Positions 1 to 62,065 of a stretch of 62,065 bases of DNA are shown here, in pieces. The position numbers and the translations under genes were made by a program. A model generated the notes under the pieces. The model made no database searches. It was not told the origin of the DNA and saw nothing but the letters and a program-made list of their open reading frames with translations. How positions within the stretch are numbered: position 1 is the first letter of the stretch; the number at the start of each line of letters is the position of its first letter. Source of the DNA: an uncultured bacterium (lineage in GTDB: Bacteria > Acidobacteriota > Thermoanaerobaculia > Thermoanaerobaculales > Thermoanaerobaculaceae); NCBI GenBank assembly GCA_937924755.1, contig CALEVZ010000052.1, forward strand, positions 1 through 62,065, given 5' to 3'.

Positions 1-113
1 GTGTCGGCGAGGATCGCCCAGGCCGTGCCCGCGCCGCCGCCGCAGGCGACGACGCTGGTGTCAAGCTCGCGCAGGTACGGTGCGCGCTCCCATCCCGGCA
101 CGTCGCTGGTCAT
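1..113 (-). CDS. Alanyl-tRNA editing protein (AlaX-like), N-terminal fragment
   Basis: The reading frame starts at an ATG at 113 and runs off the left edge, so only about 37 residues are visible. They contain a segment (PYLRELDTSVVA) followed by an alternating hydrophobic stretch, which resembles the first strands of free-standing AlaX/AlaRS-type editing domains that hydrolyse mis-charged tRNA-Ala. The diagnostic zinc-binding histidines would lie beyond the edge and cannot be checked. It begins 16 nt after the stop of the DUF481 gene on the same strand, so the two are probably cotranscribed. The family call rests on a short stretch and is tentative. Confidence 0.4.
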   Translation of the reverse strand, partial: MTSDVPGWERAPYLRELDTSVVACGGGAGTAWAILAD

Positions 114-129
114 GTGTGCCGCGTCGCGC

Positions 130-873
130 CTACTTCAGCGCCGGGAACTGCGCGACCAGGGACAGCACGGTGGCCGTGTCGGCCTTGCGGAAGGAGGCCG
201 GCGGGCGGTTGTTGTAGCGGTACTCGTAGGCCAGCTTGAGCGCCAGTTGCGAGGACAGCGAAGCCTGCAGCCCGGCCGCGCCGGTGGCGCGCCACGCCGT
301 GGCTTTCTCGAAGTTGGGATACACCGCGGCAGTCAGGGTTGCCTTGGCCGACTCAGTGATGCTGTAGCCGGCGTCCGCCTTGACCAGCGCCCCCAGGAAG
401 CCATCGGAAGCGGTCCCGACCCGGTCTTCGCGAGTGTAGGTGGCGGCCACGAGCGCCGAGAAGGCGATGTCGGCGTCCAACTCCGGGGTCCACTTGAGGC
501 CGGCGTCCATGATCGAGCGCGAGTCGATGCCCGCGAAGCGATCGCGCTCCCACGCGATGCCCGAGGTCAGGGCCAGTTCTTTCCACACTGTGACATCACC
601 GCGTGCCGCCGCCTGCAACCGCTCGGCACTCTTTTCCCCGTCGTCGCTGGCGCGCAGGGCTGAAGCCAGCGCCTGGAGTTTCCAGTCGCCCCAGGTGCGC
701 TCGAAATTGGCTGACAGACCTGTAGATGAGGTGCGGCTGTTCCCCGAGGTGCCCAGGTAGGAAAAGCCCAGCTTGAGATCCCACACGGGCGTTTGTGCGA
801 ACGAGGGAAAGCCCGCCCCGAGGACGCCAGCCACCACCAGCGCGCACATCAAGCTCATCGCGACCTTCGCCAT
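130..873 (-). CDS. DUF481 (YdiY-like) outer-membrane protein
   Basis: This 247-residue protein starts at an ATG at 873 behind a GGGAGAG ribosome-binding site. Residues 1-27 form a signal peptide ending in SFA-QT. The remainder is built of alternating beta strands with aromatic girdles and ends in a hydrophobic strand (VLSLVAQFPALK), as in DUF481/YdiY beta-barrel proteins. The conserved family pattern of a GN(S/T) segment early in the mature protein is present (YLGTSGNSRTSS). The function of the family is not established. An open frame continues upstream of 873, but the signal peptide and ribosome-binding site fix the start. Confidence 0.8.
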   Translation of the reverse strand: MAKVAMSLMCALVVAGVLGAGFPSFAQTPVWDLKLGFSYLGTSGNSRTSSTGLSANFERTWGDWKLQALASALRASDDGEKSAERLQAAARGDVTVWKELALTSGIAWERDRFAGIDSRSIMDAGLKWTPELDADIAFSALVAATYTREDRVGTASDGFLGALVKADAGYSITESAKATLTAAVYPNFEKATAWRATGAAGLQASLSSQLALKLAYEYRYNNRPPASFRKADTATVLSLVAQFPALK

Positions 874-893
874 AGGACTCTCCCTTCGCCGTG

Positions 894-899
894 AGTATA
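894..899 (-). promoter_or_regulatory. Candidate -10 element for the DUF481 gene
   Basis: TATACT on the minus strand ends 20 nt before the ATG at 873 and lies upstream of the ribosome-binding site. I see no convincing -35 hexamer 16-18 nt further upstream. Confidence 0.4.
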
Positions 900-1045
900 C
901 GGTGCCGCCCCCTGGGCCGTTCCGGCTGGCGATGGGCGGCCGGTGCGCCGGGTCACACCGGCTTGACAGCCACCGAGGGCTACCCCAGAATCGCGGCCCT
1001 GAAGAAAGCGGCGCGGCAGCGGCTGGCGCCGAGTTGGAGGTGAGA

Positions 1046-1522
1046 GTGCAACGAGCAGTTTTCGGCCTGTTGGCCATCGTGATCGTGGTCGGTACGTCTG
1101 CGCTGGCGGGGGAGGCCAAGAAGTACGGTTCCGGAGTCACCCTGGAGTCCAGCTCTTCGGTGGCTGAGCTCCTGGCAGCGCCGGAAAAGTACGTGGGCAA
1201 GAAGGTGCGGGTGGACGGCGTGGTGACCGCTGTGTGCGCCAAACGTGGCTGCTGGATGATGATCACCGACCCCGAGCGGGAGCAGGGCATCCGCATCAAG
1301 GTGGAGGACGGCGTGATCGTGTTCCCGATGGAGGCCATGGGACGAAAGGCCTCGGCCGAGGGGGTTTTCGAGGTGATCAACCCGGCCGGCGAAAAGCACG
1401 ACAGCGCGGAGCACGCCAAGGAGCAAGCCAGCGGCCACTCCTGCGCGGAGCAAGAGAAGGCGGCCAAGAAGGCTTCCGCGACCTACCAGATCGCCGGTGC
1501 CGGCGCGGTTGTTTATTTCTGA
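1046..1522 (+). CDS. DUF4920 domain secreted protein
   Basis: A GTG start at 1046 is preceded by GGAGG with 5-nt spacing. The first 22 residues form a signal peptide, so the 158-residue product is likely periplasmic. The core has the OB-fold-like DUF4920 signature: KYVGKKVRVDGVV followed by a Cys-containing loop, VCAKRGCWM, then a ligand-like strand pattern. A His/Cys-rich tail (HSCAEQEK) precedes the last strand. The family's function is not established; the conserved Cys pair suggests metal or redox chemistry, which is inference. The next gene begins 3 nt after the stop, pointing to cotranscription with the PepSY-type membrane protein. Confidence 0.75.
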   Translation: MQRAVFGLLAIVIVVGTSALAGEAKKYGSGVTLESSSSVAELLAAPEKYVGKKVRVDGVVTAVCAKRGCWMMITDPEREQGIRIKVEDGVIVFPMEAMGRKASAEGVFEVINPAGEKHDSAEHAKEQASGHSCAEQEKAAKKASATYQIAGAGAVVYF

Positions 1523-1525
1523 CCG

Positions 1526-2074
1526 TTGCGCTGGCGCCGAGTCATCGTCGCGGTCCACCGGGACGTCGGGTATTTCTTCGCCGGGTTGACGGTGCTGTAC
1601 GCCATCTCGGGCGTGGCCGTCAACCACACCGCGGACTGGAACCCCTCCTATCGCCTGGAGCGAACGCGCTACCAGGTGGGCGAGGTACCGGCAGGTCCCG
1701 CGGCGGAGCAAGGGCGAGAGGTGGCTCGCCGCCTGGGAATCACCGAGGAGCCCTTGTCGGCGGTTCGCGTCGGCCCCGAGCTGTTGAAGGTGTTCTTCGA
1801 CAACCGCACCCTCACCGTTTCACTTCCCGGCGGGGAGGTCGAGGACGAGCACCGGGCGCGTCGCTTTTTCCTCTACGAGGTGAACTTTCTCCACCTCAAC
1901 AAGGGAAAAGGGTGGTGGACCTGGTTCGCCGATATCTACGCCATTGGGCTGGCCGTGCTGGCCTTCACCGGCGTGTTCATCATCGCCGGGCGTAAGGGTT
2001 TGGCCGGAAGAGGGAAGTGGTTGGTGGGAGCAGGCCTGCTGGCCCCCTTGGTGTACCTCATTTTCTCCCGGTGA
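1526..2074 (+). CDS. PepSY-associated transmembrane protein
   Basis: This 182-residue protein starts at a TTG, 3 nt after the DUF4920 stop, so it is probably translationally coupled. It has an N-terminal membrane helix (residues 13-31), a soluble PepSY-like domain in the middle, and two C-terminal helices (about 133-153 and 163-180). The family is known from PepSY_TM-type membrane proteins found next to iron or thiol-related genes, but no enzymatic role is assigned. The 3' end overlaps the convergently transcribed DMT transporter by 17 nt, so the two mRNAs are antisense at their ends. Confidence 0.7.
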   Translation: MRWRRVIVAVHRDVGYFFAGLTVLYAISGVAVNHTADWNPSYRLERTRYQVGEVPAGPAAEQGREVARRLGITEEPLSAVRVGPELLKVFFDNRTLTVSLPGGEVEDEHRARRFFLYEVNFLHLNKGKGWWTWFADIYAIGLAVLAFTGVFIIAGRKGLAGRGKWLVGAGLLAPLVYLIFSR

Positions 2075-2927
2075 GGCCGCGCAGGTTGGGCAGGATCTCG
2101 ACGAGGGCCACCGCCAGCAGGATCAGCGCGCCGCCTACTAGCTGCGTCGGGGTAAGGCGATCGCCCGCCAGCAGGTAGCCGAACAGCGCGGCGAACATCG
2201 GTTCGGCAGTGAGAATGACCGCCGTCTGGGCGGCAGACAGGCGCCGCTGTGCCCATGTCTGCACCAGATAGGCGAGCGCCGAGGCCAGGGTGGCCGTCAC
2301 TCCCAGCGCCGTCCACACCGCTGGCGTCGGTGGCAAGCTGAGGGGGTCCACCGCCGGCCAGGCGAGGGTGAAGACCGTGGCGGCGGTGGCGAGCTGCACG
2401 AAGGTGAGGGCTGTGGGGTCATGATGGGGGGCGTGACGCGACAGGAGTGCCACGTGCACCCCGTACGCCAGGGCGCAGCCCATCACCAGCCAGTCGCCCC
2501 GCCGCATGGCCAGGGCACCACCGCCCGAGAGCAACCACAAACCCACCAGGCTGATGCCGATCGCCCAGATGGCCACGGCCGACAGGTGAGTCCGATAGAG
2601 CAGTCGAGCAGCGACGGGGGCAACCACCACAAACAGGCCAGTGATCAGGCCGGCGCTGGTCGGAGTCGTGGAGCGGAGCCCCCAGGTCTGCAGCAGGTAC
2701 CCGATCGCCAGCACCAGCCCGATTGCTCCACCGACGGTGAGTGTGGCCCGGGCAAGACGCGCCCGAAGCACCGGCAGCAGGAGAGCGGCCGCCAGGATAA
2801 AACGGAGCGAGAGAAACGCCATCACCCCGTAGGTACGCATCGCCTCGTGGACGAGCACGAACGTCCATCCCCAGATGGCGGTGACCCCCAGCAGCGCCAG
2901 ACCGGCGAGCACACCGAACCCTACCAC
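2058..2927 (-). CDS. DMT-family (EamA) transporter
   Basis: The 289-residue protein has ten predicted membrane helices arranged as two EamA repeats of about 140 residues, the usual architecture of drug/metabolite transporters in the inner membrane. The second repeat carries the typical PMFAALFGYLLAGD segment. A GTG at 2927 is used as the start, but no good ribosome-binding site precedes it, so the true start could be slightly downstream. The substrate cannot be predicted. It overlaps the convergent PepSY-TM gene by 17 nt. Confidence 0.88.
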   Translation of the reverse strand: MVGFGVLAGLALLGVTAIWGWTFVLVHEAMRTYGVMAFLSLRFILAAALLLPVLRARLARATLTVGGAIGLVLAIGYLLQTWGLRSTTPTSAGLITGLFVVVAPVAARLLYRTHLSAVAIWAIGISLVGLWLLSGGGALAMRRGDWLVMGCALAYGVHVALLSRHAPHHDPTALTFVQLATAATVFTLAWPAVDPLSLPPTPAVWTALGVTATLASALAYLVQTWAQRRLSAAQTAVILTAEPMFAALFGYLLAGDRLTPTQLVGGALILLAVALVEILPNLRGLTGRK

Positions 2928-2978
2928 GTCGGGTCACCGGCTCACTGACCGTGGCCGCCGACCGCGGGTGTAAAGTTG

Positions 2979-2984
2979 TAAATT
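2979..2984 (+). promoter_or_regulatory. -10-like element 6 nt before the TPR gene
   Basis: TAAATT ends 6 nt before the ATG at 2991, in a short AT-rich island within GC-rich DNA. There is no Shine-Dalgarno sequence between them. A transcript starting about 7 nt downstream of this hexamer would be leaderless. Confidence 0.5.
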
Positions 2985-2990
2985 AGAAAT

Positions 2991-4262
2991 ATGGCCAAAC
3001 CTCGATCCGCGGCGCTGGTGACGGTTCTCCTGTCGTTGCCGTGTCTGCCGGTTGCGGCCTCCTCCTCCAGGGGAGAGCTCGGCAGCGCTGGAGAGAGAAC
3101 CCTCTCCTTGCAACGTTTTCCTATCGAGGAGGTGCTCCGACAGGCGCGCGAGGTGATAGAGCGGGACCCCAGGAGGGCGTTGGAGCTGGTTGAACAGGTT
3201 GGGGCGGGAAGTCGGCGCACGGGCGATCGGCGAGTTCTGGCCAAAGTAGTGTTCATCCGGGCGGACGCCTCGCGAGTACAGGGCGACCATCGCGCCGCAC
3301 TCGAGCTTTACCACGAGGCAAGGCGGCGATTCGCTGAGCTCGGCGATGGCGTGGAGCTGGGGCGCAGCCTGCGGCGCCTGGGGGACATGTACTTCTTTCT
3401 CACCGATTACGAGTCGGCTCTGAGCCACTACCTGGATGCATTAAAACGCTTCGAGGACTTGTCGGGCCTGCCGAATCCGGGCCCCGCGCTTCTCCACATC
3501 GCCCACCTGGAGGTAGCTATCGGCAACGTGCTCAAGGCCTTGGGGGACATCCCGCGGGCCATGGAGTACTACCAGAGTGCGCTGGCCAGCTACCAGGAGC
3601 TCAATTATCCCGGTGGCGTGACAGGATGTCGTTACAATCTCGGTGGGTTACATCAGGATCTCAAGCAGCTGGACGCGGCCTTGGCTTCCTACCAGGAGGC
3701 GCGGCGGGCCGCTGAGTCCTTGGGGGATCAATATCTGTTGAGCCTGGCGCTGGCCAGCGCCGGCTCGGTGCATATGGCGGCTGGACATCTGGACGAGGCG
3801 GAGTTGTTCATCCTGCGCGCCCTGGAGGTCTGCCGGCGCACCGACCGGCGGCGCGGCATTGTCGATAACTTGCTCAAGCTCGCCGCGGTGCGGCGCCGCC
3901 AGGGCGACCTCGACGAAGCGTTGAGGGCGGTCCGTGAGGGATTGGCACTGGCCGAGCGCCTGGAGGACCGGCGCATGTCCGCAGACGCCCACCGCGAGCT
4001 GGCAGAGGTGTACGACGCCATGGATCGGCCGGCCCTGGCCCTGGCCAGCTTCCGCCGTTTTCAAGCCATCGACGAGGAAATTGTGGGGGCCGAGAAGGTG
4101 GCGCGGGTCAACAAACTGGCCATCGCCTTCGAATCTGCGCGCAAGGAGCCAAAGACCGCGGTGCTGGAGAGTCAACGGCGGGCGGAGAGGACGGCGCGCT
4201 GGGCGGTGACGGCTATGCTGGGGCTGGCGATGGTCGTCATTGGCTCGTTGGTCGCCGGCTAG
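2991..4262 (+). CDS. TPR-repeat sensor protein, N-terminal part of a TPR-GGDEF protein
   Basis: This 423-residue frame has a signal peptide or anchor (residues 1-22) and then an array of about seven tetratricopeptide repeats from roughly residue 75 to 370. It ends in a membrane helix (about 403-422) and stops at TAG (4260-4262). The same frame stays open directly after the stop and encodes a coiled linker and a GGDEF domain. Known TPR-TM-GGDEF proteins have exactly this order, so the stop appears to cut one ancestral gene. The TPR part would be a periplasmic ligand or protein sensor. Whether the product is a functional truncated protein, is read through, or is dead cannot be decided here. Confidence 0.8.
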   Translation: MAKPRSAALVTVLLSLPCLPVAASSSRGELGSAGERTLSLQRFPIEEVLRQAREVIERDPRRALELVEQVGAGSRRTGDRRVLAKVVFIRADASRVQGDHRAALELYHEARRRFAELGDGVELGRSLRRLGDMYFFLTDYESALSHYLDALKRFEDLSGLPNPGPALLHIAHLEVAIGNVLKALGDIPRAMEYYQSALASYQELNYPGGVTGCRYNLGGLHQDLKQLDAALASYQEARRAAESLGDQYLLSLALASAGSVHMAAGHLDEAELFILRALEVCRRTDRRRGIVDNLLKLAAVRRRQGDLDEALRAVREGLALAERLEDRRMSADAHRELAEVYDAMDRPALALASFRRFQAIDEEIVGAEKVARVNKLAIAFESARKEPKTAVLESQRRAERTARWAVTAMLGLAMVVIGSLVAG

Positions 4263-4832
4263 CGGCTGAAGCTGCGCAGCGCCAACGCCATTGCCGCCAC
4301 CAACGCGGCGTTGGAGCGAGCGCTGGGGCAGGTGGAGGTGCTAGCGCGCACCGACGAGCTGACCGGGTTGTACAACCGCCGCGGGATGATGGAGATCTTG
4401 ACTCGCGAGCTGGCTCGCGCTCGGCGCCAGGCCACGCCGCTGGCGCTGGCGCTTGCGGATATTGACGACTTCAAGTGCATCAACGACACCTTCGGGCACA
4501 AGCAGGGGGACGAGGTCCTCAAGGGGGTGGCCAGCAGCATCGCCGGCTGCGTGCGATCCACCGATGCGGTGGCGCGCTGGGGAGGGGAGGAGTTCCTCAT
4601 CCTGTTGCCCGACACCGAACTGGCAGGAGCCGGTCGGGTGGCGGAAAAGATTCGCGCCGCCGTCGCCGATGGGGTCGGGGGCGTGATCCTTGGGACCGGC
4701 ACGGTGACCGTGACTCTGGGAGTGAGCGCCTGCGGCGACGGTGACCTCGACGAGGCGCCGCGCCGCGCCGACGCGGCGGTGTACGAGGGCAAGGCGGCGG
4801 GCAAGAACACCGTCCGGGTGGCAAGCGGGTGA
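4263..4832 (+). pseudogene. GGDEF diguanylate cyclase part, separated from its TPR sensor by an in-frame TAG
   Basis: The 189 codons after the TAG at 4260 stay in the same frame. They encode a charged linker (RLKLRSANAIAATNAALERA) and a complete GGDEF domain that would make cyclic di-GMP. The metal-binding segment LADIDDF, the RWGGEEF active-site loop and the C-terminal ADAAVYEGKAAGKN segment are all intact. No Rxx D inhibitory site was identified. The only nearby initiation codon is a TTG at 4311 with no convincing ribosome-binding site. The catalytic residues show no decay, so the stop is either recent, read through, tolerated by reinitiation, or a sequencing error. Confidence 0.7.
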
Positions 4833-4855
4833 GGCGGGATCCCTTCGCGGTGGGT

Positions 4856-4861
4856 TACGAT
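4856..4861 (+). promoter_or_regulatory. -10-like element before the DUF819 gene
   Basis: TACGAT ends 8 nt before the ATG at 4870 with no Shine-Dalgarno sequence between. The spacing fits a leaderless transcript. Confidence 0.45.
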
Positions 4862-4869
4862 TCGCTGGA

Positions 4870-5997
4870 ATGACGCCGCTGGTGTCGCCCGACGATCACT
4901 GGCTCCTGTGGGCGGTGCTGCTGGCCACCGGCGCGGCGGCGCTGGCGGCGGAACGCACGCGGTGGGGACGCAGCTTCTCGGGGGCCGTCCTGGCGATCGG
5001 CGGGGGGTTTCTCCTGTCCAACGCCGGGGTGCTGCCTTCCTCGGCGCCCGCTTACGACATGATATGGGGGTATCTGGTACCGCTGGCCATTCCCCTGTTG
5101 CTGGTGCGCGCCGATTTGCGACGCATCCTCAAGGAGTCCGGCCCGATGCTGGTGGCCTTTGGTTTGGGAACGGCGGGCACCGTGGCCGGCACGGCGGTGG
5201 CCTTTCACCTGGTGCCGCTGGGCGAAGAAGGGTTCAAGCTGGCGGGGGTGTTCTGTGCCACCTACATCGGTGGGTCCATCAACTACGTGGCGGTGGCGCA
5301 GGCGCTGGGATTGAGTTCGCCGGACCTGCTCGCCGCCGGGCTGGCGGCGGACAACCTGGTGATGACGCTGTACTTCCTGGTTCTCTTCGCGCTCCCGTCG
5401 CTGGCGTGGCTGCGACGTCGTTATCCTCGGCGCCCCGGAATCGAAGAGAGCGGGCACGGCGCGGCCGGAGGGTTGCAGCCGGCGACGGCTGCGGGGATGC
5501 TCGCAACCCTCGCCTACGCCGCCGCCATCTGCAGCGGTGGTTTTGCCCTGGCCAGGATGGTGGGCGCCCCGGACGCGGGTATTCTTGGGCTGACACTGTT
5601 GGCGGTTGGCGCCGCCACCCTGTTTCCCGGGCGTCTCGACGCCCTGGGTGGGGCCGACGAGCTGGGGGTGGTGTTGATGCAGGTGTTCTTCGCCACCATT
5701 GGCGCCGGCGCCCACGTGGGTACGGTGCTGCGGGTGGGGCTTCCCCTTTTCGTGTTCGCTGCCGCGATTCTGGCCGTTCATCTGGGCGTCATCCTGCTGG
5801 CGGGCCGTCTCGTGCGCGCCGACCTGGTGGAGCTGGTGGTGGCCTCCAACGCCAACATGGGGGGGCCAGCCACTGCCGCCGCCATGGCCGCCGCGCGGGG
5901 GTGGCGGGGGCTGGTGATTCCGGCGGTTCTGTGCGGTACCCTGGGCTACGCCTTGGCGACCTTTATCGGAGTGGCGGTGGGCACGGCGCTGCGCTGA
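4870..5997 (+). CDS. DUF819 family membrane protein
   Basis: The ATG at 4870 gives a 375-residue protein with about ten membrane helices. The characteristic DUF819 (YjcL-like) segments are visible: CATYIGGSINYVAVAQALG in the first half and ASNANMGGPATAAAMAAA in the second. These paired motifs sit at equivalent positions of an inverted repeat, as in related carboxylate and amino-acid carriers. The family is an uncharacterised inner-membrane permease and the substrate is unknown. A frame continues upstream into the GGDEF gene, but homology to the family begins at this start. Confidence 0.85.
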   Translation: MTPLVSPDDHWLLWAVLLATGAAALAAERTRWGRSFSGAVLAIGGGFLLSNAGVLPSSAPAYDMIWGYLVPLAIPLLLVRADLRRILKESGPMLVAFGLGTAGTVAGTAVAFHLVPLGEEGFKLAGVFCATYIGGSINYVAVAQALGLSSPDLLAAGLAADNLVMTLYFLVLFALPSLAWLRRRYPRRPGIEESGHGAAGGLQPATAAGMLATLAYAAAICSGGFALARMVGAPDAGILGLTLLAVGAATLFPGRLDALGGADELGVVLMQVFFATIGAGAHVGTVLRVGLPLFVFAAAILAVHLGVILLAGRLVRADLVELVVASNANMGGPATAAAMAAARGWRGLVIPAVLCGTLGYALATFIGVAVGTALR

Positions 5998-6135
5998 ACT
6001 GGGAGGTGAGGCGTGCCGTAGCCTCCGCTCTCGGCATTTTCCAGCGTAAGACTGGGCGAGTCGCCCGAGACTCCAGTGGTGAGGTGGTGTTCATACTGAG
6101 GACGGTGCGTCCAGTTCCCAGCTTTCCACCATCCA

Positions 6136-6720
6136 TCAGCCGCGCGTGCGGGCCTGCTCCTCGGTGCCGGGGAGGGCCAGGTGGCAGAGCAGCACGACGA
6201 AGGCGTCGGCAGTTCCCCGGTGGGGCCGGGTGGCAGAAAGGAGTCGCTCCACGCCCTTGAAATGCTCGGCGGCTGACAGGCGAGTCTTGACTTCACCCAC
6301 CACTCGCACCGGCTGCCCGTCGGGCCAGGTGGCCATGGCCTAGAGGTTGACCTCCAGCATTCGCTCGCCGGCGGGGAGGAAGCGCCGGCGCAGGGGTTCG
6401 GTGAGGGTAAGCTGCAAGCGCTTCCGCAGCAGGTGGGGGAGGGTGCGGTAGGCCAGATTTTCTAGACCGTATCCCACCGCAGGGGACAGGTTGCCCAACT
6501 CTTCCTTCACGTGCTTCATGTTCACCACCAGCTGGCGGAGCGTTTCCTCGGTGCGCAGCTGAGCCCGCGCCAACTCTTAAAGGTGCAGTTCGGTGCGCTT
6601 CTGGGCTTCGGCGAGTTCCTGGACGGTAGCTTTCAGTTCGCGGAACTCCGCCCTGGTCACCTGGTCGGAGAGTTCCTCGTGCAGCCCGGAAAAAGCCCGC
6701 AACAGCACCTGTGGGCGGCT
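6136..6720 (-). pseudogene. Decayed coiled-coil plus PD-(D/E)XK-type protein
   Basis: One minus-strand frame encodes a coiled-coil segment (LKATVQELAEAQKRTE), a stop TAA at 6577-6579, then RTEETLRQLVVNMK followed by GYGLENLAYRTLPHLLRKRL. A second stop, TAG, lies at 6340-6342, and a final piece contains GEVKTR. This order matches a family of small proteins (DUF3782-like) in which a heptad-repeat coiled coil precedes a PD-(D/E)XK nuclease fold, GEVK being the E-x-K motif. Two in-frame stops and no clear start make it a pseudogene. Biological role is unknown even for intact members. Confidence 0.6.
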
Positions 6721-6740
6721 CGGGGGTCGAGGGCATCTCC

Positions 6741-6762
6741 CGCCAGAGTGGCCGGTTCTGCG
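6741..6762 (+). repeat. 22-bp direct repeat, copy 1
   Basis: An identical 22-bp sequence (beginning CGCCAGAGTGG, ending GGTTCTGCG) occurs here and at 6900-6921, 159 bp apart. The flanks also share a TCGCGA element 25-30 bp downstream, so the units may be diverged copies of a longer repeat. Confidence 0.7.
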
Positions 6763-8540
<1,778 letters not shown>

Positions 8541-8559
8541 AAAAGGGTCGGTTCACTGC

Positions 8560-8805
8560 TCAGGACTGGGGCAGGGCCTTGTGAGATCCGTCGCAGTGGG
8601 GGGGCGTCTTGGTGTGTTTGCACTGGCAGAGAAACACCTCGCGCTCCTGCTCTACCTCGAACTGCAGGGGTGAGAACTCCGTTCCCTCGTGGGAGCCGTC
8701 GCAGAACGGCTGGCTGGCGGATCGACCGCACGTGCACCACCAGTAGGTGCCAGGGGGCAAGGTCAAGCGCACGGACTTGCGAAAAGCCACCACCGGTTTG
8801 GACAT
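8560..8805 (-). CDS. Double CDGSH iron-sulfur protein
   Basis: An 81-residue protein starts at an ATG at 8805 with GGAGGAGAA upstream. It holds two CDGSH-type [2Fe-2S] motifs: C-T-C-x9-C-D-G-S-H in the first half and C-Q-C-x9-C-D-G-S-H in the second. Each provides the three Cys and one His that ligate a [2Fe-2S] cluster. Tandem small CDGSH proteins are known from many bacteria; they are proposed to carry electrons or clusters, but no specific partner is evident here. It is convergent with ahcY and divergent from trkA. Confidence 0.9.
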   Translation of the reverse strand: MSKPVVAFRKSVRLTLPPGTYWWCTCGRSASQPFCDGSHEGTEFSPLQFEVEQEREVFLCQCKHTKTPPHCDGSHKALPQS

Positions 8806-8933
8806 GTTGGTTCTCCTCCACCGCCATCGTCCCACGCCCGGGATGGGCAGCTGGCGGTCGTGCTACGCAACCGTGGAGTGAAACCCGGCATTCCGGCCAC
8901 GCCTTGCGAAGGTGCGCCGGGCGGGATTGGGGG

Positions 8934-8939
8934 TAAGCT
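8934..8939 (+). promoter_or_regulatory. -10-like element before trkA
   Basis: TAAGCT ends 6 nt before the ATG at 8946 and no ribosome-binding site intervenes, again consistent with a leaderless mRNA. The match to a -10 consensus is weak. Confidence 0.3.
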
Positions 8940-8945
8940 GGCGGC

Positions 8946-10298
8946 ATGCGCGCACTGGTGGTGGGAGGTGGGTTGGTGGGCTCGACTCTGGCGGCGAGGC
9001 TGGCCCGGGATCGGCATGACGTGGTTATCGTGGAGAGCGACCGGGAACGCCTGCAGGGTCTGGCCGACGACCTGGACGTGCAGGTCGTGGCGGGTAACGG
9101 CACGGCAGTGGAGGTGCTGCGGCAGGCGGGCATCGAGGAGTGCGACGTTCTCTTTGCCTGCACCTCCTCGGATGAGGCCAACATGGTGGTGGCGCTGATG
9201 GGCTCGGCGCTGTTCAAGGTGCCGCGAGTGGTGGCTCGACTGCGCGATCGCAGTCACGAAGCGAGCTTCGCCGCCATCGCCCAGCGGCTGGGTGGTGAGC
9301 ACGTGTGTATCAACCCGGACCAGGCAGCGGTAGAGAAGATCCTGTCGCTCTTGCCGGTGCCTGGGGCTGTGGATGTGGTTACCTTCCTCGACGGGCGGCT
9401 GATCATCGCTGGCTTCCCGATTCCCGCCGGCAGCGACTTCGAAGGTCTGCTGCTGTCCCATCTGCGCCTGCTCTTCCCGTCGCCGCCGGTGCTGGCGGTG
9501 GCCATCCGGCGGGGCGAGGAGTCGTTCGTTCCCCACGGCGAGGACGAGTTCCGCGCTGGCGATCTGGCCTACTTCGCCATCGACCCACACGAGCTGGGCA
9601 ACGTTCTCAAGCTGCTGGGCGTTCGCCGGGGCAGCGAAGAGCGGGTGATGATCGCGGGAGCGAGCAGGATTGGCCTGGAGCTCGCTCAGCGGCTGGAAGC
9701 CCGCCATGAGGACGTCACCCTCTTCGAGGACGATCTCGCTGTGGCCGAGGCGGCCGCGGCGCAGTTGAAGCGCACCGTCGTGGTACGCGGGCAGGCCACC
9801 GATCGGGAGGTGCTGGAAGAGGAAGGGGTCGAGCGAGCTTCCGCTTTCGTGGCCTGTACCGATGACAGCTCCTTGAACGTCATGGCGTGCCTGCTGGCGC
9901 GGCGACTGGGGGCAGCGCGGGCGTTTGCACTGGTGGATAACCCGGCACTGACGCGCATGGTGGGGGAACTGGGAATCGATGCGGTGGTCTCGCCGCGCCT
10001 GCTCACGGTTGGTCTGGCAGTGCAATTCGTGCGCCGCGGGCGAGTGCGGGCGGCGGCGGCGCTGATGGAGGACCTCATCGAGTTGGTGGAAGTGGAGGTG
10101 GAGTCCGCAAGCCGGCTGGTGGGGCCGACGCTCAAAGAGCTGGGGTTGCCTCGGGGTACCCTGGTGGCGGCGTTGCTGCGTGGCAAGAACCTCATCGTAC
10201 CTGCCGGGGGCGACCGCATTCTGGTGGGCGATCGTGCGCTGCTGATCGCCACCACGGCGCGCGCCGCCGAGCTGGATGCCTTCGTGGGCGGGCAATGA
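8946..10298 (+). CDS. trkA: Trk potassium uptake regulatory subunit TrkA
   Basis: This 450-residue cytoplasmic protein has the duplicated TrkA architecture: two RCK modules, each a Rossmann NAD(H)-binding domain followed by a TrkA_C domain. The first Rossmann motif is VVGGGLVG (residues 5-12), the second is IAGASRIG (from about residue 236). It forms the nucleotide-gated ring on the TrkH channel and couples potassium uptake to NAD(H) or ATP/ADP state. It overlaps trkH by 4 nt (ATGA), so the two subunits are translationally coupled. Confidence 0.95.
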   Translation: MRALVVGGGLVGSTLAARLARDRHDVVIVESDRERLQGLADDLDVQVVAGNGTAVEVLRQAGIEECDVLFACTSSDEANMVVALMGSALFKVPRVVARLRDRSHEASFAAIAQRLGGEHVCINPDQAAVEKILSLLPVPGAVDVVTFLDGRLIIAGFPIPAGSDFEGLLLSHLRLLFPSPPVLAVAIRRGEESFVPHGEDEFRAGDLAYFAIDPHELGNVLKLLGVRRGSEERVMIAGASRIGLELAQRLEARHEDVTLFEDDLAVAEAAAAQLKRTVVVRGQATDREVLEEEGVERASAFVACTDDSSLNVMACLLARRLGAARAFALVDNPALTRMVGELGIDAVVSPRLLTVGLAVQFVRRGRVRAAAALMEDLIELVEVEVESASRLVGPTLKELGLPRGTLVAALLRGKNLIVPAGGDRILVGDRALLIATTARAAELDAFVGGQ

Positions 10299-11731
10299 AC
10301 CGACGTTTTGACCTCCACCTGTTGGGGTGGCTGCTGCTGGTGGTCGCCGCCCTCTTGCTGGTCCCCTTGATGGCCGCGGTGGCTTTTGAGGATGCGCCCG
10401 GGCCGTTCGTGAGCGCCCTCCTCCTGGCTGGGGTGGCGGGCGGGGGATTGGTCGCGCTCACGCCGACGAAGGAACGAAGCTTGCGCGCTCGGGATGGCTT
10501 TCTGGTGGTCAGCGGGGCGTGGGCGGTCACTTCGGCGGTGGGAGCGTTGCCGTACCTTCTGAGCGGTAGCCTGGGGCCGGTGGACGCCCTCTTCGAGTCA
10601 GTTTCGGGATTCACCACCACCGGCTCCACGGTGATTGCTGACGTTTCTGCTCTGCCCCGGTCGCTACTGCTGTGGCGAGCAATGACGCAGTGGCTGGGGG
10701 GCATGGGAATCATCCTCTTTACCATCGCCATCCTTCCGCTGCTGGGGATCGGCGGGATGCAGCTTTTCAAGGCCGAGGTGCCGGGTCCGGTGGCGGACAA
10801 GGTGCGCCCGCGCTTGGCAGCCACGGCCAGAACGCTGTGGGGCCTTTATGTGGGTTTTACGGCGGCTCAGTGGTTGGCTCTGATGTTATGCGGTTTGAGC
10901 TGGTTCGACGCCCTCTGCCACGCCCTCACCACGCTCGCGACGGGGGGGTTTTCGACGCGCAACGGGTCGGTGGGGGAGTTCGCCTCGCCGGCGGTGGAGT
11001 GGGTGGTGATCGCCTTCATGCTCGCCGCCGGGATCAACTTCGTGTTGCACTACAAGGCACTGACCGGTCGCTGGAGCGACGTGGTCCGCGACGTTGAGCT
11101 GCGCTATTTTCTCGCCGTCGTGGGCGGGGCCGCGGTGCTGCTTTTCGCCGTGCTCTGGGACGGTGGGAAAGGGGTACACGACACCGCCCGGGCGGCGCTC
11201 TTTCAGACCGTCTCCATCGTCACCACCACTGGCTACGTGTCCGCCGATTTCGAGCTGTGGCCGCCCGCGGCGCAGTTCCTGCTGGTGGCGCTGATGCTGT
11301 TCGGCGGCATGTCGGGTTCCACCGGAGGTGGGCCCAAAAGCCTGCGCATCCTCTTGGCGCTGCGCTCCCTGCGCGCCACCGTGCATCGCTTCATTCATCC
11401 CCACGCGGTGGTCCCGGTGAAGTACCACGGGCAGGTGGTGAGCGACGGCGTGCTGTCGGGGGTTGCCGCCTTCCTGACCGCCTATGTGCTACTGGCGGGG
11501 GGAGCGGCCGCCGTGGTGACCGCCGCCGGGTACGATTTCGCCACTGGCGTCTCGGCTTCCCTGACCGCCATCGGCAACGTCGGCCCTGGATTGGGGGCGG
11601 TCGGGGCGATGGACAACTTCTCCCACTTCCCGGCCGTCGTCAAGCTCCTGTTGTCGGCATGCATGCTCCTGGGGAGGCTGGAGATCTTCACCGTCCTGGT
11701 ACTTTTCTCGCGGCAGTTCTGGCGGCATTGA
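10295..11731 (+). CDS. trkH: Trk potassium uptake transmembrane subunit TrkH
   Basis: The 478-residue inner-membrane protein contains four M1-P-M2 repeats characteristic of the SKT superfamily. Pore-loop segments are visible as ESVSGFTTTGSTV, LTTLATGGFSTRNG, VSIVTTTGYVSADF and LTAIGNVGPGLG. The GGMSGSTGGGPK segment corresponds to the intramembrane gating loop. It follows trkA with a 4-nt overlap. It is likely the potassium permease of the pair. Confidence 0.95.
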   Translation: MNRRFDLHLLGWLLLVVAALLLVPLMAAVAFEDAPGPFVSALLLAGVAGGGLVALTPTKERSLRARDGFLVVSGAWAVTSAVGALPYLLSGSLGPVDALFESVSGFTTTGSTVIADVSALPRSLLLWRAMTQWLGGMGIILFTIAILPLLGIGGMQLFKAEVPGPVADKVRPRLAATARTLWGLYVGFTAAQWLALMLCGLSWFDALCHALTTLATGGFSTRNGSVGEFASPAVEWVVIAFMLAAGINFVLHYKALTGRWSDVVRDVELRYFLAVVGGAAVLLFAVLWDGGKGVHDTARAALFQTVSIVTTTGYVSADFELWPPAAQFLLVALMLFGGMSGSTGGGPKSLRILLALRSLRATVHRFIHPHAVVPVKYHGQVVSDGVLSGVAAFLTAYVLLAGGAAAVVTAAGYDFATGVSASLTAIGNVGPGLGAVGAMDNFSHFPAVVKLLLSACMLLGRLEIFTVLVLFSRQFWRH

Positions 11732-11822
11732 TGGACTGCTGCCAGGATTCGACCTTTCTGGGCGGGTACCAAGTAAGATACCATCCGCTGGGCTGCCCGG
11801 CCCGGAAAAGAGTACGGGGCGT

Positions 11823-12239
11823 GGGTTCCTGCCCAGGGATCGAAGCTTCCTCGATCTTTTCATCCGTTCGTCCGCCAATATGGTTGCTGGCGTCGTGCTG
11901 TTCCGCGACATCGTTGCCGATTCCCGGGATCTGGTAGCCAAGGTAAACCTGCTGAGAGATTTTGAGCACGCGGGAGACCTCCTCACGCACAACACCCTGG
12001 ACAAGCTCAATTGTTCTTTCATCACCCCTTTCGACCGCGAGGATATTCATGTCCTCATCACCCACCTGGACGACATTCTCGACCCGGTGGATGCCGCCGG
12101 GCAGCGGCTGGTGCTGTACCGCATCACCGAGATGCCGGAGACGCTGGTGCCCTTGGGTGAAATCCTGGTGGCCTCGGCCAAGTAGGTGCAGAAGGCTGTG
12201 CGGATACTTCACGACCTTCCCTATCACGCCGACGCCCAT
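11823..12239 (+). pseudogene. Degraded DUF47/PhoU-like phosphate transport regulator
   Basis: In one frame from about 11823 the sequence reads FLPRDRSFLDLF, then NLLRDFEHAGDLLTHNTLD, then CSFITPFDREDIHVL, all hallmark segments of DUF47 proteins that accompany Pit-type phosphate transporters. An in-frame TAG at 12183-12185 interrupts it after LVASAK, where homologues usually have an acidic residue. The same frame resumes with VQKAVRILHDL, as intact proteins do, and is then lost around 12230. The normal last third is missing. An ATG at 11880 is the only start codon seen near the N-terminus. Confidence 0.7.
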
Positions 12240-12444
12240 GTTTGCCGTATCCCTCGTGGGCATACCGGTGTCCACGACCCACACTATTGCCGGCGCCGTC
12301 GCCGGCGTCGGCTCGACCCAGCGTCTTCCCGCGGTCCGTTGGGGTGTGGCCATCCGCATCGTCGGGGTTTGGGAGCTGACCCATCCGGCCGCGGGCCCCT
12401 TTTCCTCCGCTACCTTCAAACTGGTGGTCACTCTGGTCAACTAA
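12240..12444 (+). pseudogene. C-terminal remnant of a Pit inorganic phosphate transporter
   Basis: A different frame from the DUF47 remnant encodes GIPVSTTHTIAGAVAGVG followed by RLPAVRWGVA and ends at TAA (12442-12444). This is the conserved second repeat and C-terminus of Pit/PHO-4 phosphate permeases. The rest of the permease is absent, so a deletion fused the middle of a DUF47 gene to the end of a Pit gene. These two genes normally form an operon. The remnant overlaps the convergent penicillin-binding protein gene by 4 nt. Confidence 0.7.
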
Positions 12445-14882
12445 CGACGGCCGGCTCGCTCCACCTCGCCCCCCTTGGCGGCGATCTTGGCCTGCGCTGC
12501 GGCCATGGCCTCTGGCGTGGTCTGCGGCTCCCCCGGCCGGTAGCTGTAGTAGGGAAGCTGTTGGGGCCAGGGCAGGCCGAAGAGGTGGTGCCACTCCTCG
12601 GAACAGGGGCCGGGCTCGCGGCCTAGGGGCACCGCCTCTAAGATGACGTACTCACCGCACCCGGGGTTGGCACGCAGGCCGGTGCGGCGGTCCACCGGCA
12701 GCAGGGTAATGCCCGCTGGAATCGGCGGCTCCTCCTCACGGATGAACTCGGGCTGGGACTCCAGGTACGCCTTCATGAACTCGATCCAGGTGGGCAGTGC
12801 TGCCTCGGCGCCGGTCATGTTGCGACCGATGCGCTCCTTCATGTCCCGCCCCACCCAAACCCCCACGGTGATGCGGGGTGAGTAGCCGATGAACCAGGCA
12901 TCGGTGTAGTCGTCGGTGGTGCCGGTCTTGCCGGCCAGGTAACCAGGCAGATTAGCGGCCCTGGCCGCTGTGCCCCGCAGCACGACCCCCCGCAGGACGT
13001 GGTTGGTGAGGAAGGCGACGTCCTCGCGAATCGCTTGGAACGGCTCCAGGCGGTGGGAGTAGATCGGCTGGCCAGCGCTGTCCAGGACCCGGCCGATGAA
13101 AAAGGGCCTCACCCGCTGGCCGCCGTTGGCGATGCTAGCGTAGGCGCCGGTGATTTCCGAAAGCGTCAATTCGAACGACCCGAGGGCCATCGTCGGGTAA
13201 GGGGAGAGCTTTTCGGTGATCCCCAGCCGCCGGGCGACGTCGATGATCGCCTCGCCTGAGGTGAGTTGCTGGAGTTTCACGGCGGAGGCGTTGAGGGAGT
13301 GCTCCAGGGCGTAACGCAACGTGACCATCCCCTCGTAGCGTCGGTAGTAATTGAGAGGAACGTAAGTGAGCAGGCCGCGCTCGTCGGGGAACAGCGCGGG
13401 GCCGTCGAAGATCAACTCGTTGGGGGTGAAACCCCGCTCGAAGGCGGCCACGTACACGAAGGGCTTGAACGCCGAGCCGCACTGCCGCTTGGCCTGGGTC
13501 ACCCGGTCGAATTGGGAACGGTCGAAATCGAACCCGCCGACGTGGGCCAGCACCGCCCCGGTGCGGTTGTCGATGGCCAGCAGTGCACCCTCCACCCGCG
13601 GCTCGGGTTCCAGCGTCACCGACAGCGGACCGTCCGGCAGGATCTTTCCCAGCCGGATCAGGAGCACGTCGCCGCGACGACACAACCGGGTGAGGGAATC
13701 GCGCCCCGTCCAACGGGCATCGGCGAGGGCCAGCGTTGCGCGTCGTCCGGCGATGCGCAACTCGGCGTGTTGGGGGGAAACCTCGCTAACCACGGCGTAC
13801 GCCAACTCCCCCTCGCGCCAGCGCAGGAAGGCCCACGACGGATCGCGCCAGGAGTCGAGGTCCTCGACGCCGTCGGTAACCAGGTTACGGCGGGGCCCAG
13901 GCCACCCCAGGCGGCGCTGCAGCGCCACCAGTCCGTTCCTCAAGGACCTCTCGGCCAGCTCCTGAAGGGCGGGGTCCACCGTGGTTTCCACCACGAGCCC
14001 GCCCTCCAGCATGGCGCGCGTGCCGAACTGCTCCTCCACGGCGCGCCTGGCCACCTCGACGAAATAGTCGGCGGCGGCGTTGCGATCAAAGTGGGGGGCG
14101 GCGCCCAGCGGTGCGGCTAGCGCGGTGCGGTACTCCTCCTCGGTGATAAAGCGCTCGTCGCGCATGCGGGTGAGGGCGTAGTTGCGTCGCGCCAGGGCGC
14201 GCTCGGGGAAACGGATGGGGGACTGGCGGTCGTTGAGCTGGACGATCCCCGCCAGCAGGGCTGCCTCCGGGATGTTGAGTTCGGCGGCCGGCTTGCCGAA
14301 GAAAAAACGGCTGGCCGCCTCCACGCCGTAGCGGCCGTGCCCGAAGTACATCTGGTTGGCGTACATGGCCAGGATCTGATCCTTCGAAAACTTCTGCTCG
14401 ATCTCGATGGCCAGCAGCGCTTCCTTGATCTTGCGCTCCAGCGTCCGCTCCGGAGTGAGAAACAGGGTGCGGGCGAGTTGCTGGGTCAGCGTCGAGGCCC
14501 CCTGGCTGTAGCGCCGGGAGAAGACGTTGCGCACCACGGCGCGCAGGATCCCCTTGGGGTCGAGGCCGGTGTGGGCGAAGAAGCGCGCATCCTCGGAGGC
14601 GACGACGGCCTTGCGGAAAACGTCGGGTATCTGATCGGGGGGCAAGGGAAAGCGGCGCTGCAGCGCCAGGGTGGCGAGCAAGGAGCCGTCGCGGGCGCGC
14701 ACCTGGGTGGCGGCGGCAGGGCGGTAGGTTGTCAGCGCCTCCACCGCCGGCAGGTTCATGAAGCGGGACAGCGCCAGCCCAATACCCGCCCCACACGCCA
14801 CCCCGATGAGAGTTCCCACCGTCAGCCAGCGCACCAGGTAACGCCGCACGGCCGGTACGCTAGCGCGGCGCAACCCCGGCAC
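12441..14882 (-). CDS. Bifunctional penicillin-binding protein (class A)
   Basis: The 813-residue protein has a short cytoplasmic tail, a membrane anchor (about residues 20-41), a GT51 glycosyltransferase domain and a transpeptidase domain. The GT51 catalytic Glu is E97 in ASEDARFF, and [12 protein letters not shown] follows. Transpeptidase motifs are S470-A-F-K473, S-L-N in HSLNASAV and K652-T-G. It polymerises and crosslinks peptidoglycan at the inner membrane. It is intermediate between PBP1a and PBP1b types and I do not assign a symbol. The GTG at 14882 lacks a strong ribosome-binding site, so a GTG a few codons downstream is possible. Confidence 0.93.
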
Positions 14883-14891
14883 GCAACTACA

Positions 14892-14928
14892 GGTACCTGG
14901 TATAGCCGTCTTGTCGATTTCCAGCCCC
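14892..14928 (+). repeat. Dispersed repeat, copy A
   Basis: The core GGTACCTGGTATAGCC is at 14892-14907, followed by GTCTTGTCGATTTCC. It matches the copies at 30616 and 48846 exactly over the 16-bp core, and the copy at 18400 with two mismatches. It lies between the divergent penicillin-binding protein and uvrB genes, 9 nt upstream of the former's start. Confidence 0.75.
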
Positions 14929-15089
14929 TTCGCGGGCGACGTCCTGCCCCTCGGCGAGGGGAGGAACGACTGGCCGATTCCCTCCTGCGCGGCCCGGCGC
15001 TGGACGGCACCCCTCTCCGGAGGGTGCGGTGCGGGGAGCCGGGGGAATGGACGGAACCGCTAAGCTTGCTGTCGGAGGGTGGGGCAGGG

Positions 15090-17093
15090 GTGAGCAAGCC
15101 GTTTCGCCTGGCGGCGCCGTTTCCCCCGGCGGGGGATCAGGAGTCGGCCGTGCAGCGTCTGGTGGCGGGGTTCCAGGCCGGCCTCGCGGCCCAGACCCTG
15201 CTGGGGGTGACCGGCTCCGGCAAAACGTTCACCGTCGCCCGCACCATCGCCCAGCTCAACCGTCCAACTCTCGTCCTCTCCCACAACAAGACTCTGGCTG
15301 CGCAGCTCTTCCAGGAGTTTAAGACGTTCTTCCCGGACAATGCGGTGGAGTACTTCGTCTCCTACTATGACTACTATCAGCCCGAGGCCTACGTGCCCTC
15401 CTCGGACACCTACATCGAGAAGGAGACCTCGATCAACGAGGAGATTGACCGCCTTCGTCTGTCTGCCACCCGCTCCCTGTTCGAGCGCCGGGACATCGTG
15501 ATTATTGCATCCGTCTCGTGCATCTATGGCCTCGGCGACCCCGCGGCGTACTACGGCATGCTGCTGCTGCTGGAGCCGGGCGGCGAGCCGGGGATGGACG
15601 CGGTGCTACGCCAGCTGGTGGCCATGCAGTACGAGCGCACCCAGCTGGACTTGGTGCCGGGGGCGTTCCGGGTGCGTGGCGATGTGCTGGAGATCTACCC
15701 CCCGTACGATGACCATGCGGTGCGGGTGGAGTTCTGGGGGAGGGCGGTGGAGCGGATCAGTCGCATCGATCCGCTGCGGGGCGTCGTTTTAGAGAAGGTA
15801 GAGGACCGCTTGCCCGTCTACCCCTCCTCCCACTACGTGGTGTCGCGGCCGGTGCTGGAGGAGGCGGTGGCGGACATCCGCGCCGAACTGGACGAGCGGG
15901 TGGCGCAGCTCAGGGCAGCTGGCAAGGTGTTGGAGGCCCAGCGCCTTTCCCAGCGTACCCTGTTCGACCTGGATATGCTCCAGGAACTGGGCTACTGCCC
16001 GGGGATCGAAAATTACTCCCGCCACCTCACCCGGCGCCGCCCCGGCGAGCCACCGCCCACCCTGCTGGACTACTTCCCGCCTGACTGGCTGCTGGTTGTG
16101 GACGAGTCCCACGTCACTGTGCCCCAGGTGCGGGGGATGTACTTCGGCGACCGCTCCCGCAAGGAAACACTGGTGGAGTTCGGCTTCCGCCTCCCCTCGG
16201 CGCTCGACAACCGCCCCCTCACCTTCGAGGAGTTCGAGGCGCGCATCAACCAGGTGCTCTTCGTGTCGGCGACCCCGGCCGCCTACGAGATCCAGAAGTC
16301 GGGCGCGGACGTGGTGGAGCAACTGGTGCGACCCACCGGATTGCTCGACCCCGTGGTGGAGGTGCGCCCGGCGGAGGGGCAGGTGGACGATCTCTTGGCG
16401 CGCATCCGCGAGCGGGTGGGGCGGGGGGAGCGGGTGCTGGTCACCACCCTGACCAAACGCATGGCCGAGGACCTCACCTCCTACCTGGCCGAACTGGGGG
16501 TGCGGGTGCGCTACCTGCACTCGGAGATTGACACGCTGGAGCGCACGGTTATCCTCACCGACCTGCGGCGGGGCGTCTTCGACGTCCTGGTGGGCATCAA
16601 CCTGCTGCGGGAGGGGCTCGATCTCCCCGAGGTGTCGCTGGTGGCGATTCTGGACGCCGACAAGGAGGGGTACCTCAGGTCCACCACCGCCCTCATCCAA
16701 ACCATGGGCCGCGCCGCCCGTCACGTCAACGGCACGGCCATCCTGTACGCCGATCGCATCACCGACTCCATGCAGCGCGCCATCGACGAGACCCGGCGAC
16801 GGCGAGCCGTGCAGGAGTGCTTCAACCGGGAGCACGGCATAGAGCCGCGCTCCATCGTCAAGGACATCGCCAACCCGCTTGTGCAACTCTCCAATCTCGA
16901 TTACCACGAGGTCCACATCGACGCGCCGCGCCTGGCCGAGGACGAGCTCACCGACGCTGTTTCCCTTGCCAAGGTCATCGCCGAGTTGGAGCGGCGCATG
17001 AAGGAGGCGGCGCGGCGGCTGGAGTTCGAGGAGGCGGCGCAGCTACGCGACCGCCTGAAGCAACTACGTGCTCAGCAGATCTACAAGATGTGA
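15090..17093 (+). CDS. uvrB: Excinuclease ABC subunit UvrB
   Basis: The 667-residue DNA repair helicase-like subunit loads onto damage with UvrA and recruits UvrC. Walker A GVTGSGKT is at residues 39-46, the same numbering as E. coli UvrB. The damage-verifying beta-hairpin is [12 protein letters not shown], the DEAD-like motif is DESH, and the C-terminal UVR motif lies in the last 35 residues ([16 protein letters not shown]). A GTG at 15090 is chosen because family homology begins there; GGAGGG lies 10 nt upstream. An open frame extends far upstream but has no homology. Confidence 0.96.
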
Positions 17094-17148
17094 GCGGCAG
17101 GGAGCACGCCTGGCCGCGGTGTGAGGGCCGGTCACGACGGGGTGCCGG

Positions 17149-17901
17149 TCAGTGGTGAGCCAGCAGGGACACCGCCGCCACCGCCGCCATACCCAGGGCG
17201 GTAGCCAGCACGTCGCGCTTGCGGCAGCGGGGGTGGGTGACGGCCGGCAGCAGGTCGCTGGCCCCCAGGTAGAGGAAGAAACCCGCCATGATCAGCAGCA
17301 GCGTGCCCAGGTGGTGCGCCTCCAGCGGCAGCGCCATGCCCAAAGCGAACCCGACCACCAGCAGCGTCGCGTTTCCGGCCAGCATGACCACCGCCTGGCG
17401 GCGACAGTGATGGTGGGACAGCACGAGCGATACCGTGGTCAAGCCATCGGTCAGCTTGTGCGCCGACAGCGCCAGCCCCACCGCCAGCGCCGCCGCCAGC
17501 GACTCTCGCTGCGCCGCCGCCAGGGCAAAGCCGTCCACCGCCGAGTGGATCAGCAGGCCGACGGCGCCGTGCATGGCCAGCGGCGGGTGGACGTGCTCCT
17601 CCACCGGGCAGGAGGCGTCCATCCCGTGCTCGTGGGGGTGCAGGACGTGCAGCTTGTCGGCCAGCATGGTGACGACGAAGGCGGCCAGCACCCACAGTAA
17701 GCGCGGGTGGGGGTCCTCGGCGCCGTGCAAGCCGTGGGGGATGAGTTCTAAAAGCGCCAGCGCCACCAGTGTGCCGGCGGAAAACGACAGGAACAGGCGC
17801 GAGTGGCGCTCGAAGCGCAGGGGCAGTGCTCCCCCGAGCAGGGTTGCGGCCACCACCGCGGCCAGCAGGGCAAGCCCAGCCCCCATGGAGTCTGTCATCA
17901 T
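17149..17901 (-). CDS. ZIP-family metal transporter
   Basis: The protein of about 250 residues has eight predicted membrane helices. Helix IV carries HSAVDGFALAAA and helix V carries LSAHKLTDGLTT, matching the metal-binding HxxxDGxxxG and HKxxDG motifs of ZIP transporters. A His-rich loop between helices III and IV (LHPHEHGMDASC, then EEHVHPP) is typical of the variable zinc-binding loop. It would import zinc or another divalent metal across the inner membrane. Two consecutive ATGs occur at 17901 and 17898 behind GGGAGG; either could be used. It is convergent with uvrB. Confidence 0.88.
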   Translation of the reverse strand: MMTDSMGAGLALLAAVVAATLLGGALPLRFERHSRLFLSFSAGTLVALALLELIPHGLHGAEDPHPRLLWVLAAFVVTMLADKLHVLHPHEHGMDASCPVEEHVHPPLAMHGAVGLLIHSAVDGFALAAAQRESLAAALAVGLALSAHKLTDGLTTVSLVLSHHHCRRQAVVMLAGNATLLVVGFALGMALPLEAHHLGTLLLIMAGFFLYLGASDLLPAVTHPRCRKRDVLATALGMAAVAAVSLLAHH

Positions 17902-17991
17902 ACGCCTCCCGAGCCGTGCATAGCAGGTCTGTCGAGTGCTGGCGCCGGCCCTGCTTGGGCACAGCCAGTGCTTGCCGGGTAAACTAAAAGA

Positions 17992-18381
17992 GTGGGCGAA
18001 GGCGTTCGGCTGGACGTGTGGCTCGACGTGGCGTGTCTGGCACGTACCCGTTCCCAGGCCAAGGAGCTGTGCGTGGCCGGGAGGGTGGAGGTCAACGGCC
18101 AGCGCGCCACGCCCCACCGCCTGGTGCGGGTGGGGGATCGGCTGGTGCTGAGCTGGCCGGGGGGCCGGCAGCGCCAGCTGGTGGTGCGCGGACTCGCCTC
18201 CACCCACATCGCCAAGGCCCGGGCGCGGGAGCTGTACGAAGACGTCACGCCGCCGGAAAGCGAGGCGGAGCGGCAGCGGCGCCTGCTCGACCGGCTGGCG
18301 CCACCCCTGGCCCCGCCGCCCGGCAGCGGTCGCCCGGAAAAGCGAGATCGCCGCCGTCTGGAGCGTGTCCGCGGGCGCTGA
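17992..18381 (+). CDS. S4-domain RNA-binding protein (Hsp15-like)
   Basis: The 129-residue basic protein starts at a GTG at 17992. Residues 5-60 form an S4 RNA-binding domain (RLDVWLDVACLARTRSQAKE, then GRVEVNGQRA). The C-terminal tail is rich in Arg. This matches the Hsp15/HslR type, which in E. coli binds stalled 50S subunits carrying nascent chains; family members in other phyla act in ribosome rescue. The exact role here is inferred by family. A dispersed repeat begins 18 nt after the stop. Confidence 0.82.
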   Translation: MGEGVRLDVWLDVACLARTRSQAKELCVAGRVEVNGQRATPHRLVRVGDRLVLSWPGGRQRQLVVRGLASTHIAKARARELYEDVTPPESEAERQRRLLDRLAPPLAPPPGSGRPEKRDRRRLERVRGR

Positions 18382-18399
18382 AGGTGGAAACGCACAGCC

Positions 18400-18440
18400 G
18401 GTGCCAGGTATAGCCTGCTTGGCTTATCTGTTGCTGACGT
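18400..18440 (+). repeat. Dispersed repeat, copy B (diverged)
   Basis: GGTGCCAGGTATAGCC at 18400-18415 differs from the 16-bp core at two positions and continues with TGCTTGGCTTATCTG, paralleling the other copies. It lies 18 nt after the S4-domain gene, in the same orientation as that gene. Confidence 0.6.
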
Positions 18441-18813
18441 TGCCACTTGTCTCGATGTCCGGGGACCGTCCCTCGGCCCTGCGCGATTCCCCCCTGTGGC
18501 GGCGAACCCAGAGGCGGTCTTGAAACCATGCCCAACGCCGGAATCGAGCGGATTCCTGGGTCGGGCAGTCTGCCGGCCCGAGGCGGCTTCCCCGCGGAAA
18601 CCCTTTGCCTTTTAGGGATACCTGATGGTTCGGTGGAGGCTGACCGGCGGCTCTGTGGATCGACGCCAGGCGCCTTTCATGACGGCGCGAGCAACGCCCT
18701 GTCCGTGGCCGGTGGCGAAGCCTCGAGGAGAGCAGGACAGCACCACCGCACGGGCGGTGGCGAGGGGGTTGCGGGCGACCCGTCGAGGAAACCCGCTTCT
18801 GCCAATCAGGCGG
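18441..18813 (+). other. Gene-free interval
   Basis: Apart from the repeat at its left end and the -10-like element at its right end, I see no gene here. The open frames on both strands have no recognisable family features or ribosome-binding sites. Confidence 0.5.
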
Positions 18814-18819
18814 TAAAAT
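18814..18819 (+). promoter_or_regulatory. -10-like element of the AGPS-glpD-lipid kinase operon
   Basis: TAAAAT ends 6 nt before the ATG at 18826 in a strikingly A-rich patch, with no Shine-Dalgarno sequence. The layout suggests a leaderless transcript. Confidence 0.5.
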
Positions 18820-18825
18820 AAAACA

Positions 18826-20469
18826 ATGACGTCGCGAATCAGGCGTTGGAATGGCTGGGGCTGGGAGGGGGAGTTTGCCGCACTCCCGCCGTTGGCGGCG
18901 CGGTGGCTCGCCGATCGAATCGGAGTTGGCACACCTGTGCTGGTGCGGGCAGAGGGGGAGCTGGAGCTACCGCCGCCGCGGCCGCTGCCCGAGTTGGGGG
19001 TCCCGGTGGAAGCCAGCGAGGTGACGCGGCTGCGGCATGCCGCCGGGCAGTCGTTTCCGGACCTGATGGCGCTGCGCACCGGGCGCGGCTTGCACCTTCC
19101 CGACGGAGTGGTGACCCCGGTGACGGCGGAGGAGTGCTGCCAGGTGCTGCGGCGGGCGGGGGAGACCGGGGTCAAGGTGGTGATCCGGGGGGGCGGGACG
19201 AGCGTGGTGGGGGGCGTCACGGTCGATGCTGGCCACCCCACGGTGGTGCTTTCTCTGGGCGGCTTGCGCGGCCTGGTGGAGGTGGACCGCGAGTCGCAGC
19301 TGGCCACTTTCCGGGCCGGGACGCTGGGGCCGGAGGTGGAGGCGGCCCTGGCGCCGCACGGCTTGCGCCTCGGGCACGAGCCCCAGTCCTTCGAGCTGTC
19401 CACGGTGGGGGGGTGGGTGGCAACGCGTTCGGCGGGCCAGCGCTCCACTGGGGTGGGGAAGATCGAGGATCTGGTGGCGGGGGTACAGGTGGCCACGGCG
19501 GCGGGAGTATGGCGGCTGCCGCCTCTCCCCGCTTCGGCGGCCGGCCCGGAGCTGCGGCGCCTGCTGGCGGGCAGCGAAGGGCGGCTGGGGGTGCTCACCG
19601 AAGCCACCCTGCGCGTGCGACCGATCCCGGAGCGCGAGGAGGGAGTGACGGTGCAGTTCCCCTCGTGGAGCGAAGGGGTGGCGGCGTGTCGGGAGCTGCT
19701 GCAGTCCGGCTGCCCGGTGGAGGTGCTGCGGTTGTCCGACGAGACCGAAAGCGAACTGGCGCTGCGCATGGCCCACCTGCCAGGTCTCCTAAGGCGATTG
19801 GGCTCTTGGGTGGCGCGCATCCCGCGCTTTGCCAGCCCCTGCCTGCTGCTGCTGGGATGGACCGGCAGCGAGGGGGAAGTGGACGCGGCCCGGCGCCGGG
19901 CGGCGGAGGTGTGGCGGGCGCACCGCGGGCTGGCGCTGGGAGAATTCGGCTGGCGGAGCTGGCGTCGAGAGCGGTTTCGTCACCCCTACCTGCGCGACGT
20001 GCTGCTGGATGAAGGGATCGGTGTGGATACTCTGGAGAGCGCGGCGCCCTGGCGCGCCTTGAGCGGAGTGTATGAGCGGGTGGGTGAGGCGCTGCACGGC
20101 GCCGCCGGCGCGCTCGGGGTGCGGACGGCGGTACTGTGCCACCTCTCCCACGCCTACCGGGACGGGGCATCGCTCTACTTCACGTTTTTCTGGCCGTTGA
20201 CGGCGGGGCAGGAGGCGGCTCAGTGGGCTGCGTTCAAACGGGCGGCCACCGACGCCCTGATGGTGTCCGGCGCCACCGTCAGCCATCACCACGGGGTGGG
20301 CACCCTTCATGCCCCCTGGCTGGGGCACGAAGTGGGCGGGGTCGGTCGCGCGGTCCTGGAGGCGGCCGCTGCCGCGGTGGACCCCGGCGGGGTCCTCAAC
20401 CCCGGGGTGCTGGTGGGGGGCCACCGGGACCGGGTGGTAGCCACGGGGACAAACGATGTTTCCGCGTAG
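18826..20469 (+). CDS. Alkyldihydroxyacetonephosphate synthase-like FAD enzyme
   Basis: This 547-residue flavoprotein belongs to the FAD-binding type 4 (PP-loop FAD/VAO) family. The FAD-binding segment VVIRGGGTSVVGGV is near residue 123 and ELSTVGGWVATRSAGQ follows. Close to the C-terminus, S486-HHH-GVG matches the conserved histidine cluster of AGPS, needed to replace the acyl group of acyl-DHAP by a fatty alcohol in ether-lipid synthesis. It overlaps glpD by 14 nt, and a lipid kinase follows, which supports a role with DHAP-derived lipids. Bacterial homologues also include uncharacterised members paired with glpD, so the ether-lipid role is inferred, not shown. Confidence 0.8.
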   Translation: MTSRIRRWNGWGWEGEFAALPPLAARWLADRIGVGTPVLVRAEGELELPPPRPLPELGVPVEASEVTRLRHAAGQSFPDLMALRTGRGLHLPDGVVTPVTAEECCQVLRRAGETGVKVVIRGGGTSVVGGVTVDAGHPTVVLSLGGLRGLVEVDRESQLATFRAGTLGPEVEAALAPHGLRLGHEPQSFELSTVGGWVATRSAGQRSTGVGKIEDLVAGVQVATAAGVWRLPPLPASAAGPELRRLLAGSEGRLGVLTEATLRVRPIPEREEGVTVQFPSWSEGVAACRELLQSGCPVEVLRLSDETESELALRMAHLPGLLRRLGSWVARIPRFASPCLLLLGWTGSEGEVDAARRRAAEVWRAHRGLALGEFGWRSWRRERFRHPYLRDVLLDEGIGVDTLESAAPWRALSGVYERVGEALHGAAGALGVRTAVLCHLSHAYRDGASLYFTFFWPLTAGQEAAQWAAFKRAATDALMVSGATVSHHHGVGTLHAPWLGHEVGGVGRAVLEAAAAAVDPGGVLNPGVLVGGHRDRVVATGTNDVSA

Positions 20470-22072
20470 GTGGCGGGAACGCGGCTGGCGACGGTTGGCC
20501 GAGCCCCTCGACCTGCTGGTCGTGGGCGGTGGCATCACCGGCGCCGGCATCCTCCATGACGCCGCTCTGCGCGGCTTGCAGGTGGGGTTGGTGGAGAAAG
20601 GGGACTTCGGCTCCGGCACCTCCTCCCGCTCCTCCAAGCTGATCCACGGTGGTCTGCGCTACCTCAAGCGTATGCAGCTACGTATCACCCGCACCGCGTG
20701 CCGGGAGCGCGACCTTCTGGCGCTGCACAACCCCCATCTGGTAACGCCGGTTCGTTTTCTTTACCCGTCCTACAGGGGGGATGCCACCCCCGGGTGGCAG
20801 GTGGCGCTGGGACTGACCATGTACGACCACCTAACCCCGGTACGGCACCAGCATGAACGCGTTGACGCCGGGGAGGTGCCGCGCCTGGTCAGTGTCATTG
20901 CCACCGACGGGCTGGAGTTCGGCCTGCTTTACGACGACGCGGTGGCCGATGACGCCCGGCTGGTGCTGGCGGTCATCAACGCCGGAGTGCTGGCCGGCGG
21001 GACGGCGATGAACTACGCCGCGGTCGAGGAGCTGTGCCGCAACGATCAGGGGCGAGTGGCAGGAGCCGTGGTGCGGGACGAAGGGACCGGGATAACCCAC
21101 CGGATCCGCGCCCGAGTGGTGGTCAACGCCACCGGGGCGTGGTGCGACCACCTGCGTGCCATGGCCGGGCAGGTGCGCCCACGGGTGCGTCCTTCTCGCG
21201 GCTCTCACCTGCTGGTGGAGCGGCGGGCGCTGCGGCTGGAGTGCGCGGTCACCGGCCTGTCGCCGGATGACGGGCGACCGGTATTCGCGGTGCCCCACCC
21301 GGAGGGGGTATTGATCGGGACCACCGACCTCTTTCACCAGGGTTCGCTGGACGATCCTGCCCCGATGCCCGAGGAGATCTCCTACCTGTTGCGCTATGCC
21401 CGCAGTGCCTTCCCCGGCGCCCGGCTGGGCCCTGCCGACCTGTGCGGCGCCTTCGCCGGCGTGCGCCCCATCCTCGACAGCGGCGCCGAGGACCCCTCCG
21501 CCGCCTCGCGGGAAGAGGCGGTGTGGGAGGAGGAGGGGCTGCTGTCCACGGCGGGGGGCAAGCTGACCACTTACCGCGCCACCGCCGAGGAAGTGGTGGA
21601 TGAAGCAATCCGTCTCCTGCCCGAGGAGCGGCGGGCGGAGGTGGGCCCGCCATCGCCAGGAACTGCCTCGCTGCCGTGGCGAGTTGAGCCCGCCAGCGCG
21701 GTGGCCGCATTGGTGGACAGTGGCGTGGTGCCCGCGGTTGCCGGCGGGATGGTGAGACGGCTGGGCGCCCAGGCGTTTGCTGCCGTCGCAGCAGCCCGCA
21801 CTGACGAGTTGCAACCCATCGCCGAGGATCTGGATATCTGTGCGGCTGAACTGCTCTGGCAGGCCCGTTTCGGTGCCGTCATGCACCTGGAAGACCTGCT
21901 GTTGCGGCGGGTACGGCTGGGAATGTGGCAGCCCCGCCGCTGCCTGGAGCTGGCGCCACGCCTGCGGTCGCCGCTGCGTCGGGTGATGGAGTGGGACGTC
22001 CGACGCTGGCGGCGGGAACTGGAACGACTGGAGGTGGCGGTGGCTTCCTGGTTGCCCCCGGGGGTTCGATGA
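20456..22072 (+). CDS. glpD: Glycerol-3-phosphate dehydrogenase (FAD)
   Basis: The 538-residue membrane-associated flavoenzyme oxidises sn-glycerol-3-phosphate to dihydroxyacetone phosphate and passes electrons to quinone. The FAD motif is VVGGGITGAGI (G24-G29 region), followed by GTSSRSSKLIHGGLRYL, a GlpD hallmark. The segment STAGGKLTTYRATAEEVVD marks the C-terminal part of the FAD domain. Its start lies inside the upstream AGPS-like gene, and its stop overlaps the next start by 4 nt (ATGA). The three genes are therefore tightly coupled. Confidence 0.93.
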   Translation: MFPRRWRERGWRRLAEPLDLLVVGGGITGAGILHDAALRGLQVGLVEKGDFGSGTSSRSSKLIHGGLRYLKRMQLRITRTACRERDLLALHNPHLVTPVRFLYPSYRGDATPGWQVALGLTMYDHLTPVRHQHERVDAGEVPRLVSVIATDGLEFGLLYDDAVADDARLVLAVINAGVLAGGTAMNYAAVEELCRNDQGRVAGAVVRDEGTGITHRIRARVVVNATGAWCDHLRAMAGQVRPRVRPSRGSHLLVERRALRLECAVTGLSPDDGRPVFAVPHPEGVLIGTTDLFHQGSLDDPAPMPEEISYLLRYARSAFPGARLGPADLCGAFAGVRPILDSGAEDPSAASREEAVWEEEGLLSTAGGKLTTYRATAEEVVDEAIRLLPEERRAEVGPPSPGTASLPWRVEPASAVAALVDSGVVPAVAGGMVRRLGAQAFAAVAAARTDELQPIAEDLDICAAELLWQARFGAVMHLEDLLLRRVRLGMWQPRRCLELAPRLRSPLRRVMEWDVRRWRRELERLEVAVASWLPPGVR

Positions 22073-22989
22073 GCACCACGGCGGTGCTGGTCAACCCGCT
22101 GGCCGGGGGGGGAAGGGCCGGCCGGCTCTGGGACCGCTGGCGCCAGCAGGCGCGACGGCTCGGATCCACCGCCGAGTTGGTGGCAGATAGTGCCGGCGCC
22201 GCGCTGCAGGCGGTGCGCCGCTTGGTGGAGGAGGGCTGCGAGCGGCTGGTGGTGTGGGGAGGCGACGGTACGGTGCATTTGGTTGCTGGAGCACTCTTGG
22301 AGGTGGGTGCGGGGGCGCGGGTGACGCTGGGGCTGGTGCCTGCGGGGACGGGCAGCGATCTGGGGCGGGCCTTCGCCGTGCCGCGGGACATCGGGCCGGC
22401 GTTGCGCCGGGCCGTCCTCGGCGCCTCCCAACGCTGCGATGCCGGTCGCTGTGATGGCCGGCGGGCCTCGTTTTTCTTCGTCAACATCGCCTCGGCGGGC
22501 TTATCGGGAATGGTCGACCAGCAGGTGAACGCCCAGCCCGAGCGCGGCTCGACCGCTTTTTTGCGCGCCACCCTGCGGGCCATCCGCGCCTACAGGGCGG
22601 TGCAGGTCCGGGTAGAAGTCGATGGGATGCCATGGTTTGCGGATCGACTCCTGCTCCTGGCGGTGGCCAACGGGACCACCTTCGGCAAAGGCATGCGGGT
22701 GGCCCCGGGCGCCGATCCCGGCGACGGAGTGTTCGACGTGGTGGCGGTGCGGGCCGTCAGCACCCTCCGCCTGCTGCGGGAGCTTCCCCGCCTCTATTTG
22801 GGCTGGCATCTGTCGGCGGAACCCGTCCGCCGTAGGCACGGGCGGCAGGTGCGTCTCAACCCCTCGGCACCGCTGCCACCCTTCGACGCCGACGGCGAAA
22901 CCTACCCTTCCGGGGAGGCAGTCTTCACCGTTCTCCCTGGCGCCCTACGCATTGCTGCCGACCCACCGTCAGCAACCACCGGCATGTAG
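22069..22989 (+). CDS. Diacylglycerol kinase-like lipid kinase
   Basis: The 306-residue protein has the DAGK catalytic fold: VNPLAGGGRAG near the start, the nucleotide-binding GGDGTVHLV at residues 64-72, and PAGTGSDLGRAF. The ending FDADGETYPSG matches the conserved C-terminal DGE motif that holds the nucleophile region. Family members phosphorylate diacylglycerol, sphingoid bases or related lipids; the substrate is not determined. The ATG at 22069 overlaps the glpD stop. An upstream open frame within glpD has no homology. Confidence 0.88.
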   Translation: MSTTAVLVNPLAGGGRAGRLWDRWRQQARRLGSTAELVADSAGAALQAVRRLVEEGCERLVVWGGDGTVHLVAGALLEVGAGARVTLGLVPAGTGSDLGRAFAVPRDIGPALRRAVLGASQRCDAGRCDGRRASFFFVNIASAGLSGMVDQQVNAQPERGSTAFLRATLRAIRAYRAVQVRVEVDGMPWFADRLLLLAVANGTTFGKGMRVAPGADPGDGVFDVVAVRAVSTLRLLRELPRLYLGWHLSAEPVRRRHGRQVRLNPSAPLPPFDADGETYPSGEAVFTVLPGALRIAADPPSATTGM

Positions 22990-23092
22990 GCAGAGGATCG
23001 GCCCCCGCTGTGGCGCATGCGAACTCGGGAACGCGCAAACTTTTCCCTCTCGGCCTGATCCGGTCCAGGCCCTCTCCCTCCGGCGGCGGCTC

Positions 23093-23112
23093 GGCAGCCG
23101 ACTCTGGCTGCC
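23093..23112 (+). other. Short hairpin 3' of the lipid operon
   Basis: GGCAGCC and GGCTGCC form a perfect 7-bp stem around a 6-nt loop about 100 nt after the lipid kinase stop. No T-run follows, so it is not a canonical terminator. Nothing else was seen in the 184-bp gap. Confidence 0.3.
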
Positions 23113-23173
23113 TGCAAGTGGTGCGCGGGCGCCGGGAAGGTGTCAGGCCAGCCGATCTCTCTGTGCTTCCACC

Positions 23174-24208
23174 CTACTCGTGCCCCACCATCATTCGCCA
23201 GTTGGCCAGCATCTTGATCATGGCGCGCAGGCGCTGGCACTGCAAGGTGCACATGAGGTGGAGGAACTGCAAGGCGGCGGCCGAGCGCATGGCGAAGATT
23301 TCCTCCGTGTCGGCCTTGTGCAGGACGATAAGGGTGCAGCCGGATTCGTGGGCGATGGCGTCGGCGCTGCGCCGTTGATCATCGATCAGTGCCATCTCGC
23401 CGAAGACCTCGCCGTGGCCCAGAATGGCCAGCGCCTCCTCGCCCATGTTGGGGATGCGGCGAGAGATGCGCACCTGACCGTCGAGCACCAGGTACATGGC
23501 GTCGGCTTCCTGGCCCTCGACAAAAATGAACTGACCCGGCTCCCAGCGATAGGCGGGGATGGTGGCGGCCAGCAGGCGCAGCTCCGCGGCGGTCATCCCC
23601 TTCGCCTTGAAAAGCTCGATCTTGGCGGCGGCCGACACGTCGGCGGCAACGCCCGGGGAAGCGGCTCCCTGGCGGGGCAGCATGCGGCGCGACCCGATGG
23701 TCTCGACCATCGCCTGGTTGGCGAGGCGCAGCTTCATAGAGAGTGAGTTCCAGAAAGAGCGCAGCAGCGACACCTGCAGGCTGTGATGGCGACCGATGAG
23801 CCGCTTGCAATCCTCGGCAGAAAAGCGCAGCACCAGGCCGGGGACGGAGCAGGTCACGGTGGCCGGGCGGGGCTGGAGGTCGAAGAATGAAACCTCACCG
23901 AAGATCGCACCTGCCCGCAGGTCGCCCAGGGGCTGCCTGCCCACGGGGGTTTCGCGGTGGCCCGCAACCGCACCCGCAAGCACGACAAAAAAATCCTGGC
24001 TTTCCTCGCCTTCGGAAAAAATCACATCGCCGGGCTCCACCGTCTCGTAGATGCCCAGGGCGGCCAGACGAGCCACGTCGGACTCGTCGAAATGCTGAAA
24101 TGAGAGAAAGATGCGCAGGTCATCGGGTTTGCCGTGGCGGTAATCAGGCGGTTCGGAGGAAGTTGGGCGCATGGGCCGAACGTCGGTCTCACCCTCACGG
24201 TACCTCAT
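23174..24208 (-). CDS. Protein with two cyclic-nucleotide-binding domains
   Basis: The frame encodes about 344 residues from an ATG at 24208. Two CNB (CRP-like) beta-roll domains are visible. The first contains VEPGDVIFSEGEESQDFFVV and AGAIFGEVSFFD; the second contains WEPGQFIFVEGQEADAMYLV and HGEVFGEMALIDD. FGE-x-(A/S) segments are the phosphate-binding cassettes, though the following Arg is replaced or shifted, so nucleotide binding is uncertain. There is no DNA-binding domain, transporter or kinase in the protein. It may be a stand-alone sensor that acts on a partner. The start is uncertain: another ATG lies at 24172 and neither has a good ribosome-binding site. Confidence 0.8.
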   Translation of the reverse strand: MRYREGETDVRPMRPTSSEPPDYRHGKPDDLRIFLSFQHFDESDVARLAALGIYETVEPGDVIFSEGEESQDFFVVLAGAVAGHRETPVGRQPLGDLRAGAIFGEVSFFDLQPRPATVTCSVPGLVLRFSAEDCKRLIGRHHSLQVSLLRSFWNSLSMKLRLANQAMVETIGSRRMLPRQGAASPGVAADVSAAAKIELFKAKGMTAAELRLLAATIPAYRWEPGQFIFVEGQEADAMYLVLDGQVRISRRIPNMGEEALAILGHGEVFGEMALIDDQRRSADAIAHESGCTLIVLHKADTEEIFAMRSAAALQFLHLMCTLQCQRLRAMIKMLANWRMMVGHE

Positions 24209-24336
24209 TCTGCCAAGCGCGAAAAGCCCCGTGTCAGCCCGCGATGACGATAGTGGGCAGGCAAGCGACTGCACTTGCGGCCAGGCTCACCTCCTGACCG
24301 CTTCGTCGGCCAGCTGGAACGGGCAGCCAGCCCGTG

Positions 24337-24342
24337 TACACT
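24337..24342 (+). promoter_or_regulatory. -10-like element before the dCMP deaminase operon
   Basis: TACACT ends 9 nt before the ATG at 24352, without a Shine-Dalgarno sequence. It argues for the ATG over the GTG at 24334, which would lie upstream of the predicted transcript. Confidence 0.45.
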
Positions 24343-24351
24343 ACGCCGGTT

Positions 24352-24789
24352 ATGCGGGTGACGTGGGACCGCTACTTCATGAACCTGGCCGTGCAGGCGG
24401 CGACGCGCTCCACCTGTCCGCGCAAGCACGTGGGGGCGGTGATCGTGCGCGACAAGGCGGTGCTGGCGACGGGATACAACGGCTCGATTCGCGGGCTGCC
24501 GCACTGCACCGACGTCGGATGCCTGATGGAGAACGACCACTGCGTACGCACCGTGCACGCCGAGGCCAACGCCATCCTGCAGGCGGCCCGGCACGGGGTG
24601 CGCATTGAGGGGGCGGACATCTATGTCACCGCCTCACCCTGCTGGGAGTGTTTCAAACTCATCGCCAACGCTGGCATCAAGCGGGTGCTGTTCGGCGAGT
24701 TCTACCGTGATGAGCGGATTCGCGAGTACGCTCGAGAGGCTGGCATCGAGCTCGTTCATCTCGGTTTGGAGGGGGAATCGAGGGTATGA
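24352..24789 (+). CDS. dCMP deaminase family protein
   Basis: The 145-residue enzyme belongs to the zinc-dependent cytidine/deoxycytidylate deaminase family. H69-A-E71 is the catalytic zinc ligand and proton-shuttle motif, and P96-C-W-E-C100 supplies the two Cys ligands. The N-terminal WDRYFMNLAVQAATRSTCPR and GYNGS segments match dCMP deaminases such as ComEB, which make dUMP for thymidylate synthesis. It overlaps the phosphofructokinase gene by 4 nt, so it leads a coupled operon of four genes. Confidence 0.88.
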   Translation: MRVTWDRYFMNLAVQAATRSTCPRKHVGAVIVRDKAVLATGYNGSIRGLPHCTDVGCLMENDHCVRTVHAEANAILQAARHGVRIEGADIYVTASPCWECFKLIANAGIKRVLFGEFYRDERIREYAREAGIELVHLGLEGESRV

Positions 24790-25913
24790 GTGCCGTTCGT
24801 CGCATCGGCGTGTTGACAGGAGGTGGCGACGCGCCTGGTCTCAATGCCGTCATCCGGGCCGTCGTCAAGTCGTGCCTGACCTCCTATCGGGTCAGGGTGC
24901 TGGGTATCCACAACGGCTTTTCGGGGCTGGTGGAACTCAAGTACCGCGAGCTGGATCGGGGGGACATCCGCGGGCTGCTGCCGCGCGGGGGCACGGTGCT
25001 GGGGACCACTAACCGGGGCAATCCGTTCCGCTACGTCTTCAGGCGGCCCGACGGCAAGGAGGAGATCATCGACGCCACCGAGACGGTGAAGAACAACTTC
25101 GAGCGTCTCGGTCTGAATGCCCTGATCGTCATCGGCGGCGACGGGTCGCTGTCCATCGGCGAGCGCTTTTACCGCGAACATGGGTTGCCCATCGTGGGGG
25201 TGCCGAAGACCATCGACAACGACATTTCGGCCACCGACGCCACTTTTGGGTTTGCCACGGCGCTGGAGGTGGCCACCACCGCCCTGGACCGCCTGCACAC
25301 CACCGCCGAGAGCCACCACCGAGTCATGCTCTTGGAGGTGATGGGGCGGGACGCCGGCTGGATCGCCCTGCACGCCGGATTGGCGGGCGGCGCGCACATG
25401 GTATTGATCCCCGAAATCCCCTTCCGCTACGAGCCTCTAATCGCCAAGATCCGCGCCCGGGAGCGTCTGGGCCGGCCATTTTCGCTCATCGTGGTGGCCG
25501 AGGGGGCGGCCTCCATCAACGGGACGCAAGTCTTTCAGGGGGAAGACCGGGTCACCGGGTGGAAGCGACTGGGTGGTGTCTCGTACACCATCGGGCAGGA
25601 GATCGCCGCGCGCTCGGGCTACGACGTGCGCGTCACGGTGCTAGGCCACATCCAGCGAGGCGGGACGCCGGTTCCCCGCGACCGCATCCTCGCCACCCGG
25701 TTCGGGGTCGAGGCGGTGCGCCTGGCGGTGCAGCAGCAGTGGGGACAGATGGTGGCGTTGCACGCCGGCGCCATCATCTCCGTACCGCTTGCGCAAGCGG
25801 TAGGCAAGCTCAAGCGCGTCGAGCCGGACGGGCAACTCGTTGCCCACGCCCGCGCCATTGGCATCGTCTTCGGCGACGAAAACCCCGAGGACGTGGCAGC
25901 CACCGAGGGGTAG
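24786..25913 (+). CDS. pfkA: 6-phosphofructokinase
   Basis: The 375-residue glycolytic enzyme phosphorylates fructose-6-phosphate at C1. It has the PFK signatures GGGDAPGLNAV, IGGDGS (D119-G120), PKTIDND (K141) and MGRDAGWIA. The residue equivalent to E. coli Gly104 is Gly, as in ATP-dependent enzymes, while the residue equivalent to Gly124 is Lys, as in PPi enzymes. This Gly/Lys combination is found in the mixed-substrate group of PFKs, many of which use ATP. ATP is therefore more likely as donor but PPi is not excluded. It overlaps the upstream dCMP deaminase by 4 nt. Confidence 0.93.
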   Translation: MSAVRRIGVLTGGGDAPGLNAVIRAVVKSCLTSYRVRVLGIHNGFSGLVELKYRELDRGDIRGLLPRGGTVLGTTNRGNPFRYVFRRPDGKEEIIDATETVKNNFERLGLNALIVIGGDGSLSIGERFYREHGLPIVGVPKTIDNDISATDATFGFATALEVATTALDRLHTTAESHHRVMLLEVMGRDAGWIALHAGLAGGAHMVLIPEIPFRYEPLIAKIRARERLGRPFSLIVVAEGAASINGTQVFQGEDRVTGWKRLGGVSYTIGQEIAARSGYDVRVTVLGHIQRGGTPVPRDRILATRFGVEAVRLAVQQQWGQMVALHAGAIISVPLAQAVGKLKRVEPDGQLVAHARAIGIVFGDENPEDVAATEG

Positions 25914-25917
25914 GGCG

Positions 25918-26529
25918 ATGGAAGGCGGGATGGGCCCATCGCCCATCCTGGAACTCGGCGAGCACACCCTGCCGCTGCACCCGCGGGCGGTGTTCGGGCG
26001 AGATCTCTCTCTCGAAGTGGAGATCGGCAGCGGCAAAGGAAGGTTCCTGCTGGAGTGGGCGGCAGCGCACCCGGAGGTCGGGATCGTGGCGGTGGAGCGA
26101 GCCCGCAAATACCTGCTTCTCGCCGCCCAGCGAGCGGCACGACGGGGGCTCGACAACGTCCGCCTGGTCCACACCACTGCCGAGGACCTGCTTTTTCGCT
26201 GCCTTGCCCCTGCCAGCGTGGCCGCCGTGCACGTCTACTTTCCCGACCCCTGGCCAAAGAAACGCCACCGCAAGCGTCGGTTTTTCCGGCCCGAGAACGT
26301 CTCGCGCGTGGCAGAGGTGTTGCGACCCGGCGGCCTGCTGCGAGTGAAGACCGATCACGCCGATTACGCTGCGGTCATCGGCGAGCTCCTGGCGGCCGAA
26401 CCCCGCTTGGAAAACGCCGACGAGGAAGAGGTCTTTGCGCAGGTGCCAGCCACCCACTTCGAGATCAAGTACGCCCGCGAGCAGCGGCAGGTGTTCCGCT
26501 TCGCGCAACGGCGCGGGGTGAGTCCATGA
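25918..26529 (+). CDS. trmB: tRNA (guanine-N7)-methyltransferase
   Basis: The 203-residue SAM-dependent enzyme methylates G46 of tRNA. The SAM-binding motif is EIGSGKGRFLLEWA, and the family-specific YFPDPWPKKRHRKRR follows, with T-D-H-(A) downstream for substrate binding. The ATG at 25918 is 4 nt after the pfkA stop. The end overlaps larC by 4 nt (ATGA). Confidence 0.94.
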   Translation: MEGGMGPSPILELGEHTLPLHPRAVFGRDLSLEVEIGSGKGRFLLEWAAAHPEVGIVAVERARKYLLLAAQRAARRGLDNVRLVHTTAEDLLFRCLAPASVAAVHVYFPDPWPKKRHRKRRFFRPENVSRVAEVLRPGGLLRVKTDHADYAAVIGELLAAEPRLENADEEEVFAQVPATHFEIKYAREQRQVFRFAQRRGVSP

Positions 26530-27731
26530 GACGAGTGCTCTACCTCGATCCCTTCGGCGGAGCGGCGGGGGACATGCTGCTTGCCGCCCTGCTGGACGCC
26601 GGCGCGGCGGAAACCGAGGTACGTCGGGTGCTGGAGGGCCTTGACCTGGGGGGGTGGCGCCTGGAGATCCGGCGCGATCGCCAGCAGGGGTTTGCCGGCA
26701 CCCGGGCGACGGTGAGCATGGAGGATGTCCGCCATCCCGCTCGTCACTTCAGCGACGTCCAGACTCTGCTGGCCACTGCCTCCGTACCTGAAGGGGTGCG
26801 ACGGCGGGCGCTCGCGGTGTTCGAGTCGCTCTTCCGCGCCGAGGCCGCCGTCCATGGACAGGAGCTGCCTCGGGTGCATCTGCACGAGGCAGGCGCGGTG
26901 GACGCCGTGATCGACATTGTCGGTACCTGCGCCGCGCTGGAATCGCTGCAGGTGGAGCAGGTTTTCTGTGGTCCCGTGCCGGTTGGACGGGGGACAGTGG
27001 CGACGGCCCACGGGCTGCTGCCGGTGCCTCCACCGGCGGTGGCGGAGCTGCTGCGGGGTGTGCCCCTGGCGGCTCATGCCGCCGACGGGGAAATGACCAC
27101 GCCCACCGGCGCGGCGCTGCTGGTGACTCTGGTGAACGCCTGGGGCTCTCCACCCCCTGGGGTGTTGCGTCGGGTGGGAGTCGGACTGGGCACGCGAGTC
27201 CTCGCCGGGGTACCCAACATGTTGCGGGCGCTGGTGCTGGAGCAGTCGGCGGGAGCGGGGGGGGAACGACTGGTAGAGATGATCGAGGCCACTTTAGACG
27301 ATATCACCGGCGAACGGATCGCCTGGCTGCTGGAGCGCCTGCGGGAGGTGGGAGCGTTGGATGCCTGGTGTCTCCCCGGTACCGGGCGGAAAGGACGCCC
27401 AGTCTATGAAATCCGCTCGCTCTGTGAGCCTGAACGGGTGGCCGGGCTGCTGGGCCTGTTGTTCGCCGAGGGTGCCAGCCTGGGAGCGCGGCTGGTGGCC
27501 TGTCGCCGGCCGGAAATCGCCCGCGAAGTTATGGATGTCAAGACCGAGTTCGGCTCGATTCCAGTGAAAATTGGCGTCCATGATGGGGTTGTCGTCTCGG
27601 CCAAGCCCGAGCACGACGCCTGTCGCCAGGCCGCCCGGGCGGCCGGAGTCCCCTTGGCCAGAGTCGAGGACGCCGCCCGGCGGGGGGCACCCCGCCCCGG
27701 AGAGAGCTGGGCCGTGCGCCAGCGGCGCTGA
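26526..27731 (+). CDS. larC: Nickel-pincer cofactor biosynthesis protein LarC
   Basis: The 401-residue protein matches LarC (DUF111), which inserts nickel, in a CTP-dependent cyclometallase reaction, into the pincer cofactor of lactate racemase. Visible segments are LDPFGGAAGDMLLAALLDAG at the start, HLHEAGAVDAVIDIVG, PVPPPAVAELL, TPTGAALL and the C-terminal KTEFGSIPVKIG. No larA, larB or larE is in the window, so its cofactor partners must lie elsewhere if present. It is the last gene of the deaminase-pfkA-trmB-larC run. A frame opens upstream inside trmB but has no homology. Confidence 0.9.
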   Translation: MRRVLYLDPFGGAAGDMLLAALLDAGAAETEVRRVLEGLDLGGWRLEIRRDRQQGFAGTRATVSMEDVRHPARHFSDVQTLLATASVPEGVRRRALAVFESLFRAEAAVHGQELPRVHLHEAGAVDAVIDIVGTCAALESLQVEQVFCGPVPVGRGTVATAHGLLPVPPPAVAELLRGVPLAAHAADGEMTTPTGAALLVTLVNAWGSPPPGVLRRVGVGLGTRVLAGVPNMLRALVLEQSAGAGGERLVEMIEATLDDITGERIAWLLERLREVGALDAWCLPGTGRKGRPVYEIRSLCEPERVAGLLGLLFAEGASLGARLVACRRPEIAREVMDVKTEFGSIPVKIGVHDGVVVSAKPEHDACRQAARAAGVPLARVEDAARRGAPRPGESWAVRQRR

Positions 27732-27750
27732 GCGGCCGAGCGCGGACTGG

Positions 27751-28713
27751 TCAGGAGCCGAATTCCGGCGGTGGGCCGAGGCCGCCGCTTAGGGGACCGA
27801 AGCGAGCCCTGGCCGCAGCCGCGTCTGCGGTCCTCCCTGCCCACAGGGCGAGGATCTCGTCGGGAGTCAGAACCGTCCCAGACCGGCGCTGGAGAAGTGA
27901 GGCGACGGGCAGAGCCAGGCGCCGGGGTATGGAGAGGGTCCGGAGGCGCTGTTGCACGGTGGCAGCAATGCGGCGCAGCAGCTCCACAAACGGCACCGGG
28001 TCTTCTGCCGCCAGCTCGAAGACGCAGCCGCAGGTGCTGTCGTCGTGGAGGCAACGGATGACCGCCGAGGCGACATCGTCTGCCGCTACGGTCTGAAGCG
28101 GAAAACCTCCCCCGCCGTACAGCGCCACCAGGCGGCCGGCCCGGACCGCATGCAGCAGCCGGGCCACCAAGGACGGACCCGGGGCGGCCAACCAGGCAGG
28201 GCGCAGGACCGTTGCCGCGAGACCCGCCGCCCAGAGGGCCTCTTCGGCAGCTCCGGCGGCTCGCTGGCGGGCGCTGGTTGCGGCAGGGCTGGCGCCCAGG
28301 CAGGAGACCAGCAGTACACGGGCGATTCCGTGTCGCTGACAGGCGGCGAGAAGGGCGTTGGTGTCGGCGGGGCCAACGCCAAAGCAACCGCCGTCGTCGG
28401 CCGGGCGCTCTCCCAGCCCGGGGCCCACGTGCACCGCCGCGCTGCAACCTGCGGCCCATTCGGTCCACTGGTTACCCGTGCGGTTTGCCACCACGCGGAT
28501 TACCCCTGGCGGGATGTCCTTGTCGGTCCTAAAGGTGGCCAGCGCCACCACCTCCATCGAGGCCTCGAGGAGGCCCCGGAGCACCCGGGCGCCCACCAAG
28601 GAGTCGGCGCCGGTCACCAAGATCCTTCGCCGCCCCGGGACGCCTGAGCGGCGGGGGGGACGGGCGGTCCGGCGGGGCTGGCGGGCAGGCCGTGGCGAGG
28701 CGGCACCAGTCAT
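27751..28713 (-). CDS. NAD(P)-binding (NmrA/atypical SDR-like) protein
   Basis: The 320-residue protein has an Arg/Pro-rich 28-residue lead followed by a Rossmann start (RRILVTGADSLVGARVL, about residues 29-45). VLLVSCLGASP and TVLRPAWL are in the positions seen in NmrA-type and complex I assembly-type atypical SDRs. It has no canonical Tyr-x-x-x-Lys active site, so it may bind the dinucleotide without redox activity. The substrate is unknown. The true start could be internal to the basic lead. It is convergent with larC. Confidence 0.75.
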   Translation of the reverse strand: MTGAASPRPARQPRRTARPPRRSGVPGRRRILVTGADSLVGARVLRGLLEASMEVVALATFRTDKDIPPGVIRVVANRTGNQWTEWAAGCSAAVHVGPGLGERPADDGGCFGVGPADTNALLAACQRHGIARVLLVSCLGASPAATSARQRAAGAAEEALWAAGLAATVLRPAWLAAPGPSLVARLLHAVRAGRLVALYGGGGFPLQTVAADDVASAVIRCLHDDSTCGCVFELAAEDPVPFVELLRRIAATVQQRLRTLSIPRRLALPVASLLQRRSGTVLTPDEILALWAGRTADAAAARARFGPLSGGLGPPPEFGS

Positions 28714-28727
28714 CGGGGGGCGAATGC

Positions 28728-28733
28728 TAGCAT
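28728..28733 (+). promoter_or_regulatory. -10-like element before the LpxH-like gene
   Basis: TAGCAT ends 6 nt before the ATG at 28740. A GAGG directly before the ATG is too close to serve as a ribosome-binding site, so a leaderless transcript is plausible. Confidence 0.4.
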
Positions 28734-28739
28734 ACGAGG

Positions 28740-29555
28740 ATGCTTCGCTTCGTGCTGGCAGACCTCCACCTGGGTGAGCGCCCCAACGACGTGGAACGCT
28801 TCCGTCGGGTGACCGACGAGGCCCTGAGCCGGGCAGTGGCGGAGCTGGTATTGCTTGGGGATGTCTTTCGTACTCTGGTGGGCTTTCCCCATTTCTGGGA
28901 CGAAACCGTGCGTACAGGGCTCGACGAGCTATGCCGGCTGCGCCGCAGTGGGGTTCGGGTGATCTTCGTCGAGGGCAACCGCGACTTCTTCCTCGACGAA
29001 CCCGCTCTTGACGAGTTCCGCGATGCGGCCACCGCCTGTCACTCCTTCAGCGCCGGCGGCCGGCGGTTTCTGCTCGAGCATGGTGACCTCGTCAACGTGC
29101 GGGACTGGCGGTACCGCGTCTGGCGGCGGCTGGCCAAGAGCGGGGCTGCACGGTTGTGGGCGCGACTGCTGCCCGGCTCCCTCGCCCGGCGCGTGGTGAG
29201 CGGCACGGAAAGGCGACTGGCGCGGACCAACTTCGACTATCGAACCCGAATTCCCGAAGAGAGACTCGCTCGCACAGCCGAGGTCCATTTTGCTGCCGGT
29301 GTGCACGTGGTGCTGTGGGGACATTTTCACCGCCCTTGGTGGCATACTGAGGGCCAGCGCCTGGCCGCGGTGGTGCCGGCGTTTGGCGAATACGGCGTGA
29401 TGATTTGCGTGAACGGGGAGAGCGGCGACCTAACGGTGGGTGAGGCCGCGGGTGCGCACTTCGTTGACACACCGCTGCATTCGTGGTACCTAGAGCGAGA
29501 CGGCACGGAGGCTGCGAGGAACCACCATGGGAGCCACGATTCTTCTAGCGGATGA
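28740..29555 (+). CDS. LpxH-like metallophosphoesterase
   Basis: The 271-residue calcineurin-type phosphoesterase has the metal-binding motifs D8-L-H10, GDVF, EGNRDFF, LEHGD and GHFH in order. This pattern, and the length, fit UDP-2,3-diacylglucosamine diphosphatases (LpxH), which make lipid X in lipid A synthesis at the inner membrane. It might instead act on another nucleotide-diphosphate substrate; the neighbours give no lipid A context. Its last 29 nt overlap the response regulator gene in another frame, so the tail (residues after about 262) is dictated by the overlap. Confidence 0.8.
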   Translation: MLRFVLADLHLGERPNDVERFRRVTDEALSRAVAELVLLGDVFRTLVGFPHFWDETVRTGLDELCRLRRSGVRVIFVEGNRDFFLDEPALDEFRDAATACHSFSAGGRRFLLEHGDLVNVRDWRYRVWRRLAKSGAARLWARLLPGSLARRVVSGTERRLARTNFDYRTRIPEERLARTAEVHFAAGVHVVLWGHFHRPWWHTEGQRLAAVVPAFGEYGVMICVNGESGDLTVGEAAGAHFVDTPLHSWYLERDGTEAARNHHGSHDSSSG

Positions 29556-30594
29556 CAGCATCACGATCCAAAAGGTCATCGAGCTGACGTTCGCCGAGAC
29601 CGAGCACCGTGTCGTGGCAGTTGGCAGCGGCCGCGATCTCCTGGATCGGGTCGGCACTCTGAAGCCGGATGCCGTCCTATGCGACGTCGTCATGCCCGAT
29701 ATGAACGGCTACGACATCTGCCAGACGTTGAAGAGCGACCCGGCGACCCTGCACATTCCGGTCGTGCTGCTGACCGGCACCTTCGAGCCGTTCGATCGGT
29801 CCCGGGCACTGGCGGCTGGGTGTGATGCCATCGTCACCAAACCGTTCGAGGCGGAGGAGCTGATCCGCACGGTGGAAGAGCTGCTGCGGCGCAAGCCCCA
29901 GGCCGGCACCACGGTGCCCATCGGATTGGAAGCCGTAGGAGTTCCGGAGGGGGTGCCGGCGCTGGATTTCACCACCACGGGCTTCGAGCGCATGGGCGTG
30001 AAAGAAACTGCGTACGAGCCCGGTATTCCGGACGAGGGGCTGGAGTTCAGCTCCACCGGGGTGGTGGCGCCGCTGCCAGCAGCGCCGCCTGTCACTGCGG
30101 ATATCTTTGCACTGACCGAGACAACACCGCCGCGGTCGACCTCCGAGGAGGAGTTGCCCGCCGCCCAGGAGTTGGAGGCGGGGGCGGTCGAAGATGAGAC
30201 CTTCCCCTCCGCTCCTCAAGGTCTGCGGCAGGACCACGAAGCGGCGTTCGCGCCGGTTGCCGAGCCGGAGGTTGATGACGATCGATTCCCGAGCGAAGAG
30301 GTGGCCCAGGCGGCGCCCGCCGAGGTCGCTGCGCCCGAGGCCATCGCCGAGCCGGTGGCGGCCACCGGGCCCGAGTTTCCCAAGGAGAGCGTGGCAGCGT
30401 CGGTGGCGGTGGTGCCCCCTCGATGGAGCGGAAATCTCTCCGATGAAGACGTGGAGCGGATCGCACAACGGGTCCTGGAGCTGGCCACCCCGCTGCTGGA
30501 GCGCATCGCCTGGGAAGTCATCCCGGACATGGCCGAGATGCTGGTGCGCAAGCGCATCCGCGAACTGGAAGAGGCCGCCGAGCAGGAGGCCTGA
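29527..30594 (+). CDS. Response regulator with a C-terminal helical module
   Basis: The 355-residue protein starts with a receiver domain (residues 3-122). D9/D10 bind metal, D53 is the phospho-acceptor (LCDVVMPDMNGYD) and K105 is the conserved Lys. A long acidic, Pro/Ala-rich linker of about 170 residues follows. The last 55 residues form an amphipathic helical module (DEDVERIAQRVLELATPLLE). There is no DNA-binding or enzymatic output domain. The C-terminal module resembles ends seen in other receiver proteins of acidobacteria and deltaproteobacteria, but its role is unknown to me. GAGG precedes the ATG, and the start overlaps the LpxH-like gene by 29 nt. Confidence 0.85.
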   Translation: MGATILLADDSITIQKVIELTFAETEHRVVAVGSGRDLLDRVGTLKPDAVLCDVVMPDMNGYDICQTLKSDPATLHIPVVLLTGTFEPFDRSRALAAGCDAIVTKPFEAEELIRTVEELLRRKPQAGTTVPIGLEAVGVPEGVPALDFTTTGFERMGVKETAYEPGIPDEGLEFSSTGVVAPLPAAPPVTADIFALTETTPPRSTSEEELPAAQELEAGAVEDETFPSAPQGLRQDHEAAFAPVAEPEVDDDRFPSEEVAQAAPAEVAAPEAIAEPVAATGPEFPKESVAASVAVVPPRWSGNLSDEDVERIAQRVLELATPLLERIAWEVIPDMAEMLVRKRIRELEEAAEQEA

Positions 30595-30615
30595 AGATGC
30601 TTCGTCCTCTCCGCC

Positions 30616-30665
30616 GGTACCTGGTATAGCCTTCTTGCCTTTTTTCGCTGATTTCCCTCACCCGT
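30616..30665 (+). repeat. Dispersed repeat, copy C
   Basis: The core GGTACCTGGTATAGCC is at 30616-30631, followed by TTCTTGCC, a T-rich stretch, and GCTGATTTCCCTCACCCG. It lies 21 nt after the response regulator stop in the same orientation. The downstream part also matches copy D (T-rich, then CTGAxxxCCCG). Confidence 0.75.
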
Positions 30666-30744
30666 GAATGCGCTTCGCCGGCGCCGGTTACGGTGTTGCC
30701 GGTAGGCCGCGGTGACGGGAGAGGACGCTGGGTGGACGCGGCGG

Positions 30745-30763
30745 CCGCGGGGGGACCCCGCGG
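30745..30763 (+). other. Strong GC hairpin between the response regulator and the HutH-like gene
   Basis: CCGCGGGG and CCCCGCGG form a perfect 8-bp stem around GGA. It is not followed by a T-run. It could mark the mRNA 3' end of the upstream genes or be a DNA structure; it lies upstream of the HutH-gene -10 element. Confidence 0.4.
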
Positions 30764-30825
30764 TGCCTTCGGTCCCGGCACCACCGGCAAGTGAAAAAGA
30801 CCGCCTAGCCCTCCTCGCGAGCCAC

Positions 30826-30831
30826 TATGAT
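30826..30831 (+). promoter_or_regulatory. Candidate -10 element for the HutH-like gene
   Basis: TATGAT lies 48 nt upstream of the ATG at 30879; the leader contains a GGAGGAGA ribosome-binding site. No clear -35 was found. Confidence 0.4.
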
Positions 30832-30878
30832 ACCCGCTGGTGGGCGCAACCGCCGGGTGGCTCGGGAGGAGAGAAGGT

Positions 30879-32414
30879 ATGACCGTACGCATCGGCGATC
30901 AACAGTTGACCATCGAAGACGTGGTGCGGGTGGCCCGGCACGGCGAGTCGGTGGAACTGTCGGCGGCGGCCGAGGAGCGAATCCGCAGCTGCCGCGCCAT
31001 GCTGGAGCGCAAGATCGCCACCCGCGAAATCATGTACGGGGTCAACACCGGCATCGGCGAGTTGGCCAACGTGGTGCTCAGCGATGAGCAGGTGCAGCAG
31101 TTCCAGCGCTATCTCATCTACAACCACGCCGCCGGCATCGGCGAGCCGGCGCCGGTGGAACACGTGCGGGCCGCCATGCTGTCCCGCGTTGCGGTGCATG
31201 CTCGGGGCCACTCCGGGTGCCGCTTGGAGATCCCCGCCACCTACGTGGCCATGCTCAACCGCGGCGTCACCCCGGTGGCCTGCGCCAAGGGGAGTGTGGG
31301 GGCCTGCGGTGACCTCTCTCCCATGAGCCAGATCGCCCTGTCCCTGATGGGCGAAGGGGAGGCGTTCTTCGCAGGAGAGCGCCTGCCCACTGCCATCGCC
31401 CTCCAGCGCGCCGGCATTCCCGTGCCGGGTCTTGAGGCCCGCGACGGGCTGGCCGCCATCAACGGGTCGAACCTCGTCACCGGCATCGCCGCGTTGTTCC
31501 TCCATGACGCGGAGCGTTGGGTCAAGCAAGCCGAAATCGCCGCCGCCATGAGCCTGGAAGCGCTGCTCGCCAACATGCGCCCGTACCAGGCCAGGCTCCA
31601 CGAGCTGCGGGGCTTCCCCGGCGCCCAGAAGTCGGCGGCCAACCTGCGCCAGGTGATGGCTGGCTCCGATCTCGTCACTGGCACGCTCAAGGTCAAGGTG
31701 CAGGACGCCTACTCCATGCGCTCCACCCCCCAGGTGATCGGCGCCCTGCGCGACGCTCTGGCGTGGGCGCGGCGGCAGGTGGAAATCGAACTCAACGGCG
31801 TGGCTGACAACCCCATCTTTGTGCCCGAGGAGGACATCGTCCTCACCGGTGCCAATTTCCAGGGCACGCCGGTGTCCATGCCCCTGGACCTGGTGACTGC
31901 CGGGCTTACCATGGTCAGCGTACTCTCCGAGCGGCGCCTCAACCGCCTGCTCAATCCGGCCTTATCAGTGGGGTTACCGGCGTTTCTCTCCCGCGGGGCG
32001 GGGATGTTCTCCGGCCTCATGCTCTCCCAGTACACCGCCGACATGCTCATCGTCGAGCAGCGTCTGCTGGCGGCGCCGGCCTGCGTGCAATCCATCCCGG
32101 CGGCGGCCGACCAGGAGGACTTCGTTTCCATGGGTATGAACAGCGCCCTCAAGGGGTTGCAGGTGTTGGAAAACGCTCGCGGGGTGCTGGGCATCGAGTT
32201 CATCGCCGCGGCGCAGGCGCTGGATTTCCGCGACTTCACCTGCGGTGCCGGGACTCGCGCCGCTCATGCGGCGGTGCGCCGGGTCGTCGCCCATCTGGAC
32301 GAGGACCGCCCTCTCTTTCCCGATCACAACGCCATGGCCGCGGCGGTGGCCCGCTGCGAGGTGCTGGACGTTGTCGAACGCGCCGTCGGGGCTCTGGCCA
32401 GTTCCTGGGAGTGA
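30879..32414 (+). CDS. hutH: Histidine/aromatic amino acid ammonia-lyase (HutH family)
   Basis: The 511-residue enzyme belongs to the MIO-dependent lyase family that removes ammonia from histidine or aromatic amino acids. Conserved segments are YGVNTGIGELA, SVGACGDLSPMSQ, QDAYSMRSTPQV, NFQGTP and NSALKG. The cofactor triad is A142-C143-G144 where the family normally has Ala-Ser-Gly, at the same residue numbers as in the Pseudomonas putida enzyme. A Ser-to-Cys change is known to be tolerated there, so activity is plausible. No other hut genes are nearby, and the substrate (His, Phe or Tyr) is not certain. The start at 30879 follows GGGAGGAGAGAAGGT. Confidence 0.88.
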   Translation: MTVRIGDQQLTIEDVVRVARHGESVELSAAAEERIRSCRAMLERKIATREIMYGVNTGIGELANVVLSDEQVQQFQRYLIYNHAAGIGEPAPVEHVRAAMLSRVAVHARGHSGCRLEIPATYVAMLNRGVTPVACAKGSVGACGDLSPMSQIALSLMGEGEAFFAGERLPTAIALQRAGIPVPGLEARDGLAAINGSNLVTGIAALFLHDAERWVKQAEIAAAMSLEALLANMRPYQARLHELRGFPGAQKSAANLRQVMAGSDLVTGTLKVKVQDAYSMRSTPQVIGALRDALAWARRQVEIELNGVADNPIFVPEEDIVLTGANFQGTPVSMPLDLVTAGLTMVSVLSERRLNRLLNPALSVGLPAFLSRGAGMFSGLMLSQYTADMLIVEQRLLAAPACVQSIPAAADQEDFVSMGMNSALKGLQVLENARGVLGIEFIAAAQALDFRDFTCGAGTRAAHAAVRRVVAHLDEDRPLFPDHNAMAAAVARCEVLDVVERAVGALASSWE

Positions 32415-32596
32415 GCATCCCGCCGCGCTTGGCCGGGCGCTGGCCAGCCGTAAGGGATATTGCGGGTCAGCCCGACGGAGCAGCCAGAGGCGTTCCTCGG
32501 AGCCTGGGCTCGCCCCGGACGAACGGCAAAGCCTGAGTGACCAGTAGGGGCGGAGGCGGGGCGACCAGCTCCGTCCCTGGAGTCCTGCGCGAGGAA

Positions 32597-33400
32597 TTAT
32601 CGCAGCCCGGCCAGGAGGCGCCGGGCCTGGGCGCGCACCCAGGGGGACTCGGGCGCCCAGCGCGGGTCGGGGGGGGTGTCGAGAATGTGGGTGAGCTGGG
32701 CGCGAGCCTCTTGCTTCATCCCCAGCGCCTGGTAGGTCTCCGCCAGGTAGAGGCGGGTGAGCTCGTTGGCGGGCTCGGCGGCGAGGCACTTTTCGAGATA
32801 TTCGCGGGATTTGCGGTTGTCCCCGCCCTTGAAACCCGGGAGTTTGAAGTAGAGTCTCCCCAAGACGCGGTAGGGGCCCCAGTCTTCGACGCTGGGGTCC
32901 AACTTCAGGCAGGTCTCCATGGCCGAGCGGATGTCATCCACCAGGAAGAGGGACTTGAGCACCCCACGGGCCTCGCCGTAGACGCCGTAGAGGACGCCCA
33001 GCCAGAAGTGCCCTTCCACACCGTCGGGACGCAGGGTCACGGCCGCCTTGGCGCGGCCGATGCCGTCCTCGAAGATCTTGATACGCTCGGAGTTGCGATC
33101 CTCTGGGAGGGTGTAGGTGCCGTAGGCGTAGCAGGCCCGGGCGCCCTCCCAGCGGGCCGCGTAGGACGACGGGTCGGCGGCGGCGGCCTGCGCGAACAGG
33201 GCGACGGCGGCAGCGGCCTGGGCAGGTTCGCCGCGCCTTTCGTAGGCCTGGCGGGCTGCGGTGAGGGAGTCGGCGGCCTCGGCCGCGCTCGAGCTCGCCG
33301 GCGGGGCCGCCGGCAGCATCACCGCGGCAAGCGTCAGAAACGCGGCGGAGTTGGCCCGCCGGGCAGGGGGCGGATTCTTCTGCGATGTGCGCGTTCTCAT
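32597..33400 (-). CDS. TPR-repeat lipid- or periplasm-directed protein (TatT-like)
   Basis: The 267-residue protein has a basic N-terminus and hydrophobic segment (residues 20-35) that may be a signal peptide, then TPR-like helical repeats. The middle segment WEGARACYAYGTYT, GVEGHFWLGVLYGVYGEARG and GPYRVLGRLYFKLPGFKGGD matches the pattern of TatT, the TPR partner of TRAP transporters. No TRAP permease is nearby, so the role is unclear. It overlaps the aminotransferase gene by 4 nt and is the second gene of that pair. Confidence 0.75.
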   Translation of the reverse strand: MRTRTSQKNPPPARRANSAAFLTLAAVMLPAAPPASSSAAEAADSLTAARQAYERRGEPAQAAAAVALFAQAAAADPSSYAARWEGARACYAYGTYTLPEDRNSERIKIFEDGIGRAKAAVTLRPDGVEGHFWLGVLYGVYGEARGVLKSLFLVDDIRSAMETCLKLDPSVEDWGPYRVLGRLYFKLPGFKGGDNRKSREYLEKCLAAEPANELTRLYLAETYQALGMKQEARAQLTHILDTPPDPRWAPESPWVRAQARRLLAGLR

Positions 33401-34665
33401 GAGCGTACCCTCGGGTCGTCCCGCCGATCACCGGGAGGCGGCGGCTCCGTGGCCGCCAGGACCGCGGCCAGCCGCCGGCACCCTTCATCGATCTTTGCAG
33501 GTTGAGCGAAAGTGAAACAGAGGCGAAGCCGCTCGCGGCCGTCGTCGCAAGGCCCGAGAGTCTCGCCTGCGTGGGGGTAAAACGCGGCGCCGGGCAGGAA
33601 GGCCACTTTCGCTTCGATGGCGCGATGGAAGATCTGTTGGGCGTCGCGGCCGGGGAGGTGCAGCCAAAAGAAAAACCCACCCTGGGGGTTCTCCCAGGTG
33701 GCGAGCCCGCTCAGAGAGGTCTGCAGCGCCGCGCTCATCGCCGCCGCCTTGACGGCATAGTGTCGGCGGATGGCGCCGAGGTGGGCGTCCAGGTGGCCGC
33801 GGTTGCAGTACTCGGCTACCAGCACTTGCGCCACCATCGAAGTGCACAGGTCGATCCCCTGTTTGGCCAGCACCATGCGGCGGATCAGCGGGGCTTCGCC
33901 GACCGCCCAGGCGACCCGCGCCCCGGGCGCCAGGATTTTCGAGAAGGACGAGGCGTATACCACCCCCGCGCCGCCCGCCAGGGAGTACAGGGAAGGCAGT
34001 GGTTCACCCTCCCAGCGCAGCTCCCCGTACGGGTCGTCCTCGAGAACCGGTACGCCCAGCTCGGGCAACATGGCGGCCAGACTCTGGCGGCGCGACAGCG
34101 ACAGGGTGGCGCCCGAGGGGTTGGAGAAGTTGACGACGGTGTAGAAGAGTTTCGGGGGACGGCCGGTCTCGCGCCGGCAGCGGTCCACCATCTCGGGCAG
34201 TAGCTCGACGACGACGCCGTCGCGGTCACTGGGGACCAACATGAAGCGGGCGCCGGCGTTGCGCAGGGTGTGGAGGGCGCCCGGGTAGGTGGGGGACTCC
34301 ACCAGGACCACGTCCCCGGGATCGAGGAGCAGGCGCGCGAGCATGTCGAGCAGCTGCTGGGAGCCCGACCCGACGATCAGCTGCGCCGCCGCGGTGGGCG
34401 TGCGCAGCTGCCGACTCATCCGCTCGGCCAGCCAATCGATCAGCGGCCGATACCCCTCCGAGGCGCCGTACTGCAGCGCCGTGCTGCCCCACTTCCGCAG
34501 CGCGTCGGCGCAGTCGGCGAAACGCTCGACCGGAAAGATGGCCGGGTCCGGCAGGCCGCCGGCGAAGGAAATCATGCCCGGGCGCTGGGTGAGGGCGAAC
34601 AGCTCGCGGATGGGGGAGGGGCGCATCGCCTGGGCGATGCGGGAGTAGGGGTACGGGAACGGCAT
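33397..34665 (-). CDS. PLP-dependent class I aminotransferase
   Basis: This 422-residue fold-type I aminotransferase resembles the LysN/2-aminoadipate and MocR-like subgroup. D211-P-Y213 and S240-S-F-S-K243 (PLP lysine) are visible, as are NFSNPSGATLS and GARVAWAVG. N-terminal RPSPIRELFALTQRPGMISF, then FAGGLPDP, fits branched-chain, aromatic and 2-aminoadipate aminotransferases. The amino acid substrate is not assigned. It starts at an ATG at 34665 and leads a two-gene unit with the TPR protein. Confidence 0.88.
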   Translation of the reverse strand: MPFPYPYSRIAQAMRPSPIRELFALTQRPGMISFAGGLPDPAIFPVERFADCADALRKWGSTALQYGASEGYRPLIDWLAERMSRQLRTPTAAAQLIVGSGSQQLLDMLARLLLDPGDVVLVESPTYPGALHTLRNAGARFMLVPSDRDGVVVELLPEMVDRCRRETGRPPKLFYTVVNFSNPSGATLSLSRRQSLAAMLPELGVPVLEDDPYGELRWEGEPLPSLYSLAGGAGVVYASSFSKILAPGARVAWAVGEAPLIRRMVLAKQGIDLCTSMVAQVLVAEYCNRGHLDAHLGAIRRHYAVKAAAMSAALQTSLSGLATWENPQGGFFFWLHLPGRDAQQIFHRAIEAKVAFLPGAAFYPHAGETLGPCDDGRERLRLCFTFAQPAKIDEGCRRLAAVLAATEPPPPGDRRDDPRVRS

Positions 34666-34771
34666 CTCTCACCTCGGCTCCGCGCCGGGAGCAGGAGCAT
34701 TGTAACGACTGCCGCTGGGTGAACCGGAGCAAGGGGCCTGCCAGCCGCGCACGGAGGATCCGCGGGTGCTG

Positions 34772-34777
34772 TATGCT
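34772..34777 (+). promoter_or_regulatory. Candidate -10 element for the secreted unknown protein
   Basis: TATGCT lies about 137 nt upstream of the ATG at 34914. The long leader contains two inverted repeats, the clearer one being CCCTCG-AGA-CGAGGG at 34881-34895 just before the ribosome-binding site. Confidence 0.3.
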
Positions 34778-34913
34778 ATGCATTGATACGTTCTCGCCTC
34801 GGAGTTGCGACCCCGCCCCCTGGTGCCGCTGGGGGTTCCCGGCGGGGCCGCTCGGGACGATGTAGCGAGCACGTGGACAGCCCTCGAGACGAGGGGGAAG
34901 TGGAGGAGGAACA

Positions 34914-35615
34914 ATGAAGAAGCTCGCGATGGTGGTTCTCTTCGGGTTGAGTGTGGTTGTGGCGTTGCCGGTCCTCGCTCAGGCTCCCCAGCAGGCTCCC
35001 GAGCAACAGGCGGCGCCGCAGATTACCCCTTCGGACCCGCGCCTGCAGCAGATCGTGCAGCTGGTCAGGTCGGGTCTTTCGGAGTCGTTGATCGCCGAGT
35101 CGATTCAGAAGGAGACGGTGCCGTACAACCTGACGCCGCAGGATCTCCTCTTTTTGAAGGAGAACCGCATCCCCGAGTCGATCATTGCCGCCTTGCTGGC
35201 GGTGGAGGCGCCGGCAAGCCCCGGACCGGGTCGGCAAGTACCTCAGCCACTGCCGGCTGCTGTGGCTAGGGAGGATTCAGTGGAGGGGCTGGTGTTGCGC
35301 ACTGGTCGGCTGCGCCGCAACCGCCCGGGCACGTTGGTGTTCACTGGCGACAAGATCGAGTGGCGCGACGCCACTGACTCCAGTCTCAATGCCGAGATTT
35401 TCCCGGCCGGCATCAGGAAGATCGAGCTCAAGTGTCGCACCGCGGCCGGGACGCCGTTCTGCTACGAATTGGAGATCGACATCGCCAAAGGCGATAGTTT
35501 CCGCTTCGAGGACGCCAACAGGGACACCGGGGGCAATCTCAACATCCTCGCGCTGCGCGATGCCTTCAAAGCCAAATACCCGCGCATCCTCATCGAGGAG
35601 AAGGTGCGCCGGTAG
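34914..35615 (+). CDS. Secreted protein of unknown function
   Basis: The ATG at 34914 follows GGAGGAGGAA. Residues 1-23 are a signal peptide with AQA-type cleavage. The mature part has a Gln/Pro-rich stretch, then a helical segment (LQQIVQLVRSGLSESLIAES, with LTPQDLLFLKENRIPESIIAAL) that looks like paired short helices of the kind found in peptidoglycan- or envelope-associated proteins. The C-terminal half is a beta-rich domain (residues 120-225). I do not recognise a family. It ends in a strong terminator and stands alone. Confidence 0.75.
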   Translation: MKKLAMVVLFGLSVVVALPVLAQAPQQAPEQQAAPQITPSDPRLQQIVQLVRSGLSESLIAESIQKETVPYNLTPQDLLFLKENRIPESIIAALLAVEAPASPGPGRQVPQPLPAAVAREDSVEGLVLRTGRLRRNRPGTLVFTGDKIEWRDATDSSLNAEIFPAGIRKIELKCRTAAGTPFCYELEIDIAKGDSFRFEDANRDTGGNLNILALRDAFKAKYPRILIEEKVRR

Positions 35616-35641
35616 GGAAATCTTAAGTTGGCCATACCGGG

Positions 35642-35675
35642 AGCTCGGGGCCGCAGCCCCGGGCTTTTTCTTTTT
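35642..35675 (+). terminator. Rho-independent terminator
   Basis: A 10-bp stem (AGCTCGGGGC with GCCCCGGGCT, one G-T pair) encloses a CGCA loop and is followed by TTTTCTTTTT. It lies 26 nt after the stop of the secreted unknown protein, and the T-run supports plus-strand termination. Confidence 0.9.
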
Positions 35676-35737
35676 CCCGGTGGCCTAGTTCGGGTTATCC
35701 GCGCAGCCTCACGGGGCAGGGCCGGCGTTCAGGCCGG

Positions 35738-36493
35738 TCAATGGACCCACCTCTTCGGCGGGTCCTGGTCCACCAAACGCATCCGGGGACGCCGGCGCAG
35801 GCGCAGCTGCAGCCCGAGGCGCTCCCACTGCAGCCGGATCCGGCGCCACTGGCCGGGTCCGGAGAGGACCGCGAAGGTGGCCGCCACCGCGGCGCAGACC
35901 CCCGCGAAGCCGGGTAGATCGCGGGTGGAGAGGAAGGCGATGAACGCCACCGCCACCTCGATCCACAAGAACCAGCGGGCCCTGATGGGGAGGATGAAGA
36001 ACAGGAGGATAGTGGCGTCGCCGTAAGCGGTGGCGAAGGCGGCAATCAGGATGGCGAGCAGCATGCGCTGCCCCTGCATGAGGCTGAAGGTGGTCGGGCC
36101 GACCCCGATTAGCAGGGCGACGAGGACAGCCGCGCCGGCGGCGATCACCGTTACCCCCAGCAACACTCGCCAGAAGCCCCTGCGGCCCAGGTGCCAGCAC
36201 ACCTGGTTTCCGAACATGAAAAGGATCAGGAGCTCCAGCAAGAACCACAGGGACGGGGGGCCGTAGCCGGCGAAGGGGTAGCTCACCAGTTGCCAGACGA
36301 AGCCCTGCTGCCAGACCGCCGGGGTGAGCCGCAGCAACGCCGGCAACCAGGCGGTGGGGGCGAAGAACTGCAGGGAGTAGGTGGCGAACAGCACCGCCAG
36401 CAGCGCCACCAGGTGCGGGGCAGGGGGCCCCGTGAGGCCACCGAACGTGGGTCGTACCGGGTACGGCGAGCGGAACGCCATGGCGAGGGCCAT
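35738..36493 (-). CDS. Rhomboid-like membrane protein without catalytic residues
   Basis: The protein of about 250 residues has six membrane helices and rhomboid-like landmarks: WQLVSYPFAGYG, LLELLILFMFGN and a C-terminal basic tail. The GxSG serine motif in the fourth helix and the His in the sixth are not found, so it is probably an inactive rhomboid-like (derlin/iRhom-type) protein. The function is unknown. Two ATGs exist, 36493 and 36481; a TATCAT element at 36492-36497 would make 36481 a leaderless start. Confidence 0.65.
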   Translation of the reverse strand: MALAMAFRSPYPVRPTFGGLTGPPAPHLVALLAVLFATYSLQFFAPTAWLPALLRLTPAVWQQGFVWQLVSYPFAGYGPPSLWFLLELLILFMFGNQVCWHLGRRGFWRVLLGVTVIAAGAAVLVALLIGVGPTTFSLMQGQRMLLAILIAAFATAYGDATILLFFILPIRARWFLWIEVAVAFIAFLSTRDLPGFAGVCAAVAATFAVLSGPGQWRRIRLQWERLGLQLRLRRRPRMRLVDQDPPKRWVH

Positions 36494-36620
36494 GATAGCG
36501 GGTGTCGCCGGCAGGCGACACGGCGTCCCGTGGGCTGCGTGGTTGGAGAAGGCGGCGCGGAGGTTTGCGGGCGCCCGCTCGGCATGTGGCTTGCAGAAAA
36601 AACAGGCGGAGGTTGTGGAG

Positions 36621-38267
36621 ATGAGGTCTCACCATAAAGTTCTGCTCCTGTTCGTCCTCGCCGGGACGACGGCGCATGGGCAGACGCAACAACCCATGTT
36701 TTTCTCCGAAGTTCGCGTCAACAACATCACGGTGGACGTGAAGGTTACCGATGCCGCAGGAGTTCCGGTCACTGGCTTGAAGCGCGAAGATTTCCGCATT
36801 TTCGAAAACGGCAAGCCCCAGGAGGTGACCAACTTCTTCGCGGTGGCCGGGGGTGAAGTGCGGGCCGCCGACGAGCAGGCGGTGATCGGGGCGCCGGCGC
36901 CACGGCGGGTGGTGGTGTTCTTCGATCTCTACCAGATGATCGAGTCCGACAAGCGGCGGGTCGTCGACGCCATGATCGAGCAGGTGGCGGTTGGGTTGCC
37001 GCCGGCGCTGGAGATGGCGGTGGTCTCCTTCGATGGCACCTTGAGGGTGCACACGCCGCCCACCGCCTCAGTCCCCAAGGTGGTGGAGGCGCTCAAGCAG
37101 GTGCGACGCCTGTCGGCCACCGGTCTGCAGCGGCAGATCACCCTGTCGACGTTCAACGTCAACGACATGCGCTACCGCGGCGGCTCACCGTTGGATCCCC
37201 GCTGGCGCTACTCCGACGTGGAGTACCGGCGGGCCCAGAACGCCGAGTACTGGAACATGATGCGGCGCATCGTCGGGCGGGTGGAAAGCGCCTTCACGGG
37301 CGCGCTGCAGCGTTTCGCCGACTCGCGGGCGCGCAAGGTGGCGCTGTTCGTGTCGCCGGGGTATCCGAGGAGCGACAACCTTCCCGTTTATCTCACCTAC
37401 GACATGTGGTCCGAGGCCCCCAGCGAGTATCGGACCTCCGGCATCCTATCCCGCATCGCCTCCCAGGCCGGCGAGCTGGAGTTCACGCTCTTCACCCTGG
37501 ATCCGTCAGGCACCCCCATCGACAACGTGGACGCTAGCCAGAGCGCACGGCCGGCCCTCAACGATGTGGCCAGCGTGTCATTCTGGCGCGAGGCCGATCG
37601 CAAGGACAACCTCATCCGGGCGGCTAAACTCACCGGCGGTGAGGCGATCTTCTCCAGCGACGGTGCGGCGGCCCTGGCCGAGGTGGAGCGGATGACCTCG
37701 AGCTACTACTCCCTCGCTTACCAGCCGGACCACGCCGGGGACGGCAGGCAGTACGACATCCGCGTGGAGGTGGTGGGGCGCCCCGATCTGCGGCTGACCC
37801 ACCGCACCAGCTACGTGGATCGACCCTTTGACGAGCGGGACGCCGAACGGGCGCGGGGGGTGCTGCTGGCCGGCGAGACCGCCAATCCCCTGGGCATCGA
37901 GCTGGTGCTGGACAGGCCGGAGAAGAGCTTCCGTGTGCGCGCCGAGCGCATGCGCACTTACCGCATTGCGGCCGAGGTGCGCATCCCCTACGCCCGCCTG
38001 ACCCTCATCCCCCGGGGGCCCGTCGCCTGGGGACAGGTGCAGGTGGTGGTGCTGGCGGTGGACGGAGAGGGCAACCAATCCGACCTGAGCTTCCGCAGGG
38101 TGCCGATCCAGGTGGATATCAACCAACTGGAGGAGGCTCGCACCCGTGGCTACTTCGCGTACACCCTGACGCTGGAGATGGAGGGCGGCACTCGCTCGCT
38201 GCGTGTCGCCGTGGACGATGTGTTAGGGCGAACCACCTCGACGGTGGTCGCCGACCTGCGGCTGTAA
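36621..38267 (+). CDS. VWFA-related secreted protein 1
   Basis: The 548-residue protein starts at an ATG at 36621 (GGAGG 8 nt upstream) with a signal peptide (residues 1-20). NNITVDVKVTDAAG and VTGLKREDFRIFENG, near the mature N-terminus, are typical of the VWFA-related family described in Acidobacteriota. A von Willebrand A-like domain follows (RRVVVFFDLYQMIESDK through SSYYSLAYQP), though the canonical DxSxS metal site is degenerate. The C-terminal domain is beta-rich and seems Ig-like. The function of the family is unknown; a secreted adhesive or binding role is inferred from VWA domains. A paralogue follows. Confidence 0.82.
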   Translation: MRSHHKVLLLFVLAGTTAHGQTQQPMFFSEVRVNNITVDVKVTDAAGVPVTGLKREDFRIFENGKPQEVTNFFAVAGGEVRAADEQAVIGAPAPRRVVVFFDLYQMIESDKRRVVDAMIEQVAVGLPPALEMAVVSFDGTLRVHTPPTASVPKVVEALKQVRRLSATGLQRQITLSTFNVNDMRYRGGSPLDPRWRYSDVEYRRAQNAEYWNMMRRIVGRVESAFTGALQRFADSRARKVALFVSPGYPRSDNLPVYLTYDMWSEAPSEYRTSGILSRIASQAGELEFTLFTLDPSGTPIDNVDASQSARPALNDVASVSFWREADRKDNLIRAAKLTGGEAIFSSDGAAALAEVERMTSSYYSLAYQPDHAGDGRQYDIRVEVVGRPDLRLTHRTSYVDRPFDERDAERARGVLLAGETANPLGIELVLDRPEKSFRVRAERMRTYRIAAEVRIPYARLTLIPRGPVAWGQVQVVVLAVDGEGNQSDLSFRRVPIQVDINQLEEARTRGYFAYTLTLEMEGGTRSLRVAVDDVLGRTTSTVVADLRL

Positions 38268-38310
38268 GCGGCGAGAGGGCCATTTGCTACACTCCGGCGA
38301 GGAGGCGAGC

Positions 38311-40029
38311 GTGCGCAGAGTGTGGGTGACGGTGCTGGGTGTGGTGTTGGCTGGGGCCTGGCTGACCCTGGCCCAGGAAAAACCCCCCGCCGCTGAACCC
38401 CCCAGGGACCAGGTAGGGGGGTTGCGTTTTATCGACGTGTCTGAGGTGACCATCAAGAACGTCGAAGTGTCCGTAACCGACAAGGAGGGGCGCCCCGTCA
38501 CCGGACTCAAGCGGGAGGATTTCCTCGTCTTTCAAAACGGCGAGCCGCAGGAGGTGGTCAACTTCGCCGTCTATCAGGGGGACACCGTCATCCGCCCCAC
38601 GGAGGGGGACGTGGCGCCCGCCCCCGCGGAGGGGGGAGGGGTGCCGACGCCGGCGCCGCGGGTAGAGGAACGCCGGGAGCCGCGCTTTTTGGTCCTCCTG
38701 GTGGACAACGAGAACATCACCGTGTTCAACCGCAACCGCGTGATCAACCGGATGAGCGAGTGGGTGCGCGAGGCCCTGAAGGAGCCGGACCAGATGATGG
38801 TGGTGTCCTACCAGCGCAGCCTCAAGGTGTTGCAACCCTTCACCTCCGATCCCGAGGACATTGCCTCGGCGCTGCGGACCATGCGCACCTTCGTCGGCGG
38901 CCGCGCCGAGGTCAACACCGCCCGGCGCGAAATCGAGGACTTCATCGCCCAGGACAGCAACAAGACCAACCTGGATCGGGCGCTGGGACAGGCTCGCTCC
39001 TTCGCCCGCGAACAGCGTAACAATCTCACTTTCACGGTGCGCGCCCTGCAGGAGTTCGTGTCGCAGATGGCGGGGCTGCCCGGCAAGCGGGCGATCATCT
39101 ACGTCTCGGACGGTCTGCCCATGACCCCCGGCCTGGAGCTGTTTTACGAGATCCAGGAGCAGTATCGCGACCCCGGGTCCATTTCCCAGTCGCGGGAGTA
39201 CGACGCTACGGCCATGTTCCGCTCCCTGGTGACGAGTTGCACCTCGGCGGGGGTGACGTTGTACACCATCGATGCCCGCGGCCTGCAGTCGGACCTGGGC
39301 ATCGAAGCCGAGAACCGCCAGTCCCGGTCCACCCTGTCCGCCGCCATGACCCGCTCTAACTACCAGGACTCCTTGGTGTACCTGGCGGACCAGACGGGAG
39401 GGCTGGCCATCGTCAACACCAACGACGTGGGTCCGGGATTAAAGCGCATCATGGACGATTTCTCGACGTATTACTCTCTGGGCTATCGGCTGGTACCAAC
39501 GGGCACCGATCGGTTGCACCGCATCGAGGTACGGCTTAAAGGGTACCCGGAGTACCGCCTCAACTACACCCGTACCTTCATTGAGAAGACCCTGCCCACG
39601 CGCATCGCCGATCGCGTCATGACCGGGCTTACCTTTCCCGTGGAAGAGAACCCGCTGGGTGTCGCCGTGAGTACCGGCGAGGCAGCTCCCACCACCGGGA
39701 GCCGCTACACCCTCCCAGTGGAGGTCCGCATCCCCCTGGCCAGCGTCGCCCTCATCCCCGACGGGGAATGGCTGTCGGGGTACGTGATGGTGTATTACGC
39801 GGCCCGCGACGACGAGGGCAAGCAGTCCGACCTGCAGCGCCTGTCTCACGCCATCCGCGTCAAGCCCCAGGAGTACGAGCGGGCGCGCGGCCAGTACTAC
39901 ACCATTAGTGCCTCGCTGCTGCTGGAGGCCGGGCGCTATCGCATCTCCGTGGGGGTGCGCGACGAGCTGACCAACCAGGCGAGCTTCGCCTCCCTGCGGC
40001 GCGAGGTCGGCAGCGTGGGTGCGCGGTGA
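38311..40029 (+). CDS. VWFA-related secreted protein 2
   Basis: The 572-residue paralogue starts at a GTG at 38311 with GAGGAGG 5 nt upstream, and a signal peptide follows (residues 1-20, ending TLAQ-EK). It repeats the architecture of the preceding gene: ITIKNVEVSVTDKEG-like start, VTGLKREDFLVFQNGEPQEV, a VWA-like domain with VLLVDNENITVFNRN, and SDGLPMTPGLELFYE. A conserved ending (STYYSLGYRLVPTG) precedes a C-terminal beta-rich domain. The gap between the two stop and start codons is 43 nt, consistent with tandem duplication and one operon. Confidence 0.85.
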   Translation: MRRVWVTVLGVVLAGAWLTLAQEKPPAAEPPRDQVGGLRFIDVSEVTIKNVEVSVTDKEGRPVTGLKREDFLVFQNGEPQEVVNFAVYQGDTVIRPTEGDVAPAPAEGGGVPTPAPRVEERREPRFLVLLVDNENITVFNRNRVINRMSEWVREALKEPDQMMVVSYQRSLKVLQPFTSDPEDIASALRTMRTFVGGRAEVNTARREIEDFIAQDSNKTNLDRALGQARSFAREQRNNLTFTVRALQEFVSQMAGLPGKRAIIYVSDGLPMTPGLELFYEIQEQYRDPGSISQSREYDATAMFRSLVTSCTSAGVTLYTIDARGLQSDLGIEAENRQSRSTLSAAMTRSNYQDSLVYLADQTGGLAIVNTNDVGPGLKRIMDDFSTYYSLGYRLVPTGTDRLHRIEVRLKGYPEYRLNYTRTFIEKTLPTRIADRVMTGLTFPVEENPLGVAVSTGEAAPTTGSRYTLPVEVRIPLASVALIPDGEWLSGYVMVYYAARDDEGKQSDLQRLSHAIRVKPQEYERARGQYYTISASLLLEAGRYRISVGVRDELTNQASFASLRREVGSVGAR

Positions 40030-40092
40030 TGGGGGCTGCCGGGGCGGCTCTGACGTTGCCACGTCGATGGCAGGCGTGGTGAGGACGGGCGG

Positions 40093-41172
40093 GTGATCGG
40101 CCTGGCCCTGCCGCTGCTGCTGGCCACCGCGGTGGCACCGCCGTTGCCGGCGCCCCAAAGCCTGGCCCGTTTCCCCGATGCCTCTTATTGGCCCGGGGTC
40201 GGGTTACAGCAGGCGGCCAACATGCTGGCGGAGCTCAAGCGCGACTGCGAGCGGGAGATGCGCACCCACGGCCCCGGCCCGCAGCAGCTGGCGGCTCGCT
40301 GGGCGCGCGGTGGGCTGTCCGAGAGGGACCAACTGGCGCTGCTGTTGGGCGGCGCCTCCTACCACCACCTCAGCCTGCTGCCGGCCTATGCCGAGGGGCT
40401 GCGCTCGCCCTCCCTGAAGGTGCGGCAGGCGGCGGCGGTGGGGCTGGCGTGGCTGGTGGGCGACCGGGCACCTGCCCCGCAGTCGATCCCCGACACTCCC
40501 GAGACCTGGGAGCGGCTGGGTGGCTTCGCCGACGCCCTGGTACAGGCCAGTCGCACTCGCACGCTGGTGGGCATCTGGGTCGATTCCTACCTGCACGCCC
40601 GCGGCCTGCCGCGGCGGCCGGGGTTGGTTGTGGTGCGGGAGCCGGCGCAGTGCCTGCAGGCCATCCTGGAGGTCGCCAGCCCGGCCGACCTGCCGGAGCT
40701 GCTGGCCCTGTGGCCCCTCCTCGACGTTCCCGGGGATCGATACACCGTCCTGCGCGCCCTGGAGATGATCATGGTGGCGCGGCTGGTGGCCTCGCCGGGA
40801 AGCGAGCGAGGTGGGTGGGGTGATTGGGTGTACGAGACCGGCGCCCAGGCCGTGGATGCCTTCGTGGCCCAGCGTTGCGCCACCGTCGATGGCTGGGAGG
40901 TGGCCAGACGCAACGCCCTGGGAGTGTCGCGCGCGGACGACGGCTGCGGTGGGTGCACGGCGACTCCCTGGTTGCGCCTGCTGGAGATGGCGTACCCGCC
41001 GGTGTGGGCGGTCGCCCTGGAGGTGTTGCCGGCCTTTGGGGCCCCTTTCACCCCTTACGACCGCAGCAACCCGATGACCGGGGGAACCGCTCAATCGCTC
41101 GACCTGGTGTTCGCGTACTTCGAGATCCAGGGGCGGGCACCGGGGGGGCGAGTCCAGCGTAGGGTACAATGA
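40093..41172 (+). CDS. Hypothetical protein, signal peptide plus helical region
   Basis: The 359-residue product starts at a GTG (40093), with a hydrophobic first 20 residues resembling a signal peptide. The body is alpha-helical, with one HEAT-like stretch (SPSLKVRQAAAVGLAWLVGD) and an odd Cys-rich segment DDGCGGCTATPWLRL. I do not recognise a family. It follows the VWFA pair by 63 nt on the same strand and may be part of that transcription unit. The tail is rich in Arg. Confidence 0.6.
   Translation: MIGLALPLLLATAVAPPLPAPQSLARFPDASYWPGVGLQQAANMLAELKRDCEREMRTHGPGPQQLAARWARGGLSERDQLALLLGGASYHHLSLLPAYAEGLRSPSLKVRQAAAVGLAWLVGDRAPAPQSIPDTPETWERLGGFADALVQASRTRTLVGIWVDSYLHARGLPRRPGLVVVREPAQCLQAILEVASPADLPELLALWPLLDVPGDRYTVLRALEMIMVARLVASPGSERGGWGDWVYETGAQAVDAFVAQRCATVDGWEVARRNALGVSRADDGCGGCTATPWLRLLEMAYPPVWAVALEVLPAFGAPFTPYDRSNPMTGGTAQSLDLVFAYFEIQGRAPGGRVQRRVQ
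41165..41170 (+). promoter_or_regulatory. Candidate -10 element for pepD
   Basis: TACAAT overlaps the last codons of the preceding gene and lies 49 nt before the pepD GTG, leaving a normal leader with a perfect ribosome-binding site. Confidence 0.4.
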
Positions 41173-41219
41173 CTTCCCGGCTTCACGCCGGTTCCTCGAA
41201 GGCGAAAAAGGAGGTGACT

Positions 41220-42683
41220 GTGTCGAGCCCACTTGTCAACCTGCAACCGCAGCTCGTGTGGAGGCACTTCGATGCACTGCGGCAGATTCCCCGCCCTTCC
41301 AAGCACGAGGAGAAGGTGGCGGCCCACGTGGTCGCCTGGGCCACCGAGCGAGGCTTCGAGGTGCGCCGGGATGCCGCCGGCAACGTGGTGGTAGCGGTGC
41401 CCGCCACGCCTGGCCACGAGAGCGCGCCCGTCGTCGTCCTCCAGGGCCACCTGGACATGGTGGCGGAAAAGAACCAGGACGTGCAGTTTGACTTCCTGAG
41501 CGACCCCATCAACGTGCGCATCGTCGACGACTACGTCTACGCCACCGGCACCACCCTGGGCGCTGACAACGGCATCGGAGTGGCGGCCGCCATGGCCATC
41601 GCCGAGGATCCCGAGGCAATCCACGGGCCGCTGGAACTGCTCATGACCGTGGACGAGGAAACCGGCCTGACCGGCGCGCAGCAGCTGGACCCCACCCTGC
41701 TGGCCGGGCGCATCCTCATCAACCTGGACACCGAGGAGGACGGCGCCCTGTACATCGGCTGCGCCGGCGGCGCCGACTGCAACGCTGTCCTCACCGTCAG
41801 CCGCGAGCCGGCCTCCATGGCCACCGTGCCCTTGCGCATCTCCGTGCGCGGCCTGAGGGGTGGGCACTCGGGCGTGGACATCCACGAGAACCGTGGTAAC
41901 GCCCTGAAATTTCTGGTGCGGGCGCTGCACGCCCTGCGGGTGGCGGGGATCGACTTCGAGCTGGTGTCGTTGTCCGGGGGGAGCAAGCACAACGCCATCC
42001 CGCGCGAGGCGGATGCGATTCTTCGCGCCGGCAAGGACACCTCAGCTTTGCGGGCCGAGATCGAGAAGGTCGCAGCCGTGCTCAAGGACGAGTTCGGCGA
42101 GATTGACCCCAGCCAGCGCTTCGAAGTGGCGGAGCTGGACGATTGCGACGAGTACCGCCGGGTGATGAGCAGGGGCGACCGCGACCGCCTGCTCAATGCC
42201 CTTCTCGCCTGCCCCCACGGCGTGCTGGCCATGAGCCGCGCCGTGCCGGGCCTGGTGGAGACTTCCCACAACCTGGCGGTGGTGATCACCGACGGTAACC
42301 AGGTCAAGGTCACCACCTCCGGCCGTTCTTCGGTGATGCCGTCGCTGAAGGCGGTGATGGCCCAAGTGGAAGCGGTGTTTACCCTGGGGGGCGCGACGCC
42401 CCACGTGGGCAGCGGCTACCCCGGCTGGAAGCCCAACCCCGACTCGCCGCTGCTGAAGACCGCCGTGAAGGTGTTCGAAAAGGAGCTGGGGATAAAGCCC
42501 CACATCCGCGCCATTCACGCCGGGCTGGAGTGCGGGCTCATCGGCGAGAAGTTTCCCGGCATGGACATGGTTTCCATGGGGCCGCAAATTGAGTCCCCCC
42601 ACTCGCCCGACGAAAGGGTGCAGATCTCCACCGTCGATCGTTTCTACCGGGCACTCAAGGCCACCCTGGCCGAGTTGGCCTGA
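41220..42683 (+). CDS. pepD: Aminoacyl-histidine dipeptidase (PepD/carnosinase-type)
   Basis: The 487-residue zinc peptidase of family M20 hydrolyses X-His dipeptides such as carnosine; E. coli PepD is 485 residues. Metal-ligand segments are LQGHLDMV, TTLGADNGIG, DEETGLTG and LDTEEDG, with the catalytic DEE and a lid domain from about residue 190 (RGLRGGHSGVDIHENRGNA). The start at GTG 41220 is fixed by a perfect AAGGAGGTGA at 41208-41217. A frame opens upstream, but that part carries no homology. Confidence 0.94.
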   Translation: MSSPLVNLQPQLVWRHFDALRQIPRPSKHEEKVAAHVVAWATERGFEVRRDAAGNVVVAVPATPGHESAPVVVLQGHLDMVAEKNQDVQFDFLSDPINVRIVDDYVYATGTTLGADNGIGVAAAMAIAEDPEAIHGPLELLMTVDEETGLTGAQQLDPTLLAGRILINLDTEEDGALYIGCAGGADCNAVLTVSREPASMATVPLRISVRGLRGGHSGVDIHENRGNALKFLVRALHALRVAGIDFELVSLSGGSKHNAIPREADAILRAGKDTSALRAEIEKVAAVLKDEFGEIDPSQRFEVAELDDCDEYRRVMSRGDRDRLLNALLACPHGVLAMSRAVPGLVETSHNLAVVITDGNQVKVTTSGRSSVMPSLKAVMAQVEAVFTLGGATPHVGSGYPGWKPNPDSPLLKTAVKVFEKELGIKPHIRAIHAGLECGLIGEKFPGMDMVSMGPQIESPHSPDERVQISTVDRFYRALKATLAELA

Positions 42684-42708
42684 CCGGGCCGCTCACCGGT
42701 TCTTTCTC

Positions 42709-42737
42709 GCACCCCCGGGGCCGGCACCCGGGGGTGC
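42709..42737 (+). terminator. Terminator-like hairpin after pepD
   Basis: GCACCCCCGGG and CCCGGGGGTGC form an 11-bp perfect stem with a 7-nt loop, 25 nt after the pepD stop. The following GTCGTTCT is only weakly T-rich, so intrinsic termination is plausible but not certain. Confidence 0.55.
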
Positions 42738-42772
42738 GTCGTTCTGGCGGGGGATCTATCCGTCGCGGTTGC

Positions 42773-42778
42773 TATACT
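42773..42778 (+). promoter_or_regulatory. -10-like element before the giant HD/nucleotidyltransferase gene
   Basis: TATACT, a near-consensus -10, ends 10 nt before the ATG at 42789. There is no Shine-Dalgarno sequence and the geometry fits a leaderless or nearly leaderless transcript. Confidence 0.55.
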
Positions 42779-42788
42779 TCCTGGCGCG

Positions 42789-45700
42789 ATGGCAATAGGA
42801 CAGAGCTCCCTGGCCGAGTTGGCGTCGCGCCACGGCTGGCAATTGCCGGGAGACCCTGCCGCGGTGGCGGCGGTGGATCTGGATACGGCTTTAAGGCTCG
42901 CCCTGCACCTGGCGCGCCTCGAAGCACCGGGGGATCTGGAGCAGTGGCGCCAGGCGCTGTACCGGGAGGGGCGGCGGCGCCTTTTTCCCCAGCGATTCCC
43001 CCCCCCCACGCCGGAGGTGGAGGAGGTGGCTCGCCATTTCTTCCCCCTCGCCGATGCCGTGATCACCTCCCAGGCGCAGCGGGGCGGGGAAGGGATCGCC
43101 GTTCGCTTGCCGTTTCGCCCCTTGGCGGAGGCGGAGTTTACCGGCTGGCCGGCGGCGGACGAGTACGGGCGGCTGCTCGTGGTCCTGGAGCAAGAGGGGT
43201 TGCTGGTCACCCTGGCCATGGCCCAGCAGTGGCTCGGCTTTTCCATTGCCGATCACGTCCTCGGGGTCACCGGGCTGGCGATCCATATCGCCCGCCAGCT
43301 GGCGCGTTCGATTCCGGTGTCGCTGCCGCTGCTGCACGGCGCCGCGATCGGCCACGATGTGGGCAAATTCGGCTGCGTCGGCGATGAAGAGCGACGCATC
43401 CCTCGTCTGCACTACTACTACACCCACCAGTGGTACGAGGCGCGCGGGCTTCCCGGCATTGGGCACATTGCCACCAACCACTCCTGCTGGGACCTGGAGC
43501 GGGTGCGCCTGCCGGTGGAGACGCAACTGCTAATTTACGCTGACTTCAGGGTCAAGGACATGCCCGGCCCGGACGGCACGCCGCGCATGAGCATGATCCC
43601 GCTCAGGGATGCCTTCGCCGCTATACGCGACAAGCTGGAGAATCTGGACCGCGCCAAGTTGCGCCGGTATGAGGAGGTGTACGGGAAGCTGCGCGACCTC
43701 GAGGACTACCTCCTCACCCTGGGGGTGCGGCTGGATCCCCCCGGCTTCGAGGGGCCAGCTCGCGAACGACCTCGCATTCCCGCCGGGCTGGATGTGCTCG
43801 AGGTGATGGCGGGGCGAACTCGCCCCGATCTGGTGGCCCTCGCTACCGGCGGCGAAATCCCCACCGTGGCCCGGCTGTTCTCCACGGCCCACAACATCGG
43901 CGTGATGGAGCGGTTACGCAACGCCGAAACCATGCGCGGCCTACTGGAGGAGGCTCGCTCCTCCGAGGGGTGGCGGGACCTACGCACCTACCTGGGCGTG
44001 CTGGGTGAGTACTCGCCGGCCATGTCCATGGAGCAAAAGGACCTAGCCCTGGAGTTCTGCTTCGAGCTACTGTCCCACCGGGACGACGACATCCGCTACC
44101 ACGCGTCCAACCGGATCGGCGATCTCTTGGGCCTGGAGGAGCGCTTCTGGACCAAGGATCTGCCCGACGGCGTGACGGTGGAGGAGAGTACCTGGGCTTT
44201 GCGCCGGTTGGAGCGGGTGTTCAGCCTCCTGGATCAAGCCCCCGCGGAGCACGAGGAAGACATGGGGGAAGTGGAGAAGGAGCTCTATGCCATCCCCGTG
44301 ATCCTGCGCCGCCTCGTCCGCCGCGCCGAGCCCCAGCTGCGCCGCCAGGTTCTCGCCCTGGTACTGGAGCGGATTCGTGGCCGGCTGGCGGACGAACGGC
44401 CGCTGGTGGGTCTGTACTGCTGCGAGTCGCTGGAGGTCTTGCTGCCCTATTTCGACCAGGTGAAGCATGTGGAGCTGCTGGAGATCGCCCAGGCCTGGGC
44501 GCACCACGAAGCGGTCAATACCCGCCTGATGGCATGGCGGGTGATGCTGGGGGTGGCTCGAGAGGGACTGCAAGCACCGGGCGTGAAGGAGGGTGTGCGT
44601 TACTGCGTTGGCCTGCTGGCCGCCAACGCCCGGGCCGAGGCGCTGGTCGCTGAGCTGTTCCTGCTGGAGGAGCTGGCGCGGCTGGCCGACGCCGTTCCCC
44701 TGGCCGAGCGCTGCCTCGAGCTGCGGGAGGAGGGCCGTGGGGCGGTGCGTGAGGTGATGCTGCGCAACCTCAAGAGCCGGGTCGGCTGGGTGGAAAAGAA
44801 AATCAACTGCGACTATCTGCTCGCCCGGGCGCGGGGGAGGATGGCCAGGGGAGAAGACCCGGAGACGCACTTTGCCAACGAGGTGGCGTTTCACCTGGCC
44901 AACATTTTGAAAGTCAGCCGGGTCGAGGGGGCGCGATTCCACGCCGGGCGCTGTTTGCTGGAGCTGGTACCGCAGCTGTCGGTGCAGCAGCGCAACGACC
45001 TGGCGGTGGAGCTGCTGCGCTCGCTGCAGCTGGATGTGGAGGCGGTGACGCGGTACATCCCGCGGTTTCTGGCGGCGGTCATCGCCACTTTGCCCGAGCA
45101 GGAGTTCATCGAAATCCTTGATGACATCGAGGTGGACGCGCGCCGGGGCTCCGAGGCGTTGCAACGGTTGCTGTTGCAGACGACGGGCTGGCTGTTGCTG
45201 CAGATGCGCCGGGAACAGCTGGACCGGCGAATTCTGCGGCGGCTGGCCGGCATCCTCATGGGGGCGCTGGCGGAGGAGCGCGCCTCCACCGTCCATGAGG
45301 CCCTGGCCCAGGTGGCGATGGTGCTGGATCGCCTCCTGAACAAGGCCAGCGGGGATGACCGCCTCACCCGCCTGTTGGCCCTCACCACCAAGCAGTTCCT
45401 GGCGCTGGTGGCGCACTCCCCCGGAGATCGCGGCCGTTTCTTCCTGGTCGCCTCTGCCCTCAATCACCTGGATCATGCCCTCCACCGGGCCCGTCCGCGG
45501 CCCCGCTTCCCGGTCCGCCGGTCGGTGGCGTTGATGCCGGGGACTTTCGATCCCTTCACCATCGGGCATGGCGAGGTCACCACCCAGGCCTTGAAGTTCG
45601 TCGACGAGGTGCTGGTGCAGGTGGATGACTACTCGTGGCGCAAGCATGCCCAGCCGCGCCGCATCCGCCAGGAGCTGGCTTGGCGGGCGTTGGCGCCGCT

Positions 45701-47621
45701 GCCCGAGGCGTTTCTCTCGCCCATCGAGCCGCCCATCAACATCGCCCGGAGATCAAGTCTGGCCTCCATGTTCCGTCGGTTGCGCGGCCGGCCGGTCAAG
45801 CTGGTGGTCGGTAGCGACGTCCTGGAGGGTGCCTCCGCCTACCGCAGCGCCGAGTCGGCGGTGTGGGACGTTCCCCACATCGTCATCCACCGCCCGGAGA
45901 TGGCCTCCTCTACCTGGCGCGCCAAGCTGTCCCTTTTCCGCGCCGGTGTGGAGGTAGCCACCGTTCCTCCCCGGGTGTCGGCGGTCTCCTCTACGTCCGT
46001 ACGCCAGGCGTTGCGCCGACGGGAAGCGCTGGAAGCGATGTGCGATCCTCTGGTGGCGCGTATCCTCTCGGAGCGCCAGCTCTACCTCAACTTTCCATCC
46101 GCCAAAGAAACCGTCAACGTCCCCCGCCTGCGGGTGGAGATCGTCGCCGGCGACCACATCCCGGCCGTGCTGAGCCATGTGGCCCGGCTGGAAGCCCTCT
46201 CCGCCGGCGGGCGGCGATCCCGCGGCCGGAGTGAGACTCTGGTGCTGTGCGAAGGGGAAAGTGGCCGCCCTCTGGCGGCCTTGAGCTGGACCGAGGTTCC
46301 GGCGGCCGAGCTGCCGGTGGCGGTGAACGATCGCCGGCTCACCCCCCATCTGGACGGGCGTCTTTTGGGGCGGGGAGCGCTGATCACCGCCGTGGCCGCA
46401 GACCGGCCGCCGGCCGAGTGCGCCGCCATCACCCCTTTACTCGCCAAGGCCATGGCGCGCTGGATGGACGCCGGCCTGCTGTTCGCCCTCTTCGGGCTAC
46501 CTCCGCACGACGCCGAGGCACTCGAGGCCTCTCTCATTCAGGCGGGCGCCTCGTGGCTAGCCAGCCCCGCGGGCGACGATCCGGGGACGTTACGTTGGGC
46601 GGCGGTTTCGCTCACGGACCCGCTTTTGCTGCTGTGGGACATGGGGTTCGTGCTGCAGCCGCGCTACGGTGAGGCGCCAACGGTGCGACGGGTGATCGAG
46701 GAAAACCGACGCGCCATCGCTGCCTTCTTCGGCGTTCGGCACCCCGGCGCCGCCCTGCTGCAGGTGCAGGAGCGGGAGGTGAAGCGGGAGGTGGCGGCCT
46801 GGGCGCGGGAGCGACTGGCCAGGGAACGACGGAAGCAGTGGGTGGTTTTGGGCCTCGGGACCTTCTTCGTCCGCGACCTGGTGGGGGAGTATCCCACCAT
46901 TGCCCTGGAGCTGGAGCGATTCCTCACCTGGGAGGGGTACGAGGCCGGCACCCACCCGGCGCCCGGTAGCCCGTCGCTGGAGCTGCAGCTCCACACCGCT
47001 CGCTCCCTGGGCCGGGATGCACTGCTCCTCGCTCCCATCCTCATCGAGGTGGAGCCGCTGCTGGAGGTGGCGGAGGCGGCTCGGGCCGCCGGCGTGCGCC
47101 TGCGCGAGGTGCTGGTGGGCCTGACCTCGGCGTCAGTGCACGCCACCTTGCACCTGAAGGGAATCCGGCACCGCTGCGGGACCATCGTTCCACGCTGGCG
47201 GGGGATACTGCGGGAAAGCGCCGTGGCCCCCTTCATCGGGGGGTGGAACATCCTCGGTCGTTCCCACATGCAGAGCGGCTCGCTGCTGCCGTCACTCAAC
47301 GACTGTCTGCCGTACCACGATCCCCACCCCCTGGGGCTGGACCGCGAGGGAGCTCTGGATTTTTCTCGCCTGGCGCTGGAGCTGACCCGGCGCCTGCTGG
47401 AGTCCATCGAAGAACTCTTCCGGGCGACCGAGGCGCGCTTTTTGAGTCTGCCCGAGATGGGGGCGGTGGTACGCACTCCCCGCTGTCCCCCCCTGCCGGA
47501 GGGGTTCGAGCCGCCCCGTGATCGACTTCCCAGTCAGCTGCTGGCGGAGGATCTGCGCGCTCTGGCCCGCCTGCACCCCGAAACACACGAGGCCCACCGC
47601 ATTCGCTGGAGCGGGCGATGA
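42789..47621 (+). CDS. Giant multidomain protein: HD domain, helical repeats, nucleotidyltransferase, further domains
   Basis: The 1610-residue protein has no signal peptide and is probably cytoplasmic. An HD phosphohydrolase-like domain spans about residues 150-330, with H189-D190 in GHDVGKFG and a second His in IATNHSCW. Residues 350-900 are helical, HEAT-like repeats. Residues 910-1090 form a cytidylyltransferase/NadD-like nucleotidyltransferase: M916-PGTFDPFTIGH927 (the usual HxGH appears as TIGH) and SSTSVR near 1067-1072. Residues 1110-1330 may be a GNAT-like fold and 1350-1560 an alpha/beta domain; both are tentative. It is coupled to the next gene by a 4-nt ATGA overlap. The nucleotide substrate is unknown; an NAD-related role is inferred from the dehydrogenase partner. 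Confidence 0.75.
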   Translation: MAIGQSSLAELASRHGWQLPGDPAAVAAVDLDTALRLALHLARLEAPGDLEQWRQALYREGRRRLFPQRFPPPTPEVEEVARHFFPLADAVITSQAQRGGEGIAVRLPFRPLAEAEFTGWPAADEYGRLLVVLEQEGLLVTLAMAQQWLGFSIADHVLGVTGLAIHIARQLARSIPVSLPLLHGAAIGHDVGKFGCVGDEERRIPRLHYYYTHQWYEARGLPGIGHIATNHSCWDLERVRLPVETQLLIYADFRVKDMPGPDGTPRMSMIPLRDAFAAIRDKLENLDRAKLRRYEEVYGKLRDLEDYLLTLGVRLDPPGFEGPARERPRIPAGLDVLEVMAGRTRPDLVALATGGEIPTVARLFSTAHNIGVMERLRNAETMRGLLEEARSSEGWRDLRTYLGVLGEYSPAMSMEQKDLALEFCFELLSHRDDDIRYHASNRIGDLLGLEERFWTKDLPDGVTVEESTWALRRLERVFSLLDQAPAEHEEDMGEVEKELYAIPVILRRLVRRAEPQLRRQVLALVLERIRGRLADERPLVGLYCCESLEVLLPYFDQVKHVELLEIAQAWAHHEAVNTRLMAWRVMLGVAREGLQAPGVKEGVRYCVGLLAANARAEALVAELFLLEELARLADAVPLAERCLELREEGRGAVREVMLRNLKSRVGWVEKKINCDYLLARARGRMARGEDPETHFANEVAFHLANILKVSRVEGARFHAGRCLLELVPQLSVQQRNDLAVELLRSLQLDVEAVTRYIPRFLAAVIATLPEQEFIEILDDIEVDARRGSEALQRLLLQTTGWLLLQMRREQLDRRILRRLAGILMGALAEERASTVHEALAQVAMVLDRLLNKASGDDRLTRLLALTTKQFLALVAHSPGDRGRFFLVASALNHLDHALHRARPRPRFPVRRSVALMPGTFDPFTIGHGEVTTQALKFVDEVLVQVDDYSWRKHAQPRRIRQELAWRALAPLPEAFLSPIEPPINIARRSSLASMFRRLRGRPVKLVVGSDVLEGASAYRSAESAVWDVPHIVIHRPEMASSTWRAKLSLFRAGVEVATVPPRVSAVSSTSVRQALRRREALEAMCDPLVARILSERQLYLNFPSAKETVNVPRLRVEIVAGDHIPAVLSHVARLEALSAGGRRSRGRSETLVLCEGESGRPLAALSWTEVPAAELPVAVNDRRLTPHLDGRLLGRGALITAVAADRPPAECAAITPLLAKAMARWMDAGLLFALFGLPPHDAEALEASLIQAGASWLASPAGDDPGTLRWAAVSLTDPLLLLWDMGFVLQPRYGEAPTVRRVIEENRRAIAAFFGVRHPGAALLQVQEREVKREVAAWARERLARERRKQWVVLGLGTFFVRDLVGEYPTIALELERFLTWEGYEAGTHPAPGSPSLELQLHTARSLGRDALLLAPILIEVEPLLEVAEAARAAGVRLREVLVGLTSASVHATLHLKGIRHRCGTIVPRWRGILRESAVAPFIGGWNILGRSHMQSGSLLPSLNDCLPYHDPHPLGLDREGALDFSRLALELTRRLLESIEELFRATEARFLSLPEMGAVVRTPRCPPLPEGFEPPRDRLPSQLLAEDLRALARLHPETHEAHRIRWSGR

Positions 47622-48859
47622 CCCTCTACGGCCACGGCCGCGCCGCCATCCTGGGCGACCCCATCACCGCCGAGCGGCTGGGCTGGGGGCCGCGTCCCTC
47701 GGGGCTGCCAGCGCCGGAGATCGTGCTGGAGCCCCGCAGCGGCGATCCCCGGCGCGAGCCCTGGGTGGCGCCGCCCGGCTGGACGCCGCAGCCGGAATGC
47801 GAGGGGCTGTGGGGCAGGGCGGCAGGGGGCGAACATTGGAGCTTTTTGGCCTCGCCGCCAGGGGTGCTCCGCTATCTGGAGCACCTGGCCCGGCCGGCGC
47901 CGGCCTGCGGCGTGGTGGTGGCCATCGCCGGGCTGGGCCGGGTGGGGGGTGTGGCGGCCACCCACCTGGCGGCGACGCCCACTCGAATGTCGGGGGTGCG
48001 GGAGCTTTTGGTGTACGACGTGGACGGTGCCAACCTAGAGCGCTGGTTTTTGGAGCTGTCCTCCATTGCCGTGTGGCAGGAGCACGAACTGCTGCCCAGG
48101 GTACGCCTGACCAGCCCCGAGCAGCTATTCAACGAGTGCGACGTGTTCCTCTTCGTGGCCACCACCGGGGTGCCGCCCCTGGGCACCATGGGCGATGTGC
48201 GCCTGGTGCAGTTGGCCCCCAATCGAGCGCTCTTGAAGGGGTTTCTCGAACAGGCGCGGGCCGCCAACTTCCCGGGCCTATTCCTGGTGGTCTCCGATCC
48301 GGTGGACTGGCTCGCCCAGGCGGCCTTCGTGGACTCCAACAGCGACGCCGCTGGCCACTTCACCGGCAACGGCCTGGCGCCGGAGCGCATCGCCGGTCTC
48401 GGGCTAGGGGTGATGTGGGGAAGGGCCCTGGCCGCGGCACGGCGGGAGGGGTGGCAGGCCCAGGTGGCGGCTCGCGGTGCGGCCTTCGGTCCCCACAGCA
48501 CCGACGTACTGGCCTTCGACGACCTGAATCGGCCGTCGCTCCAGCGCAGCGAGGTGTTGACCCGGGCGGCCCGGGAGTGGAACTACCTGGTACGCGGCCT
48601 GGGCTTTCTTCCCTATGTGGGACCCGGAGTCTCCTCGGTGGGGCTCACCCTGCCGCGGCTGCTGTCGGGAGCTGAATTCCCTGCCAGCGTGTTCCTGGAC
48701 GGTCTGTACTTCGGCTGTCCGGCGCGCGGCCCTGAGGCTCTTCTTCCTGCCGCCCGCCCTGCTGCCCCCGAAGTACGACTCGCGGTGGCCGATCTTTACC
48801 AGCGCCTGATGCACCAGGCCGCCGAATTGAACATGCTTTTCCGCGGGTACCTGGTATAG
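47618..48859 (+). CDS. Lactate/malate dehydrogenase-like NAD-binding protein
   Basis: The 413-residue protein has a 100-residue N-terminal extension and then a Rossmann domain, VVVAIAGLGRVGGVAATHL. VYDVDG, CDVFLFVATTGVPP and VVSDPVDWLAQAAF parallel the LDH/MDH order (NAD motif, acidic ribose ligand, cofactor loop, N-P-V-D). FGPHSTDV occupies the catalytic-His position. It is more divergent than true LDH, and a substrate is not suggested. The start overlaps the giant gene by 4 nt. The end is unusual: the last codons and the TAG stop (GGG TAC CTG GTA TAG) lie inside dispersed repeat copy D. Confidence 0.78.
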   Translation: MTLYGHGRAAILGDPITAERLGWGPRPSGLPAPEIVLEPRSGDPRREPWVAPPGWTPQPECEGLWGRAAGGEHWSFLASPPGVLRYLEHLARPAPACGVVVAIAGLGRVGGVAATHLAATPTRMSGVRELLVYDVDGANLERWFLELSSIAVWQEHELLPRVRLTSPEQLFNECDVFLFVATTGVPPLGTMGDVRLVQLAPNRALLKGFLEQARAANFPGLFLVVSDPVDWLAQAAFVDSNSDAAGHFTGNGLAPERIAGLGLGVMWGRALAAARREGWQAQVAARGAAFGPHSTDVLAFDDLNRPSLQRSEVLTRAAREWNYLVRGLGFLPYVGPGVSSVGLTLPRLLSGAEFPASVFLDGLYFGCPARGPEALLPAARPAAPEVRLAVADLYQRLMHQAAELNMLFRGYLV

Positions 48860-48893
48860 CCTTTTTGGCGTTTCTCTCCGATTCTGCTGACCC
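48846..48893 (+). repeat. Dispersed repeat, copy D, overlapping a stop codon
   Basis: The core GGTACCTGGTATAGCC is at 48846-48861 and is followed by TTTTTGGCGTTTCTCTCCG and ATTCTGCTGACCCG. The TAG at 48857-48859 within the core is the stop of the dehydrogenase-like gene. Confidence 0.78.
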
Positions 48894-48905
48894 GCCGACC
48901 GCCCT

Positions 48906-49520
48906 CTAACCTGCGGGGCCCCAGGCCCTGGGGATGCGCAGGCCGGGAACCAGGTCCCGCTCCGGGTACACCACAATGGCCACCGGCCGCTCCGGGCAGG
49001 CAGCTTCGCACAAGCCGCAGCCGGTGCAGGCCGCGGGCATCACCACTGGGCGGTGGCCAATCATGCGAATCGCCTCGTCGGGGTAGGGACAGACGCGGAC
49101 GCAGACGTCGCACCCCTCGCCGCGAAAGGTGCGACAGAGGCGCGGGTCCACCTGGGCCACGCCGATGCGCACCAGGCGCGGCGAGCCGGGGTGGATGAGC
49201 GCTCCGGCGGGGCAAGCTGCCGCGCAGGGAACGGCGGTGCACAGCACGCAGGGGGTACGCCCCACCTCTAGGACGGCGATGCGGCGCTGCTGGTCCAGGG
49301 GTGATACGTCGAGACGGATTGCGCCTTTGGGGCAGACCTCGGCGCAGGCGTTACAGCCGGTGCAGGCGGCGAGGTAGCGCTCGTCGGGTTGGATCGCCCC
49401 CGGGGGGCGCAAGAGGACGGGCGGGCGGGGAGAGGTGGCGGTACGAATTCGCCGGTCGTCCTGTCGCCCCATCCCCAGGAGCTGGCGAAAGAAATCTTTC
49501 CGGGACAGGGCGCGGCTCAC
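48906..49520 (-). CDS. Polyferredoxin (NapF/NapG-like, four [4Fe-4S] clusters)
   Basis: The 204-residue protein begins at a GTG at 49520 that overlaps the thiI stop (GTGA). It holds four Cys clusters: CTGCNACAEVCP, CVLCTAVPCAAACP, a CxxxxxxxCDVCVRVCP group, and CTGCGLCEAACP, the arrangement of MauM/NapG ferredoxins. It starts with SRKDFFRQLLGMG, a NapF-type lead without a Tat motif, so it is likely cytoplasmic. It is expected to carry electrons for an unidentified enzyme. Its overlap with thiI suggests a role beside sulfur transfer, which is inference. Confidence 0.88.
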   Translation of the reverse strand: MSRALSRKDFFRQLLGMGRQDDRRIRTATSPRPPVLLRPPGAIQPDERYLAACTGCNACAEVCPKGAIRLDVSPLDQQRRIAVLEVGRTPCVLCTAVPCAAACPAGALIHPGSPRLVRIGVAQVDPRLCRTFRGEGCDVCVRVCPYPDEAIRMIGHRPVVMPAACTGCGLCEAACPERPVAIVVYPERDLVPGLRIPRAWGPAG

Positions 49521-50734
49521 GGTCGCAACCCCCGTGGGGTCAAATTCATGGAAATGGGCCAGGGGGCCGGATCGAGGTGGACGACCTGGGCTTGCCGCTG
49601 CACCTCCCGGGCCCACCGCTCTACGTCCACGTTCGCCTCCGCCGCGGCACAGGCGGCGGCGCTGATGCCGGTGGTGGGGTGACGCGGCTGGAGGAAGGAG
49701 CAGCAGTCAGGGTAGGGGAGGATGGACACCTCGTAGGTGCCGATGCGCTCGGCCAGGTCAACGATCTCTTGCTTGTCCAGGCTGATGAGGGGCCGCAGGA
49801 TGGGCATGCGAGCGATGCGGTCGATGGCCGCCAGGTTGGGCAGGGTCTGGGAGGCCACCTGGTTCAACGACTCGCCGGTGACCAGGGCCTGACAACGCCA
49901 GCGCCGGGCCACCCGCTCGGCTACCCGCACCATCATGCGCCGGTACAGCACCACCCGCAGCGCCTCCGGGCAGGAGGCGACGATGTCCTTCTGACATTCG
50001 CCGAAGGGCACCACGGCCAGGCGGGAGGCGCCCTGGTGGCGATTGAGGAGGGCGACGATCTCCTCGGCCTTGCGCACCGAAGCGTCCCCCACGTAGGGGG
50101 CGGAGTGAAAATGAATGAAGTGAGCGGTAACCCCTCGTTTGAGCGCGAGGTAGGCGGCCACGGGTGAGTCGATGCCGCCCGACAGCAGCACCAGCACCTT
50201 GCCGGAGGTTCCCACGGGCAGTCCACCGGGCCCGGGAACCCGCGCCAGCACGAGATAGATCCCGTCGTCCTGCACGATGACCCGAACCGTGAGCTCGGGA
50301 TTGGCGAGGTTCACCCCCATCCCGGTGCACTCTTCCAGGATTTTCCCCAGGCGACGCTGAATGTCTTCGGAGGTAAGGGGAAAGCGCTTGTTGGAGCGCC
50401 GGCAGCGCACGGCGAAGGTGCGGCCGGTGGCCAGCGTGGCGGCGTGGGCGCGGCAGTAGTCGGCCAAGTCATCGAAGGTGTGGCCGGCATGCGCCACGGG
50501 CCACAGCACGTTCAGCCCGAAAACGGTGCCCAGCCGCTGGCGGACTTCTGGCCAGGGTACGTCCTCGGAAAAGCGGATGGTGACCCGGGCGGGGAGGGAG
50601 ATTTCCGCCACTGGCAGCCCGGCGAGCGCGCGCCTGACGTTCCGCAGCAGGACCCGTTCGAACTTGCCGCGGTGCGCCCCCTTCAAGGTGAGTTCGTGGA
50701 AACCGGCGAGGACGTGCCTGACGTGCTGCTGCAC
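49517..50734 (-). CDS. thiI: tRNA 4-thiouridine synthase ThiI (no rhodanese domain)
   Basis: The protein of about 405 residues has a ferredoxin-like/THUMP N-terminal region (LTLKGAHRGKFERVLLRN) and a PP-loop ATPase with S185-GGIDS190. It thiolates U8 of tRNA and, in some lineages, supplies sulfur for thiamin. The C-terminal rhodanese domain of E. coli ThiI is absent. Instead a C344-C345 pair sits in PYPDCCSFLQPRHPTTG, the pattern of Firmicute-type ThiI. The start is GTG 50734 or 50740; I chose 50734 by homology and a GGGGGTGGGA upstream. Its stop overlaps the polyferredoxin gene. Confidence 0.9.
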   Translation of the reverse strand: MQQHVRHVLAGFHELTLKGAHRGKFERVLLRNVRRALAGLPVAEISLPARVTIRFSEDVPWPEVRQRLGTVFGLNVLWPVAHAGHTFDDLADYCRAHAATLATGRTFAVRCRRSNKRFPLTSEDIQRRLGKILEECTGMGVNLANPELTVRVIVQDDGIYLVLARVPGPGGLPVGTSGKVLVLLSGGIDSPVAAYLALKRGVTAHFIHFHSAPYVGDASVRKAEEIVALLNRHQGASRLAVVPFGECQKDIVASCPEALRVVLYRRMMVRVAERVARRWRCQALVTGESLNQVASQTLPNLAAIDRIARMPILRPLISLDKQEIVDLAERIGTYEVSILPYPDCCSFLQPRHPTTGISAAACAAAEANVDVERWAREVQRQAQVVHLDPAPWPISMNLTPRGLRP

Positions 50735-50788
50735 TCCCACCCCCGAGGGGGAGGGTACCACAGGCCTCTCTCCGGTGGCGCGGTTGCG

Positions 50789-50794
50789 TACAAT
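50789..50794 (+). promoter_or_regulatory. Candidate -10 element for the AtuA-type gene
   Basis: TACAAT lies 20 nt before the ATG at 50815; the leader holds GAAGGGGGGG as ribosome-binding site. The element sits in the 80-nt divergent gap with thiI. Confidence 0.45.
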
Positions 50795-50814
50795 CACCGT
50801 GAAGGGGGGGATTC

Positions 50815-52188
50815 ATGGGACAGGTCGTACGGATCGGCAACGGCCAGGGGTTTTGGGGGGACTCTCCGGACGCGCCGGTGAACCTGCTCCGCGGCGGGCC
50901 GCTGGATTACCTGGGCCTCGACTATCTGGCCGAGGTGACGCTGTCTATCATGATGCGGCAGCGCCTGCGCGACCCCGCCAAGGGGTACGCCACCGACTTC
51001 ATCGCTTTCCTGCGGCGCGCCCTGCCGGAGATCGTGGCCGGCCGGGTGAGGGTGATCACCAACGCTGGCGGCCTCAATCCGGCCGCATGCCGGAGAGAGG
51101 TGCTGAAGGTGGCGCGGGAGATGGGTTTTCGCGGACTGGTGGTGGGGATCGTGGAGGGGGACGATCTGCTGCCCCGCCTGGGCGAGCTCTGCCGGGCGGG
51201 GCATCACCTCGTGCACGTGGAGACAGGAGAACAGCTGTGCCAGGTGGACCACAACAAGGTGTTGTCGGCCAACGCCTACCTGGGGGCGCGGCCGGTGGCG
51301 GCGGCGCTGGCGGCGGGGGCCCAGATCGTGCTGGCCGGGCGCATCACCGATACCTCGCTGGCGCTGGGGCCCCTCATCCACGAGTTCGGGTGGGCGGCGG
51401 ACGACTGGGATCGCCTGGCGGCGGGCACCATCGCCGGCCACCTGATCGAGTGCGGCGCCCAGGTGACCGGTGGCAACTATTCGCGCTGGTGGGAGGTACC
51501 GGCTCTCTGGGATGTGGGTTACCCCATCGTGGAGTGCGAGGAGGACGGCTCCTTCGTGGTGACCAAGCATCCCGGCACCGGTGGGTTGGTGTCCATCGGC
51601 ACGGTGTCCGAACAGCTGCTGTACGAGATGGGGGATCCGCGCCGCTACATCACCCCCGATTGCGTCGCTGACTTCGCTTCGGTGCAGCTCGAGCAGGAGG
51701 GGGTGGACCGCGTGCGGGTGCGGGGGGCCCGGGGCGGTCCGGCCACTGACACCTACAAAGTGTCGGCATCCTTTCACGAGGCCTACAAGGCGGTGGGGCA
51801 GTTGGTCGTCTCGGGTCCGCGGGCAGAGGAGAAGGCGCGCCTGTGCGCCGACATCGTCTGGCGGCGCCTGGCGCGGGCCGGGGTCACCTTCCCGCCTGCA
51901 GACCGGGTGGTGGAACTCCTGGGTACGGGGGTTTGCCATCCCGGGGTGGTGGAGCCGCCCATTGACCCGCCCGAAGTGGTGCTGCGCCTGGGGGTACGGA
52001 GCAAGGATCGGGCGGCGGTGTCGCGCTTCACCCTGGAGCTGGCACCGCTGATCACCTCGGGCCCGCCGGGGGTGACGGGCTTTGCCGGCGGGCGACCGAA
52101 GGTGCAGGAGGTGGTGGCCTACTGGCCGGCGCTGGTGGACAAAGCGGCGGTGGACTCCCACGTCACGGTGAGCGTGGAGGCAGCCTAA
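50815..52188 (+). CDS. AtuA-type (DUF1446) protein
   Basis: The 457-residue protein matches the DUF1446/AtuA family. RIGNGQGFWGDSPDAP at the start, ITNAGGLNPAACRREV, AGRITDTSLALGPL, IECGAQVTGGNYSRWW and the C-terminal PGVTGFAGGRP are visible. In Pseudomonas atuA belongs to the acyclic terpene utilisation operon, but the activity of the protein is not established. The usual partner atuB-H genes are absent. It is convergent with the exporter operon, overlapping its last gene by 4 nt. Confidence 0.88.
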   Translation: MGQVVRIGNGQGFWGDSPDAPVNLLRGGPLDYLGLDYLAEVTLSIMMRQRLRDPAKGYATDFIAFLRRALPEIVAGRVRVITNAGGLNPAACRREVLKVAREMGFRGLVVGIVEGDDLLPRLGELCRAGHHLVHVETGEQLCQVDHNKVLSANAYLGARPVAAALAAGAQIVLAGRITDTSLALGPLIHEFGWAADDWDRLAAGTIAGHLIECGAQVTGGNYSRWWEVPALWDVGYPIVECEEDGSFVVTKHPGTGGLVSIGTVSEQLLYEMGDPRRYITPDCVADFASVQLEQEGVDRVRVRGARGGPATDTYKVSASFHEAYKAVGQLVVSGPRAEEKARLCADIVWRRLARAGVTFPPADRVVELLGTGVCHPGVVEPPIDPPEVVLRLGVRSKDRAAVSRFTLELAPLITSGPPGVTGFAGGRPKVQEVVAYWPALVDKAAVDSHVTVSVEAA

Positions 52189-53438
52189 CGCTCGCCGCGC
52201 AGGATTTCGGTGGGCGCCAGGGAGGCGGCGCGGCGGGCCGGTTGCACGGCGGCGAGAGCGCACACCAGCAGGGAAACGGCCAGGGCCAGGAGGTAGAACC
52301 AGGGGTATTCGGCCATGCGCAAGTGCTCGTTCCGCAGCAGCGCCGCCTCGCCGAAATCCACGGGCAAGCGCGCCACCACGCGGATGAGAGCCGCTCCCCC
52401 CAGCCATCCCAGGGCGGCCCCCAGCAGCCCCAGCAATACTCCTTGGTGGAGAAAGATAACCCCGATGTCATGGCGGGAAAAACCGGCGGCGCGCAGGATG
52501 GCGATGTCGCGACGCTTGTCGGAAACCAGCTGCACCAAAACGTTGGCCACCCCGAAGGCGGCCACTAGCACGGTGAAGAACACCAGTACTTGAGTGATCA
52601 GGTTTTGCCGTGCAAAGGCCTCAGCCTGGGAGGCCGAGCGCTGCTGCCAAGAGCGACATACGTACCCCAGCGAGGTCTCGGCCAGGCGGGCGACGCGATC
52701 GGCCTGGCGGGGGTCCGCCAGGCGCAGGCGCACGCTGGTGGCCTGGTCGCTGGGCAGACCGGCTAGGGCCTGGGCGCGATCCAGGTGGACCATGGCCAGG
52801 CCTCGGTCCACCGTGGCGAGCCCCGACTCCACCACCGCCACCACTCGCAGGGGCACCAGCCCCCCGGCGGGGCTTGCCGCCTGCAGGGGAGCACCCACGT
52901 CGACGCCCAGCGAACGGGCCAGCTGGCCGCCCAGAGCCACCCCATCGCGGGTGCGCAGCAGCTCCGACCAGCTGCCGCGCACCACTCGCTCATCCAGCAC
53001 CGTCAGCGCCGCCTCCTCCTCGGGAAGCACCCCGGTCACCACCACTGGTCGCTGCACCGTGCCAAAGGACAGCACCGCCTGGGCTTCCACGGCAGGGGTG
53101 GCGAGAAGCACGCCGGGAATGGCCTGCGCCTGCGCCAGCACCCCGGCCAGGGGCCGCACCGTGCGCTTCTCGTCGGGCAGGTGGTGGCGACGAAGCGCAT
53201 ACACAGCCTCGTCTTGCCGTAGCTCGCGGGGTTGCAAGGCGGCCGGCCGGCGGGGCAACACCTCCACGTGGGGTGAGGTCTCCACCGATTTGGCGATGAA
53301 ATCCTCGGACAGGCCGGTGGTGAGGGAGAGGGTGACGATGAGCATGGCTGTGCCCACCGCCACGGAGGCCAGGGCGATGGCCGACTGGCGTGGGCGACCG
53401 CGCAGCTGCGCTTCGGCTATGGCCAGGTGGGGGATCAC
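52185..53438 (-). CDS. FtsX-like ABC transporter permease (second permease of the operon)
   Basis: The 417-residue permease starts at a GTG at 53438 that overlaps the HlyD-type gene (GTGA). It has a first helix near residues 18-40, a large periplasmic domain (about 40-270) and three C-terminal helices with DKRRDIAILRAAGFSRHDI, the coupling motif of FtsX/MacB/LolC-type permeases. It is distinct from the operon's other permease (55262-56530) but of similar size. The pair may form a heterodimer. Confidence 0.88.
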   Translation of the reverse strand: MIPHLAIAEAQLRGRPRQSAIALASVAVGTAMLIVTLSLTTGLSEDFIAKSVETSPHVEVLPRRPAALQPRELRQDEAVYALRRHHLPDEKRTVRPLAGVLAQAQAIPGVLLATPAVEAQAVLSFGTVQRPVVVTGVLPEEEAALTVLDERVVRGSWSELLRTRDGVALGGQLARSLGVDVGAPLQAASPAGGLVPLRVVAVVESGLATVDRGLAMVHLDRAQALAGLPSDQATSVRLRLADPRQADRVARLAETSLGYVCRSWQQRSASQAEAFARQNLITQVLVFFTVLVAAFGVANVLVQLVSDKRRDIAILRAAGFSRHDIGVIFLHQGVLLGLLGAALGWLGGAALIRVVARLPVDFGEAALLRNEHLRMAEYPWFYLLALAVSLLVCALAAVQPARRAASLAPTEILRGER

Positions 53439-54490
53439 CGCCGTCGCACCTTCGCCCCCTCGAACACGGTGTCGGCCGCGGAGATGACCTCCTCGCCGGG
53501 GGCGAGCCCGGCGAGGAGGTGGCAGTGGGTGGAGTCGCAGGCGCCTACCTGCACCGACGCCGCCACCGCCCGACGCTGGGGGGATATCTTCAACACCGCT
53601 CGCTCGCGCCCGGCGCCCCGGAGGGCGTCGCGTGGCAGCACGAGGACGTCGGTGAGCTCGGCCGTCACGATGTTGACGGTGGCGGTCAGATCCAGCTGGA
53701 GTGGCGGGGGGTTGGGAGGGAGCGTCACCAGCACGTCCGCCGACTTGGTGAGCCGGTCCACCGCCGGCACGACCCGCCACACCGCCCCGGTCAAGACGAG
53801 ATCGGGAAAGGCATCGAAAACCAAGCGCGCAGGCAGGCCGGGCTGGACCCGGCCCAGGTCCCGCTCGTCCACCGCCACGCGCAAATAGGCGCGGCTGAGG
53901 TCGACGATGGAGAGCACGTCATCCCCTTCGCGCAGGCCGTCACCGCTGCGTCGGTGCAGGGCGCTGACGGCGCCGGCTATGGGGGCGCACAGCTCCACCC
54001 AGCGGGCCTGCTCCTGGGCCAGCGCCACGGCGGCGGCCAGCGCCTGGGTGCGCTGGCCCAGCTCATGGGCGCGCTCACGTTCGCGAATCCATTCGTTCTC
54101 CGCCAGCAACCCGGCGCGGTGCAGCTCCTCCGCCCGCGCCGCGGCATCCTGGGCCTGCAGCAGGGCGGCGGAGGCGGCGGACAATTCTCGCTCCGCCCGG
54201 GTCACGGCCAGGCGCGCCTCGGCGTCGTCCTGGCGGGCCAGCAACTGGCCGGCGGTGACCCTTTCTCCGGGGCCGACCAGAAGCGCCACCAACGGCCCGG
54301 AGCGGCGGGCCCGCACGGTGGCGCGCTGATCGGTATCCAGGCGTCCGGTGGCGTACACCGCCTCCACCACCCGTCCCCGCGTCACCGCCACCACGCTGAC
54401 TTCCACTCCCCGGAGACGTTGCCACACCACCCGTCCCACGACGCTCCCCAGCGCCGCGAGGATCAGCAGCAACACCAGCCATCGCCGCAT
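53435..54490 (-). CDS. HlyD-family periplasmic adaptor
   Basis: The 351-residue protein has a membrane anchor at residues 1-24, a lipoyl/barrel-sandwich segment, and an alpha-helical hairpin (ERELSAASAALLQAQDAAAR through AHELGQRTQALAAAVALAQE). A beta-barrel domain follows. It links the inner-membrane ABC complex to an outer component, as in MacA or DevB. The ATG overlaps the ATPase stop by one base (TGATG). A CDSTHCHLL segment near the C-terminus adds two Cys, possibly a disulfide. Confidence 0.88.
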   Translation of the reverse strand: MRRWLVLLLILAALGSVVGRVVWQRLRGVEVSVVAVTRGRVVEAVYATGRLDTDQRATVRARRSGPLVALLVGPGERVTAGQLLARQDDAEARLAVTRAERELSAASAALLQAQDAAARAEELHRAGLLAENEWIRERERAHELGQRTQALAAAVALAQEQARWVELCAPIAGAVSALHRRSGDGLREGDDVLSIVDLSRAYLRVAVDERDLGRVQPGLPARLVFDAFPDLVLTGAVWRVVPAVDRLTKSADVLVTLPPNPPPLQLDLTATVNIVTAELTDVLVLPRDALRGAGRERAVLKISPQRRAVAASVQVGACDSTHCHLLAGLAPGEEVISAADTVFEGAKVRRR

Positions 54491-55275
54491 CAGCTCCCTC
54501 CTTGGTCAAAACCATCGGCATCTCCGGCGGTGTTTCCGGCGGCGCGCCGTTCGTCGGCGACGATGCGCCCGTCCAGCAGCCGCAGGACTCGATCCGAGGC
54601 CGCCGCCCAGCGCGGGTCGTGGGTGACCACCAGGATCGTCTGCCCCTGTTCCTGGTGGAGACGGCGGAACAACTGGTACACCATCCGGGCGTTGGCGGAG
54701 TCCAGGTTGCCGGTTGGCTCGTCGGCCAACAGCAGCTGCGGCCGATTTACCAGGGCGCGGGCCACCGCCACCCGCTGCTGCTCACCGCCCGACAACTCCC
54801 GGGGCAGCTTGCCGGTCTTGTCGCCCAGCCCCATCCACCCCAGCAGTTCTTTGCCCCAGGCGCGGTCCGCCCGGGAGCGACCGCCCCCGCGGGCCCACAA
54901 CGGCATGAGCACGTTGTCGAGGGCGGAAAACTCCGGCAGCAGAAAGTGAAACTGGTAAACAAAACCCACCAGCCGATTGCGTAGCCGGGCGAGGTCGTCG
55001 TCGTGCACCGCCGACAACGGCGTGCCGGCGATGCGGACCTCGCCCCGATCGGGACGGTCAAGTCCACCCAACAGATAGAGCAGGGTAGACTTTCCCGACC
55101 CGGAGGGGCCCGTGAGAGCGGCGAACTCGCCCGCCTTTAGAGTGAGGCCGACTCCCCGCAGCACCTCCCGCGCTGCCGCCCCGCTGCCGAGCCGCCGCAC
55201 CAGCCCGGTGGCCTGGAGGACGGGGGCGTTTTCACCGGGCTCCAGGGGGACGGAAGCCGGCTCACGCCACCCCAC
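54490..55275 (-). CDS. ABC transporter ATP-binding protein (LolD/MacB type)
   Basis: The 261-residue ATPase has Walker A G56-PSGSGKST, Q-loop VYQFHFLLPEFSALDN, signature LSGGEQQRVAVARAL, Walker B LLLADEPTGNLDS and the H-loop VVTHDPRWA. The ADEPTGNLDS sequence is typical of the MacB/LolD/FtsE subgroup that pairs with FtsX-type permeases. It overlaps the first permease by 14 nt upstream and the HlyD-type gene by 1 nt downstream. The export substrate is not evident. Confidence 0.93.
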   Translation of the reverse strand: MGWREPASVPLEPGENAPVLQATGLVRRLGSGAAAREVLRGVGLTLKAGEFAALTGPSGSGKSTLLYLLGGLDRPDRGEVRIAGTPLSAVHDDDLARLRNRLVGFVYQFHFLLPEFSALDNVLMPLWARGGGRSRADRAWGKELLGWMGLGDKTGKLPRELSGGEQQRVAVARALVNRPQLLLADEPTGNLDSANARMVYQLFRRLHQEQGQTILVVTHDPRWAAASDRVLRLLDGRIVADERRAAGNTAGDADGFDQGGS

Positions 55276-56530
55276 GGAGCACCTCCACGGGGGCCACGCG
55301 CACCGCCCGCCGGACCGCCAGCAGCGCCGCCAGGAAAGAAATCAGCACCGCCACCGTGGCTATGAGAAGATAGTACCGGGGATTATTGGCTAGGTACAGC
55401 TCCGTGTAGGCCAGCGCCGCTCCCTCTCGAGCTGCGAAGCGAATGGGGAAGGTCTGGAAATACAGGATCCCCAGGGCGGCCAACAGACAACCGGCTATGG
55501 CCCCCGCGGAACCCATCAGCAGCCCCTGCAGCAGGACGACTCCTCGCAGGGCCGGGCGGGAAAACCCACAGGCGCGCAGGATGGCGATGTCTCGCTCCTT
55601 GTCGAGAATCATGGTGGCCAGGCGATTGCCAATGCCCAGGCCAGCTACCACCAGGACGAAGCCGGTCAGGAGGTAGGTCGTCAGGCCGATGGTGCGAAAG
55701 AGCTGTAAAGCCGCTCGGTTGGATTCCTGCCAGGTGTCCACGCGGTAACCGACGGTTCCCTGGGCACGTCGACGGAGGGCCTCGAGGTCCGCGAACTTGT
55801 CGGTCCGCAGGCGAATCTCGCTCACCTCGTCGCTGCCCCAGCCGGCCAGCCCCTGGGCTACCGGCAGGTGGACCAGGGCCGCCGCCTCATCGAGGGAGCC
55901 CACGCCTGCCGAGAGGATCCCCACCACCTCAAGCTCTTTCGCCGCTCCTCCCACGCCGGAGACTAGCAAGCGGTCGCCCACCTCGGCTCCCAGCCGTTCC
56001 GCCAGGCCAACTCCGAGAATGACCCCGTCACGGCGGGCGGCCAACGCGTCCCAGCTTCCCCGCACTACCAGCCGCCACAGCTCGGTGACCTGCTTCTCGG
56101 CGGCGGGGTCGATCCCCAAAAGGGCGGCGCCTTCGGGAACCACGCCAAAATTCAATACGGCCGGTGTGGTGGCGAGGAGGGAGACGCCGGCGATGCCGGG
56201 CAGGGCAGCGAGCTGGGTTGCCAGGCCCTGGGCGCCGCGCAGGGAGGGGCGCTGATCGGGGACCGGCGGGCGCGACAGCAGCAGCACCTCGTCGGCGCTG
56301 CCGCGCTGCAACGCCTGCCGCCCCGGGGCCAGCTCCAGACGCTCGGGCATCACCGTGAGGGTGGGGGAGATTTTGAGGATGCGCTCGGAGAAGAAGACCA
56401 CCAGTCCATCCATCATGGAGACCGTAAAGGTGAACACGGCAACTCCCACCGCCACCCCGGCGACGGTGAGGGCCACGGGCCGGGGTGCCGCCCGGAGCTG
56501 GCGCCACGCCAGTCGTACCACGGCGCTCAT
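55262..56530 (-). CDS. FtsX-like ABC transporter permease (first permease of the operon)
   Basis: The 422-residue permease has an N-terminal helix (residues 17-40), a periplasmic domain, and three C-terminal helices. KERDIAILRACGFSRPALRG is the permease-ATPase contact segment. It opens a four-gene run (permease, ATPase, HlyD adaptor, permease) with overlaps at each junction. LolC/E-type and DevC-type exporters share the fold; the adaptor argues against a pure Lol system. The start ATG at 56530 has no strong ribosome-binding site. Confidence 0.9.
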   Translation of the reverse strand: MSAVVRLAWRQLRAAPRPVALTVAGVAVGVAVFTFTVSMMDGLVVFFSERILKISPTLTVMPERLELAPGRQALQRGSADEVLLLSRPPVPDQRPSLRGAQGLATQLAALPGIAGVSLLATTPAVLNFGVVPEGAALLGIDPAAEKQVTELWRLVVRGSWDALAARRDGVILGVGLAERLGAEVGDRLLVSGVGGAAKELEVVGILSAGVGSLDEAAALVHLPVAQGLAGWGSDEVSEIRLRTDKFADLEALRRRAQGTVGYRVDTWQESNRAALQLFRTIGLTTYLLTGFVLVVAGLGIGNRLATMILDKERDIAILRACGFSRPALRGVVLLQGLLMGSAGAIAGCLLAALGILYFQTFPIRFAAREGAALAYTELYLANNPRYYLLIATVAVLISFLAALLAVRRAVRVAPVEVLRGVA

Positions 56531-56716
56531 GCCGGCTCAAGCGTAGCGCTTCCCGAGCAAGGCTTGGAAGGGGTCGGGAAGGACACGCTGGACGAGCTGT
56601 GGGGTTTCGGCTGGGGTGACGTGGGTGGAGTTGCCGGCCAACCGGCTCCGGCATGGTTGGCGCTCGCCGCCCGGGCTGCTAGCATGGGCAGTACTGGTGG
56701 GGGAGGGCAGGGGGTG

Positions 56717-57489
56717 ATGAGTCTGGAGGAATTACAGGCGCTTGCCGCGGTGGAGGCGGAGCGCTGGTTTTACAGCGGCAAGCGCGAGATTGTGCGACGC
56801 TTGCTCGATCGTCTGGGAGTGTTGACACCGTCGCGGCTGGTGGTGGACCTCGGGGCGGGTACAAGGCTGTTCGCCGCCGAGCTCCAGGCGCAGGTGGGGG
56901 TGTGGCCGTCGACGAGCTGGTCGCGGTGGCGGGGCTGGTTCGCCGTCTGGGCCGCTGCCAAGTCGTGGCCGGTCGCGCCGAGCAGCTGGCCCTGGCCGAT
57001 GCGGTGGCAAATGCGGTCACGGCCTTCGATGTGATAGAACACTTCGAAGATGACCTAAAGGCGGTGTGGGAGTTCCCCAGGGTGCTCAAACCTGGCGGGG
57101 TCCGGGTGCTCACCGCGCTCGCCTTTCCCGTCCCGTGGAGCGGCTGGGACGTGGCGCTAAAGCACCGGCGGCGTTATCGGCGCTGGGGGATGCAGGCGCT
57201 GTTGGAGGGGGCCGGGGCGGTGGAGATGCGTGGGACCTATGTGAATACCGTGCCGTTCATTCCGGTGCTGGTGCTGCGCCGCCTGCAAGATGCCCTGCAT
57301 ATCAGTCGCATCGGCCAACGGTTGGAGGACCGCGTTCCGCCGGCTTGGCTCAACCGATTCTTACGCTGGATGTTCGTGGCGCCGGTGCTGGCTGGTCTGC
57401 CGGCGCCGTTCGGTCTCTCCGTGCTGGCGGTCGCCCGCAAGGCGGGGGACGCTGGCAGGGCGCGAGCAGAGAAGGGGACACGTCGGTGA
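56717..57489 (+). pseudogene. SAM-dependent methyltransferase with a frameshift
   Basis: From an ATG at 56717 the first frame encodes ERWFYSGKREIVRRLLDRLG and VVDLGAGTRLFAAELQAQ, a class I methyltransferase start. At a GGGGG run near 56894-56898 the homology moves to another frame and continues VAVDELVAVAGLVRRLG, DAVTAFDVIEHFEDDLKAVWEF, and a C-terminal membrane-like helix region (about residues 195-230). The two halves join without loss, so one base is missing or gained. The usual GxGTG has an Arg. It could be a recent pseudogene, a sequencing error in the homopolymer, or slippage. A function is not assigned. Confidence 0.65.
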
Positions 57490-57559
57490 AACCGGGGGGA
57501 TCTCCCAGGCGTGGGCGCGGCGGCACGCGGCGACCGCCAGGGCGTGAAGGAGGTGGGGC

Positions 57560-57976
57560 ATGGTGCAAGCTGAAGGACGAACCTTCCATTTTCTGGGGGT
57601 GGAGGCCGTCACCCCCGATGTGCTGGAGACCTTTCCTTACGAGTACTGTGGACGGCGGGCCGAGGTGGTGATTTCCACCGATGAATGGTCGTGCGTGTGT
57701 CCGTTCTCGGGCCTGCCCGACTTCGGCACCCTGACAATTCGCTATGTCCCTCGCGAGGTGTGTTTGGAGTTGAAGTCGGTCAAGTATTACCTGACTTCTT
57801 TCCGCTCCGTGGGGATCTACCAGGAGCACGCCGTCAACCGCATCCTCGAGGACCTGGTCCGGGCCTGCCAACCGGCGGAGATGGAAGTAACGTTGGATTA
57901 CCGGCTGCGGGGGGGCATTCATTCAGTGGTGACGGTGCGTTTCCCCGCCGAGTCAGAGGCGCCGCCTACCCAATAG
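57560..57976 (+). CDS. queF: 7-cyano-7-deazaguanine reductase QueF
   Basis: The 138-residue single-domain (type I) enzyme reduces preQ0 to preQ1 with NADPH in queuosine synthesis. SCVCPFSGLPDFGT carries the catalytic Cys (C47) and Asp (D54). LELKSVKYYLTSFRSVGIYQEHAVNRI is the family's NADPH/substrate motif. The ATG at 57560 has AAGGAGGTGG upstream. No other queuosine genes are next to it. Confidence 0.94.
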   Translation: MVQAEGRTFHFLGVEAVTPDVLETFPYEYCGRRAEVVISTDEWSCVCPFSGLPDFGTLTIRYVPREVCLELKSVKYYLTSFRSVGIYQEHAVNRILEDLVRACQPAEMEVTLDYRLRGGIHSVVTVRFPAESEAPPTQ

Positions 57977-58081
57977 CAGCCATACTGGGGAAGAGGAGAC
58001 CCCTCGGCTCACCGCCCCACATGCGCCAACCCGGCGACGGCTGTGGGGCGGGGAGCGACGATGTTTTCCCGCGGGGTGCCG

Positions 58082-58750
58082 TTAACCCACCGAGGCCAGG
58101 CGCGAGGCGTGGCTCAAGAAGAATGAAAGCAGCTCCAGGTTGATCTTGAGATCCACCGACTTGAGTTTGACCTCGGGGTGTCCCTTGAGCTGGGTGGGGG
58201 CGAAATTGAGCACCGCCTGGACTCCGGCGTCCACCAGCTCGTCGTACGCACGCTGGGCGCTGGCGGCGGGCACGGTGATGACACCAATGTGCACTCGCCG
58301 TTCTTTCACAATCCTGGCCAAATCGCCGGCCGGCTCCACGGCAAGGCTGCCTGGGATGCGCTTGCCCACCTTGTGGGGGTCGGCGTCCAGCACGGCGACG
58401 ATGCGGAAGCCGCCGGTGTTGAAGCCGGAGTAACGGGACAGGGCGATGCCCAGGTTGCCGGCGCCCACCACCAGGACTCGCCGCTCCTCGTCGAGGCCGA
58501 GGATGTTGATAAGGTGCTCCCGCAGCTGCGCCACGTTGTAACCCACGCCGCGAATGCCGAACTCCCCGAAGTAGGCCAGGTCCTTGCGGATCTGCGCCGA
58601 GTTGAGGTGGAAGCGGTCGGCCAACTCCTGGGAGGAGACGGTCATCACCCCCTCAAGTTCGAGCTGCTGAAGGCAGCGCAGGTACACCGACAGGCGGTTG
58701 ATGGTCAGCTCAGAGATGCTCTCCACGGGGATGTAGCGTTTGAAGGCCAT
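58082..58750 (-). CDS. rex: Redox-sensing transcriptional repressor Rex
   Basis: The 222-residue protein has a winged-helix DNA-binding domain (residues 1-85, SSQELADRFHLNSAQIRKDL) and a Rossmann domain with V94-VGAGNLG. It represses fermentative and respiratory genes when NADH is low and releases DNA when NADH binds. The ATG lies 3 nt after the nuoN stop, so it is translated from the same mRNA as nuoLMN and probably regulates it. No Rex box was seen in the window; the operon promoter lies beyond the right edge. Confidence 0.95.
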   Translation of the reverse strand: MAFKRYIPVESISELTINRLSVYLRCLQQLELEGVMTVSSQELADRFHLNSAQIRKDLAYFGEFGIRGVGYNVAQLREHLINILGLDEERRVLVVGAGNLGIALSRYSGFNTGGFRIVAVLDADPHKVGKRIPGSLAVEPAGDLARIVKERRVHIGVITVPAASAQRAYDELVDAGVQAVLNFAPTQLKGHPEVKLKSVDLKINLELLSFFLSHASRLASVG

Positions 58751-58753
58751 ACC

Positions 58754-60196
58754 TCACCTCACCAGGGTGGCGGCCGCCGCCTCGGCCAGCTCCAGCAGCC
58801 AGGCGGGGAGCACACCCAGGGCAACCACCGCCGCCGCGCACCCGGCCGCCACCAGGCGGATGGACCAAGGCTCCGAGTAGGCGGGTTCGCGCTTGGGCAG
58901 CGGCTTCATGTACAGATAGAATACCACCCTGACGTAGTAGAAAACTGAGACCAGGCTGGCCAGCACGCCCACCACGGCGAGCCACACCCAGCCCTCGTTG
59001 ACCGCCGCTCTAAAGACCAGGAACTTGGCGGTGAACCCCACGGTGGGAGGGATGCCAGCCAGGGAAAACATGGCGATGCTGAGCGCCAGGGAGAGCACGG
59101 GCCGCTTCCACCCCTGCCCGGCCAGGTCGGTCAACAGGTGAGGCTCGTCCTCGCTCTCCGAAAAGGCGGCCACCACCGCGAAGGCGGCGATGTTCATCAG
59201 GGTGTACGCCGCAAAGTACACCAGGATCCCCGCGAGGCCGTCACGCCCGAAGGCTACCAGCCCGACCAGGGCGTACCCCATGTGGGCGATTCCCGAGTAG
59301 GCCAGCATGCGCTTGAGATCGCGCTGGGCGATGGCTACCAGGTTGCCCAAGACCATGGAGGCCACCGCCACGGCGGCCAGCAGGGGGAGCCACCGGGGGG
59401 TGAGCGCCGCGGGCACGAAAGCCGCCGAAACCCTCATCAGCACCACCAGCACCGCCCCCTTGGGGACCACCGACAGGAAGGCGGTCACCGGGGTGGGAGA
59501 GCCCTGGTACACGTCCGGCGCCCAGGCGTGGAACGGCACCACCGCCAGCTTGAAGGCGAAGCCGGCGAGGATGAGGGCCAGGCCGGCCAACAGCAGGGAA
59601 CCGGAGAGCCCCTCGCCGTTCGCGATCCTGGCCGCCACCTCGGCCAGCGAGAAGGTCCCCGTCGCGCCGTAGGTGAGGGCAATGCCGAAGAGCAGGATGG
59701 CGGCGGCGAAAGCTCCGACCACCAGATACTTCCAACCGGCCTCCAGGGAAATGCCGCTGGTGCGGTGGAAGGCGTTGAGAACATAGAGGCCGATGGAGAG
59801 GAGTTCCAAGCCGACGAAGACCACCAGGAAGTGGTCGGTCTTGGCCATTACCATGGCGCCGGCGGCGGCCCACAAGAGCAGGCCGTAGAATTCGCCGAAC
59901 TCGTGCTTGGTGCGGCGCAGGTACGGGACCGCCACCAGCGCTGCCAGCACTACCGCCACCAGCACGTAGGTGTCCACGAACCTCCCCAGCTCATCCAGGC
60001 GCAGGGCTTCCGCGAAGGCCGTGCCGTCCACGAGCACCGTCCAACGGAGGAGCATGGCACCGAGGGCGATGAGGGCCGCCAGGGGTCCAAAGGCTCGGCG
60101 CAGCGAGGGCGCAAACACCTCGGCTAGAACCAGGACACCGCCACCCAGCACGAGGGCGAGTTCGGGGAGAATGGCGAGGAGGTCGTGCGAGGTCAC
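58754..60196 (-). CDS. nuoN: NADH-quinone oxidoreductase subunit N
   Basis: The 480-residue proton-pumping membrane subunit has 14 predicted helices. LAYSGIAHMGYALVGLVAFG and FYGLLLWAAAGAMVMAKTDH are typical of NuoN/antiporter-like subunits. Key charged residues in the membrane (the Lys-Glu pair of the family) lie in EF-x-LLLWAA and the VVFVGLELLSIGLY regions. A GTG at 60196 follows GGAGG. It precedes rex by 3 nt and follows nuoM by 4 nt. Confidence 0.93.
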   Translation of the reverse strand: MTSHDLLAILPELALVLGGGVLVLAEVFAPSLRRAFGPLAALIALGAMLLRWTVLVDGTAFAEALRLDELGRFVDTYVLVAVVLAALVAVPYLRRTKHEFGEFYGLLLWAAAGAMVMAKTDHFLVVFVGLELLSIGLYVLNAFHRTSGISLEAGWKYLVVGAFAAAILLFGIALTYGATGTFSLAEVAARIANGEGLSGSLLLAGLALILAGFAFKLAVVPFHAWAPDVYQGSPTPVTAFLSVVPKGAVLVVLMRVSAAFVPAALTPRWLPLLAAVAVASMVLGNLVAIAQRDLKRMLAYSGIAHMGYALVGLVAFGRDGLAGILVYFAAYTLMNIAAFAVVAAFSESEDEPHLLTDLAGQGWKRPVLSLALSIAMFSLAGIPPTVGFTAKFLVFRAAVNEGWVWLAVVGVLASLVSVFYYVRVVFYLYMKPLPKREPAYSEPWSIRLVAAGCAAAVVALGVLPAWLLELAEAAAATLVR

Positions 60197-60200
60197 GCGT

Positions 60201-61697
60201 CTAGCCTCCGATCAGGTGGCGCACAGCCGCCTCGGAAAGTCGCAGGAAGGTGCCGGGCTGCACGCCGATCCACACCATGAACAACGCCAGGGGAGCAAAG
60301 GCAAGGGCCTCCCGCCAGGTGAGGTCGGTGAGGTTGCGGTTCTCCTCGTGCACCAGGGCGTTCCAGAACACCCGCTGGACTAGGGAGAGCATGTAAATCG
60401 CCCCCAGCACGATGCCGGTGGCCGCCAGTGCCACCGCCAGGGGATGCTCGGCGAAGGCTCCAGTGAGAATGAGAAACTCCCCCACGAAGCCATTCAGTCC
60501 GGGCAACCCGATCGACGACAAGGTCGCCAGCAGGAAGGCGAAGGTATAGAGGGGCATCACCTTGGCCAGGCCGCCAAAGTCCTCGATGAGTCGGGTGTGG
60601 CGGCGGTCGTAAATCACCCCCACCAGCATGAACAGCGCCCCAGTGGACAGCCCGTGGTTGATCATCTGGATCAGCGCCCCCTGGGTGGAGGCTACCGTCC
60701 CGGCAAACAGGCCCAGGATGATGAAACCCATGTGGGACACCGAGGAGTAGGCCACCAGCTTCTTGATGTCCTTCTGCGCCCAGGCCACCAGGGCGCCGTA
60801 GATGATGGCGACCACCGCCAGCACCATGAACAGCGGGGTGGCCGCCTCCCAGGCCTCGGGAAACAGCGGGCGGTTGTAACGCATCAGGCCGAAGGTGCCC
60901 AGCTTCAGGAGGATCCCCGCCAGGATGATGGACCCGCCGGTGGGGGCCTCCACGTGGGCGTCGGGCAGCCAAGTGTGCAGGGGCCACACCGGCACCTTGA
61001 TGGCGAAGGCCAGGGCGAAGGCGGCGAACAGCAGCAGCTGCGGCGAGCCCCAAAAACCGGCGCCCATGGGGATGTTCAGGCGGAGCATGTCGCCGTAGGC
61101 GAAGGACCACACCCCGAACTGGGCGTGGTGCAGGTAGGCGAGGTAAAGGATGCCTACCAGCATGAGCAGGGAGCCCGCCAGGGTGAAGAGCACGAACTTC
61201 ACCGCCGCGTAGATGCGGCGCTCGCCCCCCCACACCCCGATGATGAAGTACATGGGAATGAGCATGAGCTCCCAGAAAACATAAAAGAGAAACAGGTCGG
61301 TGGCCAGGAAGGCCCCCAGCACCCCCGTCTCCAGCAGCAGCATGGAGGCGATGAAACCCTTCACGTGCTGGGAGATAGAAATCCACGAGGAGATGAACAC
61401 CAGCGGCTGCAGCAACGCCGTCAGCAGCACCAGCACCAGGGCGATCCCGTCCATCCCCAGGCTGTAGGAAATCCCTACCTGGGGCAGCCAGGGGCGCTGC
61501 TCCACCAGCTGGAAGCCGGGGTTGGCGGGGTCGAAGCGGGACCACGCCAGGGCGGCCAGGGCCAGGGTGGCCAGGGAGGCCAACAGGCCCAGCCAGCGGG
61601 CCGCGCTGTCCGCCTGCCGGGGCAGGAGCAGCAGTACCACCAGCCCCACGGCGCCGGGGGTGAGGATCAGGGTCGAGAGTAGGGTGTCGTGCAGCAT
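60201..61697 (-). CDS. nuoM: NADH-quinone oxidoreductase subunit M
   Basis: The 498-residue antiporter-like subunit has 14 helices. GMDGIALVLVLLTALLQPLV, FVFYVFWELMLIPMYFIIG-like FLFYVFWELMLIPMYF, VWPLHTWLPDAHVEAPTGGS and AYSSVSHMGFIILGL are NuoM hallmarks. Membrane Lys and Glu residues conserved for proton transfer are present in these segments. The ATG at 61697 starts 8 nt after the nuoL stop; GGGGG precedes it. An alternative ATG lies upstream in the nuoL end and is less likely. Confidence 0.94.
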   Translation of the reverse strand: MLHDTLLSTLILTPGAVGLVVLLLLPRQADSAARWLGLLASLATLALAALAWSRFDPANPGFQLVEQRPWLPQVGISYSLGMDGIALVLVLLTALLQPLVFISSWISISQHVKGFIASMLLLETGVLGAFLATDLFLFYVFWELMLIPMYFIIGVWGGERRIYAAVKFVLFTLAGSLLMLVGILYLAYLHHAQFGVWSFAYGDMLRLNIPMGAGFWGSPQLLLFAAFALAFAIKVPVWPLHTWLPDAHVEAPTGGSIILAGILLKLGTFGLMRYNRPLFPEAWEAATPLFMVLAVVAIIYGALVAWAQKDIKKLVAYSSVSHMGFIILGLFAGTVASTQGALIQMINHGLSTGALFMLVGVIYDRRHTRLIEDFGGLAKVMPLYTFAFLLATLSSIGLPGLNGFVGEFLILTGAFAEHPLAVALAATGIVLGAIYMLSLVQRVFWNALVHEENRNLTDLTWREALAFAPLALFMVWIGVQPGTFLRLSEAAVRHLIGG

Positions 61698-61705
61698 GTC
61701 GCCCC

Positions 61706-62065
61706 CTACACCAGCAGCCACACCGCGGCCGCCACCGCCCCCAGCAGGACCATCAACGCGTAGTTGCGCACGTTGCCGGTCTGCACAAAGCGCAGCACGT
61801 CGCCGGAGATTTCTGTGAAGAAGGCGGATGCGTTGAGCGTCCCGTCGATGGCCACGGTGTCGATTCCTTTCCAGGTGAAGCGAGCGAGGGCCTCGAGCGG
61901 CCGGACGATAATGAACTCGTACAGCTCATCCACGTAGTACTTGTTGGCGACGGCGCGGTAGAGGGCGGGCAGGCGCTCGGCCAGTCGCCGGGGCTTCTCG
62001 AAGGCCCGGGGTCCGAAGTAAAAGCTGCGGGCCAGGGCGATGCCCGCCACCGCCACCGCCACCGA
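61706..62065 (-). CDS. nuoL: NADH-quinone oxidoreductase subunit L, C-terminal fragment
   Basis: The last 119 residues of NuoL are visible; the gene runs off the right edge. KYYVDELYEFIIVRPL and NYALMVLLGAVAAAVWLLV match the long lateral helix and final helix of NuoL. The order nuoL-nuoM-nuoN matches complex I operons. Confidence 0.92.
   Translation of the reverse strand, partial: SVAVAVAGIALARSFYFGPRAFEKPRRLAERLPALYRAVANKYYVDELYEFIIVRPLEALARFTWKGIDTVAIDGTLNASAFFTEISGDVLRFVQTGNVRNYALMVLLGAVAAAVWLLV

Follow-up and report, generated by a model that had tools for sequence, protein, structure and literature searches.

What does a protein of about 1,600 residues do that combines an HD site with a nucleotidyltransferase, and what links it to the dehydrogenase-like protein encoded next to it? 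The question is raised by a gene pair in a 62,065-nucleotide stretch of DNA from an uncultured member of the Thermoanaerobaculaceae, referred to here as the window. The coordinates of both genes were confirmed. ORF1 (42789..47621, + strand) is a multidomain protein of 1610 residues, called from the open reading frame list and full-length homologues, and ORF2 (47618..48859, + strand) is an LDH/MDH-like protein of 413 residues, identified from the same list, Pfam and a profile search of the PDB. The two frames overlap by 4 nt (47618-47621). No curated family that we met in Pfam or NCBIfam covers the whole length of ORF1 or ORF2. For the pair, Pfam reported CTP_transf_like above its cut-off and HD and Ldh_1_N below theirs, and the NadD and CoaD models of NCBIfam matched ORF1 far below their curated cut-offs.

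The HD domain spans residues ~123-310 of ORF1 (43155..43718, + strand), with the HD motif at H189-D190, where a previous reading of this DNA from its letters (the sequence-only reading) had placed it. Residues H156, H189, D190, K193, H208, H231 and D252 are conserved in at least 57 of the 58 aligned ORF1 sequences. In YqeK, an Ap4A hydrolase of S. pyogenes, the di-metal residues are H29, H58-D59, K62, H91, H117 and D135 (PMC11857287), and the HD domain of ORF1 shares this H, HD, K, H, H, D order with near-equal spacing. H208 is the likely counterpart of YqeK H91, because H226 is a Leu in six sequences. The domain differs from YqeK in lacking a significant profile match to it (hhalign probability 46% over 38 columns, a weak match), and the DVU_1551 and TIGR00295 HD models fit better. 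All 32 HD members matched HD-containing NCBIfam models (best, 7e-9), no YqeK model being among those matches, and a search of the PDB with the HD profile returned weak HD matches only. We regard this domain as a predicted phosphohydrolase in which the di-metal residues of the YqeK type are all present, its likeness to YqeK being one of residue pattern.

Two AlphaFold2 models cover the protein, for residues 1-905 (mean pLDDT 88.4) and 885-1610 (pLDDT 85.9). The HEAT-like repeats that had been suspected appear in the first as an all-helical solenoid at residues ~356-873 (43854..45407, + strand), and the matches listed in a fold search with this N-terminal model were HEAT/ARM proteins. With the C-terminal model, the matches listed were NadD, including M. 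tuberculosis NadD 4rpi, which aligned over 183 residues (Z 19.6, rmsd 2.5 A).

The NadD-type adenylyltransferase domain occupies residues ~911-1101 (45519..46091, + strand) and is supported by Pfam, NCBIfam, fold and residues. The nucleotidyltransferase start MPGTFDPFTIGH was found at residues 916-927 and SSTSVR at 1067-1072, both as previously noted, and the site comprises PGTFDPF..H927, D946, W950, K952, R960, G1008/D1010, Y1018, S1067-S-T and R1072. P917, G918, D921, H927, D946, W950, K952, R960, D1010, Y1018, S1067, S1068 and R1072 each occur in at least 57 of the 58 sequences, and the (H/T)xGH-type GTFDPxxxxH and SSTxxR motifs are present in 57, with some conservative T/S or T/A changes. 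Of the label 'NadD/cytidylyltransferase-type' given in the sequence-only reading, the NadD type is borne out by profiles and fold match, and the generic cytidylyltransferase is not. That reading had also held that homologues devoid of substrate-binding residues would speak against a shared system; the ATP- and mononucleotide-binding residues occur in 57 of 58.

Given its NadD fold and motifs, ORF1 might be taken for the lineage's own NadD fused to other domains and serving ordinary NAD synthesis. The window protein scored 29.9 bits against TIGR00482, the NadD equivalog model, whose curated cut-off is 112.45; its homologues reached 43-59 bits where reported in a whole-genome search, below the 112-bit cut-off. 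The base-stacking Trp of NadD is replaced by Tyr in ORF1. Of the 18 genomes tested, 17, including that of the host, encode a NadD distinct from ORF1 that scores above this cut-off, and therefore ORF1 is not the housekeeping enzyme. We rejected this highly improbable explanation.

A different use of the same sites would be reversible protein nucleotidylylation, in which ORF1 modifies ORF2 or another enzyme and the HD domain reverses the modification, in a GlnD-type switch with docking on the HEAT repeats. Such a switch would be in keeping with a chain that unites synthesis, HD hydrolysis and a large HEAT scaffold, and with the near-obligate partnership with ORF2 described below. We nevertheless consider it very unlikely, as the acceptor for enzymes of the NadD fold is the phosphate of a small molecule and a protein modifier would have no need for the conserved mononucleotide-site residues.

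Two alpha/beta domains follow the NadD-type domain in the model. The first, at residues ~1112-1289 (46122..46655, + strand), has a probable GNAT-like order of elements in the predicted secondary structure, which is its only support; no Pfam acetyltransferase matched it. The second, a PRTase-like Rossmann domain at residues ~1291-1509 (46659..47315, + strand), was recognized from the model and from a phosphoribosyltransferase profile that 15 of 39 sequences matched weakly, at best with E=0.002. The acidic pair of the PRPP loop is present in most Bacillota and absent in Acidobacteriota, which makes PRTase activity in ORF1 unlikely, and the domain appears to be degenerate.

ORF2 resembles the L-lactate/malate dehydrogenase family in its N-terminal NAD-binding Rossmann domain. 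It matched Ldh_1_N with E=2e-5, slightly below the curated Pfam cut-off, and its profile matched lactate dehydrogenases of the PDB over their NAD-binding half with E=2e-12. In the HMM alignment, R195 and N202 correspond to LDH R109 and N115, and D227 takes the place of N140 (SDPVD instead of TNPVD). By motif only, R269 and H293 correspond to LDH R171 and H195, and M266 stands in place of D168. Each of these six ORF2 residues is found in 57 of 57 sequences. ORF2 further differs from the family by an additional N-terminal region of ~90 residues, and no member matched Ldh_1_C up to E=10, where divergence may mask a C-terminal domain. With two catalytic residues replaced and the C-terminal half undetected by Pfam, ORF2 is therefore LDH-like rather than a canonical LDH or MDH. 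The proposed LDH/MDH likeness thus stands for the NAD-binding domain and fails at the two canonical catalytic positions.

A synthase coupled to an HD hydrolase is a common design for messengers. ORF1 could accordingly make and degrade a dinucleotide messenger that signals the redox or 2-oxo acid state; ORF2 would be a dehydrogenase-derived receptor instead of an enzyme, as the loss of the Asp168 and Asn140 equivalents might indicate. However, the R109, R171 and H195 equivalents are invariant, suggesting catalysis, and the surroundings of the loci show no conserved gene for a regulator or effector. We consider a signalling role quite unlikely.

To see how far the pair extends, we looked at the distribution of ORF1. 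It is present at full length, with 54-62% identity, in 12 of 17 genomes of the host's family, and was found neither in 20 genomes of a sister family nor in three class-mates; a sample of the phylum Acidobacteriota added only one further family. Two Lachnospiraceae with full-length homologues (26-28% identity) were recovered by a scan of a genome collection, and a profile search of 398 genomes of their phylum gave seven more. In Bacillota, where full-length relatives have about 23-27% identity, ORF1 occurs in 86 of 150 sampled genomes of one order and in 8 of 21 of another, and Acetoanaerobium noterae DSL2 also carries the operon. The conservation of ORF1 among these sequences far exceeds chance. 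A plasmid-borne system was rejected: tblastn of plasmids returned a single Acetoanaerobium record, which at 2.63 Mb is chromosome-like. Likewise, anti-phage defence was discarded, as ORF1-3 had no PADLOC match up to E=0.01.

ORF2 follows ORF1 closely. Among the 150 genomes of the first order, 83 of the 86 that carry ORF1 have ORF2 too, and all 64 that lack ORF1 are also devoid of ORF2 (Fisher p=2.6e-39). It lies directly downstream of ORF1 in 12 of 12 acidobacterial loci whose contig extends further, and a third gene, ORF3, completes a consecutive ORF1-ORF2-ORF3 series in 46 of 50 Bacillota loci, with intergenic gaps mostly near zero or 4-nt overlaps. In G658, G885 and G886, where ORF1 stands alone, ORF2 sits on another contig. 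The distance matrices of ORF1 and ORF2 correlate (r=0.96 for all sequences, 0.83 for those of Bacillota), and the acidobacterial sequences form a single clade in both trees. The neighbourhood comparison across phyla that the sequence-only reading had called for found the pairing in Acidobacteriota and Bacillota. Restriction to one lineage, which that reading had named as grounds for doubt, did not hold: the pair is not lineage-specific and is conserved across phyla.

The genomes with ORF1 and without ORF2 number three. ORF1 is incomplete in two of them (G747 and G843). The third, G811, encodes the one exception to the conservation described above (L127), which has lost all seven HD residues together with the NadD nucleotide motifs. 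This single natural case ties both predicted catalytic activities of ORF1 to ORF2. The operon, co-occurrence and joint decay are direct observations, as are the domains and conserved sites. Of the earlier proposal that the pair handles a NAD-like cofactor, the genetic link to the dehydrogenase is strong, in view of co-occurrence and joint decay, and the NAD-like nature of the product and its use by the dehydrogenase are what we infer.

ORF3 shares an FMN_red domain (E=2e-21) with the NADPH-dependent FMN reductase family and was found in Bacillota only. It differs from that family by an additional N-terminal domain and four invariant cysteines (C-x2-C-x4-C-x8-C), which suggest an Fe-S cluster; its profile had no match in the PDB at E<=0.001. 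ORF3 was not detected in the window or at the other acidobacterial loci, so it is probably not essential for the core function. Neither this Fe-S-type flavoprotein gene nor the loss of the two canonical LDH catalytic residues had figured in the sequence-only reading.

The neighbouring genes differ between clades. In 17 of 50 loci, chiefly in one clade, genes of iron-sulfur L-serine dehydratase are no more than three genes upstream; a FAH-family gene occurs in 10 loci, and a PPDK/PEP synthase regulator (L058) and LutB (L056) are single cases. Several of the encoded proteins relate to pyruvate or lactate, which is suggestive only. In the two Lachnospiraceae (L038 and L039), larB and larC lie upstream of the operon; larC is also present in the window. 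These genes could make ORF1 an accessory for the nickel-pincer nucleotide cofactor of lactate racemase, supplying NaAD to LarB. LarC, however, was found in 29 of 86 genomes with ORF1 and 19 of 64 without (p=0.72), and this barely conceivable link was rejected.

The FAH-family and serine dehydratase genes close by, together with the complete YqeK-type residue set, would also fit metabolite damage control. ORF1 would then make pyridine dinucleotides and proofread or destroy faulty ones, and ORF2 and ORF3 would repair or remove a redox cofactor that has been damaged, or a toxic adduct of a 2-oxo acid arising at the pyruvate node. In mycoplasma, YqeK fused to NadD hydrolyses NaAD, NaCD and NaUD (PMC9426524), which lends this explanation support. 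It is possible, if on the unlikely side: proofreading alone leaves the strict need for ORF2 unexplained, and with housekeeping NadD being a protein of its own, it is hard to see why a second one should be proofread.

Found together across distant phyla, the pair looks like an undescribed cofactor or metabolite-control system. Our tentative preference, plausible rather than secure, is that ORF1 and ORF2, joined in Bacillota by ORF3, act as one system, in which ORF1 both synthesizes and hydrolyses a dinucleotide of the pyridine type for ORF2. ORF1 can probably build and break a NAD-like dinucleotide and would be a bifunctional enzyme of synthesis and hydrolysis, carried on a HEAT scaffold. The NadD-type domain would couple ATP with NaMN, NMN or a related mononucleotide of the pyridine type, giving a dinucleotide, and the YqeK-type HD domain would hydrolyse that product or faulty versions of it. 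ORF2, with its altered catalysis, may bind the dinucleotide as a cofactor or act on it, its partner being a 2-oxo/2-hydroxy acid, and the flavoprotein ORF3 may give or take electrons in anaerobes. The system would work near the pyruvate/lactate/oxaloacetate node. Substrate, product, direction of the reaction and the role of ORF2 are proposals of this scheme. In its favor we counted the co-occurrence and gene order, the conserved HD and NadD residues with their joint loss in G811, the NadD fold, the HD model matches, the separate NadD, the mycoplasma precedent and the pyruvate- and lactate-related neighbours (serine dehydratase, PPDK regulator, LutB); the Trp-to-Tyr change, the weak YqeK profile similarity, the clade-variable neighbours and the absence of ORF3 from acidobacterial loci were counted against it.

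A bolder version is that the product is a dedicated, previously unknown cofactor or messenger of the pyridine dinucleotide type, distinct from NAD(P), with ORF1 as the protein that makes and breaks it and with ORF2 and, in anaerobes, the Fe-S flavoprotein ORF3 as its users, in at least two phyla and over half of the genomes sampled from one order of Bacillota. We offer it as a speculation that is more likely wrong than right. If true, it would mean a new cofactor or messenger, and if NAD editing is true instead, a large and common system of cofactor repair. In either case, a protein of ~1600 residues with predicted dinucleotide-forming and -cleaving sites, almost always tied to an altered LDH-like partner, is widespread in anaerobic Bacillota and one acidobacterial family. 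As A. noterae is a species with a cultured strain, the operon is directly testable.

No description of the ORF1 domain combination was found in our search of open-licence PMC papers, and two known arrangements come close. The DVU_1551 family NTP transferase (NF045665) also joins a nucleotidyltransferase and an HD domain in one chain, and among NCBIfam models its HD part gives the best match to all 32 HD members; the match is confined to that part, with the window protein scoring 16 bits against a curated cut-off of 315. The nearest experimental precedent is the mycoplasma NadD-YqeK proofreading fusion (JCVISYN3A_0380; PMC9426524), alongside the nadD-yqeK operons of Firmicutes. There, too, a NadD-type adenylyltransferase and a di-metal HD diphosphatase share a chain or an operon, with the same catalytic residue patterns as ORF1. 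The fusion model NF005519 (cut-off, 315 bits) was not reached by the window protein (12.5 bits) or by L038 (44.3 bits). The mycoplasma fusion is far smaller, serves ordinary NAD synthesis, and has no HEAT solenoid, PRTase- or GNAT-like domain, LDH-like partner or flavoprotein, whereas ORF1 carries its HD domain at the N-terminal side, distant from the NadD-type domain, in genomes that have a NadD of their own.

Some homologues of ORF1, the large protein with HD phosphohydrolase, HEAT solenoid and NadD-type adenylyltransferase domains, were degenerate or split. L127, from genome G811, is of normal length, and both its HD and its NadD catalytic residues are gone; that genome lacks ORF2, the LDH/MDH-like gene. 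L127 is a degenerate copy that may be structural or decaying. ORF1 was found in two frames in contig C75 of genome G839, where in-frame stops interrupt it, and in contig C26 of genome G872. These split genes may be pseudogenes or assembly errors.

Two of the records that carry ORF1 appear to be mislabeled. The 2.63-Mb record of Acetoanaerobium noterae, NZ_CP154629.1 (L059), is labeled as a plasmid (pTPELB2) and is probably a chromosome. The contig JALOQY010000036.1 (L030) is placed in the Planctomycetota MAG Prado167, and its ORF1 is 56% identical to acidobacterial ORF1; the genome is probably misnamed or misbinned.

In the window, two large adjoining ORFs (36381-40029), similar to each other in sequence, look like VWFA-domain proteins of a type common in Acidobacteriota. 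Genes for a 4Fe-4S ferredoxin-like protein (48906-49616, minus strand) and the tRNA 4-thiouridine synthase ThiI (49517-50797, minus strand) are convergent to ORF2. An ORF with LarC1 and LarC2 domains (26055-27731), which belong to nickel-pincer cofactor biosynthesis, lies 15 kb upstream of ORF1; LarC was rejected as a partner, as co-occurrence revealed no tie to ORF1.

Among the loci, L053 alone has a short gene (14678-14920) 3′ of ORF3, the four-cysteine flavoprotein gene. The start of its predicted product (MIMPF...DVIIADLT) resembles that of a nucleotide-binding TIR-like or nucleoside-deoxyribosyltransferase-like protein.
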